Shown piece by piece: positions 1 through 64,000 of a DNA stretch of 64,000 nucleotides. A program made the translations under genes and the position numbers. Origin of the DNA: Chelativorans multitrophicus (GTDB lineage: Bacteria; Pseudomonadota; Alphaproteobacteria; Rhizobiales; Rhizobiaceae); the NCBI RefSeq assembly GCF_011317445.1, contig NZ_JAAAPL010000001.1, positions 1,941,001 to 2,005,000 of the forward strand, read 5' to 3'. Numbering within the stretch: the first letter of the stretch is position 1; every line of letters starts with the position of its first letter. The notes beneath the pieces were generated by a model. That model was not told the DNA's origin, ran no database searches, and was given only the letters and a program-made list of their open reading frames with translations.

Positions 1-155
1 ATGTCATCAATGTAATAGCCGCCGATTTCGGGATTCATGATGCCGGGAATGGGATTGTTGGAGCGCATGCCCCGGTAATAGGTAAGCCCCTGCACGAAGG
101 AGGATGCGCAGTTGCCGACGCCGACAATACCCACGCGCACTTGAGCACCATGCAT
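1..155 (-). CDS. inositol-3-phosphate synthase, N-terminal part (truncated by window edge)
   Basis: The first 51 codons encode an NAD-binding start (RVGIVGVGNCASSF) followed by QGLTYYRGM and a GGYYIDD segment. This is the N-terminus of the actinobacterial/archaeal-type myo-inositol-1-phosphate synthase family, which turns glucose-6-phosphate into inositol-3-phosphate with NAD as a catalytic cofactor. A ribosome-binding-like GGAGACGAG lies just upstream of the ATG at 155, so an independent start is plausible even though the frame is also open from the upstream GNAT. The rest of the gene lies outside the window. It is the last visible gene of the 3347-to-1 operon and suggests that the operon makes or modifies an inositol-containing product. 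Confidence 0.85.
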   Translation of the reverse strand, partial: MHGAQVRVGIVGVGNCASSFVQGLTYYRGMRSNNPIPGIMNPEIGGYYIDD

Positions 156-770
156 AGTCTCGTCTCCGTGTTTTCGGGAAGGAAGCGATCGATAACCTAA
201 TGCTGGCCCAGTCGCGGATCGTGCTCCCTCCGGCCGAAGGGAAACAGAAACAGGACGATTTTGTTCCAGAGTAGGATTACTTGCCCGGCTAAGAATGCCG
301 GTCGCGGAAGGCCCGGCAGGACTTATGTCCTTGGTCATCAGGCGGCGCCCCTCATCGCCCTTCCCGGCCTCCCGCCAGCCCAGGCGCTCATAGAAAGGCA
401 TGAGATGCACGTCCGTCTCGAGTTCGGCGCGTCTTCGGCCGCGGCTCCATGCTTCCCGTTCGGCGGCTCGGATGATGCGAGAGCCGATACCTGTGCCCTG
501 CAAGGGGTGGAAAGTGCGTATCGCCCAGAAATAGCCGGCATCCTCATCGCGAGTGAAATCAATCCAGACCTGCGCGATCGGGAAACCGGAGGCGACCGCA
601 AGCAGCATGAGAGCCTCCCCACGTTCCTGGGCCTCGAAAGTCTGCTGGATGATGTGCCGGTGCGGCGCGAACAGCCCCATCCATTCGAGGGACGGCAGGT
701 CGGAGGCCCTACACGGGCGGATAGCAGCTTTGATGGTGGCCTCTATGGTGTTCGCCTCGTTCCGGAGCAT
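1..770 (-). CDS. GNAT acetyltransferase in one open frame with inositol-3-phosphate synthase (partial at left edge)
   Basis: From the ATG at 770 the minus-strand frame runs without a stop to the window edge. I read every codon from 770 to 153. Residues 1-149 look like a GNAT acetyltransferase, with acetyl-CoA loop motif A near residues 88-100 (HPLQGTGIGSRII) and the late PFYERLGW motif near 125-132. Residues 150-205 are a low-complexity linker with no recognisable domain, and residue 206 is the Met that starts the inositol-3-phosphate synthase sequence. The ATG overlaps the stop of the upstream gene (TGATG), so translation is probably coupled. It is either a true GNAT-Ino1 fusion or a GNAT gene that lost its stop codon upstream of a separately started Ino1. 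The GNAT substrate is unknown. Confidence 0.6.
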   Translation of the reverse strand, partial: MLRNEANTIEATIKAAIRPCRASDLPSLEWMGLFAPHRHIIQQTFEAQERGEALMLLAVASGFPIAQVWIDFTRDEDAGYFWAIRTFHPLQGTGIGSRIIRAAEREAWSRGRRRAELETDVHLMPFYERLGWREAGKGDEGRRLMTKDISPAGPSATGILSRASNPTLEQNRPVSVSLRPEGARSATGPALGYRSLPSRKHGDETMHGAQVRVGIVGVGNCASSFVQGLTYYRGMRSNNPIPGIMNPEIGGYYIDD

Positions 771-1582
771 CAGGCCTGTTCCGGCACTTTCAAGCCAACG
801 CGGCGATAAAGCTCACGCCGGTGCCGTTCCCAGTTTTCCGCGATCCATTCGCTCGCTGGCCGGTCATAGTAGTCCCATGGCAAATGCCGCGCATTGAGGC
901 CGACGAAATGCGCTCCATGCCGGCCCAGATGCGGCCGATGCGGCCAGAAGGGGGAGCAGATCGAAACGTCGTCCGTTGAGATTACATGCGCTGGCCGATC
1001 GAGGTCGAAAGCGGCTGCCTGCAGGCCCTGCTCGTCGAGTTCCGAGCGCAGCTTCACCGGGTGCTCCCGCAGCACCCGCCCCAGCGCGCCCGCAAGATCG
1101 TGATGCGGCGGCAATCCCCTGATCCCCGTATTGCGCGGCACAGGCCGCGTGAATTCGGAAAATGCGCCGAGCGCCAGCTTCGCATCCGCGGCGATGAGGC
1201 AGCGCGGGTCCTCTTCCTCCAGCCAGGCGAAGAGAGCCGGCGGAACGCTCCAGAGGATGCAGTCATTGTCGAGAGAAAGTTCATAGATCTCCGGAAAAAC
1301 CCGGAGAGGCGCGAGCTTCCAGGCCACGCCTTCCGCCATATCATCGTCGAGAAAGCCGGAAAGCACTTCCGGCGGCGGGCCGGCGGGCATCCATTCTACC
1401 TGCTGCGGCGCCTCGCCAGTCCGGCTTTTCGCCTCCTCGACAGCGAGGGAATTGACGACCACGGCCATACGGACTTCTTCGCCGAAAGCGAGACGCGCGC
1501 CCCAGAGAGAAAGCCGCAACGCCTCGAAACCGCGCGGCGAGACAGCGCCAACCGTCCAACGAATGCCGAGCTTTTCCGTCAT
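770..1582 (-). CDS. glycosyltransferase-like protein with DxD-type motif
   Basis: A 270-residue soluble protein with no signal peptide. An LDND motif at residues 104-107, in a hydrophobic strand context (ELSLDNDCILW), resembles the metal-binding DxD of GT-A nucleotide-sugar transferases. The later segment IRGLPPHHDL is also reminiscent of such enzymes. The N-terminus overlaps the stop of the upstream acyltransferase by 4 bases (1579-1582), and its own stop overlaps the next ATG, so it is the middle gene of a coupled operon. A role in transferring a sugar onto an inositol or lipid acceptor is an inference from context. I cannot name a precise family, and it could be an uncharacterised nucleotide-diphospho-sugar transferase. 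Confidence 0.7.
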   Translation of the reverse strand: MTEKLGIRWTVGAVSPRGFEALRLSLWGARLAFGEEVRMAVVVNSLAVEEAKSRTGEAPQQVEWMPAGPPPEVLSGFLDDDMAEGVAWKLAPLRVFPEIYELSLDNDCILWSVPPALFAWLEEEDPRCLIAADAKLALGAFSEFTRPVPRNTGIRGLPPHHDLAGALGRVLREHPVKLRSELDEQGLQAAAFDLDRPAHVISTDDVSICSPFWPHRPHLGRHGAHFVGLNARHLPWDYYDRPASEWIAENWERHRRELYRRVGLKVPEQA

Positions 1583-2514
1583 GCCGCCCTCCTCATTGAT
1601 GGAGCGAGGCTGCGGGAATAAGTGGGCCGGTTCTCGGCGCCCCAGCGATATTTGTAATCTTCTTGCCCACGCAGAAAGTCGAAAGACTTTGATTCCTCGC
1701 GCTCCGCCTCGCCGATGGCATGGCCGACGAGCACGGTACCAAGCCCGAGCTTTGCATGCTCCGGGTCGAAGCCACCGATATAATAAAACGCCCTGGATTT
1801 CGCTTGCAGCACGCAGAGCGCGGCTACGACCTGCCCGCCCATGCGCATCGCGTAGAGCCGCAGCAGACCGGCTTTATCCAAGGATATCGCCGCCTCCTCG
1901 AGCCAGGAGAGGACGCGCGGATCAGCAAACACGCCTGGTTCCTGCCGGTTTTGCCAGCGGCGCGTATGCAGATCGGCAAGGCTCCTCATATGCTCGGGTC
2001 CGACCCGTTCCGGCCTGCGCACGCCTTCGCGTGCTGCGCGCCGCGCATAGTAGCGAAGGTTCTGGCGCATATTGGGACTGAGCTGGGGTGGCAATGAAAG
2101 CACGGCGCAGCTTTCCGAAAGTCCCTGCCTGTCCTCCCAGCCTTCCGGCGCAGGCAAGCGCCGAAGCGGAGAGGTTTCGGGCAACTGGAAAAGATCAAGT
2201 GGTTCTTCGATCCTGGCGACTGCGGACGCAATCGCCTGCCGCTCCAAGGACGGGTCGAACAGCCCACCAAGCCAATCGGAGGTTCCGGCGCCCCAGAGGA
2301 TCAGCCGCCCGTCAAGACGCATCATGGGAAGGAGGCCGACAAGTTCGCCGTCCCTGCGCAGTGTCAAGACGAGGCTTTCGCCCCTGTCGAAGTGCCGGCG
2401 CCAGGGCAGCAGCCACGCGGGACTTTGAAACGGCGTCGCGTCCGGATCGCGCCACCACAACTGCCACCATTCGTCGGTCAGGGACCAGGCTTCGGTCAAG
2501 ATCTCTGTCTGCAT
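1579..2514 (-). CDS. BioF2-like / FemAB-like acetyltransferase (Acetyltransf_6 type)
   Basis: A 311-residue protein of the CelD/BioF2-like GNAT superfamily. The basic helix MRQNLRYYARRAAREG lies at residues 149-164, and the C-terminal hallmark FDFLRGQEDYKYRWGA at residues 278-293. Such enzymes transfer acyl or aminoacyl groups during polysaccharide or lipid modification; the substrate here is not evident. The frame is open further upstream to 2877, but that extension is Gly/Arg-rich noise overlapping the methyltransferase, and family alignment supports the ATG at 2514. It lies 86 bp after the methyltransferase and overlaps the next gene by 4 bases. Confidence 0.8.
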   Translation of the reverse strand: MQTEILTEAWSLTDEWWQLWWRDPDATPFQSPAWLLPWRRHFDRGESLVLTLRRDGELVGLLPMMRLDGRLILWGAGTSDWLGGLFDPSLERQAIASAVARIEEPLDLFQLPETSPLRRLPAPEGWEDRQGLSESCAVLSLPPQLSPNMRQNLRYYARRAAREGVRRPERVGPEHMRSLADLHTRRWQNRQEPGVFADPRVLSWLEEAAISLDKAGLLRLYAMRMGGQVVAALCVLQAKSRAFYYIGGFDPEHAKLGLGTVLVGHAIGEAEREESKSFDFLRGQEDYKYRWGAENRPTYSRSLAPSMRRAA

Positions 2515-2600
2515 ATCGGAACTGCCGTTGGTTGCCGGAACCCCGCCCGGCTCACCGCCCAACCGATACGAAAGCGGATTGTTCTGGAGATCAGCCGAAA

Positions 2601-3347
2601 TCAGCCGACCGGCGGCGGGTCGACCGCAAAGCCCCGCTCGCCCCTGCGGCACAGATAGACCTCGCGCTCCGGATGCTCGACGATTTCGAAGCCGCTGTTG
2701 CGCAGAAGCGCCTCCACCGCCGCCCGGTTCGGAAAGAACCAGTTGGTCGGGTCGCCCGTATAGCGGTGCTCCACAAAATGAAGCTTTGGGAAATCCGGCC
2801 GGTCGAACACGTCCCACTCCGAAAAGGGATAATCCTCCTCCAGCTCCGGGACGTCTTCGGAGCCCCTTTGCAGGCACTGGAAGAGCATCTGGTCCTTTGC
2901 GACATGCTCGTAGATGAGATCGAGCGCGAGCAGCGGATGCCGCAGGTGGTAAAGAACGCCCATGAAGATGACGAGGTCGAACTTCTCTTTCAAACGGCCG
3001 AGCTCATAGACGGACATCTGGCGGAACTCGACATCCGCGCCGAGCTGCTCCGCGGCGAATTCCGCCTGACGGAGGTAATGGGGATCGCTGTCGATGCCCA
3101 AAACGCGGCCGGCATTTCGCCGCTTCATTTCGATTGCATAGAACCCTGCATTGCAGCCGATGTCCAACACCGACCGGCCTTGCAGATCATCAGGTATGAT
3201 GTGCGCGAAGTTGCGCCATTTGATGTTGGGATAGTCTCCGAGGAAATGGTCCGGCGCGGTTTCGATACCGCCGATCGTCATATTCTGGAACCAGGGACCG
3301 AGTTCTGCAATGCGGCGCGCAATATCATCTTGAAATGCTGTGTTCAT
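2601..3347 (-). CDS. SAM-dependent methyltransferase, TIGR04290-like (CmoB-related fold)
   Basis: A 248-residue class I methyltransferase. SAM-binding motif I is VLDIGCNAGFY at residues 60-70, the acidic ribose-binding motif GIDSD at 84-88, and the post-motif FMGVLYHLRHP at 128-138 resembles CmoB-type enzymes. The whole-length pattern matches the TIGR04290 (Rta_06860) family as I remember it, a family of unknown substrate. It is the first gene of the minus-strand operon that continues into acyltransferase, glycosyltransferase-like, GNAT and inositol-phosphate synthase genes. The 229-bp region to the divergent gene at 3577 should contain its promoter. Confidence 0.85.
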   Translation of the reverse strand: MNTAFQDDIARRIAELGPWFQNMTIGGIETAPDHFLGDYPNIKWRNFAHIIPDDLQGRSVLDIGCNAGFYAIEMKRRNAGRVLGIDSDPHYLRQAEFAAEQLGADVEFRQMSVYELGRLKEKFDLVIFMGVLYHLRHPLLALDLIYEHVAKDQMLFQCLQRGSEDVPELEEDYPFSEWDVFDRPDFPKLHFVEHRYTGDPTNWFFPNRAAVEALLRNSGFEIVEHPEREVYLCRRGERGFAVDPPPVG

Positions 3348-3576
3348 CGTGTGCTGATTTCCTCAACCTGGGCAGACTGTCCCCTCGTCCGCAGGAAGCT
3401 AAGTCTTTGCTGCTCTGGCGGAAACTTTCGAGAGTATGGATTGTTCCGCCGCCACAGGGCCTGGCTGCCAATGGCCCAACCAGTCTCCCAAGGACGATTG
3501 CAGCTTCAGGCCATAAGTTTAAAAAGGAAGACACACCGCGGGCGCCTGAAACCCGCCCATCAGCCGAATAGAGGAT

Positions 3577-4701
3577 ATGATGACGACAAAGCCCCCTCCC
3601 TATCGCGCCGAACATGTTGGGTCCCTCCTGCGCCCGGTGGCTGTGAAGGAAGCGCGCCGGAAGTTTTACGAGGCCAACTCCATTTCGGCGGAAGAGCTCA
3701 AAAATGTGGAAGACGCCGCCGTCACGGACATCGTGAAGATGCAGCAGAATTTCGGTTTCCAGGCAGTGACGGATGGAGAGTTGCGACGCACCTTCTGGCA
3801 CTACGACTTCATAGGCGCGCTCGACGGCTTCGCGATGGTGGAGCGCGAAGAAAATCAAGGCCTGCAATTCCATGGGGCCAATCTTCGCCCGATCTTCCCG
3901 ACCATCACCGGCCGGGTTGATTTTCCCGACGACCACCCGATGCTCGATCATTTCAAATATCTTGCCTCGGTGACCAAGGTCACTCCGAAGATATCCATCC
4001 CCGGTCCGAGCTGCTGCCACTTCCGAGTGGCGAAAGCAGATATTCAGCCGCGGGAATACCGGGACCTGGAAGTGCTCTTCGCCGATCTGACCCGCACCTA
4101 CGCCAAGGCGGTACAGAAATTCTATGAGGCGGGCTGCCGTTACCTGCAGATGGACGACATCTATTTCGCCTATCTCTGCGATCCGAAGATCCGCGAGGAG
4201 AAGAGAACGGAAGGTCTCGATCCCGACTGGCTGATCGATCGATATGCGCAGATGATGCACGACGCGATCAAGGATCGGCCGGCAGACATGCTGATCGGCA
4301 TGCATATGTGCCGGGGCAACTTCCAATCCACTTGGGTGGCCGAAGACGCCTATGACCCTGCGGCTGACGCAATCTTCAACAAGACCGGCGTCGATATCTA
4401 TTTCATGGAATACGATACCGCGCGCGCCGGCGGGTTGGAGCCCTTGCGTCTTCTGCCCAAGGGCAAGAAGCGCGTGCTGCCGGGCTTCATCAGCACGAAG
4501 GTGCCGGATCTGGAACCTCTGGACGATCTGAAGCGCAAATTCGACGCGGCAAGCAAATATGCCGATCTGGATCAGCTTGGCATTGCGCCGCAGTGCGGCT
4601 TCGCCTCAACCGAGGAAGGCAACAAGATCACCGAGGATGACCAGAAGCGCAAACTTGAGCTGGTAATCAAGACTGCCGAGGCGATCTGGGGAGAAGTTTA
4701 A
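3577..4701 (+). CDS. MetE C-terminal-like methyltransferase (YxjG-type, cobalamin-independent)
   Basis: A 374-residue protein covering only the C-terminal catalytic barrel of cobalamin-independent methionine synthase. The zinc ligands are all visible: His243 and Cys245 (GMHMCRGNF), Glu278 (FMEYD) and Cys340 (PQCGF). The substrate-binding DGEL is at residues 66-69. Family members of this length transfer a methyl group to homocysteine or a related thiol from a donor that is often not methyl-folate. It has its own upstream region, no cobalamin riboswitch, and a terminator right after it, so it is a monocistronic unit distinct from the full-length metE at 7695-10004. The exact methyl donor cannot be read from sequence. 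Confidence 0.85.
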   Translation: MMTTKPPPYRAEHVGSLLRPVAVKEARRKFYEANSISAEELKNVEDAAVTDIVKMQQNFGFQAVTDGELRRTFWHYDFIGALDGFAMVEREENQGLQFHGANLRPIFPTITGRVDFPDDHPMLDHFKYLASVTKVTPKISIPGPSCCHFRVAKADIQPREYRDLEVLFADLTRTYAKAVQKFYEAGCRYLQMDDIYFAYLCDPKIREEKRTEGLDPDWLIDRYAQMMHDAIKDRPADMLIGMHMCRGNFQSTWVAEDAYDPAADAIFNKTGVDIYFMEYDTARAGGLEPLRLLPKGKKRVLPGFISTKVPDLEPLDDLKRKFDAASKYADLDQLGIAPQCGFASTEEGNKITEDDQKRKLELVIKTAEAIWGEV

Positions 4702-4763
4702 GAAACGAACCCACGGGGCGCAGCACGGCGCTTATGCCTTTCTGCATTTACCTCACCTGAAAG

Positions 4764-4794
4764 AAGGCCGGGCAGCTCGCTACCCGGCCTTTCT
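4764..4794 (+). terminator. rho-independent terminator after the MetE-like gene
   Basis: A 9-bp inverted repeat (AAGGCCGGG, 4764-4772, with CCCGGCCTT, 4783-4791) around a 10-nt loop, ending in TTTC, 62 bp downstream of the stop codon. The stem is nearly symmetric, so it may also end transcripts arriving from the opposite strand, though the minus-strand gene here ends at 4864. Confidence 0.7.
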
Positions 4795-4863
4795 GCAAAT
4801 TAAACGTACCGGCTACTGCAAACCGACGCCCGCCTTACGGCAGGTTTGCCGCGGTCTCAGCGC

Positions 4864-6288
4864 TCAGCGGCCGTACCGCCATGCGGTGGGATCAAGGTCA
4901 AGGTCCTTGAACTTCTCCGGCATCAGCACCGGGCGATCCACACCAGCTTTCAGCTGCTCGCGAAAATCTCGCAAGATGCGCAGTGCAACAGGGAAAAGCA
5001 TCATGATCGCCAGAAGGTTTACTAGTGCCAGAACGCCCATCAGCGGATCGGAGAAGAAGAAGACCGTCGTTGCACCGGGTGCAGTCGCGCCCAGGAAAAC
5101 GACTCCCATAACCGCGATCCTGAGGGCATGTATCACCATGGGATGAGTTGTCATAACCCCCATAGCGCTCTCGCCGAGATAGTAGTTGTACATGATGGAA
5201 CTGAAGGAGAAGAGCAGGATCGAGAAGGTCAGGAAATATTTGGACCATTCTCCCACCTCGGATACAAGCGACTGCTGCGTCAGCACGATGCCGTCGATAT
5301 TCGCGGCCCCCGGCACATAGACATCGCTAAGCAGAACGATGAAGGCAGTGCACGAGCATACGACAATCGTATCGATGAAGACCGAAAACGACTGCGTGAT
5401 CCCCTGACTGATCGGATGGCGCACATCCGCGGTCGCCGCCACGTTAGGCGCTGAGCCAAGACCCGCCTCGTTTGAAAAAAGGCCGCGCCTTAGCCCTTGC
5501 GCCACCGCCGCCCCCATGCCGCCGCTCACGGCCTGCTCCGCCCCGAAGGCGTTGGTGACGATCGTCCACAAAACATGAGGCAATTCGGTGATGTTGAGCG
5601 CGATGATCACAAGCGCCATGGCGATATAGCCGAGCGCCATGATTGGAACGACCAAATCAGCGGCTTTTGCGATACGCCGGATGCCGCCATAAACGATGAA
5701 ACCTGTAATCGCCGCGAGCAGCAGCGCCGTCCAGAACCGCTCGATCCCGAGGCTGTCCTCCACAGCGCCAGCGAATGTGTTGCCCTGAAACGCGTTGAAG
5801 CCAAAGCCGAAGGCAGCGATCAGGCAGACTGCGTAAAGTATGGCCAGCCAGCGATACTCCTTCCCGAGCCCGTACATGATGTATCCGGCGGGTCCGCCAC
5901 GATATGTTCCATCCCCCACGGAACGCTTGAAAAGCTGCGCTAGCGAAGATTCGACAAGGCTGGTGCCCATTCCTACCAAAGCAATTGCCCACATCCAAAA
6001 TACGGCGCCAGGTCCGCCCAGCGTTATGGCAACCGCTACCCCCGCTATATTGCCGCCGCCGACACGCCCGCCGACCGACATCAGCAATGCGGCGCGTGCA
6101 CTGATGGCATTTGGATCTGCGCTTTGGTTCTTCGAGGACAGGACCCGGAACATCCGACCGAAAAACTGGAATTGGACGAAGCCGCTTGCACCCGTAATGA
6201 ACAGGCCAAACACCACCAGAATGGGAACAAGCGCCCAGCCCCAGGTCAACTCTTCGATCAGCTCGAAGAACTTGATAACGAATTCCAA
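4864..6288 (-). CDS. sodium:alanine/glycine symporter (AGCS family)
   Basis: A polytopic inner-membrane transporter of 474 residues that imports small neutral amino acids with sodium. The family signature GGRVGGGNIAGVAVAI is present near residues 75-90, and GLFSNEAGLGSAPNVAA is the second conserved AGCS block. About ten hydrophobic segments span the length, the usual size for AlsT/DagA proteins. I chose the TTG at 6288 because AAGGGAG lies 8 nt upstream; an in-frame ATG at 6327 would add 13 residues that look non-coding. It is a single-gene unit with a palindromic operator candidate about 75 bp upstream. Confidence 0.88.
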   Translation of the reverse strand: MEFVIKFFELIEELTWGWALVPILVVFGLFITGASGFVQFQFFGRMFRVLSSKNQSADPNAISARAALLMSVGGRVGGGNIAGVAVAITLGGPGAVFWMWAIALVGMGTSLVESSLAQLFKRSVGDGTYRGGPAGYIMYGLGKEYRWLAILYAVCLIAAFGFGFNAFQGNTFAGAVEDSLGIERFWTALLLAAITGFIVYGGIRRIAKAADLVVPIMALGYIAMALVIIALNITELPHVLWTIVTNAFGAEQAVSGGMGAAVAQGLRRGLFSNEAGLGSAPNVAATADVRHPISQGITQSFSVFIDTIVVCSCTAFIVLLSDVYVPGAANIDGIVLTQQSLVSEVGEWSKYFLTFSILLFSFSSIMYNYYLGESAMGVMTTHPMVIHALRIAVMGVVFLGATAPGATTVFFFSDPLMGVLALVNLLAIMMLFPVALRILRDFREQLKAGVDRPVLMPEKFKDLDLDPTAWRYGR

Positions 6289-6361
6289 GTGCGTATCTCC
6301 CTTATAAAAAACTCGTATATTAGGCACGTATGGGTGCCAAACCGCACCCGTGCAGTAACGG

Positions 6362-6372
6362 TATACTGTATA
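6362..6372. promoter_or_regulatory. palindromic operator candidate upstream of the AGCS symporter
   Basis: TATACTGTATA is a palindrome with 5-bp arms around one central base, in an AT-rich patch of an otherwise GC-rich region. GntR-type regulators bind this kind of site (GTATAC-like half-sites). No regulator gene is adjacent, so the link is an inference. Confidence 0.35.
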
Positions 6373-6510
6373 ATCAGGTTATTGCGATAGCCGCATAAGA
6401 ACCCTCCTATACGATTGCGCTTCCTCTGGTGCCGGATTGTCCTTAGGCCGACCGTGCGGGGGAGGTTCTGATCTTATGACCCGTACTGCCTTGTTTCATT
6501 GCGGCAGAGG

Positions 6511-7608
6511 TCATTCACGGCGCGCGTCCCGGCGCCTGCGGATCACCTCCTCGATCAACTTGCCTGGGCGGGCCTCATGCTCAAGCTGTTCGAATGTGCA
6601 TTGATGCGGGGCTTTGTCCGGGCGCCAGCGCAAAAGCCTGGTGCCGTGGCGGAAGCGATCTCCCGTCACCTGGTCGTAGGCGACTTCCACCACGAGCTCG
6701 TGCCGGAGCGGCTCCCATTCACTGCTGCGCTCGGTCGACCAGCGGCTAGGCCCGCCCGGCGCCTTCCCGGTAAAGCCAGGCGGTCCCTTGAGCTTTTCCA
6801 GCCGGCGCGTCAAAGCCGGCCGCTCCTCATTGCTGATCATGGAGGTGAAACCGACATGGTCGAGCTTCCCCTCACCGTTGAAGAGCCCGAGCAGGAGCGA
6901 GCCGACGAGAGTGCTGTCTTTCCCGTAGCGGAAGCCGCCCACGACGCAATCGGCAGAGCGGATGCGCTTGACCTTCAGCATGGCGCGCTCGCCACTTTCA
7001 TATGCACCGTCGAACTTCTTCGCGATGACTCCATCGAGCGCTCCGCCCGCGCCCTCCAGCCAGGCTTCGGCTTCTCTTCGGTCGCGCGTATGGGGCGAAA
7101 GCCGAATACCGGAAACCACCGCCTGCGCCAGAAAGCTTTCCAATGCGCTGCGCCGCGCCGTCAGGGGCGCCGTCATGAGGCTTTCGCCGTCAGGCTTCAT
7201 CAGCATGTCGAAGAGGATCAGCATCGCCGGTGTCTCGCGCGCGAGCTTGCGTATCCGGCTTTCCGCCGGGTGCAACCGCAGTTGCAGGGCATCGAAGGAA
7301 AGCGCCTCGCCCTGGGCGATGACCAGTTCGCCATCCAGAATGAATTTTCGGCCAGGCAGGGCGCGCACAATTTCCACGACCTCGGGAAAGTAACGGCCGA
7401 GCGGCTTGCCGGATTTGGCGTAAAGCTCGATCTTATCGCCATCGCGATGGGCAAGGCAGCGGAAGCCATCCCATTTCGGCTCAAAGTCCCAGCCCGGCTC
7501 CTCGGGCAGGGTCTCCACCGTCTTCGCCTCCATAGGCGGTATCGGCATTTCGAGCGCCGCCGCGGCGTTTATTGTCTCCGGTGAATTGCGTCCGTGCCGT
7601 CCGGCCAT
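6511..7608 (-). CDS. ATP-dependent DNA ligase (LigC/LigD-ligase-domain type)
   Basis: A 365-residue stand-alone ATP-dependent ligase. Catalytic motif I is EPKWDGFR with Lys45 as the adenylated residue. Motif III (LILFDMLM), motif IV (DGVIAKK) and motif V (MLKVKR) follow in order, and a C-terminal OB-fold region ends the protein. Such bacterial ligases act in repair of breaks and gaps rather than replication. The polymerase and phosphoesterase domains of full LigD are absent, and no ku gene is visible nearby. The ATG at 7608 has GAAAGGG upstream; the frame is open further but that part overlaps metE antisense. It lies 86 bp downstream of metE on the same strand. Confidence 0.9.
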   Translation of the reverse strand: MAGRHGRNSPETINAAAALEMPIPPMEAKTVETLPEEPGWDFEPKWDGFRCLAHRDGDKIELYAKSGKPLGRYFPEVVEIVRALPGRKFILDGELVIAQGEALSFDALQLRLHPAESRIRKLARETPAMLILFDMLMKPDGESLMTAPLTARRSALESFLAQAVVSGIRLSPHTRDRREAEAWLEGAGGALDGVIAKKFDGAYESGERAMLKVKRIRSADCVVGGFRYGKDSTLVGSLLLGLFNGEGKLDHVGFTSMISNEERPALTRRLEKLKGPPGFTGKAPGGPSRWSTERSSEWEPLRHELVVEVAYDQVTGDRFRHGTRLLRWRPDKAPHQCTFEQLEHEARPGKLIEEVIRRRRDARRE

Positions 7609-7694
7609 GGCTGCACCCTTTCGGGGCAGAAACGCCGGCGTTGTGGCGGCGTTCCCGCGCCGGAAGGGAGTTGGTGCGGGAACGCCGATTTTCA

Positions 7695-10004
7695 TCAGCC
7701 CGCCCGCATCTGCCGCGCTGCCTCCACCATATTGGCAAGCGCGAAGCGGACTTCCTCCCATTTGCGGGTCTTCAGCCCGCAATCGGGATTGACCCAGATC
7801 TGGCGCGGATCCAGCCCGTCCTCCGCCTTCCGCAGGAGGTCGGCCATCTCGTCGGCGGGCGGCACCCGCGGCGAATGGATGTCGAAGACGCCGGGTCCGA
7901 TATCGTTGGGATAGCGGAACGCGCGAAACGCTCGCAGAAGCTCCATCTTGGATCGCGAGGTTTCGATGGAAATCACATCCGCATCCATCGCCGCGATCGC
8001 ATCGATGATGTCGTTGAACTCCGCGTAGCACATGTGGGTGTGTATCTGGGTCTCGGGCTTCACGCCGGAGGAGGCCAGACGGAAGCACTCCACTGCCCAG
8101 TCGAGATAGGCCGGCCGCTCGGCTTCCCGCAGCGGCAGGCCTTCACGCAGCGCCGGCTCGTCGATCTGGATAACCCCGATCCCCGCTGCTTCGAGGTCGC
8201 TCACTTCGTCTCGCAACGCAAATGCGATCTGGCGGCACACCGTCTCGCGCGGCAGGTCGTCACGCACGAACGACCATTGCAGCATCGTGACGGGTCCCGT
8301 GAGCATACCCTTCACCGGCTTGTCGGTGAGCGACTGGGCATAGGTGGCCCAATCGACCGTCATCGGCTGCGGCCGGGAAACGTCACCGAAGATGATGGGC
8401 GGGCGGACGCAGCGCGAACCATAGCTCTGGACCCAGCCCTGCTTGGTGAAGGCATAGCCCGAAAGCTGCTCGCTGAAATACTGCACCATATCGTTGCGCT
8501 CGAACTCGCCATGCACGAGCACATCGATGCCGATCTCCTCTTGCCACCGGATCGCCTTCTCCGTCTCCCCCTTGAGGAAGCCATCATAACCGGCTTCGCT
8601 GAGCTCCCCCTTCGCACAGGCGGCGCGCGCCTGGCGCACCTCCGCCGTCTGCGGGAAGGAGCCGATGGTCGTGGTCGGGAATGCCGGCAGGTTCAGCCGC
8701 TCCTGCTGCAGCTTGCGCCGCTCGGAAAACGGCTCGGAACGCTTCGCCATCTCGGGCGTGACGGCGGAGAGCCGGCCAGCGACATGCGGATCATTCACGC
8801 GGGTCGAAGAAGCCCGCACGGCAAGCGCCCGTGAAGCCATGTCGATGAGGGACTGAACCAGCGAGCGGTCGGCCGACAGCGCGTGGGAGAGAATGGAGAG
8901 TTCTTCCACCTTCTGCACGGCGAAGGCAAGCCAGCTCCTGAGCTCCGGATCGACCCCGGTTTCGATCGAGAGATCCAGGGGCACATGAAGGAGGGAACAG
9001 GACGGCGCTAACTGGAATCGACCGGGATTGCCCTTCACGATCGGACCCAGCCTGTCGAGAAGTGCAGCAATGTCCGTGCGCCAGATGTTGCGGCCATCCA
9101 CGACACCCAACGAGATCACGCGCTCCTCCGGCGCCGCCGAAAGCACATCTTGAAGCTGATCCGGCGCGCGCACGAGGTCGAGGTGCAGCCCGGCGACCGG
9201 CAGGGCGGCTGCCGTTGGCAGATTGTCGCCCAGCCCGCCGAAATAGGTGGCGAGCATCAGCTTGGGACCTCCGGTCGCCGCCAGCGCGTCATAGGCGATG
9301 GTGAAAGCTCGCCGCTCCCTTTCCGTAAGGTCGAGCACGAGGCAGGGTTCATCGATCTGAACCCAGTCCGCGCCCGCCCGCAGCAGCTTGCCCAGCAATT
9401 CCGCGTAGACCGGCACCAGCCGCGGCAGGAGCTCCAGCGGGTCGCCACCGTCCCTGCGCTTGCCGAGCTTGAGAAAAGAGACCGGCCCCAGCAGCACCGG
9501 CCGCGTGTGGATTCCCTGCCGCTTTGCCTCGTCGAACTCCTCGACCGGCTTCAGCGAGGCGAGCCGGAACGTCTGATCGGCATCGAATTCCGGCACCATA
9601 TAGTGATAGTTCGTATCGAACCACTTCGTCATCTCCAGCGCCGGCACACCGGTGCCGTCATGATGCGAATGGCCGCAAGCCTCTCTTTCCTGGCTGCCGC
9701 GCGCCATGGCGAAATAGGTGTCGAGCGGCACAGCGCCGCCGGCCCAGCCGTAGATTTCAGGAATGGCGCCCAGCGTCACGGCCATATCCAGCACGTGGTC
9801 GTAAAGCGTGAAATCGTTGGACGGGATGATGCTGGCGCCTGCCGCCTTCTGCAGAGACCAGTTTTCAGCGCGGATCTTCGCGGCAGCGGCAAGAAGCTCG
9901 CCCTCCGAGCTTTCGCCCCCCCAATATGCTTCCAGCGCGAATTTGAGTTCACGGCGGCGGCCTATACGTGGCACGCCGAGCGTGGCAACGGGTATTTGTG
10001 ACAT
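7695..10004 (-). CDS. metE: cobalamin-independent methionine synthase MetE
   Basis: A full-length 769-residue 5-methyltetrahydropteroyltriglutamate-homocysteine methyltransferase, with the N-terminal barrel starting at TLGVPRIGRRRELKFALE and the catalytic C-terminal barrel. The zinc site is visible as HTHMCYAEF, a downstream conserved Glu (ISIETSRS) and NPDCGLKTRKW. It catalyses the last step of methionine synthesis without B12. The start at 10004 has AAGGGG nine nt upstream, better than the in-frame ATG 33 bp earlier. A cobalamin riboswitch and a promoter occupy its leader, so it should be repressed by adenosylcobalamin when the B12-dependent MetH can work. Confidence 0.97.
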   Translation of the reverse strand: MSQIPVATLGVPRIGRRRELKFALEAYWGGESSEGELLAAAAKIRAENWSLQKAAGASIIPSNDFTLYDHVLDMAVTLGAIPEIYGWAGGAVPLDTYFAMARGSQEREACGHSHHDGTGVPALEMTKWFDTNYHYMVPEFDADQTFRLASLKPVEEFDEAKRQGIHTRPVLLGPVSFLKLGKRRDGGDPLELLPRLVPVYAELLGKLLRAGADWVQIDEPCLVLDLTERERRAFTIAYDALAATGGPKLMLATYFGGLGDNLPTAAALPVAGLHLDLVRAPDQLQDVLSAAPEERVISLGVVDGRNIWRTDIAALLDRLGPIVKGNPGRFQLAPSCSLLHVPLDLSIETGVDPELRSWLAFAVQKVEELSILSHALSADRSLVQSLIDMASRALAVRASSTRVNDPHVAGRLSAVTPEMAKRSEPFSERRKLQQERLNLPAFPTTTIGSFPQTAEVRQARAACAKGELSEAGYDGFLKGETEKAIRWQEEIGIDVLVHGEFERNDMVQYFSEQLSGYAFTKQGWVQSYGSRCVRPPIIFGDVSRPQPMTVDWATYAQSLTDKPVKGMLTGPVTMLQWSFVRDDLPRETVCRQIAFALRDEVSDLEAAGIGVIQIDEPALREGLPLREAERPAYLDWAVECFRLASSGVKPETQIHTHMCYAEFNDIIDAIAAMDADVISIETSRSKMELLRAFRAFRYPNDIGPGVFDIHSPRVPPADEMADLLRKAEDGLDPRQIWVNPDCGLKTRKWEEVRFALANMVEAARQMRAG

Positions 10005-10077
10005 GGTTTCACCCCTTTCATTAGGGGGCATGGGCACGCGGACGCCCGCGAAAGCGGCACGCGCCGCCTCGCTGCGG

Positions 10078-10106
10078 CCACCGGGACACCCCGCCCGTGG
10101 ACGTTC
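10078..10106 (-). promoter_or_regulatory. conserved hairpin element between riboswitch and metE (copy 1)
   Basis: A 29-nt element just 3' of the B12 box, identical at 28 of 29 positions to the element at 14633-14661 behind the nrdA riboswitch. It can form a small CGGG/CCCG hairpin with a GTGT loop. It probably belongs to the expression platform that hides or exposes the downstream ribosome-binding site. Confidence 0.6.
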
Positions 10107-10109
10107 TCG

Positions 10110-10338
10110 TCATGGCAGGTCTCCTGGCTCGCGGGTCACAGCCTCTCTCCGCCTTCCCGGGTGTCTCCAGTGGCATGTTGGAGAAGAGCTCGCCGCTCAC
10201 AGTTGCGGGGGCAGCTTCGGCATTACCCGATACATCAACCCCGAAAACCAAAACCAGCTTTCGGAAAGCGCAATAGCGCTGACGGGCGCACCGAATTCCC
10301 TCTTAGCCCCGGCGCTGAAAGACGCCGGGGACCACGAC
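10110..10338 (-). ncRNA. cobalamin (AdoCbl) riboswitch in the metE leader
   Basis: Read on the minus strand, the leader contains the standard B12-element landmarks in order: AAGAGGGAATTCGGTGC, the core GCCCCCGCAACTGTGAGC, CCACTGG followed by GGGAAGGC, and the B12 box AGCCAGGAGACCTGCC (10114-10129). A GC-rich stem (CCCCGGCGT...) opens the element. Adenosylcobalamin binding is expected to switch off metE, the known logic for B12-independent isozymes. Boundaries are approximate. Confidence 0.95.
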
Positions 10339-10344
10339 GTGTGC

Positions 10345-10373
10345 AGATTTGCTCAAACGAGGTTGAGAGTCAA
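10345..10373 (-). promoter_or_regulatory. sigma70-like promoter of the metE riboswitch transcript
   Basis: A -35 box TTGACT (10368-10373) and a -10-like AAATCT (10345-10350) are separated by exactly 17 nt. Transcription would start at the 5' edge of the riboswitch. The spacer holds an inverted repeat, CTCAA...TTGAG (10352-10367), which could be an operator for a methionine or other regulator. The pairing of boxes is seen; promoter activity is inferred. Confidence 0.5.
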
Positions 10374-10430
10374 GAATGATATAAAGAAATGTTTATGTCT
10401 TTAAGTCCTAGCTGACGCTTGGGCCGATGC

Positions 10431-11540
10431 TCAATCCCAACTGAGCGCCCCTCCGTTCTGGTATTCGATCACCCGCGTCTCGAAGAAGTTCTTCTCTTTC
10501 TTGAGGTCCATCGCTTCCGACATCCATGGGAACGGGTTTTCCGTCTCTGGGAACACCGGCGGGAGCCCAAGCTGGGCGCAACGCCGGTTGGCGATGAAAT
10601 GCATATACTGCTCGCACTGCCCGGCATTGAGGCCGAGAAAGCCACGCGGCATGGTATCGCGCCCATAGGCCGCCTCCAGCTCGGCGGCGTCCTTCAACAT
10701 GCGGCGCAACTCCTCCTGAAATTCAGGCGTCCACAGATGCGGGTTCTCGTGCTTGATCTGGTTGATGACATCGATGCCGAAATTCAAATGGATCGACTCG
10801 TCGCGCAGGATATACTGGTACTGCTCGGCAATCCCCACCATTTTGTTGCGCCGGCCGAGCGAGAGGATCTGCGCGAACCCAGTATAGAACCACATCCCCT
10901 CGAAAATCACGTAGAAGGCCACGAGATCGCGCAGGAAGGCCTGGTCGGCTTCGGGTGTGCCGGTGCGGAAATTCGGGTCGTCCAGATGGCGTGTGTATTC
11001 CAGCGCCCAGGCCGCCTTGTCGGTGATGGACGGCACCTCGCGATACATGTTGAACAGCTCGCCCTCGTCCAGGCCCAGGCTTTCCACAATGTATTGGAAT
11101 GTGTGCGTGTGCACCGCCTCCTCGAAAGCCTGGCGCAGGAGATACTGCCGGCATTCGGGATTGGTCAGGTGGCGGTAGATCGCAAGCACGATGTTGTTGG
11201 CCACCAGCGATTCGGAAGCCGCGAAGAAGCCGAGATTGCGCTTGACCATGCGCCTCTCGTCCTCCGTCAGCCCGTCGCGCGACTTCCACAGCGCGATGTC
11301 GGCCTGCATGGAAACCTCAGTCGGCATCCAATGATTGTTGCACCCCGACAGATATTTTTCCCATGCCCAGCGGTATTTCAGCGGTAGCAGCTGGTTTACG
11401 TCCGCCCGCGCATTGATCATGCGCTTGTCGTCCACCGACACGCGCCCCGCCCCCCGTTCGATTGTGCCGAGGCCGGTGGCGTCTGTCTCGCCGGCGGAGG
11501 GCGATTGGGAAGGATCGGTATATTCGTTCCAAGTCAGCAT
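10431..11540 (-). CDS. nrdB: ribonucleotide reductase beta subunit, class Ic type (Phe replaces radical Tyr)
   Basis: A 369-residue ferritin-like small subunit. Metal ligands read as Glu110, Glu141, His144, Glu214, Glu248 and His251. The position of the tyrosyl radical (Y122 in E. coli) is Phe148, in [12 protein letters not shown]. The first ligand is Glu instead of the usual Asp. The pattern and spacings match the Chlamydia class Ic enzyme, which uses a Mn(IV)/Fe(III) cofactor instead of a tyrosyl radical. It supplies the oxidant for NrdA in making deoxyribonucleotides under air. The start at 11540 has GGAGAA upstream. It follows nrdA by 147 bp that contain a repeat element, and should be controlled by the same riboswitch. 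Confidence 0.95.
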
Positions 11541-11576
11541 TTGGTTCTCCGGAGATTCTTGTGGCTCTTTGTGAGC

Positions 11577-11687
11577 CGGCGGCCCACCCTCCCCCTTGTG
11601 AGATGGGTGGTCGCGAACGAAGTCAGCGAGGGCGGGGTTGGAAGGATGAAACGCCCCCACCCCGGCGCGTTCTGCGCCGAGGAAGCC
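11577..11687. repeat. mosaic palindromic intergenic element (copy 1)
   Basis: The nrdA-nrdB gap is filled by palindromic modules: a CCCACCCTCC.../...GATGGGTGG hairpin, a CGCGAACG...TCAGCGAG module and a CCCCACCCCGGCGC...GCGCC module. The same modules occur in another order and the opposite orientation at 17347-17421. This resembles the rhizobial RIME/ABC mosaic repeats. No protein is encoded. Confidence 0.6.
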
Positions 11688-14552
11688 TTACTGGCACGCC
11701 TCGCAATCGGGATCGTCGATGGCGCACGCCTTTACGCCTTCCAATTCGAAGGCCGCCGGCTGCGGCATCACCGCCACGGCATTGAGCTTTCCGTCGGCGC
11801 GCTTCAGCGTGGACTTCTCCACATGTGTGGCGGACCTGGAGCGCAGATAATAGGTGGTCTTCAGCCCCTTCCTCCATGCCAGCCGATAGAGCTCGTCAAG
11901 CTTCTTGCCGGAAGGGTTGGCGATGTAGAGGTTGAGCGACTGCGCCTGGTCGATCCATTTCTGCCGGCGCGAGGCGGCCTCGATCAGCCAGGCTGGGTCG
12001 ATCTCGAAGGCCGTGGCGTAGAGCGCCTTCAAATCGTCCGGAACGCGGTCGATCTGGCCGAGCAAACCGTCATAGTATTTAAGGTCCGAGACCATCACCT
12101 CGTCCCACAACCCACGCGCTTTGAGATCATGCACGAGCGCGGCATTCACCACCGTGAAATCGCCCGACATGTTCGATTTCACGAACAGGTTCTGATACGC
12201 AGGCTCGATCGACTGGCTGACACCGCAGATATTGGAAATGGTCGCCGTCGGCGCGATCGCCATCGTGTTGGAGTTGCGCATGCCGTGCTCCACCACGCGG
12301 GCGCGCAGGCTTTCCCAGTCCAGCGTCGTGCCGCGATCCATGCCGTCGACACCGCGGGATTCGGCCACGAAGCTAAGGGAATCGATGGGCAGCACGCCCT
12401 TCGACCACAACGAACCCTCAAAGCTCGCATAGGCGCCACGCTCCTTGGCAAGCTCCACGGACGCGGAAATCGCGTGGTAAGCGATCGCCTCCATCGAGCG
12501 GTCGGCAAACTCCACCGCCCCTTCCGAAGCATAGGGCAATCTCAGTGTTTGCAGCGCATCCTGGAATCCCATGAGGCCGAGCCCCACCGGCCGGTGGCGC
12601 AGGTTCGAGCGCCGCGCCTCGGGAATGGTGTAGAAATTGATGTCGATGACATTGTCGAGCATGCGCATCGCGGTCGCGACCGTTCGCGCGAGCTTCTCCA
12701 TGTCCAGCCCCTTCTCGCTCACATGCGCGGCGAGATTGATTGAGCCGAGATTGCAGACGGCCACCTCGTCCTTCGAGGTGTTGAGCGTGATTTCCGTGCA
12801 GAGATTCGAAGAGTGCACCACGCCCGCATGCCGCTGCGGCGAGCGCAGGTTGCATGGGTCCTTGAAGGTGATCCACGGATGTCCCGTCTCGAACAGCATG
12901 GTGAGCATGCGCCGCCACAGATCCACCGCACGCACTTGTCTGAAGACGCGGATCTCGCCACGCGCTGCCCTCGCCTCGTATTCTTCATAGGCCGCCTTGA
13001 AGGCGGGGCCATAAAGATCATGCAGGTCGGGCGTTTCGTCGGGCGAGAACAGCGTCCATTCTCCATCCGCCTCCACGCGCTCCATGAAGAGATCCGGCAC
13101 CCAGTTGGCCGTGTTCATGTCATGCGTCCGGCGCCGGTCGTCGCCTGTGTTCTTCCTGAGGTCCAGGAACTCCTCTATGTCGACGTGCCATGTTTCGAGA
13201 TAAGCGCACACCGCGCCCTTGCGCTTGCCGCCCTGGTTGACGGCAATCGCCGTGTCGTTAGCCACTTTCAGGAAGGGCACGATGCCCTGGCTCTTGCCGT
13301 TGGTGCCCTTGATGCGCGCTCCGAGTCCGCGCACCGGGGTCCAGTCATTGCCGAGCCCGCCTGAATATTTTGCCAGGAGCGCATTGTCCTTTACGGCCTT
13401 GAAGATGCCGTCGAGATCATCGGAAACGGTCGTCAAAAAGCAGGAGGAAAGCTGCGGGCGCAGCGTGCCGGCGTTGAAAAGCGTCGGCGTCGAGCACATG
13501 AAATCGAAGGTGGAAATGAGATCGTAAAATTCGATCGCCCGCGCCTCGCGATCGATCTCACGCAGGGCAAGGCCCATCGCCACACGCATGAAGAAGGCTT
13601 GCGGAAGCTCGTAGCGCACCCCGTCCTCGTGCAGGAAGTAGCGATCGTAGAGCGTCTGGAAACCCAGATATTGGAACCGAAGATCGCGCTCCGGCTTGAG
13701 CGCCGCACCCAGCCTCTTGAGGTCGAAGCGGCCAAGCTCCGGATCGATCATCTCCGCCTGGATACCGGCCGCAATAAACCCTTCGAAATACGCCGGATAA
13801 CGCTCGACCATCTCGGCCTGTGTCGCTTGTGTCGGCCGTCCCTCGACGAAAGTCAGCGCTTCGCGGCGCAGCTTGTCGAGAAGCAGCCGTGCGCTGACCT
13901 GGCTATAGTTCGGCTCCGTCTCCACGAGCGTACGGGCGGCAAGGATCGGCGCCAGCGAAAGCTCGTCCAGCGTGATGCCGTCATAGAGGTTGCGCTGTGC
14001 CTCCGACAGGATCGCCTCAGCCGAGACCGCCTCCAGCCCCTGGCAGGCTTCCTCGACAACCGCCGTGAGCCGCGCAATATCCAGCGGCGTTTTGCTGCCG
14101 TCCTCCAGCATCACTTGTAGGATCGGCTGCGCGGCGTTTTCGGCGGTCTTCGTGGCGGCCCGCTCACGTGCCCGTTCCTCGCGATAGAGCACATAGGCCC
14201 GTGCAACCTTGTGATGCCCGTCGCGCATCAGGGCAAGTTCCACCTGATCCTGAATTTCCTCGATATGGAAGGTACGGCCCGCTTCGTTACGGCGCGTCAG
14301 CGCGCCCACGACCTGCTCCGTCAGATCCTCGACCACCTCGTGCACGCGGCGTGAACCCGCCGCTACCGATCCCTCCACGGCAAGGAACGCCTTTGTGAGA
14401 GCAATGGCGATTTTGCTCGGATCGAACGGCGTGACGGAGCCGTTGCGGCGTATGACGCGATAGGCAGACTCCGCCTCGCGCTCGACCGGCGCGGGTGTAA
14501 AGACCGGTCCGGCGGCCGATCCATTGGAAAGCTGAGTGGCAGTCGCTGACAT
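11688..14552 (-). CDS. nrdA: ribonucleoside-diphosphate reductase alpha subunit
   Basis: A 954-residue class I catalytic subunit. The N-terminus carries an ATP-cone near residues 31-125 (YRVIRRNGSVTPFDPSKI) and a second cone-like region near 145-235, used for allosteric on/off control. The barrel follows, with the FNAGTLRPQLSSCF cysteine, NLCTEI and VCNLGSINL motifs of the active site. A CEAC pair close to the C-terminus is the redox tail reduced by thioredoxin or glutaredoxin. The ATG at 14552 is preceded by GGGGGT; a frame extension to 14663 runs into the riboswitch region and is not real. It is first in an nrdA-nrdB operon behind a cobalamin riboswitch. The long N-terminal extension fits the class Ic partner NrdB. 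Confidence 0.95.
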   Translation of the reverse strand: MSATATQLSNGSAAGPVFTPAPVEREAESAYRVIRRNGSVTPFDPSKIAIALTKAFLAVEGSVAAGSRRVHEVVEDLTEQVVGALTRRNEAGRTFHIEEIQDQVELALMRDGHHKVARAYVLYREERARERAATKTAENAAQPILQVMLEDGSKTPLDIARLTAVVEEACQGLEAVSAEAILSEAQRNLYDGITLDELSLAPILAARTLVETEPNYSQVSARLLLDKLRREALTFVEGRPTQATQAEMVERYPAYFEGFIAAGIQAEMIDPELGRFDLKRLGAALKPERDLRFQYLGFQTLYDRYFLHEDGVRYELPQAFFMRVAMGLALREIDREARAIEFYDLISTFDFMCSTPTLFNAGTLRPQLSSCFLTTVSDDLDGIFKAVKDNALLAKYSGGLGNDWTPVRGLGARIKGTNGKSQGIVPFLKVANDTAIAVNQGGKRKGAVCAYLETWHVDIEEFLDLRKNTGDDRRRTHDMNTANWVPDLFMERVEADGEWTLFSPDETPDLHDLYGPAFKAAYEEYEARAARGEIRVFRQVRAVDLWRRMLTMLFETGHPWITFKDPCNLRSPQRHAGVVHSSNLCTEITLNTSKDEVAVCNLGSINLAAHVSEKGLDMEKLARTVATAMRMLDNVIDINFYTIPEARRSNLRHRPVGLGLMGFQDALQTLRLPYASEGAVEFADRSMEAIAYHAISASVELAKERGAYASFEGSLWSKGVLPIDSLSFVAESRGVDGMDRGTTLDWESLRARVVEHGMRNSNTMAIAPTATISNICGVSQSIEPAYQNLFVKSNMSGDFTVVNAALVHDLKARGLWDEVMVSDLKYYDGLLGQIDRVPDDLKALYATAFEIDPAWLIEAASRRQKWIDQAQSLNLYIANPSGKKLDELYRLAWRKGLKTTYYLRSRSATHVEKSTLKRADGKLNAVAVMPQPAAFELEGVKACAIDDPDCEACQ

Positions 14553-14632
14553 GATAACCCCCGTGGTTGCTGAACGAGGGTCGAGCAGGCATGCCGGACG
14601 ACAGCGGAAACGAACCGCCGCGATCAAGCGCA

Positions 14633-14661
14633 CCGCCGGGACACCCCGCCCGTGGACGTTC
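14633..14661 (-). promoter_or_regulatory. conserved hairpin element between riboswitch and nrdA (copy 2)
   Basis: The 29-nt counterpart of 10078-10106, differing by one base, again directly 3' of the B12 box and about 80 nt before the start codon. Conservation at two unrelated genes suggests it is a functional part of the switch and not chance similarity. Confidence 0.6.
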
Positions 14662-14669
14662 AATGCTCA

Positions 14670-14847
14670 TCACGGCAGGTCTCCTGGCTTGCAGGTCATC
14701 GCTTCTGTCAGGCCTTCCCAGCGCTCTAGGAGCACCAGTGGCAATACGCGACACAAGCTCGCTGCTTACAGTTGCGGGGGCAGCGCCGGCCTCACACCGG
14801 CTTCCCTCTTAAGCTCTCGACCCGAACGACTCGACAGCACCGTGATG
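14670..14847 (-). ncRNA. cobalamin (AdoCbl) riboswitch in the nrdA leader
   Basis: Minus-strand landmarks in order: AAGAGGGAAGCCGGTGTGA, the core GCCCCCGCAACTGTAAGC, CCACTGG followed by GGGAAGGC, and the B12 box AGCCAGGAGACCTGCC (14674-14689). This is a complete B12 element in front of nrdAB. The known biology is that AdoCbl represses class I reductase when a B12-dependent class II enzyme (NrdJ) can serve. nrdJ is not in this window. Edges are approximate. Confidence 0.95.
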
Positions 14848-14853
14848 GGCTAT

Positions 14854-14883
14854 ATTTAGTAGCCCCGGCACATCTGATGTCAA
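14854..14883 (-). promoter_or_regulatory. sigma70-like promoter of the nrdAB riboswitch transcript
   Basis: A consensus -35 box TTGACA (14878-14883) lies 18 nt before a -10-like CTAAAT (14854-14859). This places the transcript start right at the 5' end of the riboswitch. A possible NrdR box was not found by eye. The -10 match is weak, so confidence is moderate. Confidence 0.5.
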
Positions 14884-14956
14884 TGCATGGTATCCCGCTA
14901 TTTTTTTGCAGCAGAGCCTTGACGGCGGTAGAACCTGGAGTTCCGGCGGGGGATAA

Positions 14957-15817
14957 TCAGCTTTTCCCGAATTTTTCCACCGCCAGCGCCAGAGCGCCGT
15001 CGAGCGCATTGCCCTGCGCTGGCTTGAGCAAGGCTCGGTACCGTTCGCTAAGATAGGGTGTGTATGGTTTCCCCAGGCCGCCGAGAAGGCAGACACGGTC
15101 GCAATTGGGCGGCATCACCGTGTCCAGCGAAGCTTCGATCCAGCGGACCGCTTCGGCGATGATTTTCCTCGCCACCGCATCTCCTCCTTCCGCGCAAGCG
15201 AAGATCTCCGGCGCGAATGCACCGAAATCGGCCGGTCGGGCCCGCTGACCGAACACCACGATCTCGCGCGGATCGCCCCCAAAACGGGCAAGCACGGCCT
15301 GCGTCACGGAGGATCCTTGAATGACTCGGTCGTGAGCCAGCAAGGTTTCCTCCAGCAGCGCGCGGCCGAGCCTGGCACCGCTGGCCTGGTCGCCGAGCAG
15401 GAAGCCCCAGCCGCCGATGATCCGGATTTCTCCACCGGACTGCGCGCCGAACACGGAGCCGGTGCCTATGATGGCGGCTGCGCCATCATGCGTTCCAAGG
15501 GCGCCCCGCACGGCAGCGGTCGCGTCCGATTCCACGATGCTGTCCGCAAAGGGCAGCCTTCGCAGCAGTTCTTCGCCGAACCGGCCCACATTGGCGCCGG
15601 CGAGCGCCAGGACCGCCTTATGCTCCGAGATACTGGATGGGAAGTCCGCTTGCTTGCCCGCCTGCTCGACAGCCTCGAGGATGTGCTTGAGCGAGCCGCT
15701 GAGGTCGGTCATCACATTGGCAGGACCGCTCTCGCCGCGGCCAAGCACGATACCACTCCTATCGGCTATAACCGCCCGGCACCCCGTCCCGCCCCCGTCT
15801 ACAGCCACGAGACTCAT
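14957..15817 (-). CDS. BadF/BadG-family sugar kinase (N-acetylglucosamine kinase-like)
   Basis: A 286-residue ASKHA-fold kinase. The phosphate-1 loop VDGGGTGCRAVIAD is at residues 6-19, the second phosphate loop IIGTGSVFG lies mid-protein, and the adenosine motif CLLGGLGKPY is near the C-terminus. The BadF family includes eukaryote-type N-acetylglucosamine and glucosamine kinases that phosphorylate an incoming amino sugar at C6. It is transcribed divergently from the sugar ABC importer at 16070 and sharing a 252-bp control region with it suggests it phosphorylates the imported sugar or a derivative. The exact sugar cannot be told from sequence. Confidence 0.85.
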   Translation of the reverse strand: MSLVAVDGGGTGCRAVIADRSGIVLGRGESGPANVMTDLSGSLKHILEAVEQAGKQADFPSSISEHKAVLALAGANVGRFGEELLRRLPFADSIVESDATAAVRGALGTHDGAAAIIGTGSVFGAQSGGEIRIIGGWGFLLGDQASGARLGRALLEETLLAHDRVIQGSSVTQAVLARFGGDPREIVVFGQRARPADFGAFAPEIFACAEGGDAVARKIIAEAVRWIEASLDTVMPPNCDRVCLLGGLGKPYTPYLSERYRALLKPAQGNALDGALALAVEKFGKS

Positions 15818-15868
15818 CGTGCCCTACCTACTGTCCCTTACATTTTGGTGCTGGAAAAGCGTAGCGGA

Positions 15869-15881
15869 ATGTTCTTAACAT
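15869..15881. promoter_or_regulatory. operator candidate between sugar kinase and ABC importer
   Basis: ATGTTCTTAACAT is a palindrome with 5-bp arms in the 252-bp divergent control region, the natural place for a shared operator. No adjacent regulator gene was found, so this is only a candidate. Confidence 0.3.
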
Positions 15882-16069
15882 GTCTGCAACCGGAAGTAAG
15901 AGGGGCGATGGACGGCGGAAAGGGCAGAGGTTCTAAAGCAGACGCAGGCACTTGCTGCAATCATCAACACCCGTTGGGATGATCGCCGGCTACATAGCAC
16001 GCCTCAGCGCCCCTGGTACGCGCCGGGATCTAGGGAAGGGAAAAGGCGCTCAGCCATAAGGAGAAACCT

Positions 16070-17338
16070 ATGATATACAGAAAAGCGTTGATGCTTCTGG
16101 CGGCCACGAGCATCCTCGCCGGGACGGCAGGCCTCGCCGCGGCGCAGGATGTGACGCTGACGATAGAGAGCTGGCGCAATGACGATCTTGCAATCTGGCA
16201 GGAACAGCTCATCCCAGCTTTTGAAGCGCAAAATCCCGGCATCAAGGTGGTCTTCTCTCCTTCCGCGCCGACGGAATACAACGCAGCATTGAACGCCAAG
16301 CTGGATGCCGGCTCCGCCGGCGACCTGATCACCTGCCGGCCGTTCGACGCATCATTGGAGCTCTACAACAAAAGCCAGCTGGCGGATCTCACGGATCTGC
16401 CGGGCATGGAGAACTTTTCCGACGTGGCCAAGTCGGCATGGCAGACGGACGATGGCTCCGCCACCTTCTGCGTGCCTATGGCCTCGGTCATTCACGGCTT
16501 CATCTACAACAAGGATGCCTTTGAAGAGCTGGGTCTGCAGGTGCCGCAGACGGAGGACGAGTTCTTCGCCGTGCTCGACAAGATCAAGGAGGACGGCAAT
16601 TACATCCCCTTGGCGATGGGCACGAAGGACCTCTGGGAAGCGGCGACCATGGGCTACCAGAACATCGGCCCGAACTACTGGAAGGGCGAGGAAGGCCGTC
16701 TTGCCCTCATCAAGGGCGAGCAGAAGCTGACCGATCCGCAATGGGTGGACCCATTTACGACGCTCGCCCGCTGGAAGGACTATTTGGGCGACGGCTTTGA
16801 GGCCCAGACTTATCCGGATAGCCAGAACCTCTTCACGCTCGGCCGTGCCGCCATTTACCCCGCCGGCTCCTGGGAAATCTCCGTGTTCAATACCCAGGTG
16901 GAATTTGAGATGGGCGCTTTCCCGCCTCCGGTGAAAGCTGCGGGCGACACCTGCTACATCTCCGATCACACGGACATTGGCATCGGCCTGAACGCCAAGA
17001 GCCCCAATGCGGAAGCGGCCAGGACATTCCTCACCTGGGTGGCCTCGGACGAGTTCGCGAAGATCTACGCCAATGCGCTCCCCGGCTTCTTCAGCCTCTC
17101 CTCGCAGCCCGTGGAGATGGAAGATCCGCTTGCACGGGAATTCGTCTCCTGGCGCGAAAAATGCGAGCCGACCATCCGCTCGACCTACCAGATCCTTTCG
17201 CGCGGAACTCCAAATCTGGAAAACGAGACCTGGACGGCTTCCGCGAACGTGATCAACGGCACGGAGACGCCCGAAGCAGCAGCGGAGCGGCTTCAGGAGG
17301 GCCTCACGAGCTGGTACGAGCCGCAGCAGGGGAACTAG
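16070..17338 (+). CDS. sugar ABC transporter substrate-binding protein (CUT1)
   Basis: A 422-residue periplasmic binding protein with a Sec signal peptide (hydrophobic core LMLLAATSILAG, cleavage probably after LAAA near residue 25). The mature part has the family 1 extracellular solute-binding pattern: TIESWRNDDLAIWQEQLIPAFE at the start, GRAAIYPAGSWE in the middle and NAKSPNAEAARTFLTWVAS later. It captures a sugar or oligosaccharide for the two permeases and ATPase downstream. AAGGAG lies six nt before the ATG. The kinase across the control region and the Gfo/Idh enzyme in the operon suggest an amino sugar or sugar derivative, unproven. Confidence 0.92.
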   Translation: MIYRKALMLLAATSILAGTAGLAAAQDVTLTIESWRNDDLAIWQEQLIPAFEAQNPGIKVVFSPSAPTEYNAALNAKLDAGSAGDLITCRPFDASLELYNKSQLADLTDLPGMENFSDVAKSAWQTDDGSATFCVPMASVIHGFIYNKDAFEELGLQVPQTEDEFFAVLDKIKEDGNYIPLAMGTKDLWEAATMGYQNIGPNYWKGEEGRLALIKGEQKLTDPQWVDPFTTLARWKDYLGDGFEAQTYPDSQNLFTLGRAAIYPAGSWEISVFNTQVEFEMGAFPPPVKAAGDTCYISDHTDIGIGLNAKSPNAEAARTFLTWVASDEFAKIYANALPGFFSLSSQPVEMEDPLAREFVSWREKCEPTIRSTYQILSRGTPNLENETWTASANVINGTETPEAAAERLQEGLTSWYEPQQGN

Positions 17339-17346
17339 TGCACAAA

Positions 17347-17421
17347 GCACCCCCCACCCGCTCGCTGACGCTCGCGGCCTCCCCGCATGAGGGGAGGTCG
17401 GCGCTTAGCGCCGGGTGGGGA
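17347..17421. repeat. mosaic palindromic intergenic element (copy 2)
   Basis: Between the binding protein and first permease lies a nested palindrome: outer arms CCCCCCACCCG and CGGGTGGGG (17412-17420), an inner hairpin CCTCCCCGCATGAGGGGAGG, and a GGCGC/GCGCC hairpin. Its modules also occur at 11577-11687 in another arrangement. The hairpin could trim or pause mRNA after the binding-protein gene, a common way to make more binding protein than permease. Confidence 0.6.
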
Positions 17422-18368
17422 TGGCATCGAAATCCGCGATGACTGTGCAACCAGCCTCAAAGAAACCGATCCGCTGGCACATCGCCGTTTTCCTGGCGCC
17501 GGCGCTGCTCGTCTATACGGTGGTGATGATCCTGCCGCTGTTCGGGACGCTGCAGCTTTCGTTGTTCCGCGGCACACCGGAGGCGCAGGTCTTCGTTGGT
17601 CTTGAGAACTTCCGAACGCTTCTCGGCGACCCGCGCTGGTCGGCAAGCTTCTGGAATGCACTGTGGAATAATGTCTGGTTCTTCATCATCCACATGGCTG
17701 TGCAGAACCCGATCGGCATCCTCCTTGCGGCGCTTCTTTCCAATCCGCGGCTGCGCCTGCGTGGCTTCTACCGCACCGCGATTTTCGTGCCGACCATCCT
17801 CTCCTTCGTCATCGTCGGCTTCGTGTGGAAGCTGATCCTGAGCCCCATCTGGGGCGTCGCGCCCAGCCTGCTCGACCTGGTGGGGCTGAAAAGCCTTTTC
17901 GCGCCCTGGCTCGGCAAGGAGGAATATGCGCTCACCACGCTGGGCCTCATTTCGGTCTGGCAGTTCGTCGGCATTCCCATGATGCTGATCTATGCCGCCC
18001 TTCTGGCCATTCCCGACGAAATCCTCGAAGCGGCCGAATACGACGGCATCACCGGGATGGCGCAGTTCTGGAAGATAAAGCTGCCGCTCATCCTGCCCTC
18101 GATCGGCATTATTTCGGTGCTGACCTTCGTCGGCAACTTCAATGCCTTCGACCTGATTTATTCCAGCCAGGGCGCGATGGCCGGCCCGAATTTTTCAACG
18201 GATATCCTGGGCACGTTCCTTTACCGCACCTTTTTCGGCTTCCAGTTGCAGATCGGCGACCCGAATATGGGCGCCACAATCGCTTCCATGATGTTCTTCA
18301 TCATCCTGGCGGGCGTGTGCCTCTATCTCTTCGGCATCCAGACGCGGCTTCGCCGCTATCAGTTCTGA
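17421..18368 (+). CDS. sugar ABC transporter permease 1 (MalF-like, CUT1)
   Basis: An inner-membrane permease of 315 residues with six predicted transmembrane segments, starting with AVFLAPALLVYTVVMILPLFG. The EAA loop that docks the ATPase reads EAAEYDGITGMAQFWKIKLP, followed by the usual LP(L/S)I. It is the second gene of the importer operon. I use the ATG at 17421, right after the repeat's GGTGGGG; the upstream GTG at 17415 and the ATG at 17439 are alternatives. Confidence 0.9.
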   Translation: MASKSAMTVQPASKKPIRWHIAVFLAPALLVYTVVMILPLFGTLQLSLFRGTPEAQVFVGLENFRTLLGDPRWSASFWNALWNNVWFFIIHMAVQNPIGILLAALLSNPRLRLRGFYRTAIFVPTILSFVIVGFVWKLILSPIWGVAPSLLDLVGLKSLFAPWLGKEEYALTTLGLISVWQFVGIPMMLIYAALLAIPDEILEAAEYDGITGMAQFWKIKLPLILPSIGIISVLTFVGNFNAFDLIYSSQGAMAGPNFSTDILGTFLYRTFFGFQLQIGDPNMGATIASMMFFIILAGVCLYLFGIQTRLRRYQF

Positions 18369-18418
18369 GGGTGGAGATGAGAAACGCGGCAATCAGGCTC
18401 GGGCAGCGCTTTGCGGTA

Positions 18419-18567
18419 CCCCCCTCTGCCCTGCGGGGCATCTCCCCCTCAAGGGGGGAGATTGGCCGGCCGCGATTGCCGCACTCATTCTCTGATCATT
18501 GGCGAAAGGCCCGGAGACAGCCGATCTCCCCTCTTGTGGGGGAGATGTCCGGCAGGACAGAGGGGGG
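18419..18567. repeat. RIME/MITE-like palindromic element (copy A)
   Basis: A 149-bp element between the two permease genes. The terminal arms CCCCCCTCTGCCCTGC and CCGGCAGGACAGAGGGGGG are inverted repeats. Inside each is a second hairpin of the form ATCTCCCC...GGGGAGAT, and the centre has GCACTCATTCT..GATCATTGGC. Copy B at 32152-32308 has the same design and a similar centre. No coding capacity or transposase. It resembles intergenic repeats known in rhizobia. Confidence 0.8.
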
Positions 18568-18603
18568 CGCGAAGGGGCGCCAGCCCGTGCGAGATTCCGC
18601 GTC

Positions 18604-19443
18604 ATGAGCCGCGCCCGCTCCTCCCCTTGGCGCAGCGTTGCGGCACATGCCGCGCTCATCACCTATACGGCGATCGCGCTGTTCCCGGTTATCGTCATCG
18701 TCATCAATTCGTTCAAGACGCGCCAGGCGATCTTCCGCTCTCCCCTTTCCCTACCCGACGCCGAAACATTCAGCCTCGTCGGCTATCAGACGGTGATGAC
18801 GCAGGGCGACTTCTTCCTCTATTTCCAGAACAGCCTCATCGTAACAGTCGCATCGCTGTTTTTCGTGCTCCTTTTCGGGGCCATGGCGGCCTTCGCGCTT
18901 GCCGAATACCGCTTTCGCGGCAACCCGCTCATGGGCCTTTATCTCGCCCTCGGCATCATGATCCCCATTCGGCTCGGCACGGTGGCGATCCTTCAACTCA
19001 TGGTGGCGAGCGGCCTCGTCAACACGCTTACGGCCCTGATTCTGGTCTATACGGCGCAAGGGCTGCCGCTCGCCGTCTTCATTCTCTCGGAGTTCATGAA
19101 ACAGGTTTCCGAAGACTTGAAGAATGCCGGCCGCATCGACGGGCTTTCGGAATACCGCATCTTCTTCCGCCTCGTCCTGCCGCTCGTGCGTCCGGCCATG
19201 GCCACCGTCGGGGTATTCACCATGATCCCGATCTGGAACGACCTGTGGTTTCCGCTGATCCTTGCGCCGGCTGAAGCCACGAAGACCATCACCCTCGGTG
19301 CCCAGATCTTCCTCGGCCAATTCGTGACCAACTGGAACGCAGTTCTGTCCGCCCTTTCGCTGGCGATCCTCCCCGTCCTCATCCTCTATCTCATCTTCTC
19401 CCGCCAGCTCATTCGCGGGATCACTGCAGGAGCCGTCAAATGA
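18604..19443 (+). CDS. sugar ABC transporter permease 2 (MalG-like, CUT1)
   Basis: A 279-residue permease with six predicted membrane helices, beginning ITYTAIALFPVIVIVINSFKTR as usual for MalG-type partners. The EAA loop is EDLKNAGRIDGLSEYRIFFR followed by LVLPLVRP. The frame is open upstream to 18499 inside the repeat, but the family start is the ATG at 18604. It overlaps the next gene by 4 bases (ATGA), so the two are translationally coupled. Confidence 0.92.
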   Translation: MSRARSSPWRSVAAHAALITYTAIALFPVIVIVINSFKTRQAIFRSPLSLPDAETFSLVGYQTVMTQGDFFLYFQNSLIVTVASLFFVLLFGAMAAFALAEYRFRGNPLMGLYLALGIMIPIRLGTVAILQLMVASGLVNTLTALILVYTAQGLPLAVFILSEFMKQVSEDLKNAGRIDGLSEYRIFFRLVLPLVRPAMATVGVFTMIPIWNDLWFPLILAPAEATKTITLGAQIFLGQFVTNWNAVLSALSLAILPVLILYLIFSRQLIRGITAGAVK

Positions 19444-20498
19444 GCGAAAAGCCGCTGCGCGTGGTCGTCGCCGGCCTCGGCAATATGGGCAGAAGCCACG
19501 CGCTCGCCTATCACCGCAATCCGGGCTTCGAGATCGCGAGCTTGGTGAACCGCTCCCCTGTTCATCTGGAAGGAGAGCTTGCGGGCTATGCGGTCGAGCG
19601 CTCCTTCGAGGAAGCATTGAAGCGCGAGCGGCCGGATGTCGCCTCCGTCAACACCTATTCCGACAGTCACGCCGATTATGCGGTGATGGCCCTTGAGGCC
19701 GGCTGCCATGTGTTTGTCGAAAAGCCGCTTGCAACGACGGTGAAGGACGCGGAGCGCGTCGTGGCGGCGGCTAAGGCAAATGGCCGCAAGCTGGTCGTGG
19801 GCTACATCCTGCGTCATCACCCCTCCTGGCAAAGGCTGATCCAAGAGGCCCGCACGCTGGGCGGCCCCTACGTCTTCCGCATGAACCTCAACCAGCAGTC
19901 GAGCGGGCCCACCTGGGAAACACACAAGCAGCTCATGCAGACGACCTCCCCCATTGTCGACTGCGGCGTGCATTATGTGGATGTCATGTGCCAGATCGCC
20001 GACGCGAAGCCCGTCGAGGTGCGCGGCATGGGCCTGCGGCTCTCGGACGAGATCAACCCCGACATGTACAATTACGGCCACCTCCAGGTGCTGTTCGACG
20101 ACGGCTCCGTCGGCTGGTATGAGGCCGCATGGGGTCCGATGATCTCCGAAACCGCCTTCTTCGTGAAGGACGTCATGTCGCCTAGGGGCAGCGTCTCCAT
20201 CGTCATGGACGAGGGCGCCAAGTCCGACGACATCGACACTCACACCAAAACGGCCAAGCTCCGCGTCCATCGCGCCGCGCGGGAGCCGGGAGGCCGCTTC
20301 GCCGAGCCCGACGAGATCCTTAATATGGAGGGCGAACCCGGCCACCAGGAGCTTTGCGAGCGCGAGCAGGCCTTTCTCCTCAAGGCTATCCGGGAAGACA
20401 TGGACCTCTCGCGCCACATGGAGGATGCTGTGCAGTCGCTGAAGATCTGTCTCGCCGCCGACGAAAGCGTGCGCACCGGGCGCGCGGTGAAATTGTGA
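19440..20498 (+). CDS. Gfo/Idh/MocA-family NAD(P)-dependent oxidoreductase
   Basis: A 352-residue dehydrogenase with an N-terminal Rossmann fold (VVVAGLGNMGRSHA, residues 8-21) and the family signature EKPLA near residue 96. The C-terminal sheet domain includes DCGVHYVD, the usual catalytic-region His motif. Members oxidise or reduce sugars, inositols and sugar derivatives. It overlaps the permease gene upstream and is 7 bp before the ATPase gene, so it sits inside the importer operon and probably acts on the imported substrate. Confidence 0.9.
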   Translation: MSEKPLRVVVAGLGNMGRSHALAYHRNPGFEIASLVNRSPVHLEGELAGYAVERSFEEALKRERPDVASVNTYSDSHADYAVMALEAGCHVFVEKPLATTVKDAERVVAAAKANGRKLVVGYILRHHPSWQRLIQEARTLGGPYVFRMNLNQQSSGPTWETHKQLMQTTSPIVDCGVHYVDVMCQIADAKPVEVRGMGLRLSDEINPDMYNYGHLQVLFDDGSVGWYEAAWGPMISETAFFVKDVMSPRGSVSIVMDEGAKSDDIDTHTKTAKLRVHRAAREPGGRFAEPDEILNMEGEPGHQELCEREQAFLLKAIREDMDLSRHMEDAVQSLKICLAADESVRTGRAVKL

Positions 20499-20505
20499 GG
20501 TCGCC

Positions 20506-21507
20506 TTGGGTTCGCTGACGCTGGAAAACATCGAGAAGTCCTTCGGCGCCACCGAAGTGTTGAAGGGCATCGACCTTGCGGTGAACGACGGCGAGTTCGT
20601 CATCTTCGTCGGCCCGTCCGGTTGCGGGAAGTCGACACTGCTCCGCATCATAGCCGGGCTGGAGGATGCCACCTCCGGCAAGGTGCTGATCGATGGTCAG
20701 GCGGTCGATACCGTGCCGCCCGCCAAGCGCGGCATCGCCATGGTCTTCCAAAGCTATGCGCTTTATCCCCACCTCAACGTGCGCGACAACATGGGGCTGG
20801 GCCTCAAGCAGGCAGGACGCCCCAGGGAAGAGATAAAGGCACGCGTGGCCACGGCATCCAAGATGCTCGGCCTTGATGATTATCTGGAGCGCCGCCCGGC
20901 GGAGCTTTCGGGCGGCCAGCGCCAGCGTGTCGCCATTGGGCGCGCCATTGTGCGTAACCCCAAGCTCTTCCTCTTCGACGAGCCGCTTTCAAATCTGGAC
21001 GCCGCGCTTCGCGTGAACACGCGACTTGAAATCGCCAAGCTTCATCGCGAGCTCAAGGCCACCATGATCTATGTGACGCATGATCAGGTGGAGGCAATGA
21101 CCCTGGCGGACCGAATTGTGATCCTGAACGCCGGCCGGATCGAGCAGATCGGTACCCCAATGGAGCTCTACAACCGCCCGGCAAACCTCTTCGTGGCCGG
21201 CTTCATCGGCTCGCCCAAAATGAATCTGATCGAGGCCGAGAAGCTTGGAAAGAACGGCGCGAAAACGCTTGGCGTGCGTCCCGAGCACGTAACGGTCGAC
21301 CCGAACTCCGGCGACTGGAAAAGCACCGTCCTGCATGTGGAGCATCTCGGCGCCGACACGATCCTTTATCTTGACACGGAGCAGGCCGGCCTCATCACCG
21401 CCCGTCTTTTCGGCGAGCACCAGTTCGCACCCGACGACAAGCTATTCGCCACACCTCAGCACGAGCGGATCTATCGTTTCGACGCGAATGGTGACGTGAT
21501 CGCCTGA
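20506..21507 (+). CDS. sugar ABC transporter ATP-binding protein (UgpC/MsmK type)
   Basis: A 333-residue ATPase. Walker A is GPSGCGKST, the signature LSGGQRQRVAIGRA, Walker B LFLFDEPLSNLDA, and the H-loop follows in VTHDQVEAM. The C-terminal ~100 residues form the MalK-like regulatory OB domain, with the typical GVRPEHV. The start is a TTG at 20506 with GAGGT upstream; no ATG fits. It energises the two permeases and closes the operon, followed by a terminator-like hairpin at 21532. Confidence 0.95.
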   Translation: MGSLTLENIEKSFGATEVLKGIDLAVNDGEFVIFVGPSGCGKSTLLRIIAGLEDATSGKVLIDGQAVDTVPPAKRGIAMVFQSYALYPHLNVRDNMGLGLKQAGRPREEIKARVATASKMLGLDDYLERRPAELSGGQRQRVAIGRAIVRNPKLFLFDEPLSNLDAALRVNTRLEIAKLHRELKATMIYVTHDQVEAMTLADRIVILNAGRIEQIGTPMELYNRPANLFVAGFIGSPKMNLIEAEKLGKNGAKTLGVRPEHVTVDPNSGDWKSTVLHVEHLGADTILYLDTEQAGLITARLFGEHQFAPDDKLFATPQHERIYRFDANGDVIA

Positions 21508-21531
21508 TCGGAAATCCCAAACGGGCGCTTG

Positions 21532-21550
21532 TCGCGCCCGCAAGTCTGAA
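21532..21550 (+). terminator. hairpin after the sugar importer operon
   Basis: CGGGCGC (21532-21538) pairs with GCGCCCG (21544-21550) around a 5-nt loop, 25 bp after the ATPase stop codon. An ATTTT run follows only about ten bases later, so it may work as a bidirectional terminator between convergent genes, but weakly. Confidence 0.45.
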
Positions 21551-21553
21551 ATT

Positions 21554-22633
21554 TTAGGCCGAAAGGCTTGCGGCCAATAGCACCAGCCCCAGCATGAGCA
21601 CCAAAAGCGCACCGGCGATCTCGATTCCGTTATGGATTCGGGTCCCCCACGCGCCGCCGCCGGAGAGCGCAACGGCCCAGTTTTTGGCCGTTACGGCAAG
21701 AATTGCGAGCACCGAGACCGTGATTGCCGTGCCGAGTGCCATAGCGAAGACCGAGACGATTCCGCCAAGCCAAAGCGCATTGAGAAAGGAGAATGTGAGC
21801 ACGATCAGCGCCCCGGAACAGGGCCGCATCCCTACCGCAGCCACCGCCGACCAGGCTGTGCGCCAATCGAGCCGGTCACCGGAAAGCTTTGCCGGGTCCG
21901 GCGCGTGGGAGTGCCCGCAGCTTGGGCAGACCTCGCCCGGCGCGTGAACATGGTGATGATGGCCGTCATCATGGTGGTGATGATGACAGTGCCCATGATG
22001 TTCGTGATGCCCCTCATGCCCATTATGACGGTGCTCGCCGGTATGGGCTGCGGAAAGGCTGTGCATCGCATGGCCCTCGTCGCGCCGCAAGAGCGGGCCG
22101 AGCTTGCGCCATAACAGCCAGGCGCCGAATGCGGCGATGAGCGCATAGCTCAGAATTTCCAGAAACCAGGTGGCATCGGTCATGGAAATCGCGGTGCCGC
22201 GCAAAATCAGGAACACCGACCCCATGACCACGATCGCCGTCAGAGCCTGCAGGATCGCCGAGGCGAAGGAGAGCGTGATGCCGCGCTTCAGCGCCACTTC
22301 ATTGGCGAGCATGTAGGAGGAGATCACGGCCTTGCCATGGCCTGGCCCTGCCGCATGGAAAATCCCATAGGCGAAGGAAAGGCCGACCAGGACCCAGAGC
22401 TGCGATCCGTCCTCGCGCATCGCCTTCAGCGCGCCAGTCAGCGCGCGATAAAAGCTCTGCTGCTCGTTGTTTACCCACTGCAGAAGCCCGGCGAAGCGGC
22501 CGACCGGCGCGACGGACGGCTCCGCGGTTCCGATGCCTAGCGAGCTCTGCGCGTGGGCATGAAAGGCAAGGATGGCCGTCGTGGCTGCGATCAGGAAGAG
22601 CTTCGCGGAAAGCCCGACATGCTTGGTCATCAT
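21554..22633 (-). CDS. NicO-family nickel/cobalt transporter with His-rich loop
   Basis: A 359-residue membrane protein with an N-terminal signal-like segment. The family motif HAAGPGHGKAVISSYML lies near residues 92-110, and a second block GMRPCSGALIVLTFS lies after the loop. Between them is a cytosolic or periplasmic stretch with more than twenty His residues (about 190-240), ending CPSCGHSH, a probable metal buffer. NicO/RcnA-type proteins move Ni2+ or Co2+; direction cannot be told from sequence. It directly follows the DUF1007 gene. No cobalamin riboswitch precedes the pair, although B12-controlled genes are close by. Confidence 0.88.
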   Translation of the reverse strand: MMTKHVGLSAKLFLIAATTAILAFHAHAQSSLGIGTAEPSVAPVGRFAGLLQWVNNEQQSFYRALTGALKAMREDGSQLWVLVGLSFAYGIFHAAGPGHGKAVISSYMLANEVALKRGITLSFASAILQALTAIVVMGSVFLILRGTAISMTDATWFLEILSYALIAAFGAWLLWRKLGPLLRRDEGHAMHSLSAAHTGEHRHNGHEGHHEHHGHCHHHHHDDGHHHHVHAPGEVCPSCGHSHAPDPAKLSGDRLDWRTAWSAVAAVGMRPCSGALIVLTFSFLNALWLGGIVSVFAMALGTAITVSVLAILAVTAKNWAVALSGGGAWGTRIHNGIEIAGALLVLMLGLVLLAASLSA

Positions 22634-23293
22634 TCAGCCCTTGCAGGTGAGCTCGAGTTTCGTCGCAAAGATTTTGCTGTAATCGGTTCCTGTCGGATCG
22701 TTGAAAAATGCTTCCGTCAACGTCGACTGATTCTGCGCGATCGCATCATCCGGGTCCGGCCGGACAACCGTGTGATTGCAATCCTGGGGCAGGTTCTCAA
22801 CCTCCAGATAATCGTCCTCGGTGAAATCGATCGCCGTGTAAAATGTCGGGTCGTACACGCCGAAATTTACCTTGCCCTTGAGCTGGAGCGGCTCCTTGGG
22901 CTTGGATTCGAAGAGGATGATGAGCTGATTGTCGGTGAAATCCGCCATCAATTCGGCCGGAGCCTCCATGGCCACATCACGGCCGTTGGCGCTGACGATC
23001 TGGAAATAGTTGAACTCGGCAAGGGAATCGTGGACGACGCCCGCCACCTCCTTCAGTTCCTCCTCATCGAGCTTCAGGTCCTGGTTCTTGTCGAATTCAA
23101 CGAGGACCGTGCTTGAGAAAAGGTCGTCGAACCGCCATACATGGCGCAAGGCTTCCACCTGGCGCTCCGGCCCGATTGCCACGTTGAGCCGTGCTTCTGC
23201 AAAGACGTGCGGATGAGCCAAGGCCGGTGAACTGAAAGCCAGCATTCCAGCAGTGATCCAGGCCGGCGCCGCTTTCCCCGTGCTACCGCTCAT
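22634..23293 (-). CDS. DUF1007-family periplasmic protein, partner of NicO
   Basis: A 219-residue exported protein (signal peptide ending SSPALA, mature start HPHVFAEA). The DUF1007 family is almost always encoded next to NicO-type metal transporters and is thought to assist them. A calcium-loop-like DKNQDLKLDEEEL stretch occurs near residues 70-85. I chose the second ATG (23293), which has GAGGGG nine nt upstream; the ATG at 23302 would abut it. It ends immediately before the NicO gene. Confidence 0.85.
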   Translation of the reverse strand: MSGSTGKAAPAWITAGMLAFSSPALAHPHVFAEARLNVAIGPERQVEALRHVWRFDDLFSSTVLVEFDKNQDLKLDEEELKEVAGVVHDSLAEFNYFQIVSANGRDVAMEAPAELMADFTDNQLIILFESKPKEPLQLKGKVNFGVYDPTFYTAIDFTEDDYLEVENLPQDCNHTVVRPDPDDAIAQNQSTLTEAFFNDPTGTDYSKIFATKLELTCKG

Positions 23294-23353
23294 GCTGAAC
23301 ATCCCCTCGATTTCTTGAATTGTATTATCTAGACGAACCTGGCGAAATTAGGA

Positions 23354-24262
23354 TTAAATCTTCGTCTCGGCTCCACAATTTTCCCTAAGCCATTGCGCGA
23401 GGAAATCGACCAGCGCGCGCACTTTGGCCGGCAGATACCGCCGGTGGGGATAAACCGCAAAAATGCCCGCTCCGTCTGTAATGAACTCGTCCAGAACGGT
23501 AACAAGCCGTCCGGCCTTCAACTCGGCCATGGCAATGAAATCTGGAACAAAGGCAAAGCCCAGGCCCGCCAGCGCGGCAGCGCGCACCGCGAGGGGACTG
23601 TTCGCCTCAATCGGCCCTGATACCGGCACGGTTATCGGCACGCCCCCCTCCTGAAATGGCCAGTTGTGCCGGTAGCGGCTGTTGGTGTCGATGAGGCATG
23701 GCAGGTTCTGCAACTCGCGAGGATGCGTCGGTTTTCCATATTTCTCGATCAAGGAGGGCGAGGCGCAAAGCAGTACTCGGAAAGGGTTGAGCCGCCGCGC
23801 GATCATGCTGGAATCATCAAGCTTCGTGATCCGGATCGCGAGATCGAACCCCTCCTCCACAAGGTCTACAAAGCGGTCATCCAGCTGAATATCGAGCGTG
23901 ATTTCCGGATGGGCCGTCGCAAAATCGATCAGCGACTGGCCAATGGGAGCGTCTGCAAAGGTTCGGGGGGCGGAAAGCTTTATGCGGCCACGTATACCGC
24001 TTGCCGATTCGCGAACGGTTTCCGACAGCGCATCGATTTCCCGTACGAGTTCGAGCGCACGCTGGTAATAAAGCCCGCCGGCTTCGGTAAGCGAAAATTT
24101 CCGGGTCGTGCGGTTCAGCAGCAACGCCCCCAGTTCATCCTCGAGTTCCCGCACATATTTGGAAAGCAAAGCCTTTGAGCGGCCCGATTTCCGCGCCGCC
24201 GCTGAAAATCCTTCCGCATCGGCGACTTGGATGAAAGCGCGCATCCGCGTCAACGTATCCAT
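23354..24262 (-). CDS. LysR-family transcriptional regulator
   Basis: A 302-residue regulator with an N-terminal winged helix-turn-helix (MDTLTRMRAFIQVADAEGFS, recognition region SAAARKSGRSKALLSKYVREL) and a C-terminal effector-binding domain (residues ~90-300). The sub-type resembles the CrgA/DmlR group. The ATG at 24262 fits the canonical LysR N-terminus. It starts 4 bp after the amidase stop on the same strand, so the two are likely co-transcribed, an unusual order for a LysR protein, which is more often divergent from its target. Confidence 0.92.
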   Translation of the reverse strand: MDTLTRMRAFIQVADAEGFSAAARKSGRSKALLSKYVRELEDELGALLLNRTTRKFSLTEAGGLYYQRALELVREIDALSETVRESASGIRGRIKLSAPRTFADAPIGQSLIDFATAHPEITLDIQLDDRFVDLVEEGFDLAIRITKLDDSSMIARRLNPFRVLLCASPSLIEKYGKPTHPRELQNLPCLIDTNSRYRHNWPFQEGGVPITVPVSGPIEANSPLAVRAAALAGLGFAFVPDFIAMAELKAGRLVTVLDEFITDGAGIFAVYPHRRYLPAKVRALVDFLAQWLRENCGAETKI

Positions 24263-24266
24263 GATC

Positions 24267-25454
24267 CTACGAACCCGCGAGGATCTTGGAGGCGAGCCGT
24301 ATGAGCTGGCGGTCGCTGCCTGCCGGCCCGAGGAGGGAAATGCCGAAGGGCGCGCCATGCACCTCTCCGAGCGGTATGGAGATCTGCGGCCAGCCGAGCA
24401 GCCCGGCGATGCAGGTGAGCGCAAGGCCCCTGTGGCGATAGCTTTCCTGTTCCTCAAGAGTGGCGATCTTGAGCGGCGCAGCCGAGGGCTGTGTTGGCAT
24501 TACCACCACCATATCAGGGCGCATCAGTGCATTGAAATCGGCCTGGAATTCGCGCCGCCTTCGCCTTGCGTTTTCTGCCGTCTCATCACTGATCGACCGG
24601 CCGTAGGCGAAGCGCTCTTTCACTCCCGGGCCGAGTTCCCGGTCCTGCTGCGACAGAAAATATGCCTGGGAAAGCCAAGCCTCATGGGCCTGGATCTGCC
24701 GGAAGCACTCATACAGATCCTCGATTTCGCCGGGAAGGGCGACATATCCCGCAGATTTCCCGAAGTGATCGAGCACACGGCCGAGCATCTCTCCATAGGC
24801 CGCGCTCTCCGCTTGGCCGAAAAGCCGTGCCTCGAATTCACTGATTCGAACCGGCGAGCGCAGTGTCCCGCCATGAAAGTCCTCTCCCAGGAGCACCTCG
24901 CCGACAGCCTCGTATGTGCGGGCATCGCGAGCAAACCAGCCAAATGTATCGAATGACGGCGCGAGCGGCATGGCGCCTTCCATGCTGATTCGCCCGTGCG
25001 TGGTGCGCAAGCCTATCAGGCCGCAGAAGGAAGCGGGAATCCGCACCGATCCGTTCGTGTCCGATCCGATGGCGAAGTCTGCCAGTCCGCCAGCCACGGC
25101 CGCCGCCGACCCGGAGGATGAGCCTCCCGTGACGCGCTCCGGCGCCCTCGGATTCACCGGCGGGGGAAAATGCGCGTTCATGCCCATCATCGAGAAGGCG
25201 AGTTCGTCGGTCTGTGTCTTGCCCGCAAAGGCCGCGCCTGCGTCGAGCAAGGCCTGGATCGCCGGCGAAGAGTGGGATACAGGGCCTCGTTCGGCTTCCT
25301 TCTGCGGGTTCCCGCATCCGGTCGGATAGCCGGCAACGTCGTAAATATCCTTCACGCCGAACGAGAGGCCACGAAGCAGGCCGGTGGGCGATGAGGGCAC
25401 CGCTGTTTGCGGGTAGTCCAGAAACGCGTTCAGGCTGTCCCGCGTGCCCGTCAT
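24267..25454 (-). CDS. amidase-signature family amidohydrolase
   Basis: A 395-residue member of the amidase signature family. The catalytic Ser-cisSer-Lys triad reads Lys35 (GVKDIYD), Ser112 (GGSSSGSAA) and nucleophile Ser136 (GSDTNGSVRIPAS). It hydrolyses a carbon-nitrogen amide bond of an unknown substrate in the cytoplasm. The start at 25454 has AAGGAG eight nt upstream; a 13-residue in-frame extension to 25493 lacks one. It is followed at once by a LysR regulator. Substrate is not predictable, though the short length points to small amides and not to GatA. Confidence 0.9.
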   Translation of the reverse strand: MTGTRDSLNAFLDYPQTAVPSSPTGLLRGLSFGVKDIYDVAGYPTGCGNPQKEAERGPVSHSSPAIQALLDAGAAFAGKTQTDELAFSMMGMNAHFPPPVNPRAPERVTGGSSSGSAAAVAGGLADFAIGSDTNGSVRIPASFCGLIGLRTTHGRISMEGAMPLAPSFDTFGWFARDARTYEAVGEVLLGEDFHGGTLRSPVRISEFEARLFGQAESAAYGEMLGRVLDHFGKSAGYVALPGEIEDLYECFRQIQAHEAWLSQAYFLSQQDRELGPGVKERFAYGRSISDETAENARRRRREFQADFNALMRPDMVVVMPTQPSAAPLKIATLEEQESYRHRGLALTCIAGLLGWPQISIPLGEVHGAPFGISLLGPAGSDRQLIRLASKILAGS

Positions 25455-25987
25455 GACGATTCTCCTTGGCTGATCGGCAGACAATCGGCGCATGTGCCAA
25501 ATTTTTCAAGCGCCCGAAAATTTGGCGTTGATTGTGACATCGAACGCGCCTATATCCCGCCTTGCCCAAAGTCGCACGTGCCTGTGGGTGTCCGCCGGGC
25601 CTCGAAATGGCGAGGAAACCGGTACGGTACCTGGACCTAACCGCTCCAGTCGATCTTACGGCCAACCGAAGATCGAGGACATCTTGAAGCAACGACGGTG
25701 CGGGCCTTTCTGGTGTCTGCCGGTTGTCCAAAGACCGGGGTTACTGAAGAGGCACACCTTCATTGCCGGCAGTGCGGAGGGACATCCCATCCAAAGCTGA
25801 GGCAGACAAAGCGAGCCTTCGCCTTGCGGCGGAAGCTCATCGCAATGCGCAAGACGCGTCAACGGTCCGGTGCTCTCCACCCTCCGGCCGCGGAAACGCA
25901 AAGGCGCATCCTTTGTCCACCGCGGGCCGCAAGGCTCGCAGAGCTTGAGCTTTCTTGAGCGGCCTTGGCCGCCGACGGAGGGAAATG
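25455..25987. other. 533-bp stretch without a recognisable gene
   Basis: The gap between the amidase start and ornithine decarboxylase holds only short frames on both strands with Arg/Pro-rich translations and no family match. It must contain the divergent promoters of both genes. I saw no clear riboswitch or strong terminator. The part 25850-25950 is GC-rich and may be a degenerate intergenic repeat. Confidence 0.4.
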
Positions 25988-27121
25988 ATGGCTACTCAGC
26001 GCATCCTTGACTTTCTCGCCACCCGACGACCCGACGGTCCCTGCCTCGTGGTCGATCTCGATGTCGTGCGCGACAACTACCTCGCCTTCGAGCGGGCGCT
26101 GCCGGATTCCAGGATCTACTATGCCGTGAAGGCCAATCCTGCGCCGCAGATCCTGCGCCTGCTGACCTCGCTCGGCTCCTCTTTCGACACGGCCTCCGTG
26201 GCGGAGATCGAGATGGCGCTCGACGCCGGCGCGACGCCTGACCGCATCTCCTACGGCAACACGATCAAGAAGGAGCGTGACATAGCCCGCGCCTTCGCGC
26301 TGGGCATCCGGCTCTTTGCCGTCGACAGCACCGAGGAAGTGGAGAAGATCTCGCGCGCAGCACCGGGCAGCAAGGTTTTCTGCCGTGTGTTGACGGATGG
26401 AGCCGGCGCCGAATGGCCGCTTTCGCGCAAATTCGGCTGCGTGCCCGCCATGGCCGTCGATGTCCTGCGTCGTGCGAAGCAGCTCGGCCTTGAGCCCTAT
26501 GGCGTCTCCTTCCATGTCGGCTCTCAGCAGACGGATCTTTCCGCGTGGGATCGCGCGCTGAGCGATGCCCGCATGGTCTTCGCCGCTTTGGCCGACGAAG
26601 GCATCGTCCTGCGGATGGTGAATATGGGCGGCGGTTTCCCGACCCGCTACCTCCGCGACGTGCCGGAAGCACAGGCCTATGGCCAGGCGATTTTCTCGTC
26701 GCTGCGAAAGCATTTCGGCAACCGCATCCCGGAGACGATCATCGAGCCGGGCCGCGGCATGGTCGGCAATGCCGGCGTCATCAAGTCGGAAGTCGTGCTC
26801 ATCTCGAAGAAGGCCGACAACGACAATGTGCGCTGGGTCTATCTCGACATCGGCAAGTTCGGCGGCCTCGCCGAGACGATGGACGAGGCGATCCGCTATC
26901 CGCTGGTCACCCGGCATGATGGCAGCGAGACAACTCCCTGCGTGCTCGCCGGCCCCACCTGCGATTCGGCGGACGTGCTCTACGAGAAGACGCCTTATCC
27001 TCTGCCGGTCTCGCTGACGATCGGCGATGAGGTGCTGATCGAGGGCACGGGCGCCTATACGACGACCTATGCCTCGGTGGCGTTCAACGGTTTCGAGCCG
27101 CTTCGATCCTACGTGATCTAG
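25988..27121 (+). CDS. ornithine/lysine decarboxylase (fold III, PLP-dependent)
   Basis: A 377-residue decarboxylase, the usual size for rhizobial Odc2. The PLP lysine is Lys48 in YYAVKANPAP; the glycine loop NMGGGFPTRY and EPGRGMVG bind phosphate. The C-terminal PTCDSADVL supplies the catalytic Cys-Asp of the neighbouring subunit. It makes putrescine from ornithine, possibly cadaverine from lysine. GGAGG sits six nt before the ATG at 25988; another ATG lies directly before it. Its product can feed homospermidine synthase at 37997-39442. Confidence 0.93.
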   Translation: MATQRILDFLATRRPDGPCLVVDLDVVRDNYLAFERALPDSRIYYAVKANPAPQILRLLTSLGSSFDTASVAEIEMALDAGATPDRISYGNTIKKERDIARAFALGIRLFAVDSTEEVEKISRAAPGSKVFCRVLTDGAGAEWPLSRKFGCVPAMAVDVLRRAKQLGLEPYGVSFHVGSQQTDLSAWDRALSDARMVFAALADEGIVLRMVNMGGGFPTRYLRDVPEAQAYGQAIFSSLRKHFGNRIPETIIEPGRGMVGNAGVIKSEVVLISKKADNDNVRWVYLDIGKFGGLAETMDEAIRYPLVTRHDGSETTPCVLAGPTCDSADVLYEKTPYPLPVSLTIGDEVLIEGTGAYTTTYASVAFNGFEPLRSYVI

Positions 27122-27260
27122 AGCATTTTGCAGCCGGGTGGCATCACCCAGCGCCGCACAAATGCAGCAAAGGAGAGGCGAAAAGCCTTTCGGATCGGCT
27201 GGCGCGGTAGCACGTCCGCGCCGGCTCTCGTGGAACAGCCGCTTATGAAGGATCGGGGCC

Positions 27261-27842
27261 ATGTCCCAACACGCTGTCGAAACCTTCGGGATCGATGATT
27301 TCCCGGCCGTAGGCAAAACGCCTGCTTTCTCCGTTGCACCCGAAACGCCCGCCGATATTCCCGCGCGCGAGGCGCTGCTCGACCGTGCAATGGGTCCGAA
27401 ACGCAGGCGCAAATCCTCTGAGAAGCTGCGCCGAGGCCGCCTGCCGGCCGAAGGTCTTGCCTTTGTGGCCCGCGCCGCCGACGGTTCGCTGATCGGCACC
27501 GTCCGCCTCTGGAACGTCCGGCTCGGCCATGGCGGATCGCCCGCCCTGCTGCTCGGGCCGCTCTCGGTCGAGCCGTCGCTGAAGAGCATGGGCGTTGGCA
27601 AAGCCCTTATGCAGCACGCGATCGCCGAGGCCGGGCGTCTGGGCCACGGCGCCATCCTGCTCGTGGGCGATGCGCCCTACTATGCCCGCTTCGGCTTTTC
27701 AGCGGAAAAGACCGACCGGCTCGCTATGCCCGGCCCTTACGAAAAAGAGCGCTTTCTGGCACTGGAGCTCGTCGACGGTGCGCTTAATGGCGCGCAGGGG
27801 GTGCTGGAGCCGGCGGGGCGGAAGATATCCCTGGCAGCTTGA
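27261..27842 (+). CDS. GNAT-family N-acetyltransferase
   Basis: A 193-residue acetyltransferase with LGPLSVEPSLKSMGVGKALMQHAI as acetyl-CoA motif A (residues ~97-120) and YYARFGFS as the C-terminal motif, the pattern of the YhbS-like group. It lies 139 bp downstream of ornithine decarboxylase on the same strand. Neighbouring genes of this pair are often together in rhizobia, so it might act on a polyamine or amino-acid relative, but the acceptor is unknown. Confidence 0.85.
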   Translation: MSQHAVETFGIDDFPAVGKTPAFSVAPETPADIPAREALLDRAMGPKRRRKSSEKLRRGRLPAEGLAFVARAADGSLIGTVRLWNVRLGHGGSPALLLGPLSVEPSLKSMGVGKALMQHAIAEAGRLGHGAILLVGDAPYYARFGFSAEKTDRLAMPGPYEKERFLALELVDGALNGAQGVLEPAGRKISLAA

Positions 27843-27843
27843 G

Positions 27844-28047
27844 CTATTTTTCCTTTCGCCTTTGGCTGCGCGCCCTCAGCCAGAACACCAGGAAAAACGC
27901 CGCCACGAAGACCGCCGCGACCACACCTGCCGCGGCGGCGGAGAAATTAGCCACCCACAGCATGATCCGCGGCATCAGAAAGGCAACGATGCCGAAACCG
28001 ATCAGGATGAGCGCGGCTGCGATAATGGAACCACGATTTTCGTTCAT
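27844..28047 (-). CDS. small two-helix membrane protein, function unknown
   Basis: A 67-residue protein with two hydrophobic helices (residues ~8-27 and ~36-56) and a basic C-terminal tail (RARSQRRKEK), so it should be an inner-membrane hairpin with positive tail in the cytoplasm. GGCGGAG abuts the ATG. It is convergent with the GNAT gene, separated by one base. I do not recognise a family; composition and codon use look like a genuine gene. Confidence 0.65.
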   Translation of the reverse strand: MNENRGSIIAAALILIGFGIVAFLMPRIMLWVANFSAAAAGVVAAVFVAAFFLVFWLRARSQRRKEK

Positions 28048-28098
28048 CTCCGCCCGCCGCGTGCCTTGAGCGCACTCTCGCCGAGTACTCCGCCCTGA

Positions 28099-28779
28099 CT
28101 AAAGCTGATCTCCACGCGCTTTTTCCCTGAAGGTTTCGAGCCGTTCCACTTGCCGCCCCTTGCTATCGAAATTTTCCGGCGCAAGCCACAATTCCATGGT
28201 GCGGCGTATCGCCGGCCATTCATGATCGAGCATCGCGAACCATGCGGTGTCGCGGTTCACGCCCTTCACAACCATATGCTGGCGGAAAATCCCCTCAAAG
28301 CGGAAACCGAAGCGAAGCGCTGCGCGTTTTGAGGGCTCGTTGAGGTTATTGCACTTCCATTCGAAGCGGCGATAGCCGAGATCGTCGAAGACATGCCCTG
28401 CGAAAAGAAACAGCGCCTCGGTCGCGAGCCTCGTCCTCGCAATGCCCGGCCCCCAATAGATGTTGCCGATCTCAGCCACGCCGTTTGCCCTGTCGATGCG
28501 CATCAGCGCCTGCCGGCCGCCGACCTTGCCTGTCACAGCATCGACGACAGCGAAGAACAGGGGATCATCGCTCGCGGAAGCCTTATCGAGCCAGGGCTGG
28601 AATTCCTCGCGGCTCTTTGGCGGATAGTCGCCGAGCCAGCGGAAGCGCTCCGCCGCATCCGCAACGCATGAGACGGCGAAAAGCCCATCGCCATGCGCGC
28701 CTGGATCGAGCGGTTCCAGCCGGACATAACGGCCCGTCAGTGGCTCGCGGGCGGGCCCGGGCCGGGCGGTCCAGTTCAT
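28099..28779 (-). CDS. GNAT-family acetyltransferase, RimJ/RimL-like
   Basis: A 226-residue acetyltransferase of the RimJ/RimL type: GRYVRLEPLDPGAHGDGLF at the N-terminus, GEIGNIYWGP-like strand (AEIGNIYWGPGIARTRLATEA) and the late motif NEPSKRAALRFGFRFEGIFR. These enzymes acetylate N-terminal residues or small molecules. The ATG at 28779 has AAGGA five nt upstream; a TTG at 28791 is a weaker start. It is divergent from the aminotransferase at 28873. Confidence 0.88.
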   Translation of the reverse strand: MNWTARPGPAREPLTGRYVRLEPLDPGAHGDGLFAVSCVADAAERFRWLGDYPPKSREEFQPWLDKASASDDPLFFAVVDAVTGKVGGRQALMRIDRANGVAEIGNIYWGPGIARTRLATEALFLFAGHVFDDLGYRRFEWKCNNLNEPSKRAALRFGFRFEGIFRQHMVVKGVNRDTAWFAMLDHEWPAIRRTMELWLAPENFDSKGRQVERLETFREKARGDQL

Positions 28780-28872
28780 CAGTTCCTTCAAGGTCGGACT
28801 CTCGATTGACGTTTTCGGCGCAAAGCTTCACAAAAGCGCGCATAAAACAACAGAACCAGACGGAAACGCCCG

Positions 28873-30051
28873 ATGCTCCAGACCGTAGCCGCCTTCGATC
28901 GAATAGGCGAGGAAAATGCCTTTGCCGTATTGGCGCGGGCCACGGAACTTGCCCATCAGGGCCGCGATATCATCAATCTCGGCATCGGCCAGCCTGATTT
29001 CCACACGCCCGAGCATATCGTGGAAGCGGCGGTAAAGGCGCTGCGCGACGGTCATCATGGATACACTCCTGCAAACGGCATCCTCGCCGCGCGGGAGGCG
29101 GTGGCGCGGCGCACCCTCGCGACCACGGGTGTGGAAGTGTCGCCCGAGAACATCATGATCCTCCCCGGCGGCAAGCCCACCATGTTCGCGGCCATCCTCA
29201 TGTTCGGCGAGCCGGGTGCGGAGATCCTTTATCCCGATCCCGGCTTCCCGATTTATCGCTCGATGATCGAGTTCACCGGGGCAAAGCCGGTGCCCGTGCC
29301 GATTCGCGAGGAGAACGGCTTTGCCTTCTCCGCCGAGGAAACGCTTTCGCTGATCACGCCGAAGACGCGCCTCCTGATCCTCAACTCGCCCGCAAACCCC
29401 ACGGGCGGCGTCGCCCCGCGCGAGGAAATTGCCAGATTGGTGAAGGGGCTTGAGGCGCATCCTCAGGTCGCGATCCTCTCCGACGAAATCTACGATGTGA
29501 TGACCTATGACGGCGAGAAGGCCACCTCCCTCCTCACCTTCCCCGAGATCCGCGACCGCCTGATCGTGCTCAACGGCTGGTCCAAGACCTGGGCGATGAC
29601 CGGCTGGCGCCTCGGGTGGTCAATCTGGCCCGACCGGCTATACGGCCTCGTGCGCAAGCTTGCGGTCAACTGCTGGTCCTGCGTCAACGCGCCGGCGCAA
29701 TATGCCGGCATCGCCGCCATCGACGGCCCGCAGGACGATGTCGAGAAGATGATGCGCGCCTTCGCTTCGCGCCGGAAGCTGGTGGTTGAAGGTCTGAACG
29801 GGCTCCCCGGCGTCACCTGCCTCACGCCCAAAGGCGCTTTCTATGCTTTCCCGAACATCCGCGGGACGGGTTGGAAAGCCAAGAAGCTTGCCGCCGCCCT
29901 TCTGGATGAGGCCGGCGTGGCGCTTGTCGGCGGCCCGGATTTCGGCGTTCTGGGAGAAGGCTATATCCGCCTGTCCTATGCCAATTCGGAAGAAAACATC
30001 CTGCGCGCGATCGGTCGCATGGGCGACTTCCTGGCTAGGACCGGGCAATAG
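28873..30051 (+). CDS. class I/II pyridoxal-phosphate aminotransferase
   Basis: A 392-residue fold I aminotransferase. The substrate and cofactor motifs are NLGIGQPDF, NSPANPTGG (~residues 175-185), the Asp in ILSDEIYD, and the PLP lysine in SKTWAMTGWRLGW. The C-terminal Arg that binds the alpha-carboxylate lies in GYIRLSYA. It is related to aspartate aminotransferases, but the substrate is not certain. It stands alone, divergent from a GNAT, and followed by a 280-bp gap. Confidence 0.9.
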   Translation: MLQTVAAFDRIGEENAFAVLARATELAHQGRDIINLGIGQPDFHTPEHIVEAAVKALRDGHHGYTPANGILAAREAVARRTLATTGVEVSPENIMILPGGKPTMFAAILMFGEPGAEILYPDPGFPIYRSMIEFTGAKPVPVPIREENGFAFSAEETLSLITPKTRLLILNSPANPTGGVAPREEIARLVKGLEAHPQVAILSDEIYDVMTYDGEKATSLLTFPEIRDRLIVLNGWSKTWAMTGWRLGWSIWPDRLYGLVRKLAVNCWSCVNAPAQYAGIAAIDGPQDDVEKMMRAFASRRKLVVEGLNGLPGVTCLTPKGAFYAFPNIRGTGWKAKKLAAALLDEAGVALVGGPDFGVLGEGYIRLSYANSEENILRAIGRMGDFLARTGQ

Positions 30052-30175
30052 CACCTGCCAACGCTGGCAAAAATGCTTGACCTGAACTTTGGTTGAGGCT
30101 GCACAAGCCCTGATGTCGCGCCTCGGCATCAAAGCGGAATGCCGACTATAGGCAGCTGGAATTATGAAGTGAAAA

Positions 30176-30205
30176 AGCGGTCGGGGCGGCACTTAGGCCG
30201 CCCCG
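30176..30205 (-). terminator. terminator-like hairpin downstream of modC
   Basis: On the minus strand CGGGGCGGC pairs with GCCGCCCCG around a 6-nt loop (arms at 30197-30205 and 30182-30190). A TTTTT run follows after five bases. It lies 130 bp past the modC stop codon and could end the mod transcript. The rest of the 30052-30333 gap shows no gene. Confidence 0.55.
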
Positions 30206-30333
30206 GATTCGAACCTGCTTGGGAGGAGGAAAGCCGATTCGACATGGGACAGAATGCCGCGACTTTCTTAACAAAAGGTTAACGGAAACAACCCCTGATA
30301 GTGCACGGCATCGGAGTTTCCCGCTAACACAAC

Positions 30334-31407
30334 CTAAGGTAGGTTTCTCGCTCGTTCAATGGACACTGCCTTGACCAAGGCAACCACCTGCATCCCTTCA
30401 ATGAGCCTTAGCATATCGGCGGATTTGGCAGTGATTCGCGCCAAAAGAAATTCGCTGCCGAATGCGAGCCTCACTTCCACCGCGTTGCCTTGTCTCTCGA
30501 TTTTTTTGACCTCGCAGCGGAGCTGATTGCGGATCGAAAGGCCGTCATGTGGTGCCGTGGCAATCGCGATATCTGCCGCATTCAGCCTCAAGCGCACACT
30601 GTTTCCCGCAACCAGTTTCTCCGCAGAAAGCTCGATGAAGCCACCGCTCGCCGCAATTGTCGCCGTGCCATAGTCGGCGTCCACTTCAATCACCCGTCCT
30701 TCCAGGATCGAAACGGCGCCCCCCCCTTTCCCCGATCCATGCCCCAGGACTTCAGCCGCGGTACCGATGGCGCGCACACGCCCCGCTTCGATCGCCACCA
30801 CCCGGTCGGCGAGCCGGGCAACCTCGTCCGTGTCATGGCTCACATAGAGCACGGGTATGCGCGTTTCGTTGGCGACGGCCTCAAGATACGGAAGGATCTC
30901 GGCACGCCGTTCTTGGTCGAGCGATGAGAGCGGCTCGTCCATTAGCAAAATCTGCGGATCGGCCAATAGGGCGCGACCGATGGCGACCCGCTGGCACTCC
31001 CCGCCTGAAAGCGTCTCGGGATAGCGCTCCAGATGGGCTTCAAGCCCCAGGAGTGCCACCACCTCGTCCAGCGCGCGGGTTCCCGCGCGCCGCCCGGCCC
31101 AGCGCGCATAGGTGAGATTCCAGCGCACGGAGAGGTGCGGAAACAACCGTCCATCCTGGAAAACGAAGCCGACGCCCCGCCTTCGCGGCGCCAGGTTGAT
31201 GCCCGCATCGCTGTCGAAGAACACGCGAGGGCCAGCGGTGATCCGCCCCCTTTCCGGCCGTGCCGTGCCGGCAATCATTTTGAGGATTGTGCTCTTTCCC
31301 GCGCCGGAACGGCCGAAAAGGGCAGTCACGCCCTGCTCGGCGGTAAACCGCGCTGAAACGGCGAAGGTGCCCGCTTTCCCTGTAATATCGACCGCGAGCA
31401 CTTCCAC
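30334..31407 (-). CDS. modC: molybdate ABC transporter ATP-binding protein ModC
   Basis: A 357-residue ATPase with Walker A FGRSGAGKST, signature LSGGECQRVAIGRA and Walker B ILLMDEPLSSLD. The C-terminal region (about residues 285-350) is a molybdate-binding MOP domain, beginning LSIRNQLRCEVKKIE. The start is a GTG at 31407 that overlaps the modB stop (TAGTG) with AGGAG upstream, so it is coupled to modB. It powers molybdate import for molybdoenzymes. Confidence 0.95.
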   Translation of the reverse strand: MEVLAVDITGKAGTFAVSARFTAEQGVTALFGRSGAGKSTILKMIAGTARPERGRITAGPRVFFDSDAGINLAPRRRGVGFVFQDGRLFPHLSVRWNLTYARWAGRRAGTRALDEVVALLGLEAHLERYPETLSGGECQRVAIGRALLADPQILLMDEPLSSLDQERRAEILPYLEAVANETRIPVLYVSHDTDEVARLADRVVAIEAGRVRAIGTAAEVLGHGSGKGGGAVSILEGRVIEVDADYGTATIAASGGFIELSAEKLVAGNSVRLRLNAADIAIATAPHDGLSIRNQLRCEVKKIERQGNAVEVRLAFGSEFLLARITAKSADMLRLIEGMQVVALVKAVSIERARNLP

Positions 31408-32084
31408 TAGGCTCTCCTCTCCAGCCGTCTTGCCACCCATTCCGAAACAACGACTGCGCCGAGGGCGAGTATGATGGAAAGCCCGATCAGGCGCAGCGCC
31501 GCCGCATCTCCTTCGGGGCTCTGCATGAGTGCGTAAATTGCAAGGGACAGCGTCTGCGTCTCTCCGGGAACGTTGGAAACAAAGGTGATCGTGGCGCCGA
31601 ATTCACCCAGCGCCTTTGCAAAGCCGAGCACAATGCCCGCCAACAACCCCGGAAGGGCAAGCGGCAATGTGACGGTCAGAAAGACAATAGGCGACCACGC
31701 GCCCAGCGTGGAGGCGGCTTCTTCAAGCCCCCGGTCGACTGCTTCCAGCGATAGCCGGATCGGGCGCACCAACAACGGAAAGGCCATCACGCCGGCGGCG
31801 AGCGCCGCCCCCGTCCAGCGGAAAGCGAAGCTGATGTCAAAAAAGCTTTCAAACACGCGGCCGAGCGGTCCGCGCGAACCAAAGAGAACGAGCAGCCCAT
31901 AGCCGGTCACGACCGGCGGCAACACGAGCGGCAGCGTAACCACTGCCTGGAGCAGGGCCTTTCCGGCAAAACGCCCCCGCGCGAGAAGCCAGGCCACCGC
32001 AAAAGCTGGCACGATGGAGAACAGCATCGCGGCAAGCGCCACTTTGGCCGAAAGCAAGAGGATTTCGATTTCCGCTTCGCTCAC
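31407..32084 (-). CDS. modB: molybdate ABC transporter permease ModB
   Basis: A 225-residue permease with five or six membrane helices. The family markers are TLPLVLPPVVTGYGLL and the docking loop EEAASTLGAWSPIVFLTVTLP with FAKALGEFGATITFVSN following. The start is a GTG at 32084 with GGAGG seven nt upstream. The frame is open to 32174, but that part comes from the palindromic repeat upstream. It lies between modC (overlap) and modA (262 bp away because of the repeat). Confidence 0.95.
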   Translation of the reverse strand: MSEAEIEILLLSAKVALAAMLFSIVPAFAVAWLLARGRFAGKALLQAVVTLPLVLPPVVTGYGLLVLFGSRGPLGRVFESFFDISFAFRWTGAALAAGVMAFPLLVRPIRLSLEAVDRGLEEAASTLGAWSPIVFLTVTLPLALPGLLAGIVLGFAKALGEFGATITFVSNVPGETQTLSLAIYALMQSPEGDAAALRLIGLSIILALGAVVVSEWVARRLERRA

Positions 32085-32151
32085 TTCGTCCCCTCCGCCA
32101 GAGGGACCAGAAGCATATGGCAAAGGGAAGTTTTGCATTCGCTTCCTTGCA

Positions 32152-32308
32152 CCCCCCTCTGGCCTGCCGGCCATCTGCCACTCAAAGGAGGAGATTGCGC
32201 TGGCCGCTTGCCTCGGCGCTCATTCTGCGACGCAGATGATTGGCATACTCGTTCGTGAGACCTGATCTCCCCCCTTGAGGGGGAGATGGCCGGCAGGCCA
32301 GAGGGGGG
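32152..32308. repeat. RIME/MITE-like palindromic element (copy B)
   Basis: A 157-bp element between modA and modB. The ends CCCCCCTCTGGCCTGCCGGCC and GGCCGGCAGGCCAGAGGGGGG are near-perfect inverted repeats, with internal ATCTCCCCCCTTGAGGGGGAGAT hairpins. The centre (GCGCTCATTCTGCG...GATGATTGGC) matches copy A at 18419-18567. It separates two genes of one operon without disrupting either, and may affect mRNA stability there. Confidence 0.8.
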
Positions 32309-32346
32309 TGTGAAGAGGCTTAACATTAGTGGATACAGCCAATAAA

Positions 32347-33093
32347 TCATGAAGCCGGCGGTGCGAAACCCAGATCCCGAAAGATCTTCCGCCCACTCTC
32401 TCCGGCAAGGAAGTCCAGAAAGGCATCGGCCTCGGGTTTGGCCTTTGCCGTCGCTGCTGCCGGATAGATGATCGGCGGATGGCTCTCGGCCGGAAAAGTG
32501 TAGATACGCGCAAGCTCCTTTGCGGCAAGCTGATCCGATCCGTAGACAATTGCCGCCCTCACCTCGGCCCGTTCGGCCAACTCCAGCGCCACGCGCACAT
32601 TTTCCCCAAAGACGGCCCGCTCTCTCACCTTGTCCCACAGGCCAAGGTTTGTCAGCGCCGCCTTTGCATATATCCCGGCCGGCACATGCGTCGGGTCTCC
32701 CATGGCAAAGCGCCCCGTGGAGAGGATTATGTCCGGCCCGGTGTCAGCGGGCGCCGGCTCGGCGCCGACGATGACAAGCTCGTTTCCCGCGACAACCCTG
32801 CGGCTCTCATTGCGGATCAGATTGCGCTGTGCGGCCCAGTCCATCCACTGCTGGTCGGCAGAGATAAAGATATCGGCCGGTGCGCCGGCCTCGATTTGCC
32901 GGGCAAGCACCGAACTCGACGCGAGTGAAACGACAACCTCTGTGCCGCTCTCCTCCTTGAAGGCAGCGCTGGCGCGATCCATTACCTCCTTCAGGCTTGC
33001 CGCGGCAAAGACGGTGATGCGCTCCTGCGCGAGCGCCTTTTCAGGCAGCAAGGCGACAAGGACGAGAAAAAGCCCAACCAGGATTCTGGACAA
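32347..33093 (-). CDS. modA: molybdate ABC transporter substrate-binding protein ModA
   Basis: A 248-residue periplasmic molybdate-binding protein. The signal peptide (SRILVGLFLVLVALLPEKALA) is followed by ITVFAAASLKEVMD, where the Ser binds oxyanion. Later family blocks ASSSVLARQIEAGAPADIFISAD, VAGNELVIV and VYGSDQLAAK are all present. The start is a TTG at 33093, five nt after GGAGG; a GTG three bases earlier is an alternative. It heads the modABC operon. No ModE gene or clear ModE palindrome is visible. Confidence 0.93.
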   Translation of the reverse strand: MSRILVGLFLVLVALLPEKALAQERITVFAAASLKEVMDRASAAFKEESGTEVVVSLASSSVLARQIEAGAPADIFISADQQWMDWAAQRNLIRNESRRVVAGNELVIVGAEPAPADTGPDIILSTGRFAMGDPTHVPAGIYAKAALTNLGLWDKVRERAVFGENVRVALELAERAEVRAAIVYGSDQLAAKELARIYTFPAESHPPIIYPAAATAKAKPEADAFLDFLAGESGRKIFRDLGFAPPAS

Positions 33094-33293
33094 CACATCC
33101 TCCAATAGCGGCCGCGCAAGAAGACGCGGGCTTTCCAAACAGGACGTGATGGTGGCTGGCTGCCGGCATTCCGCGCCCCGGATGCGGCCCAATCCTTAGC
33201 ACAGAGGCGGCCGATCACCGCCGCCCGCACCGCCATCCAAAGGCGATACGGGTGCACCTTATGCCCGGCGCACGGATTTTGGCAAGAACCGGG

Positions 33294-33986
33294 TCAGACC
33301 GAGACCGTTTCCGCCACCGTGGCCTCGATATGGTCCACGAGTGCATCCGGCAGGTTGAGACGGCCGGCGAGCATGTCGAGATAGCCGCGCTCCGCGCGCG
33401 TCCTGGGCTCGATGGCAAGCCGGGACGCCGTGTAGAGCTCAACTCTCTGCTCCTCCGTCTGGGCGGCCCCTATGAGCGCGTCGACATCCACCGGCCGGCC
33501 CAGTTCCTCTATGAGGAAGCTTTCAACTTCCTCGTCGATGCCGCTCGATTTGAGCCGCTCCGAGATTTTCCGCCGCTCCGTCTCGTCGATATGCCCGTCG
33601 GCGCGCGCCGCCGCGATCATGGCGCGCACCAGCGTCAGGGCGAATTGATCCTCCCCCTGCGGCGCGAGCGCCGGATTGAAACCGGTGTCCTGGGGCGGCG
33701 GCAGGAGAGTGCCTTCCTTCACCCCCTCGCCCGGCCTCTTGCCTGCCTGATAATCCTGATAGGCCTTGTAGGCGAGCCCAGCGATCGCGGCCATGCCGCC
33801 GACCTTCAGAGCGTTTTTGGCAAGTTTTCGCCCCGTGCCCGTCCCGAGCAAAGCAGCCACGATCGCTCCGGTGGCGATCGGGTTGTCCTTCGCAAACCGG
33901 GTCAGCTTGTCGGCCTGGCCTCCGAGCGGAGACCCCGATGTGCGAGAACCCAAAAATCCTTCAAGCAGCTTTTTCGGATCGATCAT
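33294..33986 (-). CDS. DUF533 / TerB-like inner-membrane protein (YebE type)
   Basis: A 230-residue protein. Residues ~1-45 are an amphipathic start, a Gly/Ala-rich hydrophobic stretch with GAIVAALLGTGTGRKLAK and KVGGMAAIAGLAYKAYQDYQ lies near 45-85, and a TerB-like helical domain fills residues 115-225 (TLVRAMIAAARADGHIDETERRKI). Such proteins are linked to envelope or metal stress but their role is not established. AGGAG precedes the ATG at 33986 by seven nt. It is monocistronic, 145 bp after the hemH stop on the same strand. Confidence 0.85.
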   Translation of the reverse strand: MIDPKKLLEGFLGSRTSGSPLGGQADKLTRFAKDNPIATGAIVAALLGTGTGRKLAKNALKVGGMAAIAGLAYKAYQDYQAGKRPGEGVKEGTLLPPPQDTGFNPALAPQGEDQFALTLVRAMIAAARADGHIDETERRKISERLKSSGIDEEVESFLIEELGRPVDVDALIGAAQTEEQRVELYTASRLAIEPRTRAERGYLDMLAGRLNLPDALVDHIEATVAETVSV

Positions 33987-34130
33987 GGCGCTCTCCTGCA
34001 AAAATCCTCTCCACAGTTAGGCAGCGCCGCGCCCGATGGAAAGGGGCTGTTTGGAATACTGTGAAGATGGAAGGCGCCCGTTGGGGGGGCAGGTTAAAAT
34101 TCTCGGCGCGAAGGCGAAGGCGCCGGGCTA

Positions 34131-35192
34131 TTAGGCCCAGCCTGACATCTCGCGGCGGATAAGCGACTCGATGACAGCCATGCCTTCATCGCTGTCGTTC
34201 AGACAGGGGATGTGGGTGAAGTTTTTGCCACCGGCCTCGCGGAAAGTTCTGTCGGCCTCGACGGCGATTTCTTCCAGCGTCTCCAGGCAGTCGGAGACAA
34301 AGCCAGGGTTGATCACGGCGATGGACCTCACACCGTCGCGCGCCAACTGCTCCACGGTCTTGTCCGTGTAGGGCTGTAGCCATTCTTCCGGGCCGAAGCG
34401 GGATTGGAAGGTGGTGATGAGCTTCTTCTCGTCCCAGCCGAGCCGCTCGCGCACGCGCGCCGTGGTCGCCAGGCACTGCTCATAATATGGATCGCCGCGC
34501 CGCGCGTAGCTCTGCGGGATGCCATGATAGGACGCGACCACCACCTCCGGCTCGAAGTCAAGGGTCGCCAAATGCCGCTCGATGGAACGGACAAGCGCAT
34601 CGATATAGACCGGCTCTTCCGGATAGGCGGGCACGGTGCGGACCGCCGGCTGGTGACGCATCTCAATCAGCGCTTCGAAGAACTTGTCGTTCACCGTCGC
34701 CGTGGTCGTTGCCGAATATTGCGGATAAAGCGGAAACATCACGATACGGTCGCAACCGCGCTCGATGAGGCTCTTCGTCACCGTTTCGATCGAAGGGCTG
34801 CCATAGCGCATCGCCCAATCGACGATGACGTTCTCCTTGTCTGCGAGAGCGGTGGCGAGCTTCTGCCCCTGCGCGCGGGTGAAAGTGCGCAGAGGCGATT
34901 CATTTTGCTCCCTGTTCCAGATCTTCGCGTAGAGCGCGCCGGATTTCTTTGGCCTCCGGGCAAGGATGATTCCGTAAAGGATCGGATACCAGACCGCCCG
35001 CGGCCACTCGATCACCCGGCGGTCGGACAGGAACTCGCCAAGATAGCGCCGCATGGGCCAGTAATCCGTGCCGTCGGGAGTGCCAAGATTGACAAGAAGA
35101 ACGCCGACCTTGCCGGCCTGAACGGAGGAATGCCCCGAGGGCGGCTGCGTCAAAGCCTTCTCTTCGTCCCGGCCGGTCCTTTCGAGTGTCAT
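34131..35192 (-). CDS. hemH: ferrochelatase
   Basis: A 353-residue ferrochelatase that inserts Fe2+ into protoporphyrin IX, the last step of haem synthesis. Family blocks include GVLLVNLGTPDGTDYWPMRRYL, the metal-binding His in SYHGIPQSYARRGDPY (about residue 215), the WGAGKE-equivalent GPEEWLQPYTD and PGFVSDCLETLEEI. The C-terminus reaches the normal family end with no transmembrane tail. It is preceded by ~35 residues of linker before the first conserved block, slightly longer than usual. Confidence 0.97.
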   Translation of the reverse strand: MTLERTGRDEEKALTQPPSGHSSVQAGKVGVLLVNLGTPDGTDYWPMRRYLGEFLSDRRVIEWPRAVWYPILYGIILARRPKKSGALYAKIWNREQNESPLRTFTRAQGQKLATALADKENVIVDWAMRYGSPSIETVTKSLIERGCDRIVMFPLYPQYSATTTATVNDKFFEALIEMRHQPAVRTVPAYPEEPVYIDALVRSIERHLATLDFEPEVVVASYHGIPQSYARRGDPYYEQCLATTARVRERLGWDEKKLITTFQSRFGPEEWLQPYTDKTVEQLARDGVRSIAVINPGFVSDCLETLEEIAVEADRTFREAGGKNFTHIPCLNDSDEGMAVIESLIRREMSGWA

Positions 35193-35266
35193 CTTACGCT
35201 CCTTGGATAACCATGACAGGTAGATGATTTCGGCGCGAAAGCAATGCCACTTCTAGCCGCAGGAGG

Positions 35267-35294
35267 GAAAATGCCGCTGCGGCGCGCGGCATTT
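35267..35294 (-). terminator. terminator after the 5'-nucleotidase gene
   Basis: A perfect 9-bp inverted repeat, AAATGCCGC with GCGGCATTT (35286-35294 and 35269-35277), around an 8-nt loop, ending in TTTT on the minus strand. It is 36 bp beyond the nucleotidase stop codon and separates this transcript from hemH. Confidence 0.7.
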
Positions 35295-35329
35295 ACGCTT
35301 CGGCGTTCAGGCAATCCCCTGAAGCTCGG

Positions 35330-37321
35330 CTATTCCGCCGGCGGAATGTTGAGGGTTGCGCCCACGACTAGCCGGTTGGGCCGCAATTGCGGATTTGCGT
35401 CCGCAAGCTTTCGCCACTGCATTGGATCGCCGTAGAATTCCTCCGCAAGGTTCCACAACGTGTCGCCGCTGACGATAACATGCGTGGTGACAGCCTCCCT
35501 GGCTTCGGCCGCGCCAGCATCCGGGGCCGCCGCGGCCGTCTCCGTGCCGGACTCCGCCGGTTCGGCCTCACCGGCCGGCGGCGTGGCTTCGGCTGTTTCG
35601 CCCGGCGCAGGCGCCGGCTGAACAGGCTGGGTTGTGGTCGAGGCCTCGCCCGACGGCTGCGTGGCGGGAGCTTCGGCAGATGGAGGCTCCGCAGAATCCG
35701 AAGGCGCGGCGGCGGCCACCTCCGTTATGCGGCCATCGGTATAGGGCTTGTAGGGATTGTTGGCCGCGAGATAATCGGCCAGCACCTGCTCAAGGCCGGG
35801 GCCGTAATCATAAGCGTTCTGGCCCTTTTCCCCAAAAAGGCTGTAGCCATCGCCGCCATTGCGCATGAAATTGTTGGTGGCGATGGTGTAGGTAGCGTTC
35901 GGGTCGATGGGCGCCCAGCCGCCATCTGCCGTCTGCACCTCTACATTGCTGATACGGCCCTGGCCGGCAGGCGCCGATTTGTCGAAGCTGTAGCGCAGGC
36001 CGGACACCTGGGGAAAACGGCCGGCCCCTTCCTCGATCTGGCTGACGCCGCTTTCGAGCGAAGCGATCACATCCGAACCGGTGAGTTGGAAGGTCGCGAG
36101 CGTGTTCTGGAAGGGCAGCACCTCCAGCACCTCGCCCATCGTGACTTCGCCCGCATCGATCGAGGCGCGCAGGCCGCCGCCATTGGTGATGGCGAATTGC
36201 ACACCCTGGTCCTTGGTGCGGGCCAGCATGGCATCCGTCACCAGATTGCCCATCTGACATTCGCGGGCGCGGCAGGTTTCGCGGCTGCCGTCAATTGACG
36301 CGGAGGTTTCGGAGACCACCTGGGCCTTCAGCTCCTCGATTGGACCGGCGAGCTCTTTCACGCGCGCCAGCACCGCCTCGTCCGGCTGGACCTGGGCATC
36401 GAGCAGCTTCGGCTCGCCGGAAGCTTCCTTGACCACGCCTGAATCGTCGAACACCACTTTCAGGTCGCCCAGATATTTCGAATAGGAAGCCGCCTGAACG
36501 ACAGGCACCTGATAGCCCTCGGGGTTCTCCACCATGGTCGGATATGGGCCCTCGGCGCCCTCCGCGGTGTTGGAAAGCAACGTGTGGCTGTGGCCGCCCA
36601 CCACCACATCCACGCCGGGAATTTTTGCTATGGCTTCAAGATCACGCGGGTAGCCCACATGGGTGAGCGCTATGATCTTGTTCACGCCCTCGTCCTGCAC
36701 CGCCTTCACCGCGGCGGTGATGCCATCGACATCAGTGATGATGGAGACGTTTTCCCCGGGCGAGGAGAGCTCGGCCGTGTCGTTGGCCACGGCCCCGACA
36801 ATGCCGATCTTCTCGCCGCCCACATCGAGGATCACATATTCCTTCACTCGGTCGCCCAGCTTGGACGCCTGCTGCGCCTTCACATTGGAGCCGAGCACGG
36901 GGAACTCCACCTTCTCGAGGAAGGCGGCAAGGCCATCCTCGCCGTCATCGAACTCGTGATTGCCGACCACCATGGCGTCGGTCTTCATGACGTTCAGAAA
37001 TTCGGCCTCAGCGGTTCCCTTATAGGTGATGTAGAAAAGCGAACCCTGGAAATTGTCGCCGGCGTTCAGGAAAAGCACGTTCTGTCCCTGGAGCGCGTTG
37101 CGCGCATCCTCCACGGCAGTCACAAGCCGGCCTGCGCCGCCGAAGCATTTGCCCGCCGATTCGTCCTCATCCGAACAGGTGGACTCGAACGCGTTGATGG
37201 ATTGGATGCGGCTGTGCCAGTCGTTGATGTGCAGGATGTTAAGCGTGTAGTCGGCGAAGGAAGGTGCCGAAGAAAGCGCCAAAGCCGAAGCACCGAGGGC
37301 AAGGACTGCCAAGTTTTTCAT
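35330..37321 (-). CDS. periplasmic 5'-nucleotidase/2',3'-cyclic phosphodiesterase with C-terminal LysM
   Basis: A 663-residue exported enzyme (signal peptide ending APSFA). The metallophosphatase domain has LHINDWHSR, NAGDNFQGS, VVGNHEFDDG and VVGGHSHTLL metal motifs (residues ~25-300), followed by the nucleotidase C-terminal domain with NGGGLRASIDAG and NNFMRNGGDGYSLF. A Pro/Ala/Glu-rich linker (~545-610) leads to a LysM motif (HVIVSGDTLWNLAEEFYGDP) at the C-terminus, which binds peptidoglycan. It frees nucleosides and phosphate in the periplasm. The LysM fusion, which would tether it to the wall, is uncommon. Confidence 0.93.
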   Translation of the reverse strand: MKNLAVLALGASALALSSAPSFADYTLNILHINDWHSRIQSINAFESTCSDEDESAGKCFGGAGRLVTAVEDARNALQGQNVLFLNAGDNFQGSLFYITYKGTAEAEFLNVMKTDAMVVGNHEFDDGEDGLAAFLEKVEFPVLGSNVKAQQASKLGDRVKEYVILDVGGEKIGIVGAVANDTAELSSPGENVSIITDVDGITAAVKAVQDEGVNKIIALTHVGYPRDLEAIAKIPGVDVVVGGHSHTLLSNTAEGAEGPYPTMVENPEGYQVPVVQAASYSKYLGDLKVVFDDSGVVKEASGEPKLLDAQVQPDEAVLARVKELAGPIEELKAQVVSETSASIDGSRETCRARECQMGNLVTDAMLARTKDQGVQFAITNGGGLRASIDAGEVTMGEVLEVLPFQNTLATFQLTGSDVIASLESGVSQIEEGAGRFPQVSGLRYSFDKSAPAGQGRISNVEVQTADGGWAPIDPNATYTIATNNFMRNGGDGYSLFGEKGQNAYDYGPGLEQVLADYLAANNPYKPYTDGRITEVAAAAPSDSAEPPSAEAPATQPSGEASTTTQPVQPAPAPGETAEATPPAGEAEPAESGTETAAAAPDAGAAEAREAVTTHVIVSGDTLWNLAEEFYGDPMQWRKLADANPQLRPNRLVVGATLNIPPAE

Positions 37322-37560
37322 GTCTGATCTCCCCGAGACTGCCGTGTTCCCGCTCTAGCGCGCTATCGTGTCGGTTTCGCAACGAGCTGCATATCCTGCC
37401 GGCATGTTGGCACCGGCTTCGGGGAGGGTGCAAGTAAAACTTGCATGGGAAAACGCTCTGCGCCCCCTGCAATTAGCCGGCGCAACGCTGTTCCGATTGA
37501 AGATTGGCAATACCGGGTGCCCGGCCGTAACCGGGCGATCCCATGCCGTATTGGTGCTCG

Positions 37561-37917
37561 TCAGGCGCGGCGGGTCAGGACGAAGCGCTGGCCTTGCGCG
37601 CTGGTGCAGCTAAGCTGGTTCGGCGTTGTGAGCGAGCAGGTCAAGTTCGTCTGCGTCTGGCGAATCAGCGAGGTCATCGAGATTTCGACCGTTTGCCCAT
37701 CGCGGAACCGGTAAGTGCCCTGGGACAGCCGATTGCCGGTGTCGCTGGCGACCGTGGCGAACTGGCCGCCCGAGAACGTAGAAACGCCGACGCCCTGTGC
37801 GTCGACCCACTGACCCTCAAGGGCGGACTCCGCCGAGCGGGGCATGCCGACGCAGCCGGAAATGATGAGTGCGGCAGCCAGACCCGCGAAGCTTGCCGCT
37901 GAGCGAAAGGAAATCAT
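37561..37917 (-). CDS. Omp10-like outer-membrane lipoprotein
   Basis: A 118-residue lipoprotein. The signal peptide ends with the lipobox IISGC, so the Cys is lipidated. The mature body (GQWVDAQGVGVSTFSGGQF, TYRFRDGQTVEISM, LTCSLTTPNQLSCTS, FVLTRR) matches Brucella Omp10, also described as protease-inhibitor-like, including two Cys that probably form a disulfide. It sits in the outer membrane; function is unknown. The ATG at 37917 has AGGAGG five nt upstream, better than in-frame ATGs upstream. Confidence 0.85.
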   Translation of the reverse strand: MISFRSAASFAGLAAALIISGCVGMPRSAESALEGQWVDAQGVGVSTFSGGQFATVASDTGNRLSQGTYRFRDGQTVEISMTSLIRQTQTNLTCSLTTPNQLSCTSAQGQRFVLTRRA

Positions 37918-37996
37918 ACCCGCCTCCTCTGTAAGTGACATTTCCATTCGCCGCACTTTTGCCGCGAATGCAACCCGTCATGCGGTCAGAGGAGCA

Positions 37997-39442
37997 TTAC
38001 CGCACGAGGATGTTGCGAAATTGCCATGGGTCGGACTGGTCGATCTCCTCGGAGAAAAGGCCAGGACGCCCCTCAAGCGGTGTCCAGTCGGTATAATAGC
38101 CCTTAACCGGGCCGAGATAGGGAAGCTGAACTTCCAGGCAGCGGCGATAGTCAACCTCATCGGCCTCGACAATGCCGGCCTCGGGGTTTTCGAGCGCCCA
38201 GACCATGCCGGCAAGCACTGCGGAGGTCACCTGCAGGCCCGTGGCATTCTGGTAAGGCGCAAGCTCCCGCGCCTCTTCCAGGGAGAGCTGCGAGCCATAC
38301 CAGTAGGCGTTCTTGTCATGGCCGTAGAGGAGCACACCAAGCTCATCGACCCCGTCCACGAGCTCCTTTTCGTCCAGAACATGTTGGACGGGCTGCGCCT
38401 TGCCGCCAGCCCCGAACATCTCGTGCAGCGAGAGCACCGCGTCGTTGCAGGGGTGATAAGCGTAATTGCAAGTCGGGCGATAGATTACATCGCCGCTCTC
38501 GTCCCGAACGGTGAAGAAGTCGGCTATCGAGATCGCTTCGTTGTGCGTGACGAGGAACCCGTATTGCGCGCCGGGCGTGGGGCACCAGGTGCGTACGCGG
38601 GTGTTGGCCCCCGGCTGCTCCAGGTAGATCCCCGCCATGCAGCCCTTGTCGTGCCCACGCGCGTTCGACGGCATCCATTTCTCGTGCGTGCCCCAGCCAA
38701 GCTCGGCCGGCTGCAGGCCCTCGGAAATGAAACCCTCCACCGACCAGGTGTTCCAAAAGACGTTCATAGGCTTGGGCTTGCGGGTGCGCTGGGTGTCGCG
38801 CTCGGCTATGTGGATGCCTTTCACGCCCACCTTCCGCATGAGAGCCGCCCAGCCTTCGCGATCGTAAGGGCCAGGCTCTTCAAATTCGAGCATCATATCC
38901 TGCGCGAGATGGACGAGCGCCTGCTTGACGAACCAGGAGACCATGCCTGGATTTGCCCCGCAGGTGGAGACCGCCGTCGTGCCGCCGGGGCTCCTTCGCT
39001 TTTCTTCGCGGACCGTCTCGCGCAGCGCATAGTTCGTGCGCGATTCGTTGCTCACGGAAGTATCGAAATAAAAACCGAGCCACGGCTCTACAACGGTATC
39101 GATGTAGAGCACGCCGAGCTCGCGGCAGAGCTTCATCAGGTCGAGAGAGGAGGTGTCAACCGAGAGGTTGACGCAAAAGCCCTGGCCGGTGCCCTCGGTC
39201 AAAAGGGGCGTGAGGAGTTCGCGGTAATTCTCCCTCGTGACATGGGTCTGGATGAAGCGGATGCTGCGCTCGTCCAAAAGCTTGCGGTCGGTGTCGACGG
39301 GATCGATCACCACCATGCGGGATTTGTCGAAACGGAAATGGCGCTCAATGAGGGGCAGCATTCCGCGGCCGATCGAGCCGAAGCCGATCATCACGACAGG
39401 GCCGGTGATCGTTCCATGAATGGGCCAGTTCTTCTCAGCCAT
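37997..39442 (-). CDS. homospermidine synthase
   Basis: A 481-residue NAD-dependent enzyme that joins two putrescine units, or putrescine and spermidine, to make homospermidine, a main polyamine of many alphaproteobacteria. The Rossmann start is VVMIGFGSIGRGMLPLIERH, and conserved blocks include STCGANPGMVSWFVKQAL, YNYAYHPCNDA-like CNYAYHPCNDAVLS and GHDKNAYWYGS. GGAGAA precedes the ATG. Its likely putrescine supplier is the ornithine decarboxylase at 25988. It is a single-gene unit here. Confidence 0.95.
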   Translation of the reverse strand: MAEKNWPIHGTITGPVVMIGFGSIGRGMLPLIERHFRFDKSRMVVIDPVDTDRKLLDERSIRFIQTHVTRENYRELLTPLLTEGTGQGFCVNLSVDTSSLDLMKLCRELGVLYIDTVVEPWLGFYFDTSVSNESRTNYALRETVREEKRRSPGGTTAVSTCGANPGMVSWFVKQALVHLAQDMMLEFEEPGPYDREGWAALMRKVGVKGIHIAERDTQRTRKPKPMNVFWNTWSVEGFISEGLQPAELGWGTHEKWMPSNARGHDKGCMAGIYLEQPGANTRVRTWCPTPGAQYGFLVTHNEAISIADFFTVRDESGDVIYRPTCNYAYHPCNDAVLSLHEMFGAGGKAQPVQHVLDEKELVDGVDELGVLLYGHDKNAYWYGSQLSLEEARELAPYQNATGLQVTSAVLAGMVWALENPEAGIVEADEVDYRRCLEVQLPYLGPVKGYYTDWTPLEGRPGLFSEEIDQSDPWQFRNILVR

Positions 39443-39552
39443 TTCAGTGGTTTCTCCTCATTGGTCGATTTAGGACTGCCAGCTCAAAACACAGAACGGC
39501 GTCACAATAAAGCGGGAATGACCAAAGAGCCCTTCATGCCTCGGCACAAAGG

Positions 39553-39837
39553 TCATTCCTTAAGCCCTTCGAGGCCAGGCACGGTCTGGGATGCGACGAA
39601 CTCGGTGATTTCGTACCGGGCGAGCTCGTGGATAGCGAAAGGGTCCTGCATCAGGCACTCCTGCAGGGCGGCGCGGCTGCCGCGCGCCAATATTACGCCG
39701 CCGGTGCGCGGCACCTTGCGCCCCGAGGCGAGAAAGATGCCCTCCTCGTAACATTTCTGCAGCCACTGCATGTGGCCGGAAACGTGTGGCTCGATCTCTT
39801 CGATGGGCACGACATATTCAAGCGAAACGATGAACAT
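39553..39837 (-). CDS. YciI-family protein
   Basis: A 94-residue dimeric ferredoxin-like-fold protein of the YciI family, with the conserved HMQWLQKCYEEGIFLASGRK block and a DPF motif (DPFAIHELARYEITEF). A His near residue 21 and an Asp near 65 are the presumed catalytic pair in family members, whose role is generally unknown. It lies 27 bp after pabB on the same strand, so it is likely co-transcribed with pabB and pepF. Confidence 0.88.
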   Translation of the reverse strand: MFIVSLEYVVPIEEIEPHVSGHMQWLQKCYEEGIFLASGRKVPRTGGVILARGSRAALQECLMQDPFAIHELARYEITEFVASQTVPGLEGLKE

Positions 39838-39864
39838 GAAAGGTAAGGCTCCGGTGGTCGGTTT

Positions 39865-41022
39865 TCAGGGCGCAGCGCAAATTTCGCTGGTGGCGAATCG
39901 GGCCTTCAGCAGGCATTCGTCATATTCATCGCGGGCGGTGGAATCAAAGACCACACCGCCGCCGACATTAAAGACTGCATCACCGCCCGGATAGAGAGAA
40001 ATGGTGCGGATCGCCACACTGAAGCGCATGCGCCCGTCGGGTGCCGCCCAGCCGATGGCGCCGCAGTAAACATCCCGCGGGGTTGCCTCAAGTTCCCGCA
40101 GGATCTTCATGGCGGAAATCTTCGGAGCACCGGTGACCGAGCCGCAGGGAAAGAGTGCGGCGAGAATATCGGCCAGCGCCAGCCCGTCGCACAGCTTTGC
40201 CCGAACGCGGCTGATCATCTGGTGGACAGTGGGGTAGCTCTCCACGTGAAAAAGCTCCGGCACGTCGAGCGTGCCGACCTGCGAAATGCGCGAGATGTCG
40301 TTGCGCAGGAGGTCGACGATCATGCGGTTTTCCGCCTGGTTCTTCGGGTCGTTGCGCAGGGCTTCCTTCAGCGCTTCGTCTTCGCGAGGCGTCTTGCCCC
40401 GCGGCATCGTGCCCTTCATGGGAAGCGTTTCGATCCAGCCATCGGCGGAGATCTCGAAAAAGAGTTCGGGCGAGCGTGAGAGCACCACCGGGCCGCCCAG
40501 ATTAATGAAAGCCGCATAGCGCACCGGCTGGCGCGCCGTCAGCGCCTGGAAAAGCGTGAGCGGATCGCCCTCCCAGCGAGCATGCACGGGGAAGGTGAGA
40601 TTGCCCTGGTAGCAATCGCCCAGCCGCAGATGGCGGTGAAGCTGCTCGAAGCGGGTCCGGTAATCCTCAAAAGTCCAGGCTAGCTTGAAGTCGAAGAGGC
40701 GCGGCGGCTGGCCTGAAGAAGAAGTGTCTTGCAAAACGCCTGACGGCTCGCCGAAGACGCCGAGGCATAAAAGAGGCGCGCGACGACCTTCCGGCAGGTG
40801 CCGGACGAGGGAGGGTTCCAACAGATAGCCAGCTTCATAGGAGATGTAGCCTGCAAGCCACTTGCCCGCGCGGCGGAGTGCTTCTGCCTTTTCCAGCATG
40901 GGAAAAAGGTCTTCCGGATCGTCCGCCTGAAGAATTTCCTCCGGCACGGAGAAGCACAGGGTCTCATCCGTAAGGTCGTTGCGGAAGAGCGCTAGGGTAG
41001 TAGCGCGCGAGGGCTGGCACAT
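39865..41022 (-). CDS. pabB: aminodeoxychorismate synthase component I
   Basis: A 385-residue chorismate-binding enzyme for the folate precursor 4-amino-4-deoxychorismate. Motifs are SRSPELFFEI, KGTMPRGKTPREDEAL (the Lys that attacks chorismate), NRMIVDLLRND and FPCGSVTGAPKISAM. No glutaminase (PabA) gene is next to it. The start is ambiguous: the ATG at 41022 abuts a GAAGGAG, and a TTG at 41031 is the alternative. It follows pepF by about 15 bp and so may rely on translational coupling. Confidence 0.9.
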   Translation of the reverse strand: MCQPSRATTLALFRNDLTDETLCFSVPEEILQADDPEDLFPMLEKAEALRRAGKWLAGYISYEAGYLLEPSLVRHLPEGRRAPLLCLGVFGEPSGVLQDTSSSGQPPRLFDFKLAWTFEDYRTRFEQLHRHLRLGDCYQGNLTFPVHARWEGDPLTLFQALTARQPVRYAAFINLGGPVVLSRSPELFFEISADGWIETLPMKGTMPRGKTPREDEALKEALRNDPKNQAENRMIVDLLRNDISRISQVGTLDVPELFHVESYPTVHQMISRVRAKLCDGLALADILAALFPCGSVTGAPKISAMKILRELEATPRDVYCGAIGWAAPDGRMRFSVAIRTISLYPGGDAVFNVGGGVVFDSTARDEYDECLLKARFATSEICAAP

Positions 41023-41037
41023 CTCCTTCAAAGGCGA

Positions 41038-42888
41038 TCAGCCTTCCTCCAGCGCTTCCAGTTCGTCGATCAAGCTTTCGATGACCGAGAGGCCCTTGGT
41101 CCAGAAGGCGGGGTCGGATGCATCCAGGCCGAAGGGCGCCAGAAGCTCGGAATGATGTTTCGTGCCGCCCGCTTTCAGCATCTCGAAATATTTTTCCTGA
41201 AAACCCTTCTCCGCCTGCTGGTAGACGGCAAAGAGCGAATTCACGAGACAGTCGCCGAAAGCGTAGGCGTAAACATAGAACGGCGAATGGATGAAGTGCG
41301 GGATATAGGCCCAGAAGGTTTCGTATCCCTCGCGCAGGGCGATTGCCGGGCCGAGGCTCTCCGCCTGAACCTCCAGCCAGATTTCGCCGATACGGTCGGC
41401 GGTGAGCTCGCCCTGCCGGCGCTCCGTATGCACCTTGCGTTCGAATTCGTAGAAAGCGATCTGGCGCACGACCGTGTTGATCATGTCCTCCGCCTTCTGT
41501 GCGAGCATCGCCTTGCGCTCGCGCTTGTCTGTCGTGCGGGCGAGCAGCGAGCGGAAGGTAAGCATTTCGCCGAAGACAGAGGCCGTTTCGGCCAAAGTGA
41601 GCGGGGTCGCCGCCATGAGCGAGCCCTGACCGGCCGCCAGCACCTGGTGTACGCCGTGGCCGAGCTCATGGGCGAGCGTCATCACATCGCGGGGCTTGCC
41701 CATATAATTGAGCATCACATAGGGGTGCACCGAAGGGACAGTCGGATGCGCGAAGGCGCCCGGCGATTTTCCCGGGCGCACCGGCGCATCGATCCAGTTG
41801 CGGTCGAAAAAGTGTTTGGCGATGTCCGCCATTTCGGGCGCGAAACTGGCATAGGCGGAAAGCACCGTTTCCTTCGCCTCGTCCCAACCAATGACGGATT
41901 GCGGCGTTTCGGGAAGGGGTGCGTTGCGGTCCCAATGGTTGAGCTTTTCCATGCCCAGCCACTTCGCCTTCATCGCATAGTAGCGGTGGGAAATGCGCGG
42001 GAAGGCTGCGCAAACAGAGGCAGCCAACGCTTCCACCACTTCGCGTTCCACGCGGTTCGAAAGGTGGCGGGAATCCGCCACATCGGCGAAATTGCGCCAG
42101 CGGTCGGAAATCTCCTTGTCCTTGGCGAGCGTGTTGGTGATCAGCGTGAAAAGGCGCATATTGTCCTTGAGCGTGACCGCCAGCGCCGCCGCAGCCTTGC
42201 GGCGTTTCTCGCCGTCGGGATCCTGCATCAGGTTCAGCGTCGGCTCCAGCGTCAGCTCCTCGCCGTCCACATCGAAGCGCAGACCGGTCATAGTCTCGTC
42301 GAAGAGGCGGTTCCAGGCGCCGCGTCCTGTCACGTCGCTTTCATGAAAAAGCCGCTCTATACTATCCTCGAGCTGGTGCGGCCGGTATTTGCGGATGTCG
42401 AGCACCCAGGGCCTGTAGTGGCCGAAAATCGGGTCGTCCTTCATCGCGGCTTCGATCAACGCGTCGTCGATCTTGTTGAGCTCCAGCGTGAAGAAAAGCA
42501 GATGCGTGCTTGCATCCGTCAGCTTCTCCTGCACGTCGCCATAGAATTTCGCGCGCTTCGGATCGGAAGTGTCACCCGTGTAAAGAAGCCCGGCATAGGA
42601 ACCAATGCGCCCGAAGAGCTCATCCAGCGCTTCGTATTCGCGCACGGCCTCGCCCAGGCGTCCGCTCGTGCCCTTGCCAGCCTCCTCGGCGAGGCGGCCT
42701 TTCCAATTCTGCTCAAAGGCCGTCGCCTCCCGCGCCGCGCGCGCTAGATCTTCAGAAAACTCAGTGCTGTCCATAGAGGGGTAGAGGTCGGCCAGATTCC
42801 ATTCGGGTAAGGCGCCGAGATCGGCTTTCCTTGCTCCGGCTTCGGTCGCTTGGGCCAGGCCCGCGGGCGTTTTCGGATAGTGAGCCAT
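41038..42888 (-). CDS. pepF: M3-family oligoendopeptidase F
   Basis: A 616-residue cytosolic zinc peptidase. The zinc motif HELGHGVHQVL contains the HExxH, and the third ligand Glu follows in TLAETASVFGEM. The N-terminal helical M3 region begins WNLADLYPSMDS. It degrades short peptides in protein turnover. The ATG at 42888 has AGAGGAACC upstream; the frame is open 87 bp further without homology. It is first in a pepF-pabB-yciI run, divergent from the NtrC-like regulator. Confidence 0.93.
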   Translation of the reverse strand: MAHYPKTPAGLAQATEAGARKADLGALPEWNLADLYPSMDSTEFSEDLARAAREATAFEQNWKGRLAEEAGKGTSGRLGEAVREYEALDELFGRIGSYAGLLYTGDTSDPKRAKFYGDVQEKLTDASTHLLFFTLELNKIDDALIEAAMKDDPIFGHYRPWVLDIRKYRPHQLEDSIERLFHESDVTGRGAWNRLFDETMTGLRFDVDGEELTLEPTLNLMQDPDGEKRRKAAAALAVTLKDNMRLFTLITNTLAKDKEISDRWRNFADVADSRHLSNRVEREVVEALAASVCAAFPRISHRYYAMKAKWLGMEKLNHWDRNAPLPETPQSVIGWDEAKETVLSAYASFAPEMADIAKHFFDRNWIDAPVRPGKSPGAFAHPTVPSVHPYVMLNYMGKPRDVMTLAHELGHGVHQVLAAGQGSLMAATPLTLAETASVFGEMLTFRSLLARTTDKRERKAMLAQKAEDMINTVVRQIAFYEFERKVHTERRQGELTADRIGEIWLEVQAESLGPAIALREGYETFWAYIPHFIHSPFYVYAYAFGDCLVNSLFAVYQQAEKGFQEKYFEMLKAGGTKHHSELLAPFGLDASDPAFWTKGLSVIESLIDELEALEEG

Positions 42889-43032
42889 GGGATGGTTCCT
42901 CTCGGATGACGCGTGTGCCGGATCAAGGATTCGTTCACCGGGTTTCTTGAGCGCCTGTTTAGAAGCCAATGTCATATAGTTCTAGCCTGACATCAGTCAC
43001 GCGTGCGAAAATGTGTTCCGGTTGTTGCATCC

Positions 43033-44550
43033 ATGCCTGATACGGTGCTGATTGTAGACGACGACCCGGTGCAGCTCCGCCTTCTCGACGCGGCTGTGCG
43101 CAGGCTCGGCTATGCGCCGGTTCTGGCCGATGGCGGCGAAGCAGCGTTGCGTATCCTGGCGGAAGTGCGACCGGAAGAGTTGCGCGCTGTCATTCTCGAC
43201 CTGATGATGCCCGGCATGAACGGCATCGAGGTGATGGAGACGATGCGCAAGCGCGGCATCGACATGCCGGTCATTGTGCAGACGGCGACAGGTGGCGTGG
43301 AGACCGCTGTAGCGGCAATGCGCGCCGGCGCTTTCGATTTTGTCGTAAAGCCGGTCTCGCCCGAGCGGCTTGCCGCCGCGCTGAAGAACGCATTGAAGGT
43401 GGAGGCGCTGGAAGGCCAGCAACGGCGCAAGCGGGAGAAAGCGCCCGACAAATTCTCCTTCCGCCATATCGTCACCCGCAGCCCTGCCATGGAAAAGGTT
43501 CTGCGTCTTGCACAAAGAGCCGCTGCCTCCGACATTCCGATTCTCATCGAGGGTGAATCGGGTGTCGGCAAGGAACTGATCGCCCGAGCCGTCCGCAATG
43601 AAAGCGCCCGCCGAGGAAAGCCCTTCGTCACCGTCAATTGCGGAGCGATTCCCGATAATCTCGTGGAAAGCATCCTTTTCGGGCATGAGAAGGGTGCCTT
43701 CACCGGCGCCACCGAGAAGCACTCGGGCAAATTCGTCGAGGCGAACGGCGGAACGCTCTTTCTCGACGAGATCGGGGAACTGCCGTTGGACGTGCAGGTG
43801 AAGCTGCTGCGCGCCGTGCAGGAGGGCGAGGTCGACCCGGTGGGCAGGCGGGGAACGGTGAAGGTCGATATCCGCCTGATCTCGGCCACGAACCGCGATT
43901 TGCTGCAGCGCGTGCGGGAAGGCCGCTTCCGCGAAGACCTTTATTATCGCTTGGGCGTTTTTCCGATAACGGTCCCGCCGCTGCGTGAGCGCAGGGACGA
44001 TATTCCCCTCCTGGTGCAGTATTTCATCGCGCAGTTCGGAGATGCGACAACCGGCCGGAATATTTCAGGGATATCGTCGGATGCGATCAAGCTGCTCTCG
44101 GCATATGATTGGCCAGGCAATGTCCGGCAGCTCGAAAATGCCGTCTTCCGGGCCATGGTCCTGTGCGATGGAACGGTGCTCACCGCCGCCGAATTCCCAC
44201 AGATACGGGCACAGGTTGAAGGAATCGACGAAAAGCTTCTCGCGGATGAAATAAAGCCGGCGCATCAGGAAAGCGCGCCACCACCGCAACCCGACAAAGC
44301 GTCGCAACAGGAGATGCAGCCGCTGCATCCCGCTTTGCTGCCCGTTATCGGAGAAGACGGCAATGTCCGCCCGCTGGAGGAGATGGAGCGGGAGATGATC
44401 CAGTTTGCGATCGAACATTATGACGGCAGGATGAGCGAAGTTGCGCGAAGGCTGGGAATTGGCCGCTCCACGCTTTACCGCAAGCTGAAAGAGATGGGGA
44501 TCGAGCCTCCGGAGGGCGGCGGGAAAAAGACTGAATCCCCTGGCGGATGA
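43033..44550 (+). CDS. sigma54-dependent response regulator, NtrC family
   Basis: A 505-residue activator. The receiver (VLIVDDDPVQLRLLD, phospho-Asp in VILDLMMPGMNG, Lys in FVVKPVS) fills residues 1-120. The AAA+ domain carries Walker A GESGVGKE, the sigma54 loop GAFTGA, Walker B GGTLFLDEIGELP and the Arg-finger region. The Fis-like helix-turn-helix is RMSEVARRLGIGRSTLYRKLKEMG. No partner histidine kinase is adjacent, so it is an orphan here. I chose the ATG at 43033 by family N-terminus; a GTG at 43003 would add 10 residues. Confidence 0.93.
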   Translation: MPDTVLIVDDDPVQLRLLDAAVRRLGYAPVLADGGEAALRILAEVRPEELRAVILDLMMPGMNGIEVMETMRKRGIDMPVIVQTATGGVETAVAAMRAGAFDFVVKPVSPERLAAALKNALKVEALEGQQRRKREKAPDKFSFRHIVTRSPAMEKVLRLAQRAAASDIPILIEGESGVGKELIARAVRNESARRGKPFVTVNCGAIPDNLVESILFGHEKGAFTGATEKHSGKFVEANGGTLFLDEIGELPLDVQVKLLRAVQEGEVDPVGRRGTVKVDIRLISATNRDLLQRVREGRFREDLYYRLGVFPITVPPLRERRDDIPLLVQYFIAQFGDATTGRNISGISSDAIKLLSAYDWPGNVRQLENAVFRAMVLCDGTVLTAAEFPQIRAQVEGIDEKLLADEIKPAHQESAPPPQPDKASQQEMQPLHPALLPVIGEDGNVRPLEEMEREMIQFAIEHYDGRMSEVARRLGIGRSTLYRKLKEMGIEPPEGGGKKTESPGG

Positions 44551-44668
44551 GGACTCGCCTCAAATCGACGGAAATTTTATGTTAACCGTGCTTTCTAAAA
44601 AGCGCGTTTGACACGTTCCTGCCATTCTCTCTGCGCAATTTTTCTTCAATAAGAGGACATTAACCATT

Positions 44669-44743
44669 ATGGTGAACACTTCGGGTGCTTCGGCGAGCCC
44701 GGAGTTTTGTGGGGACAGTTCCAGCCGACAGGCGCAGTTTTGA
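44669..44743 (+). CDS. possible 24-residue leader peptide before the DUF882 gene
   Basis: An ATG with AAGAGGA upstream starts a 24-codon Ser/Ala-rich frame that stops at 44743, where its TGA overlaps a TTG that could start the DUF882 protein (TTGA). This looks like translational coupling. It could equally be chance, since the peptide has no family match. Confidence 0.2.
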   Translation: MVNTSGASASPEFCGDSSSRQAQF

Positions 44744-46614
44744 AAAACCACGACGTTCAATGCCCTGAATGCCGCAGAGTTAAACTTGGGCCTAAAAAGC
44801 TTCTGGCGGGCCTGCTTCTTGTGGCTGGTTTCATGATCGCTGCCGGACACGCGCAGGCGGAAACACGGACGCTGAGGCTCTACTTCATCCATACGAAGGA
44901 GCGCGCCGAGATCACGTTCAAGCGCAACGGGCGCTACGTGAAAAGCGGGCTGGACCAGATCAACCGTTTTCTGCGCGATTGGCGCCGCAACGAGCCGGCC
45001 AATATGGATCCGCGCCTGCTTGATCTGGTGTGGGAGGTGTACAGGGAATCCGGCTCGCGCGACTATATCAACGTGGTCTCGGCCTATCGCTCGCCGCAGA
45101 CAAACGCGATGTTGCGCAGCCGGTCGAGCGGCGTGGCCGAGAAGAGCCAGCATATGCTCGGCAAGGCAATGGACTTCTTCATTCCCGACGTAAAGCTTTC
45201 CACGTTGCGGGCGATCGCCCTTCGCAAGCAAATGGGCGGCGTCGGCTATTATCCGCGTTCCGGGTCCCCATTCGTGCATCTGGATGTGGGCGGCGTGCGG
45301 TACTGGCCGCGCATGAGCCGCAGGGAGCTTGCCTCCCTCTTCCCGGACGGAAAGACGCTTTACATCCCATCTGACGGCAAGCCCATGCCCGGCTACAAGC
45401 AGGCGCTTGCGTCCTATGAGGCACGCAAGAGGAACGGCGGCTCGATCCAGGTGGCGGACGACACCAGAGGAAATGGCGGCCGCGGCCTGCTGGCGATGCT
45501 CTTTGGCGGCGGTGCCGACGAGGAAGAGGATAACGCCGAAATCCAGGTGGCAGCCACCCAGCGCCCGCAGCGCGCCGCGGTACAGCAAGCGCCTCGGGCG
45601 CAGGCGCCGCAGCAGGTGCAAGCGCCACAGCAACCGCAGGTTCCGCCCGCGCAAGAAGAGCAAAGCCCCGCCACATTGATAGCGGCCTTGCCGCCACGGG
45701 AGCTGCCGGTGCCCCGCGCAGCACCGCGTCCAGATGCGAATGTGGGCAGCGACCTCCTTGTCGCTTCGAACCAAGCAGGCCAGGAGCCTGCCCCGCCGGC
45801 GGCAACCGGACCGGCCGCGGCGGAAGCGCCGCAGCAACCGGCGCAGGCTCCCGAAATGCTGGCCGCCATCAGCAATGTGCCATTGCCCTCACGCAGGCCC
45901 GATTTCACGCCGCCGGAAGCGGAGACCCAGGTGGCCGAGGCCACGGCGGCCCTTCCCGCATCGGCCTATGTGACGCCGACGCGGCGTCCGGAGCGGCCGG
46001 CAACGGCGGATGCAATCGCGGCGCTGATTGCGGAAGAGAAGGAACTGCCTGAAACCGAACAGCCTGTCGTAGCCGCCTATCTCTCCGTCCCGCAAGAGGC
46101 CGACGCCGCGAGCAAGCAAACGGTTGCGGCTGCTGCCAGAGCGGGAAATGAGCCGGCCTCCGAGGCTGCGATGCGCCATGCGCTCGCAAAAGCAGATACG
46201 CTGGGCGTTTCCAATGCCTCCGCCGCAGCTGTTCCCGCTGCTGTCAGCGCTCTCGTGGACAGCCGGGCCAAGCCGGTCGAAGCTTCGCCGCGTATGGCGA
46301 TGCTGGAGGACAGGAGCACGAATTTTGGCGCCAGAACCACGCCAAAGAGCGCTCGCGTCGATCCCGACCAGGCAGTTCGGCAGCCAGAGCCGAATGTGAT
46401 GCCGGTCCAATCGATCGCGACCGACCTGGCGCTGAGCAAGGAATCCATGCTTAACAAGAAGACCGTCGCAGCCATTCCCGCCTTCAGCACGGAAATGGCG
46501 GAAGCGCCGACTGCGGTTTACACAGACGGCTTCAAGCAGGGTGGTCCGGCGCCAGACCCCCGCCGCTTTAGCGGCAAGGCTGTCGTCTTCCTTTCGCTCG
46601 CAAAATTCGAATAA
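44740..46614 (+). CDS. DUF882 (YcbK/M15-like) exported protein with long Pro/Ala-rich tail
   Basis: A 624-residue protein with an N-terminal membrane/signal segment (LLAGLLLVAGFMIAAGHAQA). Residues ~45-200 are the DUF882 domain, a zinc D,D-carboxypeptidase relative: SAYRSPQTNAMLRSRSSGVAEKSQHM with the metal His, AMDFFIPDV with Asp, and the late PFVHLDVG His. It may cut or bind peptidoglycan. The last ~400 residues are Ala/Pro/Gln/Glu-rich and probably disordered. The start is uncertain: TTG at 44740 (overlapping a leader frame) or TTG at 44707. Confidence 0.8.
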   Translation: MKNHDVQCPECRRVKLGPKKLLAGLLLVAGFMIAAGHAQAETRTLRLYFIHTKERAEITFKRNGRYVKSGLDQINRFLRDWRRNEPANMDPRLLDLVWEVYRESGSRDYINVVSAYRSPQTNAMLRSRSSGVAEKSQHMLGKAMDFFIPDVKLSTLRAIALRKQMGGVGYYPRSGSPFVHLDVGGVRYWPRMSRRELASLFPDGKTLYIPSDGKPMPGYKQALASYEARKRNGGSIQVADDTRGNGGRGLLAMLFGGGADEEEDNAEIQVAATQRPQRAAVQQAPRAQAPQQVQAPQQPQVPPAQEEQSPATLIAALPPRELPVPRAAPRPDANVGSDLLVASNQAGQEPAPPAATGPAAAEAPQQPAQAPEMLAAISNVPLPSRRPDFTPPEAETQVAEATAALPASAYVTPTRRPERPATADAIAALIAEEKELPETEQPVVAAYLSVPQEADAASKQTVAAAARAGNEPASEAAMRHALAKADTLGVSNASAAAVPAAVSALVDSRAKPVEASPRMAMLEDRSTNFGARTTPKSARVDPDQAVRQPEPNVMPVQSIATDLALSKESMLNKKTVAAIPAFSTEMAEAPTAVYTDGFKQGGPAPDPRRFSGKAVVFLSLAKFE

Positions 46615-46620
46615 ACGCCG

Positions 46621-46647
46621 GAGCCGCTCCTTTCAGGGCGGCTCTTT
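46621..46647. terminator. convergent terminator between the DUF882 and eda genes
   Basis: GAGCCGC (46621-46627) pairs with GCGGCTC (46638-46644) around a 10-nt loop followed by TTT. It is 7 bp after the DUF882 stop and 18 bp before the end of the opposite eda gene, so it can serve both. Confidence 0.6.
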
Positions 46648-46664
46648 CCCCCAAGGCTTGAGCG

Positions 46665-47306
46665 CTATCCTTGGCGCAGTCCCGCCGTTTGACGCGCGAG
46701 CTCTTCCACTGCCGCCCAATTGCCGGCCGCAAGCTCGGCATCCGGTGCCACCCATGAGCCGCCCACGCAGACGATGTTGGGCAAGGACAGATAATCGCCC
46801 GCATTCTTCGGCGAAATCCCGCCCGTCGGGCAGAACCGCATATCGGCGAGCGGCGAGGCAAGGGATTTCAGGAATGCCGCCCCGCCCGCCTGCTCGGCCG
46901 GGAAGAATTTGAGAACACGGTAATCTTCCTCCCGCAGCGCCATGATCTCGCTCGGGGTCACGGCGCCCGGCAGGAACGGCACAAGGGAACCTTCCGCCGC
47001 GTCCAAAAGCTCCTGCGTCGTGCCCGGAGAGACAATGAATCTTGCCCCCGCTTGCTCCGCCCTTGCGAAGTCTTTCTTCGTCAGAACCGTACCGGCTCCG
47101 ACGATCGCTTCCGGCACCTCATCGACGACAAGGCGGATCGCATCGATCGCGTTCGGCGTGCGCAGCGTGATCTCGATCGCCGGCAGGCCACCCTTTGCAA
47201 GTGCCCTTGCCAGCGGTACCGCGTCCGAGAGCCTGTCGATCTTCAAAACGGGGATGACTGGCTGCGCCGTGAGAATTTCCAAAAGCTTCTCGGTCTTCTT
47301 TTTCAT
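46665..47306 (-). CDS. eda: KDPG/KHG aldolase
   Basis: A 213-residue aldolase cleaving 2-keto-3-deoxy-6-phosphogluconate to pyruvate and glyceraldehyde-3-phosphate in the Entner-Doudoroff route. Motifs are PVLKIDRLSDAVPLA, the Glu base in IEITLRT, VGAGTVL, and the Schiff-base Lys in LKFFPAEQAGG. CPTGGISPKNAGDYL binds phosphate. AGGAG lies six nt before the ATG. edd and zwf are not in the window. Confidence 0.93.
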   Translation of the reverse strand: MKKKTEKLLEILTAQPVIPVLKIDRLSDAVPLARALAKGGLPAIEITLRTPNAIDAIRLVVDEVPEAIVGAGTVLTKKDFARAEQAGARFIVSPGTTQELLDAAEGSLVPFLPGAVTPSEIMALREEDYRVLKFFPAEQAGGAAFLKSLASPLADMRFCPTGGISPKNAGDYLSLPNIVCVGGSWVAPDAELAAGNWAAVEELARQTAGLRQG

Positions 47307-47403
47307 CGGCGGCTCCTGTGGATGATACGACTGTCTTACAGCACCTTGCGTCCTTTAAGGAAGAACGCTGCAAATTATTGAATACACGCATCGTGCTTAT
47401 GCA

Positions 47404-48306
47404 CTAACCTGAAACACCCAAACTTTGCAGGATGCGCCGGCAGAAGCCGGCGAGGTTCCGCCAGAGAGAAAGGAGCCCGCCGCGCGGCAGGGAACCCTGC
47501 AAGACCTTCATGGTCGCAGGACCGGCAATGCCATCGGCCGGAAGCCCGTGGTGGCGCTGAAAACTGAGCAAGGCTTGCTGTGTTTTCGCGCCGAATATAC
47601 CGTCCGCCGAGACGGGATAACCGGCAGCTGAAAGAAGGATCTGAAGATTCCTGACGGCCGCTCCCCGGTCGCCGCTGCGGATAAGCGGAGTGGTCGCCTG
47701 CGAGGGGGCGGAGCGCACGGCTTGACCTGCGAGACGGCGATAGGCGAGCGCGAGCCGCAGGTGATAGCTGTTGCGGGCAAATCCTGGGCCGTTATAGCCG
47801 CGGGCAAACGCGGCCCAGTCGCGTCGGCGCAACGCCTCCATCAGCCCCGCCTTCTCGATATAGCGCAGCATGAGCCGAACTTGGCCCTCCACGCCGCCGC
47901 GGGCCTCTTCCACCAATGCCTCAACGCTGGGGTAGCCCAGCCAAGCCCAGTGAGCGCCCATCACCTGACCCATTCCCCATGAGGTGGATTCGTAAGCGGC
48001 CTTGCGGTCGATTTCGGCGGCCCGCTGCAACATGCGCCAACGCGCCGCCTGGGAAGGCGGGTTTTTGACCGAGCCGGCCGAGGGCGAAGCCAATCCTTCG
48101 CGGCGTGCGATCGCCTGTTTTTCCGATGGCAGGCGGCGGTCGAAATAATGTCCTTCAAATCGGATCGGGGGCTCCTGCCGGCCCTTGACCTGCGTATGGG
48201 CCAATCCGCCGGTCTCGACCTCGATAACCGCCATCAAAATGGCAGGTTCCAGACCGGCTTTGCTTGCAAGCCCCGCGATGCGATCCGTCGTTTCGCTATT
48301 AGTCAT
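47404..48306 (-). CDS. N-acetylmuramidase (DUF3380) with C-terminal peptidoglycan-binding domain
   Basis: A 300-residue protein. Residues ~15-185 match the N-acetylmuramidase/DUF3380 fold, with the catalytic Glu likely in AVIEVETGGL and the SWGMGQVMGAHWAWLGYPS block. Residues ~210-270 are a PG_binding_1 domain (IRSGDRGAAVRNLQILLSAAGYPVSADGIFGAKTQQALLSFQ). No signal peptide is evident, as in phage endolysins that need a holin, and no phage genes flank it, so it may be a domesticated endolysin or a prophage remnant. Confidence 0.85.
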   Translation of the reverse strand: MTNSETTDRIAGLASKAGLEPAILMAVIEVETGGLAHTQVKGRQEPPIRFEGHYFDRRLPSEKQAIARREGLASPSAGSVKNPPSQAARWRMLQRAAEIDRKAAYESTSWGMGQVMGAHWAWLGYPSVEALVEEARGGVEGQVRLMLRYIEKAGLMEALRRRDWAAFARGYNGPGFARNSYHLRLALAYRRLAGQAVRSAPSQATTPLIRSGDRGAAVRNLQILLSAAGYPVSADGIFGAKTQQALLSFQRHHGLPADGIAGPATMKVLQGSLPRGGLLSLWRNLAGFCRRILQSLGVSG

Positions 48307-48715
48307 AATTGGCCTCCGCTTTCTCCTCCGCCATTCTGTCGCCTATCAGAACGAGGGGGATAAATCCGAGGGCGCATTCTCGGGCAGTTCCTGCCGACAG
48401 GAGCCAAGCAACGGCAAAGCAAGGGAAAATCGGCTTAGGCCGCGATCACATTCTTGCTTCTCCCGGCTGGTTTATCCCCCTCTGGCCAGCATCCTGAAAC
48501 GGCCGTGAAGCGGATGGATGCAGGATTTACCCCTGCGAACGGGTTTCGCAAAGCGGCGCGAGCCCGGATGATGAGGGAAGTGCGCCTCCGCATACCAAGA
48601 GAAAATCGAGCGAATGAAAACGCTCGCCTTCACGTATTTTCTACCTCGCCCCGGCTACAACGCTAAGCTACAGTCCCGGCCCGAGGTCCCATTGCGAACT
48701 GGAGAGCTTTTTAAG
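48307..48715. other. 409-bp intergenic stretch with an inverted repeat
   Basis: No gene is supported here. The region carries the divergent promoters of the muramidase and qmcA. It contains a 12-bp inverted repeat, GAGGGGGATAAA (48353-48364) with TTTATCCCCCTC (48471-48482), 106 bp apart. Outside that I see nothing specific. Confidence 0.5.
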
Positions 48716-49675
48716 ATGTCTGGTTTTGATATTCTCATTCCCGTTCTTGTCGTCCTTGTTTTTCTCATTCTCTTCGCAGGCATCAAAACAGTGCCGCAGG
48801 GACACAACTACACCGTCGAGCGTTTCGGCCGCTACACGCGCACGCTCACACCCGGTCTCAACATCATCATTCCCTTCATCGACCGCATCGGCGCGAAGAT
48901 GAACATGATGGAGCAGGTGCTTGATGTGCCGACGCAGGAGATCATCACGCGCGACAATGCGATCGTGGCTGTGGACGGCGTCGCCTTTTATCAGGTGCTA
49001 AATGCTCCCCAGGCGGCCTATCAGGTTGCCGGGCTGCAGAACGCGATCCTCAACCTCACCATGACCAATATCCGCTCCGTGATGGGCTCGATGGACCTCG
49101 ACGAGCTTCTATCGAACCGCGATGCCATTAATGAGCGCCTCCTGCGCATTGTTGACGAGGCAGCCCATCCCTGGGGCATCAAGATCACGCGCGTCGAGAT
49201 CAAGGATATCAACCCGCCCGCCAACCTGGTCGAGTCCATGGCGCGGCAGATGATGGCCGAGCGCAACAAGCGCGCGCAGATCCTTGAAGCGGAAGGCTTG
49301 AAGCAGGCGCAGATTCTGGAAGCCGAAGGCCGCCGCGAAGCCGCTTTCCGCGATGCCGAAGCCCGTGAGCGCGCGGCCGAGGCAGAGGCCCGGGCCACGC
49401 AGGTGGTCTCCGAGGCAATTGCTCAGGGCGATGTGCAGGCGGTGAACTATTTTGTCGCCCAGAAATATACGGAAGCACTGGCTAAGATCGGCTCCGCAAA
49501 CAACAACAAGATCGTTCTCATGCCCTTCGAGGCCTCCTCGCTGATTGGCACGCTGGGCGGCATCGGCGCCATTGCCCGCGATGTATTCGGCAGCGGCGAG
49601 GAAACGCCCGCGCCACGGCCGGCACCGCGTCCGTCCAGGGCTCGCCCGCCGTCAACCGGTCCTGAGCAGGGCTGA
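48716..49675 (+). CDS. qmcA: SPFH/band 7 membrane protein QmcA
   Basis: A 319-residue stomatin-like protein. One N-terminal membrane helix (residues ~5-24) is followed by the SPFH domain ([59 protein letters not shown]) and a long Ala/Glu-rich coiled coil near 185-250. These proteins form large membrane rings and act with NfeD and FtsH-type proteases in membrane quality control. The frame is open from 48614, but the family start is the ATG at 48716. The nfeD partner follows by 11 bp. Confidence 0.93.
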
Positions 49676-49686
49676 GTGACGCTTCG

Positions 49687-50148
49687 ATGCTGATGAGTTT
49701 TCTCACCGATCTCGGGCCGTGGAACTGGATGCTCCTCGGCTTTATCCTTCTTGTGCTTGAGATCATCCTCCCAGGGGTCTTCCTGCTCTGGATAGGCATC
49801 GCAGCGGTCCTCACCGGAGCGCTATCGCTGCAGCTATGGGACGTAAGCTTCTGGACCTGGCAGGTGCAGGTGCTGGTTTTCCTCGCCCTATCGCTTGTTT
49901 CCGCCTTTATCGGCAAGCGCGTGACCGATGCGCGCCGCGAAGAGGACACGGACGAGCCTCTGCTCAACCGCCGGGCGGAACAGCTCGTCGGCCGCACAGC
50001 CGCCCTTGAAGAGCCGATCAGCGGCGGTTACGGCCGCATTCGCCTGGGCGACACCACGTGGCGCGTGACCGGGCCCGACCTGCCGGCTGGCACCCGTGTT
50101 CGCGTCGTCTCGGCGAGAGGCGGCGATTTACACGTGGAAAAGGAATAG
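49687..50148 (+). CDS. NfeD-family membrane protein (YbbJ type)
   Basis: A 153-residue short NfeD protein with three membrane segments (starting MLLGFILLVLEIILPGVFLLW) and a C-terminal OB-fold domain (RTAALEEPISGGYGRIRLGDTTWRV...). It is the standard partner of QmcA, just upstream, and helps in membrane-protein quality control. The first ATG at 49687 or the one 6 bp later (MSFLTDLG) may start it. Confidence 0.9.
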   Translation: MLMSFLTDLGPWNWMLLGFILLVLEIILPGVFLLWIGIAAVLTGALSLQLWDVSFWTWQVQVLVFLALSLVSAFIGKRVTDARREEDTDEPLLNRRAEQLVGRTAALEEPISGGYGRIRLGDTTWRVTGPDLPAGTRVRVVSARGGDLHVEKE

Positions 50149-50157
50149 CCGGCCCTG

Positions 50158-51153
50158 TCAGGCCGCCCCGATCCGCAGCAAATCGTGCAGGTGGACGATG
50201 CCGACCGGCCTGCCATTCTCGACCACCATCAAGGTGGTGATCGCGGAAGAATTGATCATTTGCAGCGCTGCCGCGGCCAGCGTGTCGGGCTTTATGGTTT
50301 TTGGCGCGTGCGTCATCACCTCGTCCACGCTCATGGCCAGCAAATCGCTGTCCATGTGGCGGCGCAGGTCGCCGTCCGTGACGATACCGATCAGCGCTCC
50401 CTCGCCGTTAGTGATGCCCACGCAGCCGAAACCCTTGCGCGAGATCTCGAGGATCGCCTCGCGCATCCCGGTGCCGGAGGAGACAAGCGGCATGCGCTCG
50501 CCCGTATGCATAATGTCGCCGATACGCGTTAATTTCGCGCCGAGTTGCCCTCCGGGGTGGAAGGTGCGGAAGTGGTCTGGCGTGAATCCCCGCGCCTCCA
50601 GAAGCGCGATCGCCAGCGCATCGCCGGCGGCAAGTTGCACGAGCGTGGAGGAGGTAGGCGCCAGCCCGTGCGGGCAGGCCTCCTGCACTTTGGGAAGGCA
50701 GAGCACTACGCTCGACTCCCGCGCTAGCGCGGAGCGGCTACCGGATGTCATCGCGATGAGCGGGATGGAGAACCGGCGCGCATAGGCGACGATGCCCTTC
50801 AACTCCGCGCTCTCCCCGGACCAGGATAGCGCTATGATCGCATCATCAGGGGCAATCATGCCGAGATCGCCGTGATTGGCCTCGACCGGATGCACAAAAA
50901 AGGCGGGCGTGCCGGTGGATGCCAGAGTGGCGGCAATCTTCGTCCCGATATGCCCGCTCTTGCCCACACCCGTTACGATGACCCGTCCGGAAATGCGCGC
51001 GATCATCTCGACCGCCTCGGCGAAGGATTCCGACAAGCCATTGTCGAGCGCTTCGGCAAGAGCAGCCAGTGCCGCCTGTTCCGTGCTCAGCGTGCGCGCT
51101 GCCGATGCAATGGCGCTCGCAGCATCGAACCTTTTGATCTGTCTGCTCAGCAT
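50158..51153 (-). CDS. kdsD: arabinose-5-phosphate isomerase (KpsF/GutQ family)
   Basis: A 331-residue enzyme that turns ribulose-5-phosphate into arabinose-5-phosphate, the first step to the LPS sugar Kdo. The N-terminal SIS domain has TGVGKSGHIGTKIAATLASTG and SWSGESAELKG; HGLAPTSSTLVQLAAGDALA is the family signature. Two CBS motifs fill residues ~205-330 (IMHTGERMPLVSS and MTHAPKTIKPDTLAA). GAGGTAAG precedes the ATG. It is convergent with nfeD and divergent from the barrel-protein gene. Confidence 0.94.
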   Translation of the reverse strand: MLSRQIKRFDAASAIASAARTLSTEQAALAALAEALDNGLSESFAEAVEMIARISGRVIVTGVGKSGHIGTKIAATLASTGTPAFFVHPVEANHGDLGMIAPDDAIIALSWSGESAELKGIVAYARRFSIPLIAMTSGSRSALARESSVVLCLPKVQEACPHGLAPTSSTLVQLAAGDALAIALLEARGFTPDHFRTFHPGGQLGAKLTRIGDIMHTGERMPLVSSGTGMREAILEISRKGFGCVGITNGEGALIGIVTDGDLRRHMDSDLLAMSVDEVMTHAPKTIKPDTLAAAALQMINSSAITTLMVVENGRPVGIVHLHDLLRIGAA

Positions 51154-51304
51154 GGAGTGCCGCTTACCTCTTTCAAGCGCCCATGTCCAACGCTCTTTAC
51201 GCGAGAGATGATGGCCGGAGCAGTCTTCAACAAAGTGTTAACCGCAAGCTTTTACCCTTTGGTTACCCTGGCGCCGAAATGCGCCGCATCCAGTTTTGGT
51301 ATTC

Positions 51305-52852
51305 ATGTCGGGCGTTCGCTTTTGCCGAAAACGGACAATGCTGTACCTGGCCTGCGCGGCCGGTGCGCTGATCTGTGCCATGCCGGCGAACAGCCAGGAG
51401 CGCTTGCGCGGCACGCTTGGCGCCGTTGATGACACCATGATCGCCCAGGCGGAAGACGCTGGCATCCCCTCGCCTGATTATGTCCCCACAAGCCCCGGAG
51501 CGCTGCCGGACGACGATGTGATCATCATCAGGAGTGATGACGCTCAGCCTGCAGACACAGGGCTTGAGGCAGCCGAGGAGCCCGAACGACCTCGCCCTGA
51601 ACAACCTCCCCTCGATGACACGAGGACAAGAGCCGTCCGGATTGGCCCCGTCGAGCAGGAGGATCAGCGGCAAAACACCCGAGCAACGGCCGTTGAGGGC
51701 GGAGCGCTCAGGCGGGAAGACGATCCCTATGCGCCGCTCGGGCTGCGGGTCGGCGCCTTTGTGTTGCGGCCCAGCCTTGAACAGGGCCTCACCTGGACCT
51801 CGAACGCGAATGACAGTCCCGAAGGCGGGGAAGCGGTGCTTTCCGAAACCACCCTGCGCCTGCGCGCCGCCTCCGATTGGTCTCGACATCGCGCCAATCT
51901 GGACGCATCCACCACCCTTCGCCGCTCACTTTCCGGCGAGGATATCAAGGAGGCCGAAGGCGATTTCCGGGGCAATCTGGAACTCGACATCACCCATGGC
52001 CTAATCGGCCGCGCCTCGCTGGGCTATTCCTTCGGCCGGGAAGGCGCCTCCTCGCCCCTCAGCATCGCTGGCGTCGAGGAGCAGCCGCTCCGGCACACAA
52101 TCGACGGTTCGCTTGGCATCGAGAAAAGCCTCGGTCCCCTGCGCCTGCGGGCAACCGGAGAGGTTATCCGCAATCAGTATGGCGATGCGGAACTCGTGGG
52201 CGGCGGAACGCTATCCCAGTCCGACCGAAACTCGACTCTGGCGCTCCTGCGGCTGCGCGGCGGATATGAAATCTCGCCCGCGCTGATGCCTTTCATTGAA
52301 GTCGAGGCAGGCCGGCGCTTCTATGACGAGGAACGCGACAGCGCCGGCTATGCCCGCTCCGCCACTCATCTTGGAGCGCGTGCCGGCGTGGCCTTAAACC
52401 TCACGGAAAAGCTCTCGGGCGAGATCTCGGCAGGTTGGATCAACGAAGATTTCGAGGATGACAGGCTGCGCAGCATTTCAGGCCCGTCGCTCGCCGCGAG
52501 CCTCGAATGGTCGCCGATGCGTGGCACGATCGTCGGCCTCGACGCGGCAACCTATGTGGAAGGCAGCACCTCCGCCGGCGCGAGCGGGTCCCTGCTTCAT
52601 ACCGCAACGCTGCGGCTGGAGCGGCAAATGCGCTCCAACCTGACCGGCAGCCTCGCTTTCGGAGCAAGCTACCGCGACTATGAACGCGGGGGCCATGACC
52701 TGGTCCTGAGCGGGGAGGCGGCGCTGACATGGTGGCTGAACCGCTATGTTGGCCTGATCGGCCGCGCCCGCCACGAGCGGCAGACGAGCGACTTGCCCAG
52801 CCGCGACTATGAGACGACCAGCATCTTCATGGGCATGACGCTCCAGCGCTGA
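51305..52852 (+). CDS. outer-membrane beta-barrel protein, function unknown
   Basis: A 515-residue exported protein. A signal peptide (MLYLACAAGALICAMPANSQ) follows a short basic start, then an acidic low-complexity region (to ~145), and from about residue 150 repeated amphipathic strands (ASDWSRHRANLDASTTLRRS, LDITHGLIGRASLGYSFGRE, and so on) end with a typical C-terminal strand TSIFMGMTLQR. The barrel resembles BBP2/DUF2320-type outer-membrane proteins of rhizobia, linked in some species to exopolysaccharide. It neighbours kdsD and galU. I cannot name a specific family or function. Confidence 0.75.
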   Translation: MSGVRFCRKRTMLYLACAAGALICAMPANSQERLRGTLGAVDDTMIAQAEDAGIPSPDYVPTSPGALPDDDVIIIRSDDAQPADTGLEAAEEPERPRPEQPPLDDTRTRAVRIGPVEQEDQRQNTRATAVEGGALRREDDPYAPLGLRVGAFVLRPSLEQGLTWTSNANDSPEGGEAVLSETTLRLRAASDWSRHRANLDASTTLRRSLSGEDIKEAEGDFRGNLELDITHGLIGRASLGYSFGREGASSPLSIAGVEEQPLRHTIDGSLGIEKSLGPLRLRATGEVIRNQYGDAELVGGGTLSQSDRNSTLALLRLRGGYEISPALMPFIEVEAGRRFYDEERDSAGYARSATHLGARAGVALNLTEKLSGEISAGWINEDFEDDRLRSISGPSLAASLEWSPMRGTIVGLDAATYVEGSTSAGASGSLLHTATLRLERQMRSNLTGSLAFGASYRDYERGGHDLVLSGEAALTWWLNRYVGLIGRARHERQTSDLPSRDYETTSIFMGMTLQR

Positions 52853-52855
52853 GTG

Positions 52856-53740
52856 TCAGGCCAACCCCTCTTCTTCGAGAAAATCTTTCAGGAAACCGAG
52901 CACCTGCGGCTTTAGCGTTTCCTGCTGCAGGGCAAGCGCGATATTCGCCTTGATGAACCCCTCCGGCGAGCCGCAGTCGAAAGTCCGCCCGCGAAAGATA
53001 TGCGCGTAAAATGGTTCTTTCGCGTGCAGCCGCAGCATGGCATCGGTGATCTGGATCTCGCCCCCCGCGCCCGTCTCCTGATCTTCGAGGAGTGAAAAGA
53101 TCTCGGGCTGCAGAATATAGCGGCCATTGATGTAGAAGTTGGAAGGGGCGTCCTTCGGCTTTGGCTTCTCCACCATGGACGTGATTTCAAAGCCGCCATG
53201 GGTTTCCTTGCCCCGCCCGACAATGCCATATTTTTGAGTCTCGGCCGGATCGCATTCTTCCACCGCAAGGATATTCCCGCCGGTCTCCATATAGAGTTCG
53301 ACCATCTGCTTCATGCAGCCGGGTTCCGATTGCATGATCATGTCGGGCAGCAGCAGCGCGAAAGGTTCATTCCCCACCAACTCGCGTGCGCACCACACAG
53401 CGTGTCCGAGCCCCAGCGGCACCTGCTGGCGCGTATAACCCGTTTGGCCGGGTTCAGGCTGCATGGCCTTCAGCCGCTCGAGTATTTCGGTTTTTCCACG
53501 CCTGGACAGCGTCTCGTAGAGCTCCACGGCCACATCGAAATGATCCTCGATTGCGGTCTTGTTTCGCCCGGTGACGAAGATGAAATGCTCTATGCCCGCT
53601 TCGCGAGCTTCGTCCACGACATATTGGATGACCGGCTTATCGACAACCGTCAGCATTTCCTTGGGAAGCGCTTTCGTTGCCGGCAGGAAGCGGGTGCCCA
53701 GGCCTGCAACGGGGAAAACGGCTTTACGGATCTTCTTCAT
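52856..53740 (-). CDS. galU: UTP-glucose-1-phosphate uridylyltransferase
   Basis: A 294-residue nucleotidyltransferase that makes UDP-glucose for exopolysaccharide, LPS and glucans. The N-terminal motif FPVAGLGTRFLPATKALPKEML, the dimer/sugar-binding PVIQYVVDEAREAGI, the metal Asp in LLPDMI and the late GGEIQITDAM and FDCGSPEGFIKANI blocks are all present. The ATG at 53740 matches the family start; AAGGA lies ten nt upstream. It is divergent from the MltB gene. Confidence 0.96.
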   Translation of the reverse strand: MKKIRKAVFPVAGLGTRFLPATKALPKEMLTVVDKPVIQYVVDEAREAGIEHFIFVTGRNKTAIEDHFDVAVELYETLSRRGKTEILERLKAMQPEPGQTGYTRQQVPLGLGHAVWCARELVGNEPFALLLPDMIMQSEPGCMKQMVELYMETGGNILAVEECDPAETQKYGIVGRGKETHGGFEITSMVEKPKPKDAPSNFYINGRYILQPEIFSLLEDQETGAGGEIQITDAMLRLHAKEPFYAHIFRGRTFDCGSPEGFIKANIALALQQETLKPQVLGFLKDFLEEEGLA

Positions 53741-53941
53741 GGGAGGGACGGTCCTTAGAGTGTCGTGATGTTGCCAAAAACCACGCACAATGCTTTCCGC
53801 GCGTGAACGGTTCCTGGTAACGAAGGTAAAAAGAAAAGATCGCTTTCCGGCCGCAAGGCCTCAGTTTGGCTTATATGATAAACTCTTTCCTTACCGCAAC
53901 TGGCGATAATTTGCGTTAAATTGTCGGATGGAGGGTGGAAA

Positions 53942-55165
53942 ATGTTCGCAACTCGGGCCGTTGTGGGCCTTGTCGGTGTGAAGCTCCTGATCGCCGCGGC
54001 CTTTCTTGCCGTAGGGGTCCAAGCGTCTGCCGCCGACGCGGGCTTCCAGCGCTGGATCGCACAGTTCCGAAACGTGGCCATCCAGAACGGAATTTCTCCC
54101 GGCGTCTATGACCGCGCGTTTCGCGGCATAACGGAACCTGATCCCGATGTGCTGCAAAAGGCGCGTTTCCAGCCTGAATTCCGCGCCGCGCCATGGGAAT
54201 ATTTCGACAATAGAATAAACGAGCATACCGTCGCGACCGGTCGCCAGATGGCGCGCCAATGGAAGCCGTGGCTCGACCGGATTGAGAGCCAATTCGGCGT
54301 CAGCCGGTATGTTCTGCTGGCCATTTGGTCGATGGAAAGCAGCTATGGTTCGGCGCTCGCGAACGAGCGCATGCTGCACTACCTGCCCCGTGCACTCGCC
54401 ACGCTCGGCTATGCGGATTCGCGCCGCGCCAAATTCGCCCGCACGCAGTTGATCGCCGCGCTCAAGATCCTCCAGCGCGGGGATGTTTCCGAGCGGCATT
54501 TCGCCAGCTCGTGGGCAGGCGCCATGGGCCATACGCAATTCATTCCCACGAGCTACGAGGCCTATGCGGTTGATATGGACGGCGACGGGCGGCGCGATGT
54601 CTGGAGCTCCGTGCCGGATGCGCTTGCATCGGCGGCCAATCTCCTTGCCCGGAACGGATGGCGCGGCGGGGAAACCTGGGGCTATGAAGTTGTCCTGCCG
54701 GAGGGGCGCAAATTCCCCGGCGGCTCCATGCCGCTCAGCCGCTGGGCATCCATAGGTGTCGTACGGGCGAATGGCCAGGGCTTTCCCGCCGCTTCGCGGG
54801 ATGCCGAGCTCAAAGTGCCGGACGGGCGCGCAGGCCCAGCTTTCCTGATGACCAGGAATTTCTTTGTCATCAAACGTTACAACAATGCGGACACCTACGC
54901 TCTTGCCGTCGGCCTGCTTGCCGACCAGATAGCAGGTTATGGTGGCCTGGTTCGCGACTGGAACCGGCCATTCGAGCGCCTCTCGTTCGAGGAGACGAGG
55001 GAGTTGCAAAAGCGGCTCGGAACGCTCGGCTACTATGAAGGCGAGATCGATGGAAAAGTCGGTCAAGCTTCCCGCGAAGCGATAAGAGCCTTCCAGTCGC
55101 GCATGGGCTTGGCACAGGATGGGCACCCCAGCAAGGAAGTGCTTAACGTGCTGAGAGGTCGTTGA
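53942..55165 (+). CDS. lytic murein transglycosylase (MltB-like, SLT_2) with peptidoglycan-binding domain
   Basis: A 407-residue exported lytic transglycosylase. The signal peptide ends near VQASAA. The SLT_2 domain has the catalytic Glu in IWSMESSYGSAL, then RAKFARTQLIAALKIL, GAMGHTQFIPTSYEAYAVDMDGDGRRD and the ANLLARNGWRGG block. Residues ~345-405 are a PG_binding_1 domain (LQKRLGTLGYYEGEIDGKVGQASREAIRAFQ). It cleaves the glycan strand to leave 1,6-anhydromuramic ends. GGAGGG lies before the ATG at 53942. The SGNH gene follows by 10 bp, so they are one operon. Confidence 0.94.
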   Translation: MFATRAVVGLVGVKLLIAAAFLAVGVQASAADAGFQRWIAQFRNVAIQNGISPGVYDRAFRGITEPDPDVLQKARFQPEFRAAPWEYFDNRINEHTVATGRQMARQWKPWLDRIESQFGVSRYVLLAIWSMESSYGSALANERMLHYLPRALATLGYADSRRAKFARTQLIAALKILQRGDVSERHFASSWAGAMGHTQFIPTSYEAYAVDMDGDGRRDVWSSVPDALASAANLLARNGWRGGETWGYEVVLPEGRKFPGGSMPLSRWASIGVVRANGQGFPAASRDAELKVPDGRAGPAFLMTRNFFVIKRYNNADTYALAVGLLADQIAGYGGLVRDWNRPFERLSFEETRELQKRLGTLGYYEGEIDGKVGQASREAIRAFQSRMGLAQDGHPSKEVLNVLRGR

Positions 55166-55175
55166 GGAGAGGATC

Positions 55176-56426
55176 ATGGCCGCAGGCCGGCATTGGGCAT
55201 ACCGCTTCCTGCGGACAGCCATCACGCTCGGCCTGATAGCGGCGGGTCTGGTTCTGCTTACGCCGCCGCCGCTTGCCTCGGGGCAGGAACTTATTCGTCG
55301 CCAGGGCTTTTTCGAGCGCCTTTTCGGGGGGCCTCCCCCTCGCAGAACACTGCCGCCCGTTCGGGTCGAACGTCCGCGCCGGGAAGGAGGCATCCTCAAT
55401 CGAAGGCCGCGCGCCGCGCCTCTGCGGCAACGCGGCGCTGCGTCAGCCCGTCCCCGCCAACGGTCGAATGTGGCGCGTAGCGCACCCACCCCCCCTCCTC
55501 CCGAAGTCATCGAAAAAAATGAGAACGCCCGCGCGATTCTCGTGGTGGGCGATTTCCTTGCGAGCGGCCTCGCTCAAGGCCTGGATGAGGCATATGCCAA
55601 CGTGCCGACCGTGCGCGTGGTCGATCAGGCGAACGGATCTTCAGGTTTCGTGCGCGACGATTACTATGACTGGAATGGCGAGATCGCTTCGATGCTGGAA
55701 GAGGTCAAGCCGGCGGCAGTCGTCGTGATGATCGGCGCGAATGATCGCCAGAGGCTCATGGTCGGCGGGCAATCGGAGCGGCCCCAAACGGAGGCCTGGC
55801 GCCGGGAATATACCGCACGGGTCAACGCATTCGCCGAGAAAATCAAAGCGGCGGGAATACCGCTGATCTGGACTGGCGTACCGCCTTTCAAATCGCAGTC
55901 CATGTCGTCTGATATGCTGGCATTCAATGATATCTACAGCAAGGCAGCGCAGGCTGTCGGCGGCAGCTTCGTTGATATCTGGGAAGGCTTTGTCGACGAG
56001 AACGGCGCTTTCGCCTCGGTCGGTCCGGACATGAACGGGCAGCCCGTTCGCCTGCGCGGAAGCGACGGCATCAATCTGACCGATGCGGGCAAGCGCAAGA
56101 TCGCCTTCTATGTGGAAAAGCCGTTGGCCAAGATCCTTGGCACGGCCGTCTCTCCCGGAGCCGGGCCGGAGGGCGCAAACACACCGCAACCGGCTGTCGC
56201 GGTCGGCGAACCGGTGGATCTCAGGCGCACCCAGCCCATTTCGCTTGCGGGCCCTGATCTCGACGGCGGTACCGAGCTTCTTGGAGGCGCAAACGCGCCA
56301 ACACGCACGGACAGCAAGAAAATTGAGCCGTCCACCCAGACCGGTCGCGCAGACGACTTCTCACGGCGCACACCCGCGACGGCCAAATCTTCCGCGCCCG
56401 AAACCACGACGGCGATAGAGCGGTAG
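55176..56426 (+). CDS. periplasmic SGNH/GDSL-like hydrolase (DUF459 family)
   Basis: A 416-residue exported protein with an uncleaved or cleaved N-terminal membrane segment and an Arg/Pro-rich linker (to ~115). From ~residue 120 there is an SGNH-like domain: VVGDFLASGL (a GDSL variant with Asp-Phe, nucleophile Ser), VVMIGANDRQ, and the C-terminal catalytic SDGINLTDAGKRK, where Asp stands for the usual His partner region. A Thr/Pro-rich tail follows. It may edit peptidoglycan acetyl groups or another cell-wall ester, inferred from its operon with MltB. Confidence 0.8.
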   Translation: MAAGRHWAYRFLRTAITLGLIAAGLVLLTPPPLASGQELIRRQGFFERLFGGPPPRRTLPPVRVERPRREGGILNRRPRAAPLRQRGAASARPRQRSNVARSAPTPPPPEVIEKNENARAILVVGDFLASGLAQGLDEAYANVPTVRVVDQANGSSGFVRDDYYDWNGEIASMLEEVKPAAVVVMIGANDRQRLMVGGQSERPQTEAWRREYTARVNAFAEKIKAAGIPLIWTGVPPFKSQSMSSDMLAFNDIYSKAAQAVGGSFVDIWEGFVDENGAFASVGPDMNGQPVRLRGSDGINLTDAGKRKIAFYVEKPLAKILGTAVSPGAGPEGANTPQPAVAVGEPVDLRRTQPISLAGPDLDGGTELLGGANAPTRTDSKKIEPSTQTGRADDFSRRTPATAKSSAPETTTAIER

Positions 56427-56464
56427 GCTGCAATGGCTATCAGAAGCTTTCCCGACCTCACCCG

Positions 56465-57430
56465 ATGACTGGCTCCGTGATCGAGTGGCTTCTCGATTCC
56501 GACCCGTCGATTCGCTGGCAGGTAATGCGCGACCTGCTCGACGCGCCAGAATCCGAATGGGAGGCGGAGCGGGCCAAGGTGGAAACGGAAGGTTGGGGAG
56601 CAAGACTTCTCTCCTGCCAGGATGCGGACGGCCAGTGGGCGGGCGGCTCTTTTGTTCCGGCCGGTTTCGATCCACGCGAATGGCGGGAACGAGGCCAGCC
56701 CTGGACGGCCACCTGTTTTTCGCTGACGCAGCTTCGGGAATTCGGTCTCGATCCCTCTTCTGACCGGGCTAGGCGGACAGTCGAATTGATCGGCGCCAAC
56801 GCACGCTGGGACGAAGGCGGCCAGCCCTATTGGGAAGGCGAAGTCGAAGAGTGCATCAACGGCCGGACCGTTGCCGACGGCGCTTATTTCGGCGTCGACG
56901 TCTCGCCCATCGTAAGGCGGCTGGTCAGCGAGCGCCAAGCTGATGGCGGCTGGAATTGCGAAAGGGCGAATGGCTCGACCCGCTCGTCATTCCACAGCAC
57001 GATCAATGTACTGGAAGGGCTCCTGGAGTTCGAGAAAGCCACCGGAGGTACGCCCGAATCCTGTGAAGCGCGCAGGTCTGGCGAGGAGTATCTGCTCAAG
57101 CGCCATCTCTTCCGACGCCTCGGCACGGGCGAGCCGGCCGACGAGCGGTTTCTGCTTTTCCTGCACCCGAACCGCTGGCGCTACGACATCCTGCGCGCGC
57201 TCGATTATTTTCGTGCCTCGGCCATGTTTACCGGCGCCGATCCCGATCCTCGGCTGGGTGAAGCCATCGGCCACATCCGCTCCAGGCGGCTGGAGGACGG
57301 CAGCTGGCCACTCGACTGGAGCGTCCCGGGGCGGGTGTGGTTCGACGTCAATGAGGGGCCGGGCACGCCCTCGCCATGGGTGACGCTCCGCGCAATGCGC
57401 GTGCTTGACTGGTGGGAACGCCAGGCTTGA
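56465..57430 (+). CDS. squalene-cyclase/prenyltransferase-like alpha-barrel protein, function unknown
   Basis: A 321-residue cytosolic protein with repeated helix pairs and QW-like motifs ([29 protein letters not shown]), the pattern of the squalene-hopene cyclase/terpenoid cyclase-like barrel. The catalytic DxDD of cyclases is not evident, so a standard cyclase function is unlikely. No hopanoid genes are nearby. It starts 38 bp after the SGNH gene and ends the operon. Confidence 0.7.
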
Positions 57431-57475
57431 TCGAAAGGCCTGGCGCAAGGACAATATTACCCTTGCGCCGATCCG

Positions 57476-58930
57476 CTATCGCGGCAGGACCGAGCTTCCC
57501 ATGAGGAATTCATCGATCGCGCGCGCCGCCTGCCTGCCCTCGCGAATTGCCCACACGACGAGGGATTGCCCGCGCCGAACGTCTCCGGCGGCAAAAAGCT
57601 TGTCCAAGCTAGTGCGGTAATCCCGGTCATTGGCCACGACATTGGTGGAACTGCGCCGATCGACGTCGGTCGTCAGTTTCTCGCCCAGTTCGTCCAAAAT
57701 GCCGGTTTCCAGCGGCCCGGCAAATCCGATCGCGATGAAGGCGAGGTCTGCCTTTATAATAAACTCCGTCCCGGCGATGGGCTTGCGCCTCTCGTCCACC
57801 TGGCAGCACTTCACGCCGGTAAGCTGTCCGTCTTCACCTATGAATTCCAGCGTCGCCACCTGGAATTCCCGTTCCGCCCCCTCTGCCTGGCTGGATGAGG
57901 TTCGCATCTTTGTGGCCCAATAGGGCCAGACGGTGAGCTTGTCTTCCTTCTCGGGCGGCTTCGGGCGAATGTCGAGCTGGGTAACGCGCACCGCGCCTTG
58001 CCGGAAGGCCGTGCCCACACAATCCGACGCTGTATCACCGCCGCCCACAACGACGACATGCTTGCCGCTGGCCAGGATCGGTACCGACGCCCACGCGACG
58101 GATTGGGTGTTCTCGCCGCCGATTCTCCGGTTCTGCTGCACGAGATAGGGCATGGCATCGTAGACGCCATTGAGCTCGACGCCCGGAATGCCCGCTGGCC
58201 TCGGCTTTTCCGAGCCGCCGCAATAAAGCACCGCGTCATATTCGGCGAGAAGCTCGGAAACGGGCTTGTCGACACCGACATTCACACCGCAAAAGAAGGT
58301 AACGCCCTCGCCCTGCATCTGCTCGACCCGGCGATCGACATAACGCTTCTCGATCTTGAAATCGGGGATGCCGTAGCGCATCAGCCCGCCCGGCCTGCTC
58401 TCGCGCTCATAGACATGCACGTCGTGGCCGGCGCGGCCGAGTTGCTGCGCCGCCGCCATGCCGGCCGGGCCGGAGCCGATGATCGCCACACGCTTTCCGG
58501 TCTTCCTGTCTGCCGGCTGCGGCCGGACAAAGCCCAGCTCATAGGCCTTATCGCCGATTGCCTGTTCGATGGTCTTGATCGTCACCGGCACGTCTTCGAG
58601 ATTGAGCGTACAGGCTTCCTCGCACGGCGCCGGGCAGATGCGCCCCGTCCACTCCGGAAAATTGTTGGTCGAGTGGAGATTGCGGATCGCCGCCTCCCAA
58701 TCGCCCTGATAGACGAGATCGTTCCAGTCCGGGATCTGATTGTGCACCGGGCATCCCGTGGGCCCATGGCAATAGGGAATGCCGCAATCCATGCACCGCG
58801 CGGCCTGTTTCGAGACCTCCTGATCCGACATCGGAATCGTGAACTCGCGGAAGTGCCGTATCCGGTCCGACGCCGGCTGATACTTGTTCTCCTGCCGGTC
58901 GATCTCGAGAAAGCCTGTAACCTTGCCCAT
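57476..58930 (-). CDS. gltD: glutamate synthase [NADPH] small subunit
   Basis: A 484-residue flavoprotein that passes electrons from NADPH to GltB. Two N-terminal iron-sulfur cysteine clusters are visible ([19 protein letters not shown] and [12 protein letters not shown]). The FAD site reads [20 protein letters not shown], the NADPH site [16 protein letters not shown], and the FAD tail [31 protein letters not shown] precedes the ATG. It follows gltB by 96 bp on the same strand. Confidence 0.97.
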
Positions 58931-59026
58931 GCTCGTTCCTTGTTCCTGAAGGCTTTACGCCCACAGCCAAAGTGATCCGCAGGGAGGCATCCGCGTGCGC
59001 GGGCGCCTCCGTTCAACGATTGCTTG

Positions 59027-63751
<4,725 letters not shown>

Positions 63752-64000
63752 CGCTTCGTCCTCCAGTCGTGGCCCTCTCGGGGCGGCGTTGGCTTTCGGG
63801 CAGCCTCCTAGCGGTGGTCATCCCGGTGTATTGGATCGGCGTATCTTTCGAAAAGCCGTGAAGAACGCTTTCCCTCTTCCGTGGGTGCACCCTTCTGGTG
63901 GGCAGTGCGCGAACTTGGGTCCTCGTCACCGCCTTCCGCGCATTCTCATAGACCGCCGCACCACTATAGCGCAAACGGCCTGAAAACGCTGGGATAAATA

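What the first reader, a model, noticed from the sequence alone, without database searches (positions are those of the whole stretch)
10431..11540. NrdB is a class Ic ribonucleotide reductase: Phe148 replaces the radical Tyr
The sequence shows Glu110, Glu141, His144, Glu214, Glu248, His251 as ligands and Phe148 exactly seven residues after Glu141, where E. coli has Tyr122. In the Chlamydia enzyme the same spacings hold (Glu-31-Glu-3-His, Phe at +7, Glu at +73, Glu at +34, His at +3) and it uses a Mn(IV)/Fe(III) cofactor. So this organism probably makes DNA precursors with a Mn/Fe radical-free oxidant. The manganese/iron reading is inferred from the family.
Basis: partly seen in the sequence, partly recalled or inferred. 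Interest (0 to 1): 0.7.

Follow-up and report, generated by a model that had tools for sequence, protein, structure and literature searches.

The report
Manganese-iron DNA-precursor enzyme under vitamin-B12 control
This bacterium carries a known kind of DNA-building-block enzyme that very probably runs on manganese plus iron, and its genes sit behind an RNA switch that should turn them on only when vitamin B12 is scarce, as a stand-in for a B12-dependent enzyme it also has.

Summary
Window 10431-11540, minus strand, encodes a 369-aa NrdB with Glu110, Glu141, His144, Glu214, Glu248, His251 and Phe148 at the aligned radical position. It is 61% identical to Chlamydia class Ic R2 and 87% to the solved Saccharopolyspora R2 (6y2n), both Glu/Phe. 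In 163 aligned proteins Glu and Phe always go together (96), Asp and Tyr likewise (67). Class Ic by sequence is well supported; Mn(IV)/Fe(III) is inferred. Whether Phe arose once or twice is unresolved.

A full cobalamin riboswitch lies 104 nt upstream of nrdA, and a second lies before the B12-independent metE, downstream of nrdB. The genome also has B12-dependent NrdJ and MetH. Among Glu/Phe loci with readable nrdA leaders, 73 of 74 have the riboswitch; 0 of 16 assessable proteobacterial Asp/Tyr loci do. Most likely a B12-repressed Mn/Fe backup reductase. B12 control of nrdAB has precedent in Streptomyces. An ordinary family member in an informative setting.

The parts
10431..11540 (-). nrdB, 369-aa radical-generating subunit, class Ic by sequence
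11211..11213 (-). codon of Glu110, first metal ligand (Asp in Tyr-bearing relatives)
   Evidence: coordinates computed by hand from the ATG at 11540
11097..11099 (-). codon of Phe148, at the position of the radical Tyr
   Evidence: coordinates computed by hand from the ATG at 11540
10788..11120 (-). span holding the other ligands Glu141, His144, Glu214, Glu248, His251
11688..14552 (-). nrdA, catalytic subunit, 954 aa from the ATG at 14552, two ATP-cone stretches
14657..14859 (-). cobalamin riboswitch aptamer in the nrdAB leader, 104 nt before the nrdA ATG
   Evidence: RF00174, 130.6 bits, E 1.4e-32, full length
10097..10351 (-). second cobalamin riboswitch aptamer, in the metE leader
   Evidence: RF00174, 132.4 bits, E 4.4e-33, full length
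7695..10004 (-). metE, B12-independent methionine synthase (start taken as the ATG at 10004)
   Evidence: TIGR01371, 1103 bits, cut-off 929.95

Best explanation
nrdA-nrdB encode a class Ic ribonucleotide reductase. NrdB binds one Mn and one Fe through four Glu and two His; reaction with oxygen (or peroxide) gives a Mn(IV)/Fe(III) centre, which does the job of the missing tyrosyl radical and oxidises the active-site Cys of NrdA through the usual Trp/Tyr relay. The operon is expressed only when adenosylcobalamin is low: when B12 is plentiful it binds the leader riboswitch, shuts nrdAB (and, through a second riboswitch, metE), and the cell uses B12-dependent NrdJ and MetH. So the Mn/Fe enzyme is the B12-sparing, oxygen-dependent backup reductase. 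Shown: sequence features, gene order, riboswitch aptamers, presence of NrdJ/MetH, conservation in relatives. Inferred: metal identity, co-transcription, repression by B12, who works when.
For: Residues and ungapped match to Chlamydia R2c. Complete coupling of Glu/Phe (96) versus Asp/Tyr (67) in 163 rows. PMC4118035 (passages) says Mn/Fe R2 proteins have four Glu whereas class Ia/Ib have Asp first, and names W51, Y222 and F197 in Chlamydia R2c; here W71, Y243, F218. NrdA has SSNLC, YYLR and C-terminal CEAC motifs (roles recalled). Two full-length riboswitches. The genome has one NrdB, this NrdA and one NrdJ (NF005736 2369 bits, cut-off 1737), no NrdD, and MetH. Riboswitch in 73 of 74 readable nrdA leaders of the Glu/Phe loci, 83-138 nt from the projected nrdA start. 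NrdJ over cut-off in 35 of 40 genomes holding Glu/Phe loci. The one readable leader of that set without a riboswitch (L081) lies in a genome (G647, a MAG) with no NrdJ over cut-off, and G046/L177 likewise has neither.
Against: No metal measurement of this protein. PMC4118035 (2014, passages) says no R2c had been shown to hold Mn/Fe in vivo, and that four Glu also occur in di-iron monooxygenases. The relay residues W71, Y360, F218, Y243 also occur in most Asp/Tyr rows, so they do not speak for Ic. The expression platform is not identified: the leader folds no better than shuffles (z -0.13). Three genomes with a riboswitch have no full NrdJ hit (G612 with a fragment, G615, G646; the first and last are MAGs by title, G615 is the Erythrobacter tepidarius genome). 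L081's lack of NrdJ could be MAG incompleteness. One Tyr-type operon on a cyanobacterial plasmid (L158) also has a cobalamin match upstream (57.4 bits), so the riboswitch does not track Phe strictly.
Confidence: 0.85

Rival explanations
1. Class Ic in sequence but di-iron or mixed in the cell: Phe148 with an Fe/Fe centre used at low activity, or a mixed population.
For: PMC4118035 (passages) reports that in Chlamydia R2c the Mn/Fe cofactor forms efficiently only if Fe is substoichiometric, and that a significant share of Fe/Fe forms in aerobic loading; metal identity cannot be read from sequence.
Against: The same review states R2c is highly active only with the mixed-metal cofactor; Glu110 and Phe148 are together in 96 of 96 Glu- or Phe-bearing rows. 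An Nramp-type transporter is encoded in the genome, so Mn uptake is possible.
Confidence: 0.1
2. Independent loss of Tyr: the alphaproteobacterial-type Glu/Phe group arose from Tyr-bearing proteins of the NF005550 family separately from Chlamydia, so the likeness to class Ic is convergent (and the cofactor might differ). This does not exclude the best explanation; it concerns origin.
For: It is 65.9% identical to Tyr-type L090 but 60.9% to Chlamydia; a tree joining this group with 11 Tyr-type rows costs only 2.0 log units, p-AU 0.424.
Against: The best tree unites all Glu/Phe rows (1 change; 77% of bootstrap trees; support 76/57), and the Asp-to-Glu ligand switch accompanies Phe in every row.
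Confidence: 0.3
3. Ordinary class Ia di-iron tyrosyl-radical enzyme, misread.
For: The nearest non-Phe relatives examined are Tyr-bearing; the family model is named only 'subunit beta'.
Against: Phe at the aligned site in an ungapped alignment.
Confidence: 0.01

Closest known systems
Chlamydia trachomatis class Ic R2 (PDB 1syy, 4d8f, 4m1h, 4m1i)
   Same: All six ligands, Phe, spacing, relay residues, C-terminal tail; 60.9% identity over 335 columns
   Different: Here the enzyme sits beside a class II NrdJ and behind a cobalamin riboswitch; the Chlamydia locus was not examined here
Saccharopolyspora erythraea R2 (PDB 6y2n; organism from PMC7467353, passages)
   Same: Glu/Phe, 87.0% identity over 339 columns
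   Different: From an actinomycete; its locus and cofactor were not examined here; the passages read call it only R2
Tyr-bearing NrdB proteins that also pass the NCBIfam model NF005550
   Same: Same family model; 62.8-65.9% identity for L090, L099, L107, but 39.9% for L127
   Different: Asp as first ligand and Tyr at the radical site; no cobalamin riboswitch in 16 of 16 assessable proteobacterial loci
Streptomyces coelicolor nrdABS, class I reductase under a B12 riboswitch (Borovok 2006 as cited in PMC4991794, passages read)
   Same: Class I nrdAB behind a cobalamin riboswitch, with class II NrdJ as the other reductase
   Different: Described there as class Ia; different lineage; that paper reports B12 control of its transcription, here it is only predicted

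Membership tests
Class Ic ribonucleotide reductase, subunit R2c | Phe in place of the radical Tyr | tested here: met
   Phe148 on Chlamydia Phe127, no gap
Class Ic ribonucleotide reductase, subunit R2c | First carboxylate ligand is Glu, all four carboxylates Glu | tested here: met
   Glu110, 141, 214, 248; rule from PMC4118035 passages
Class Ic ribonucleotide reductase, subunit R2c | Positions of W51, Y222 and F197 of Chlamydia R2c (not specific to Ic) | tested here: met
   W71, Y243, F218; but also in 67, 51 and 61 of 67 Asp/Tyr rows
Class Ic ribonucleotide reductase, subunit R2c | Groups with known R2c proteins in a tree | tested here: inconclusive
   Best tree yes with 76/57 support; alternatives not rejected, p-AU 0.424 and 0.161
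Class Ic ribonucleotide reductase, subunit R2c | Mn(IV)/Fe(III) cofactor, Mn in site 1, no tyrosyl radical | not testable with these tools
   needs metal analysis and EPR/Moessbauer
Class Ia NrdB | Radical Tyr and Asp as first ligand | tested here: not met
   Phe148, Glu110
R2-like ligand-binding oxidase (R2lox) | Score over a curated R2lox model | tested here: not met
   best R2lox model 55.5 bits, cut-off 194
Cobalamin riboswitch RF00174 | Full-length aptamer match over gathering score in a leader | tested here: met
   130.6 and 132.4 bits against 31.5, positions 1-189
Cobalamin riboswitch RF00174 | Expression controlled by adenosylcobalamin | not testable with these tools
   platform not identified; fold z -0.13

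The most novel reading that the evidence does not exclude
In a branch of Alphaproteobacteria (mostly Hyphomicrobiales) the Mn/Fe class Ic reductase is not a pathogen's or extremophile's enzyme but a vitamin-B12-sparing backup: cells switch DNA-precursor synthesis between a cobalt enzyme (NrdJ) and a manganese/iron enzyme (NrdAB) through a riboswitch, in some genomes side by side with the MetH/MetE switch, and lineages that lose NrdJ lose the riboswitch.
Probability: 0.7. Interest if true: 0.5.

Novelty: new member of a known kind. Interest (0 to 1): 0.36.

Why it matters
PMC4118035 (passages) describes R2c enzymes as found mainly in extremophiles and pathogens, and discusses iron limitation or nitric oxide as reasons for Mn/Fe. 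The conserved pairing found here (class Ic nrdAB + cobalamin riboswitch + class II NrdJ, in some relatives next to riboswitch-controlled metE) suggests another reason in environmental bacteria: cobalt/B12 economy. It points to free-living hosts in which to ask whether class Ic really uses Mn/Fe in the cell, which that review called not yet shown in 2014. The protein itself is an ordinary member of a known family.

Tried and rejected
Plus-strand reading at the finding's coordinates: not the gene. Class Ia and R2lox membership: rejected on residues and scores. nrdA start at TTG 14663 (the longest ORF): rejected, because it lies inside the riboswitch; ATG 14552 gives 954 aa and a leader distance of 104 nt, within the 83-138 nt of 74 related leaders (73 of the 80 genome loci plus the Aureimonas plasmid locus L164; distances are to the nrdA start projected from the alignment with the window's NrdA). 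Search for an expression platform by folding: no signal over shuffles. A firm answer on one or two origins of Glu/Phe: not reached. Spread in the class: of 337 genomes drawn evenly from the class only 3, the own one included, had a match at E 1e-60, so the gene is patchy there. Relay residues as a mark of class Ic: dropped, they are shared with most Asp/Tyr rows.

Limits: the 80 genome-contig loci are the best matches to this protein out of a capped list, hence biased to Glu/Phe; all 80 are Glu/Phe. The Asp/Tyr rows came from a sample of 299 genomes of the phylum plus four plasmid or phage genes. Trees used 88 of 155 rows and 61 of 163 rows, chosen by me to thin near-copies and, in the second, long branches. 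L124 and L156 are the same gene; L015 and L017 lie in one genome. Riboswitch count: of 80 loci, 73 have it before nrdA; 4 are cut before the nrdA start (L025, L033, L066, L080), L017 has no adjacent nrdA, L037 cannot be read upstream, L081 lacks it. Of 20 loci, 19 are Asp/Tyr and none had a match; 16 of the 19 show the nrdA start and upstream DNA (L173 and L174 have no nrdA in the stretch, L184 ends within the nrdA 5' end). Papers: no paper linking class Ic to a cobalamin riboswitch was seen in the listings (open-access library only; searches list at most 15 and 10 papers). I read only passages of PMC7467353, PMC8463856, PMC9531940, PMC4118035, PMC8123684, PMC9936198, PMC6759758, PMC4991794, PMC2211319, PMC4009431; all others only as search listings. 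One paper search of the ten and two genome searches of the twelve were left unused; no structure was predicted.

Full report
WHAT IS THERE. The gene is on the minus strand, 11540 down to 10431, 369 aa. Pfam gives Ribonuc_red_sm (315.6 bits); NCBIfam gives NF005550, 'ribonucleotide-diphosphate reductase subunit beta' (684 bits, cut-off 309). The PDB comparison puts it closest to 6y2n (699.5 bits), which PMC7467353 (passages) identifies as the R2 subunit of Saccharopolyspora erythraea, then to the Chlamydia trachomatis R2 entries 1syy, 4d8f and 2ani (about 470 bits; that these are C. trachomatis entries is recalled, supported for 4m1i by PMC9936198 passages); the next chain listed is at 155.7 bits. 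The window's relatives point to a Chelativorans-like member of Phyllobacteriaceae (best locus L002, 93% identity; taxonomy).

CLASS Ic TEST. I aligned 155 proteins (152 loci, the query, two PDB chains), then 163. At the two diagnostic positions there are only two states: Glu110+Phe148 (96 of 163) and Asp+Tyr (67 of 163), with no mixture. The Glu/Phe rows include Chlamydia, S. erythraea, the 80 named loci and three haloarchaeal plasmid genes. PMC4118035 (passages) states that Mn/Fe R2 proteins have four Glu while class Ia and Ib have Asp first. The residues fall on Chlamydia E89, E120, H123, F127, E193, E227, H230, and W71, Y150, F218, Y243, Y360 on W51, Y129, F197, Y222, Y338. Those last five are not diagnostic: among the 67 Asp/Tyr rows W71 and Y360 are in 67, F218 in 61, Y243 in 51, Y150 in 42. 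The partner NrdA has SSNLC (581), YYLR (901), SSCFL (369), CNLGSINL (600) and a C-terminal CEAC motif (their roles are recalled from the E. coli enzyme) and two ATP-cone stretches.

PHYLOGENY. With the two diagnostic columns left out, the best trees need one change between the states. Support for one Glu/Phe group is weak (76/57; 77% of 200 bootstrap trees). Holding the alphaproteobacterial-type Glu/Phe rows together with 11 Tyr-bearing rows instead is not rejected (p-AU 0.424), nor is putting Chlamydia and haloarchaea outside a larger set with 12 more Tyr-bearing rows (p-AU 0.161). By identity the query is somewhat nearer to the Tyr-bearing relatives checked (62.8-65.9% for L099, L158, L107, L090) than to Chlamydia (60.9%).

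Rfam finds two full-length cobalamin riboswitches in the window: 14859-14657 (130.6 bits), 104 nt before the nrdA ATG at 14552, and 10351-10097 (132.4 bits), before metE. The same 26 bases (GAACGTCCACGGGCGGGGTGTCCCGG) occur at the 3' end of both aptamer matches and just beyond. The genome has four such riboswitches; one of the other two precedes a TonB-dependent receptor followed by periplasmic-binding, FecCD-type permease and ABC genes, as in B12 uptake operons (the B12 reading is inferred). The genome has one PF00268 protein, the NrdA here, a 1274-aa NrdJ (NF005736, 2369 bits, cut-off 1737), no NrdD, and MetH besides MetE. So for both reactions it has a B12-dependent and a B12-independent enzyme, and both B12-independent ones lie behind a riboswitch; the 10-kb stretch around nrdJ has none (L172). 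The stretch around metH was not searched on its own, but none of the four places lies there.

CONSERVATION. All 80 named loci were put through Rfam. 73 have the riboswitch 83-138 nt before nrdA. Of the other seven, four are cut, one has no adjacent nrdA, one is unreadable upstream and one (L081) lacks it: 73 of 74 assessable. The Aureimonas plasmid locus L164 also has it. Of 19 Asp/Tyr proteobacterial loci none had a match, 16 of them assessable. NrdJ over the curated cut-off is in 35 of 40 genomes holding Glu/Phe loci (42 loci were given, L015 and L017 share a genome, L011 was not held and not searched). The five without are G612 (fragment only), G615, G646, G647 (= L081) and G046 (= L177); the last two also lack the riboswitch, the first three have it (L005, L008, L076). 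G612, G646 and G647 are MAGs by title. In one search, 8 of 8 alphaproteobacterial Glu/Phe genomes (own included) have a second large subunit of NrdJ size, against 6 of 19 Asp/Tyr genomes with a second large subunit of any kind; five of those six have an assessable leader (L175, L181, L186, L188, L189) without a riboswitch. metE lies near nrdAB in 16 of the 80 loci as far as the flanks reach: downstream behind a riboswitch (L002, L058, L060, L069), divergent behind one (L021, L034, L046, L056, L071, L073, L075, L078), or in other arrangements (L012, L020, L035, L055).

MECHANISM AND STATUS. Shown: sequence, gene order, aptamers, paralogue set, conservation. From established knowledge of class Ic (PMC8463856, PMC4118035, passages): Mn in site 1, Fe in site 2, Mn(IV)/Fe(III) after reaction with oxygen. 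Inferred: that this protein does the same, and that adenosylcobalamin represses the operon. [quoted passage not shown] The listings showed me no paper that ties a class Ic reductase to a cobalamin riboswitch; most subscription papers were not searchable.

VERDICT. It is a new member of a known kind. The added value is the predicted B12 control, which gives the Mn/Fe enzyme a clear probable role in free-living bacteria.

Noticed in passing
window 25564-25709 (+) and 25718-25862 (+): An alphaproteobacterial ar45 sRNA match (164.9 bits) directly followed by a speF leader match (76 bits), 8 bases apart; possibly one leader transcript.
   Followed up: no
L014 (Acidobacteria MAG by title): Carries an nrdAB locus with NrdB 89% identical to the window's, riboswitch included: wrong binning or recent transfer.
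   Followed up: no
PDB 6y2n versus window 10431-11540: An actinomycete R2 is 87% identical to this alphaproteobacterial one, much nearer than expected from the species: probable horizontal transfer of class Ic genes.
   Followed up: partly
L159, L160, L161 (haloarchaeal plasmids): Plasmid-borne nrdAB with Glu/Phe, so class Ic by sequence in haloarchaea.
   Followed up: partly
L158, 15-159 (Acaryochloris plasmid): Tyr-type nrdAB on a plasmid typed as conjugative, with a weaker cobalamin riboswitch match (57.4 bits) about 0.9 kb upstream and cobW downstream.
   Followed up: no
L017 (same genome as L015): A second Glu/Phe nrdB copy without an adjacent nrdA, with a weak cobalamin riboswitch match (40.3 bits) downstream.
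   Followed up: no
L170, 8476-8687 (-): Another cobalamin riboswitch of the genome; between it and a 1571-aa minus-strand frame that looks like an autotransporter lie only short frames on that strand (up to 81 aa), none identified.
   Followed up: partly
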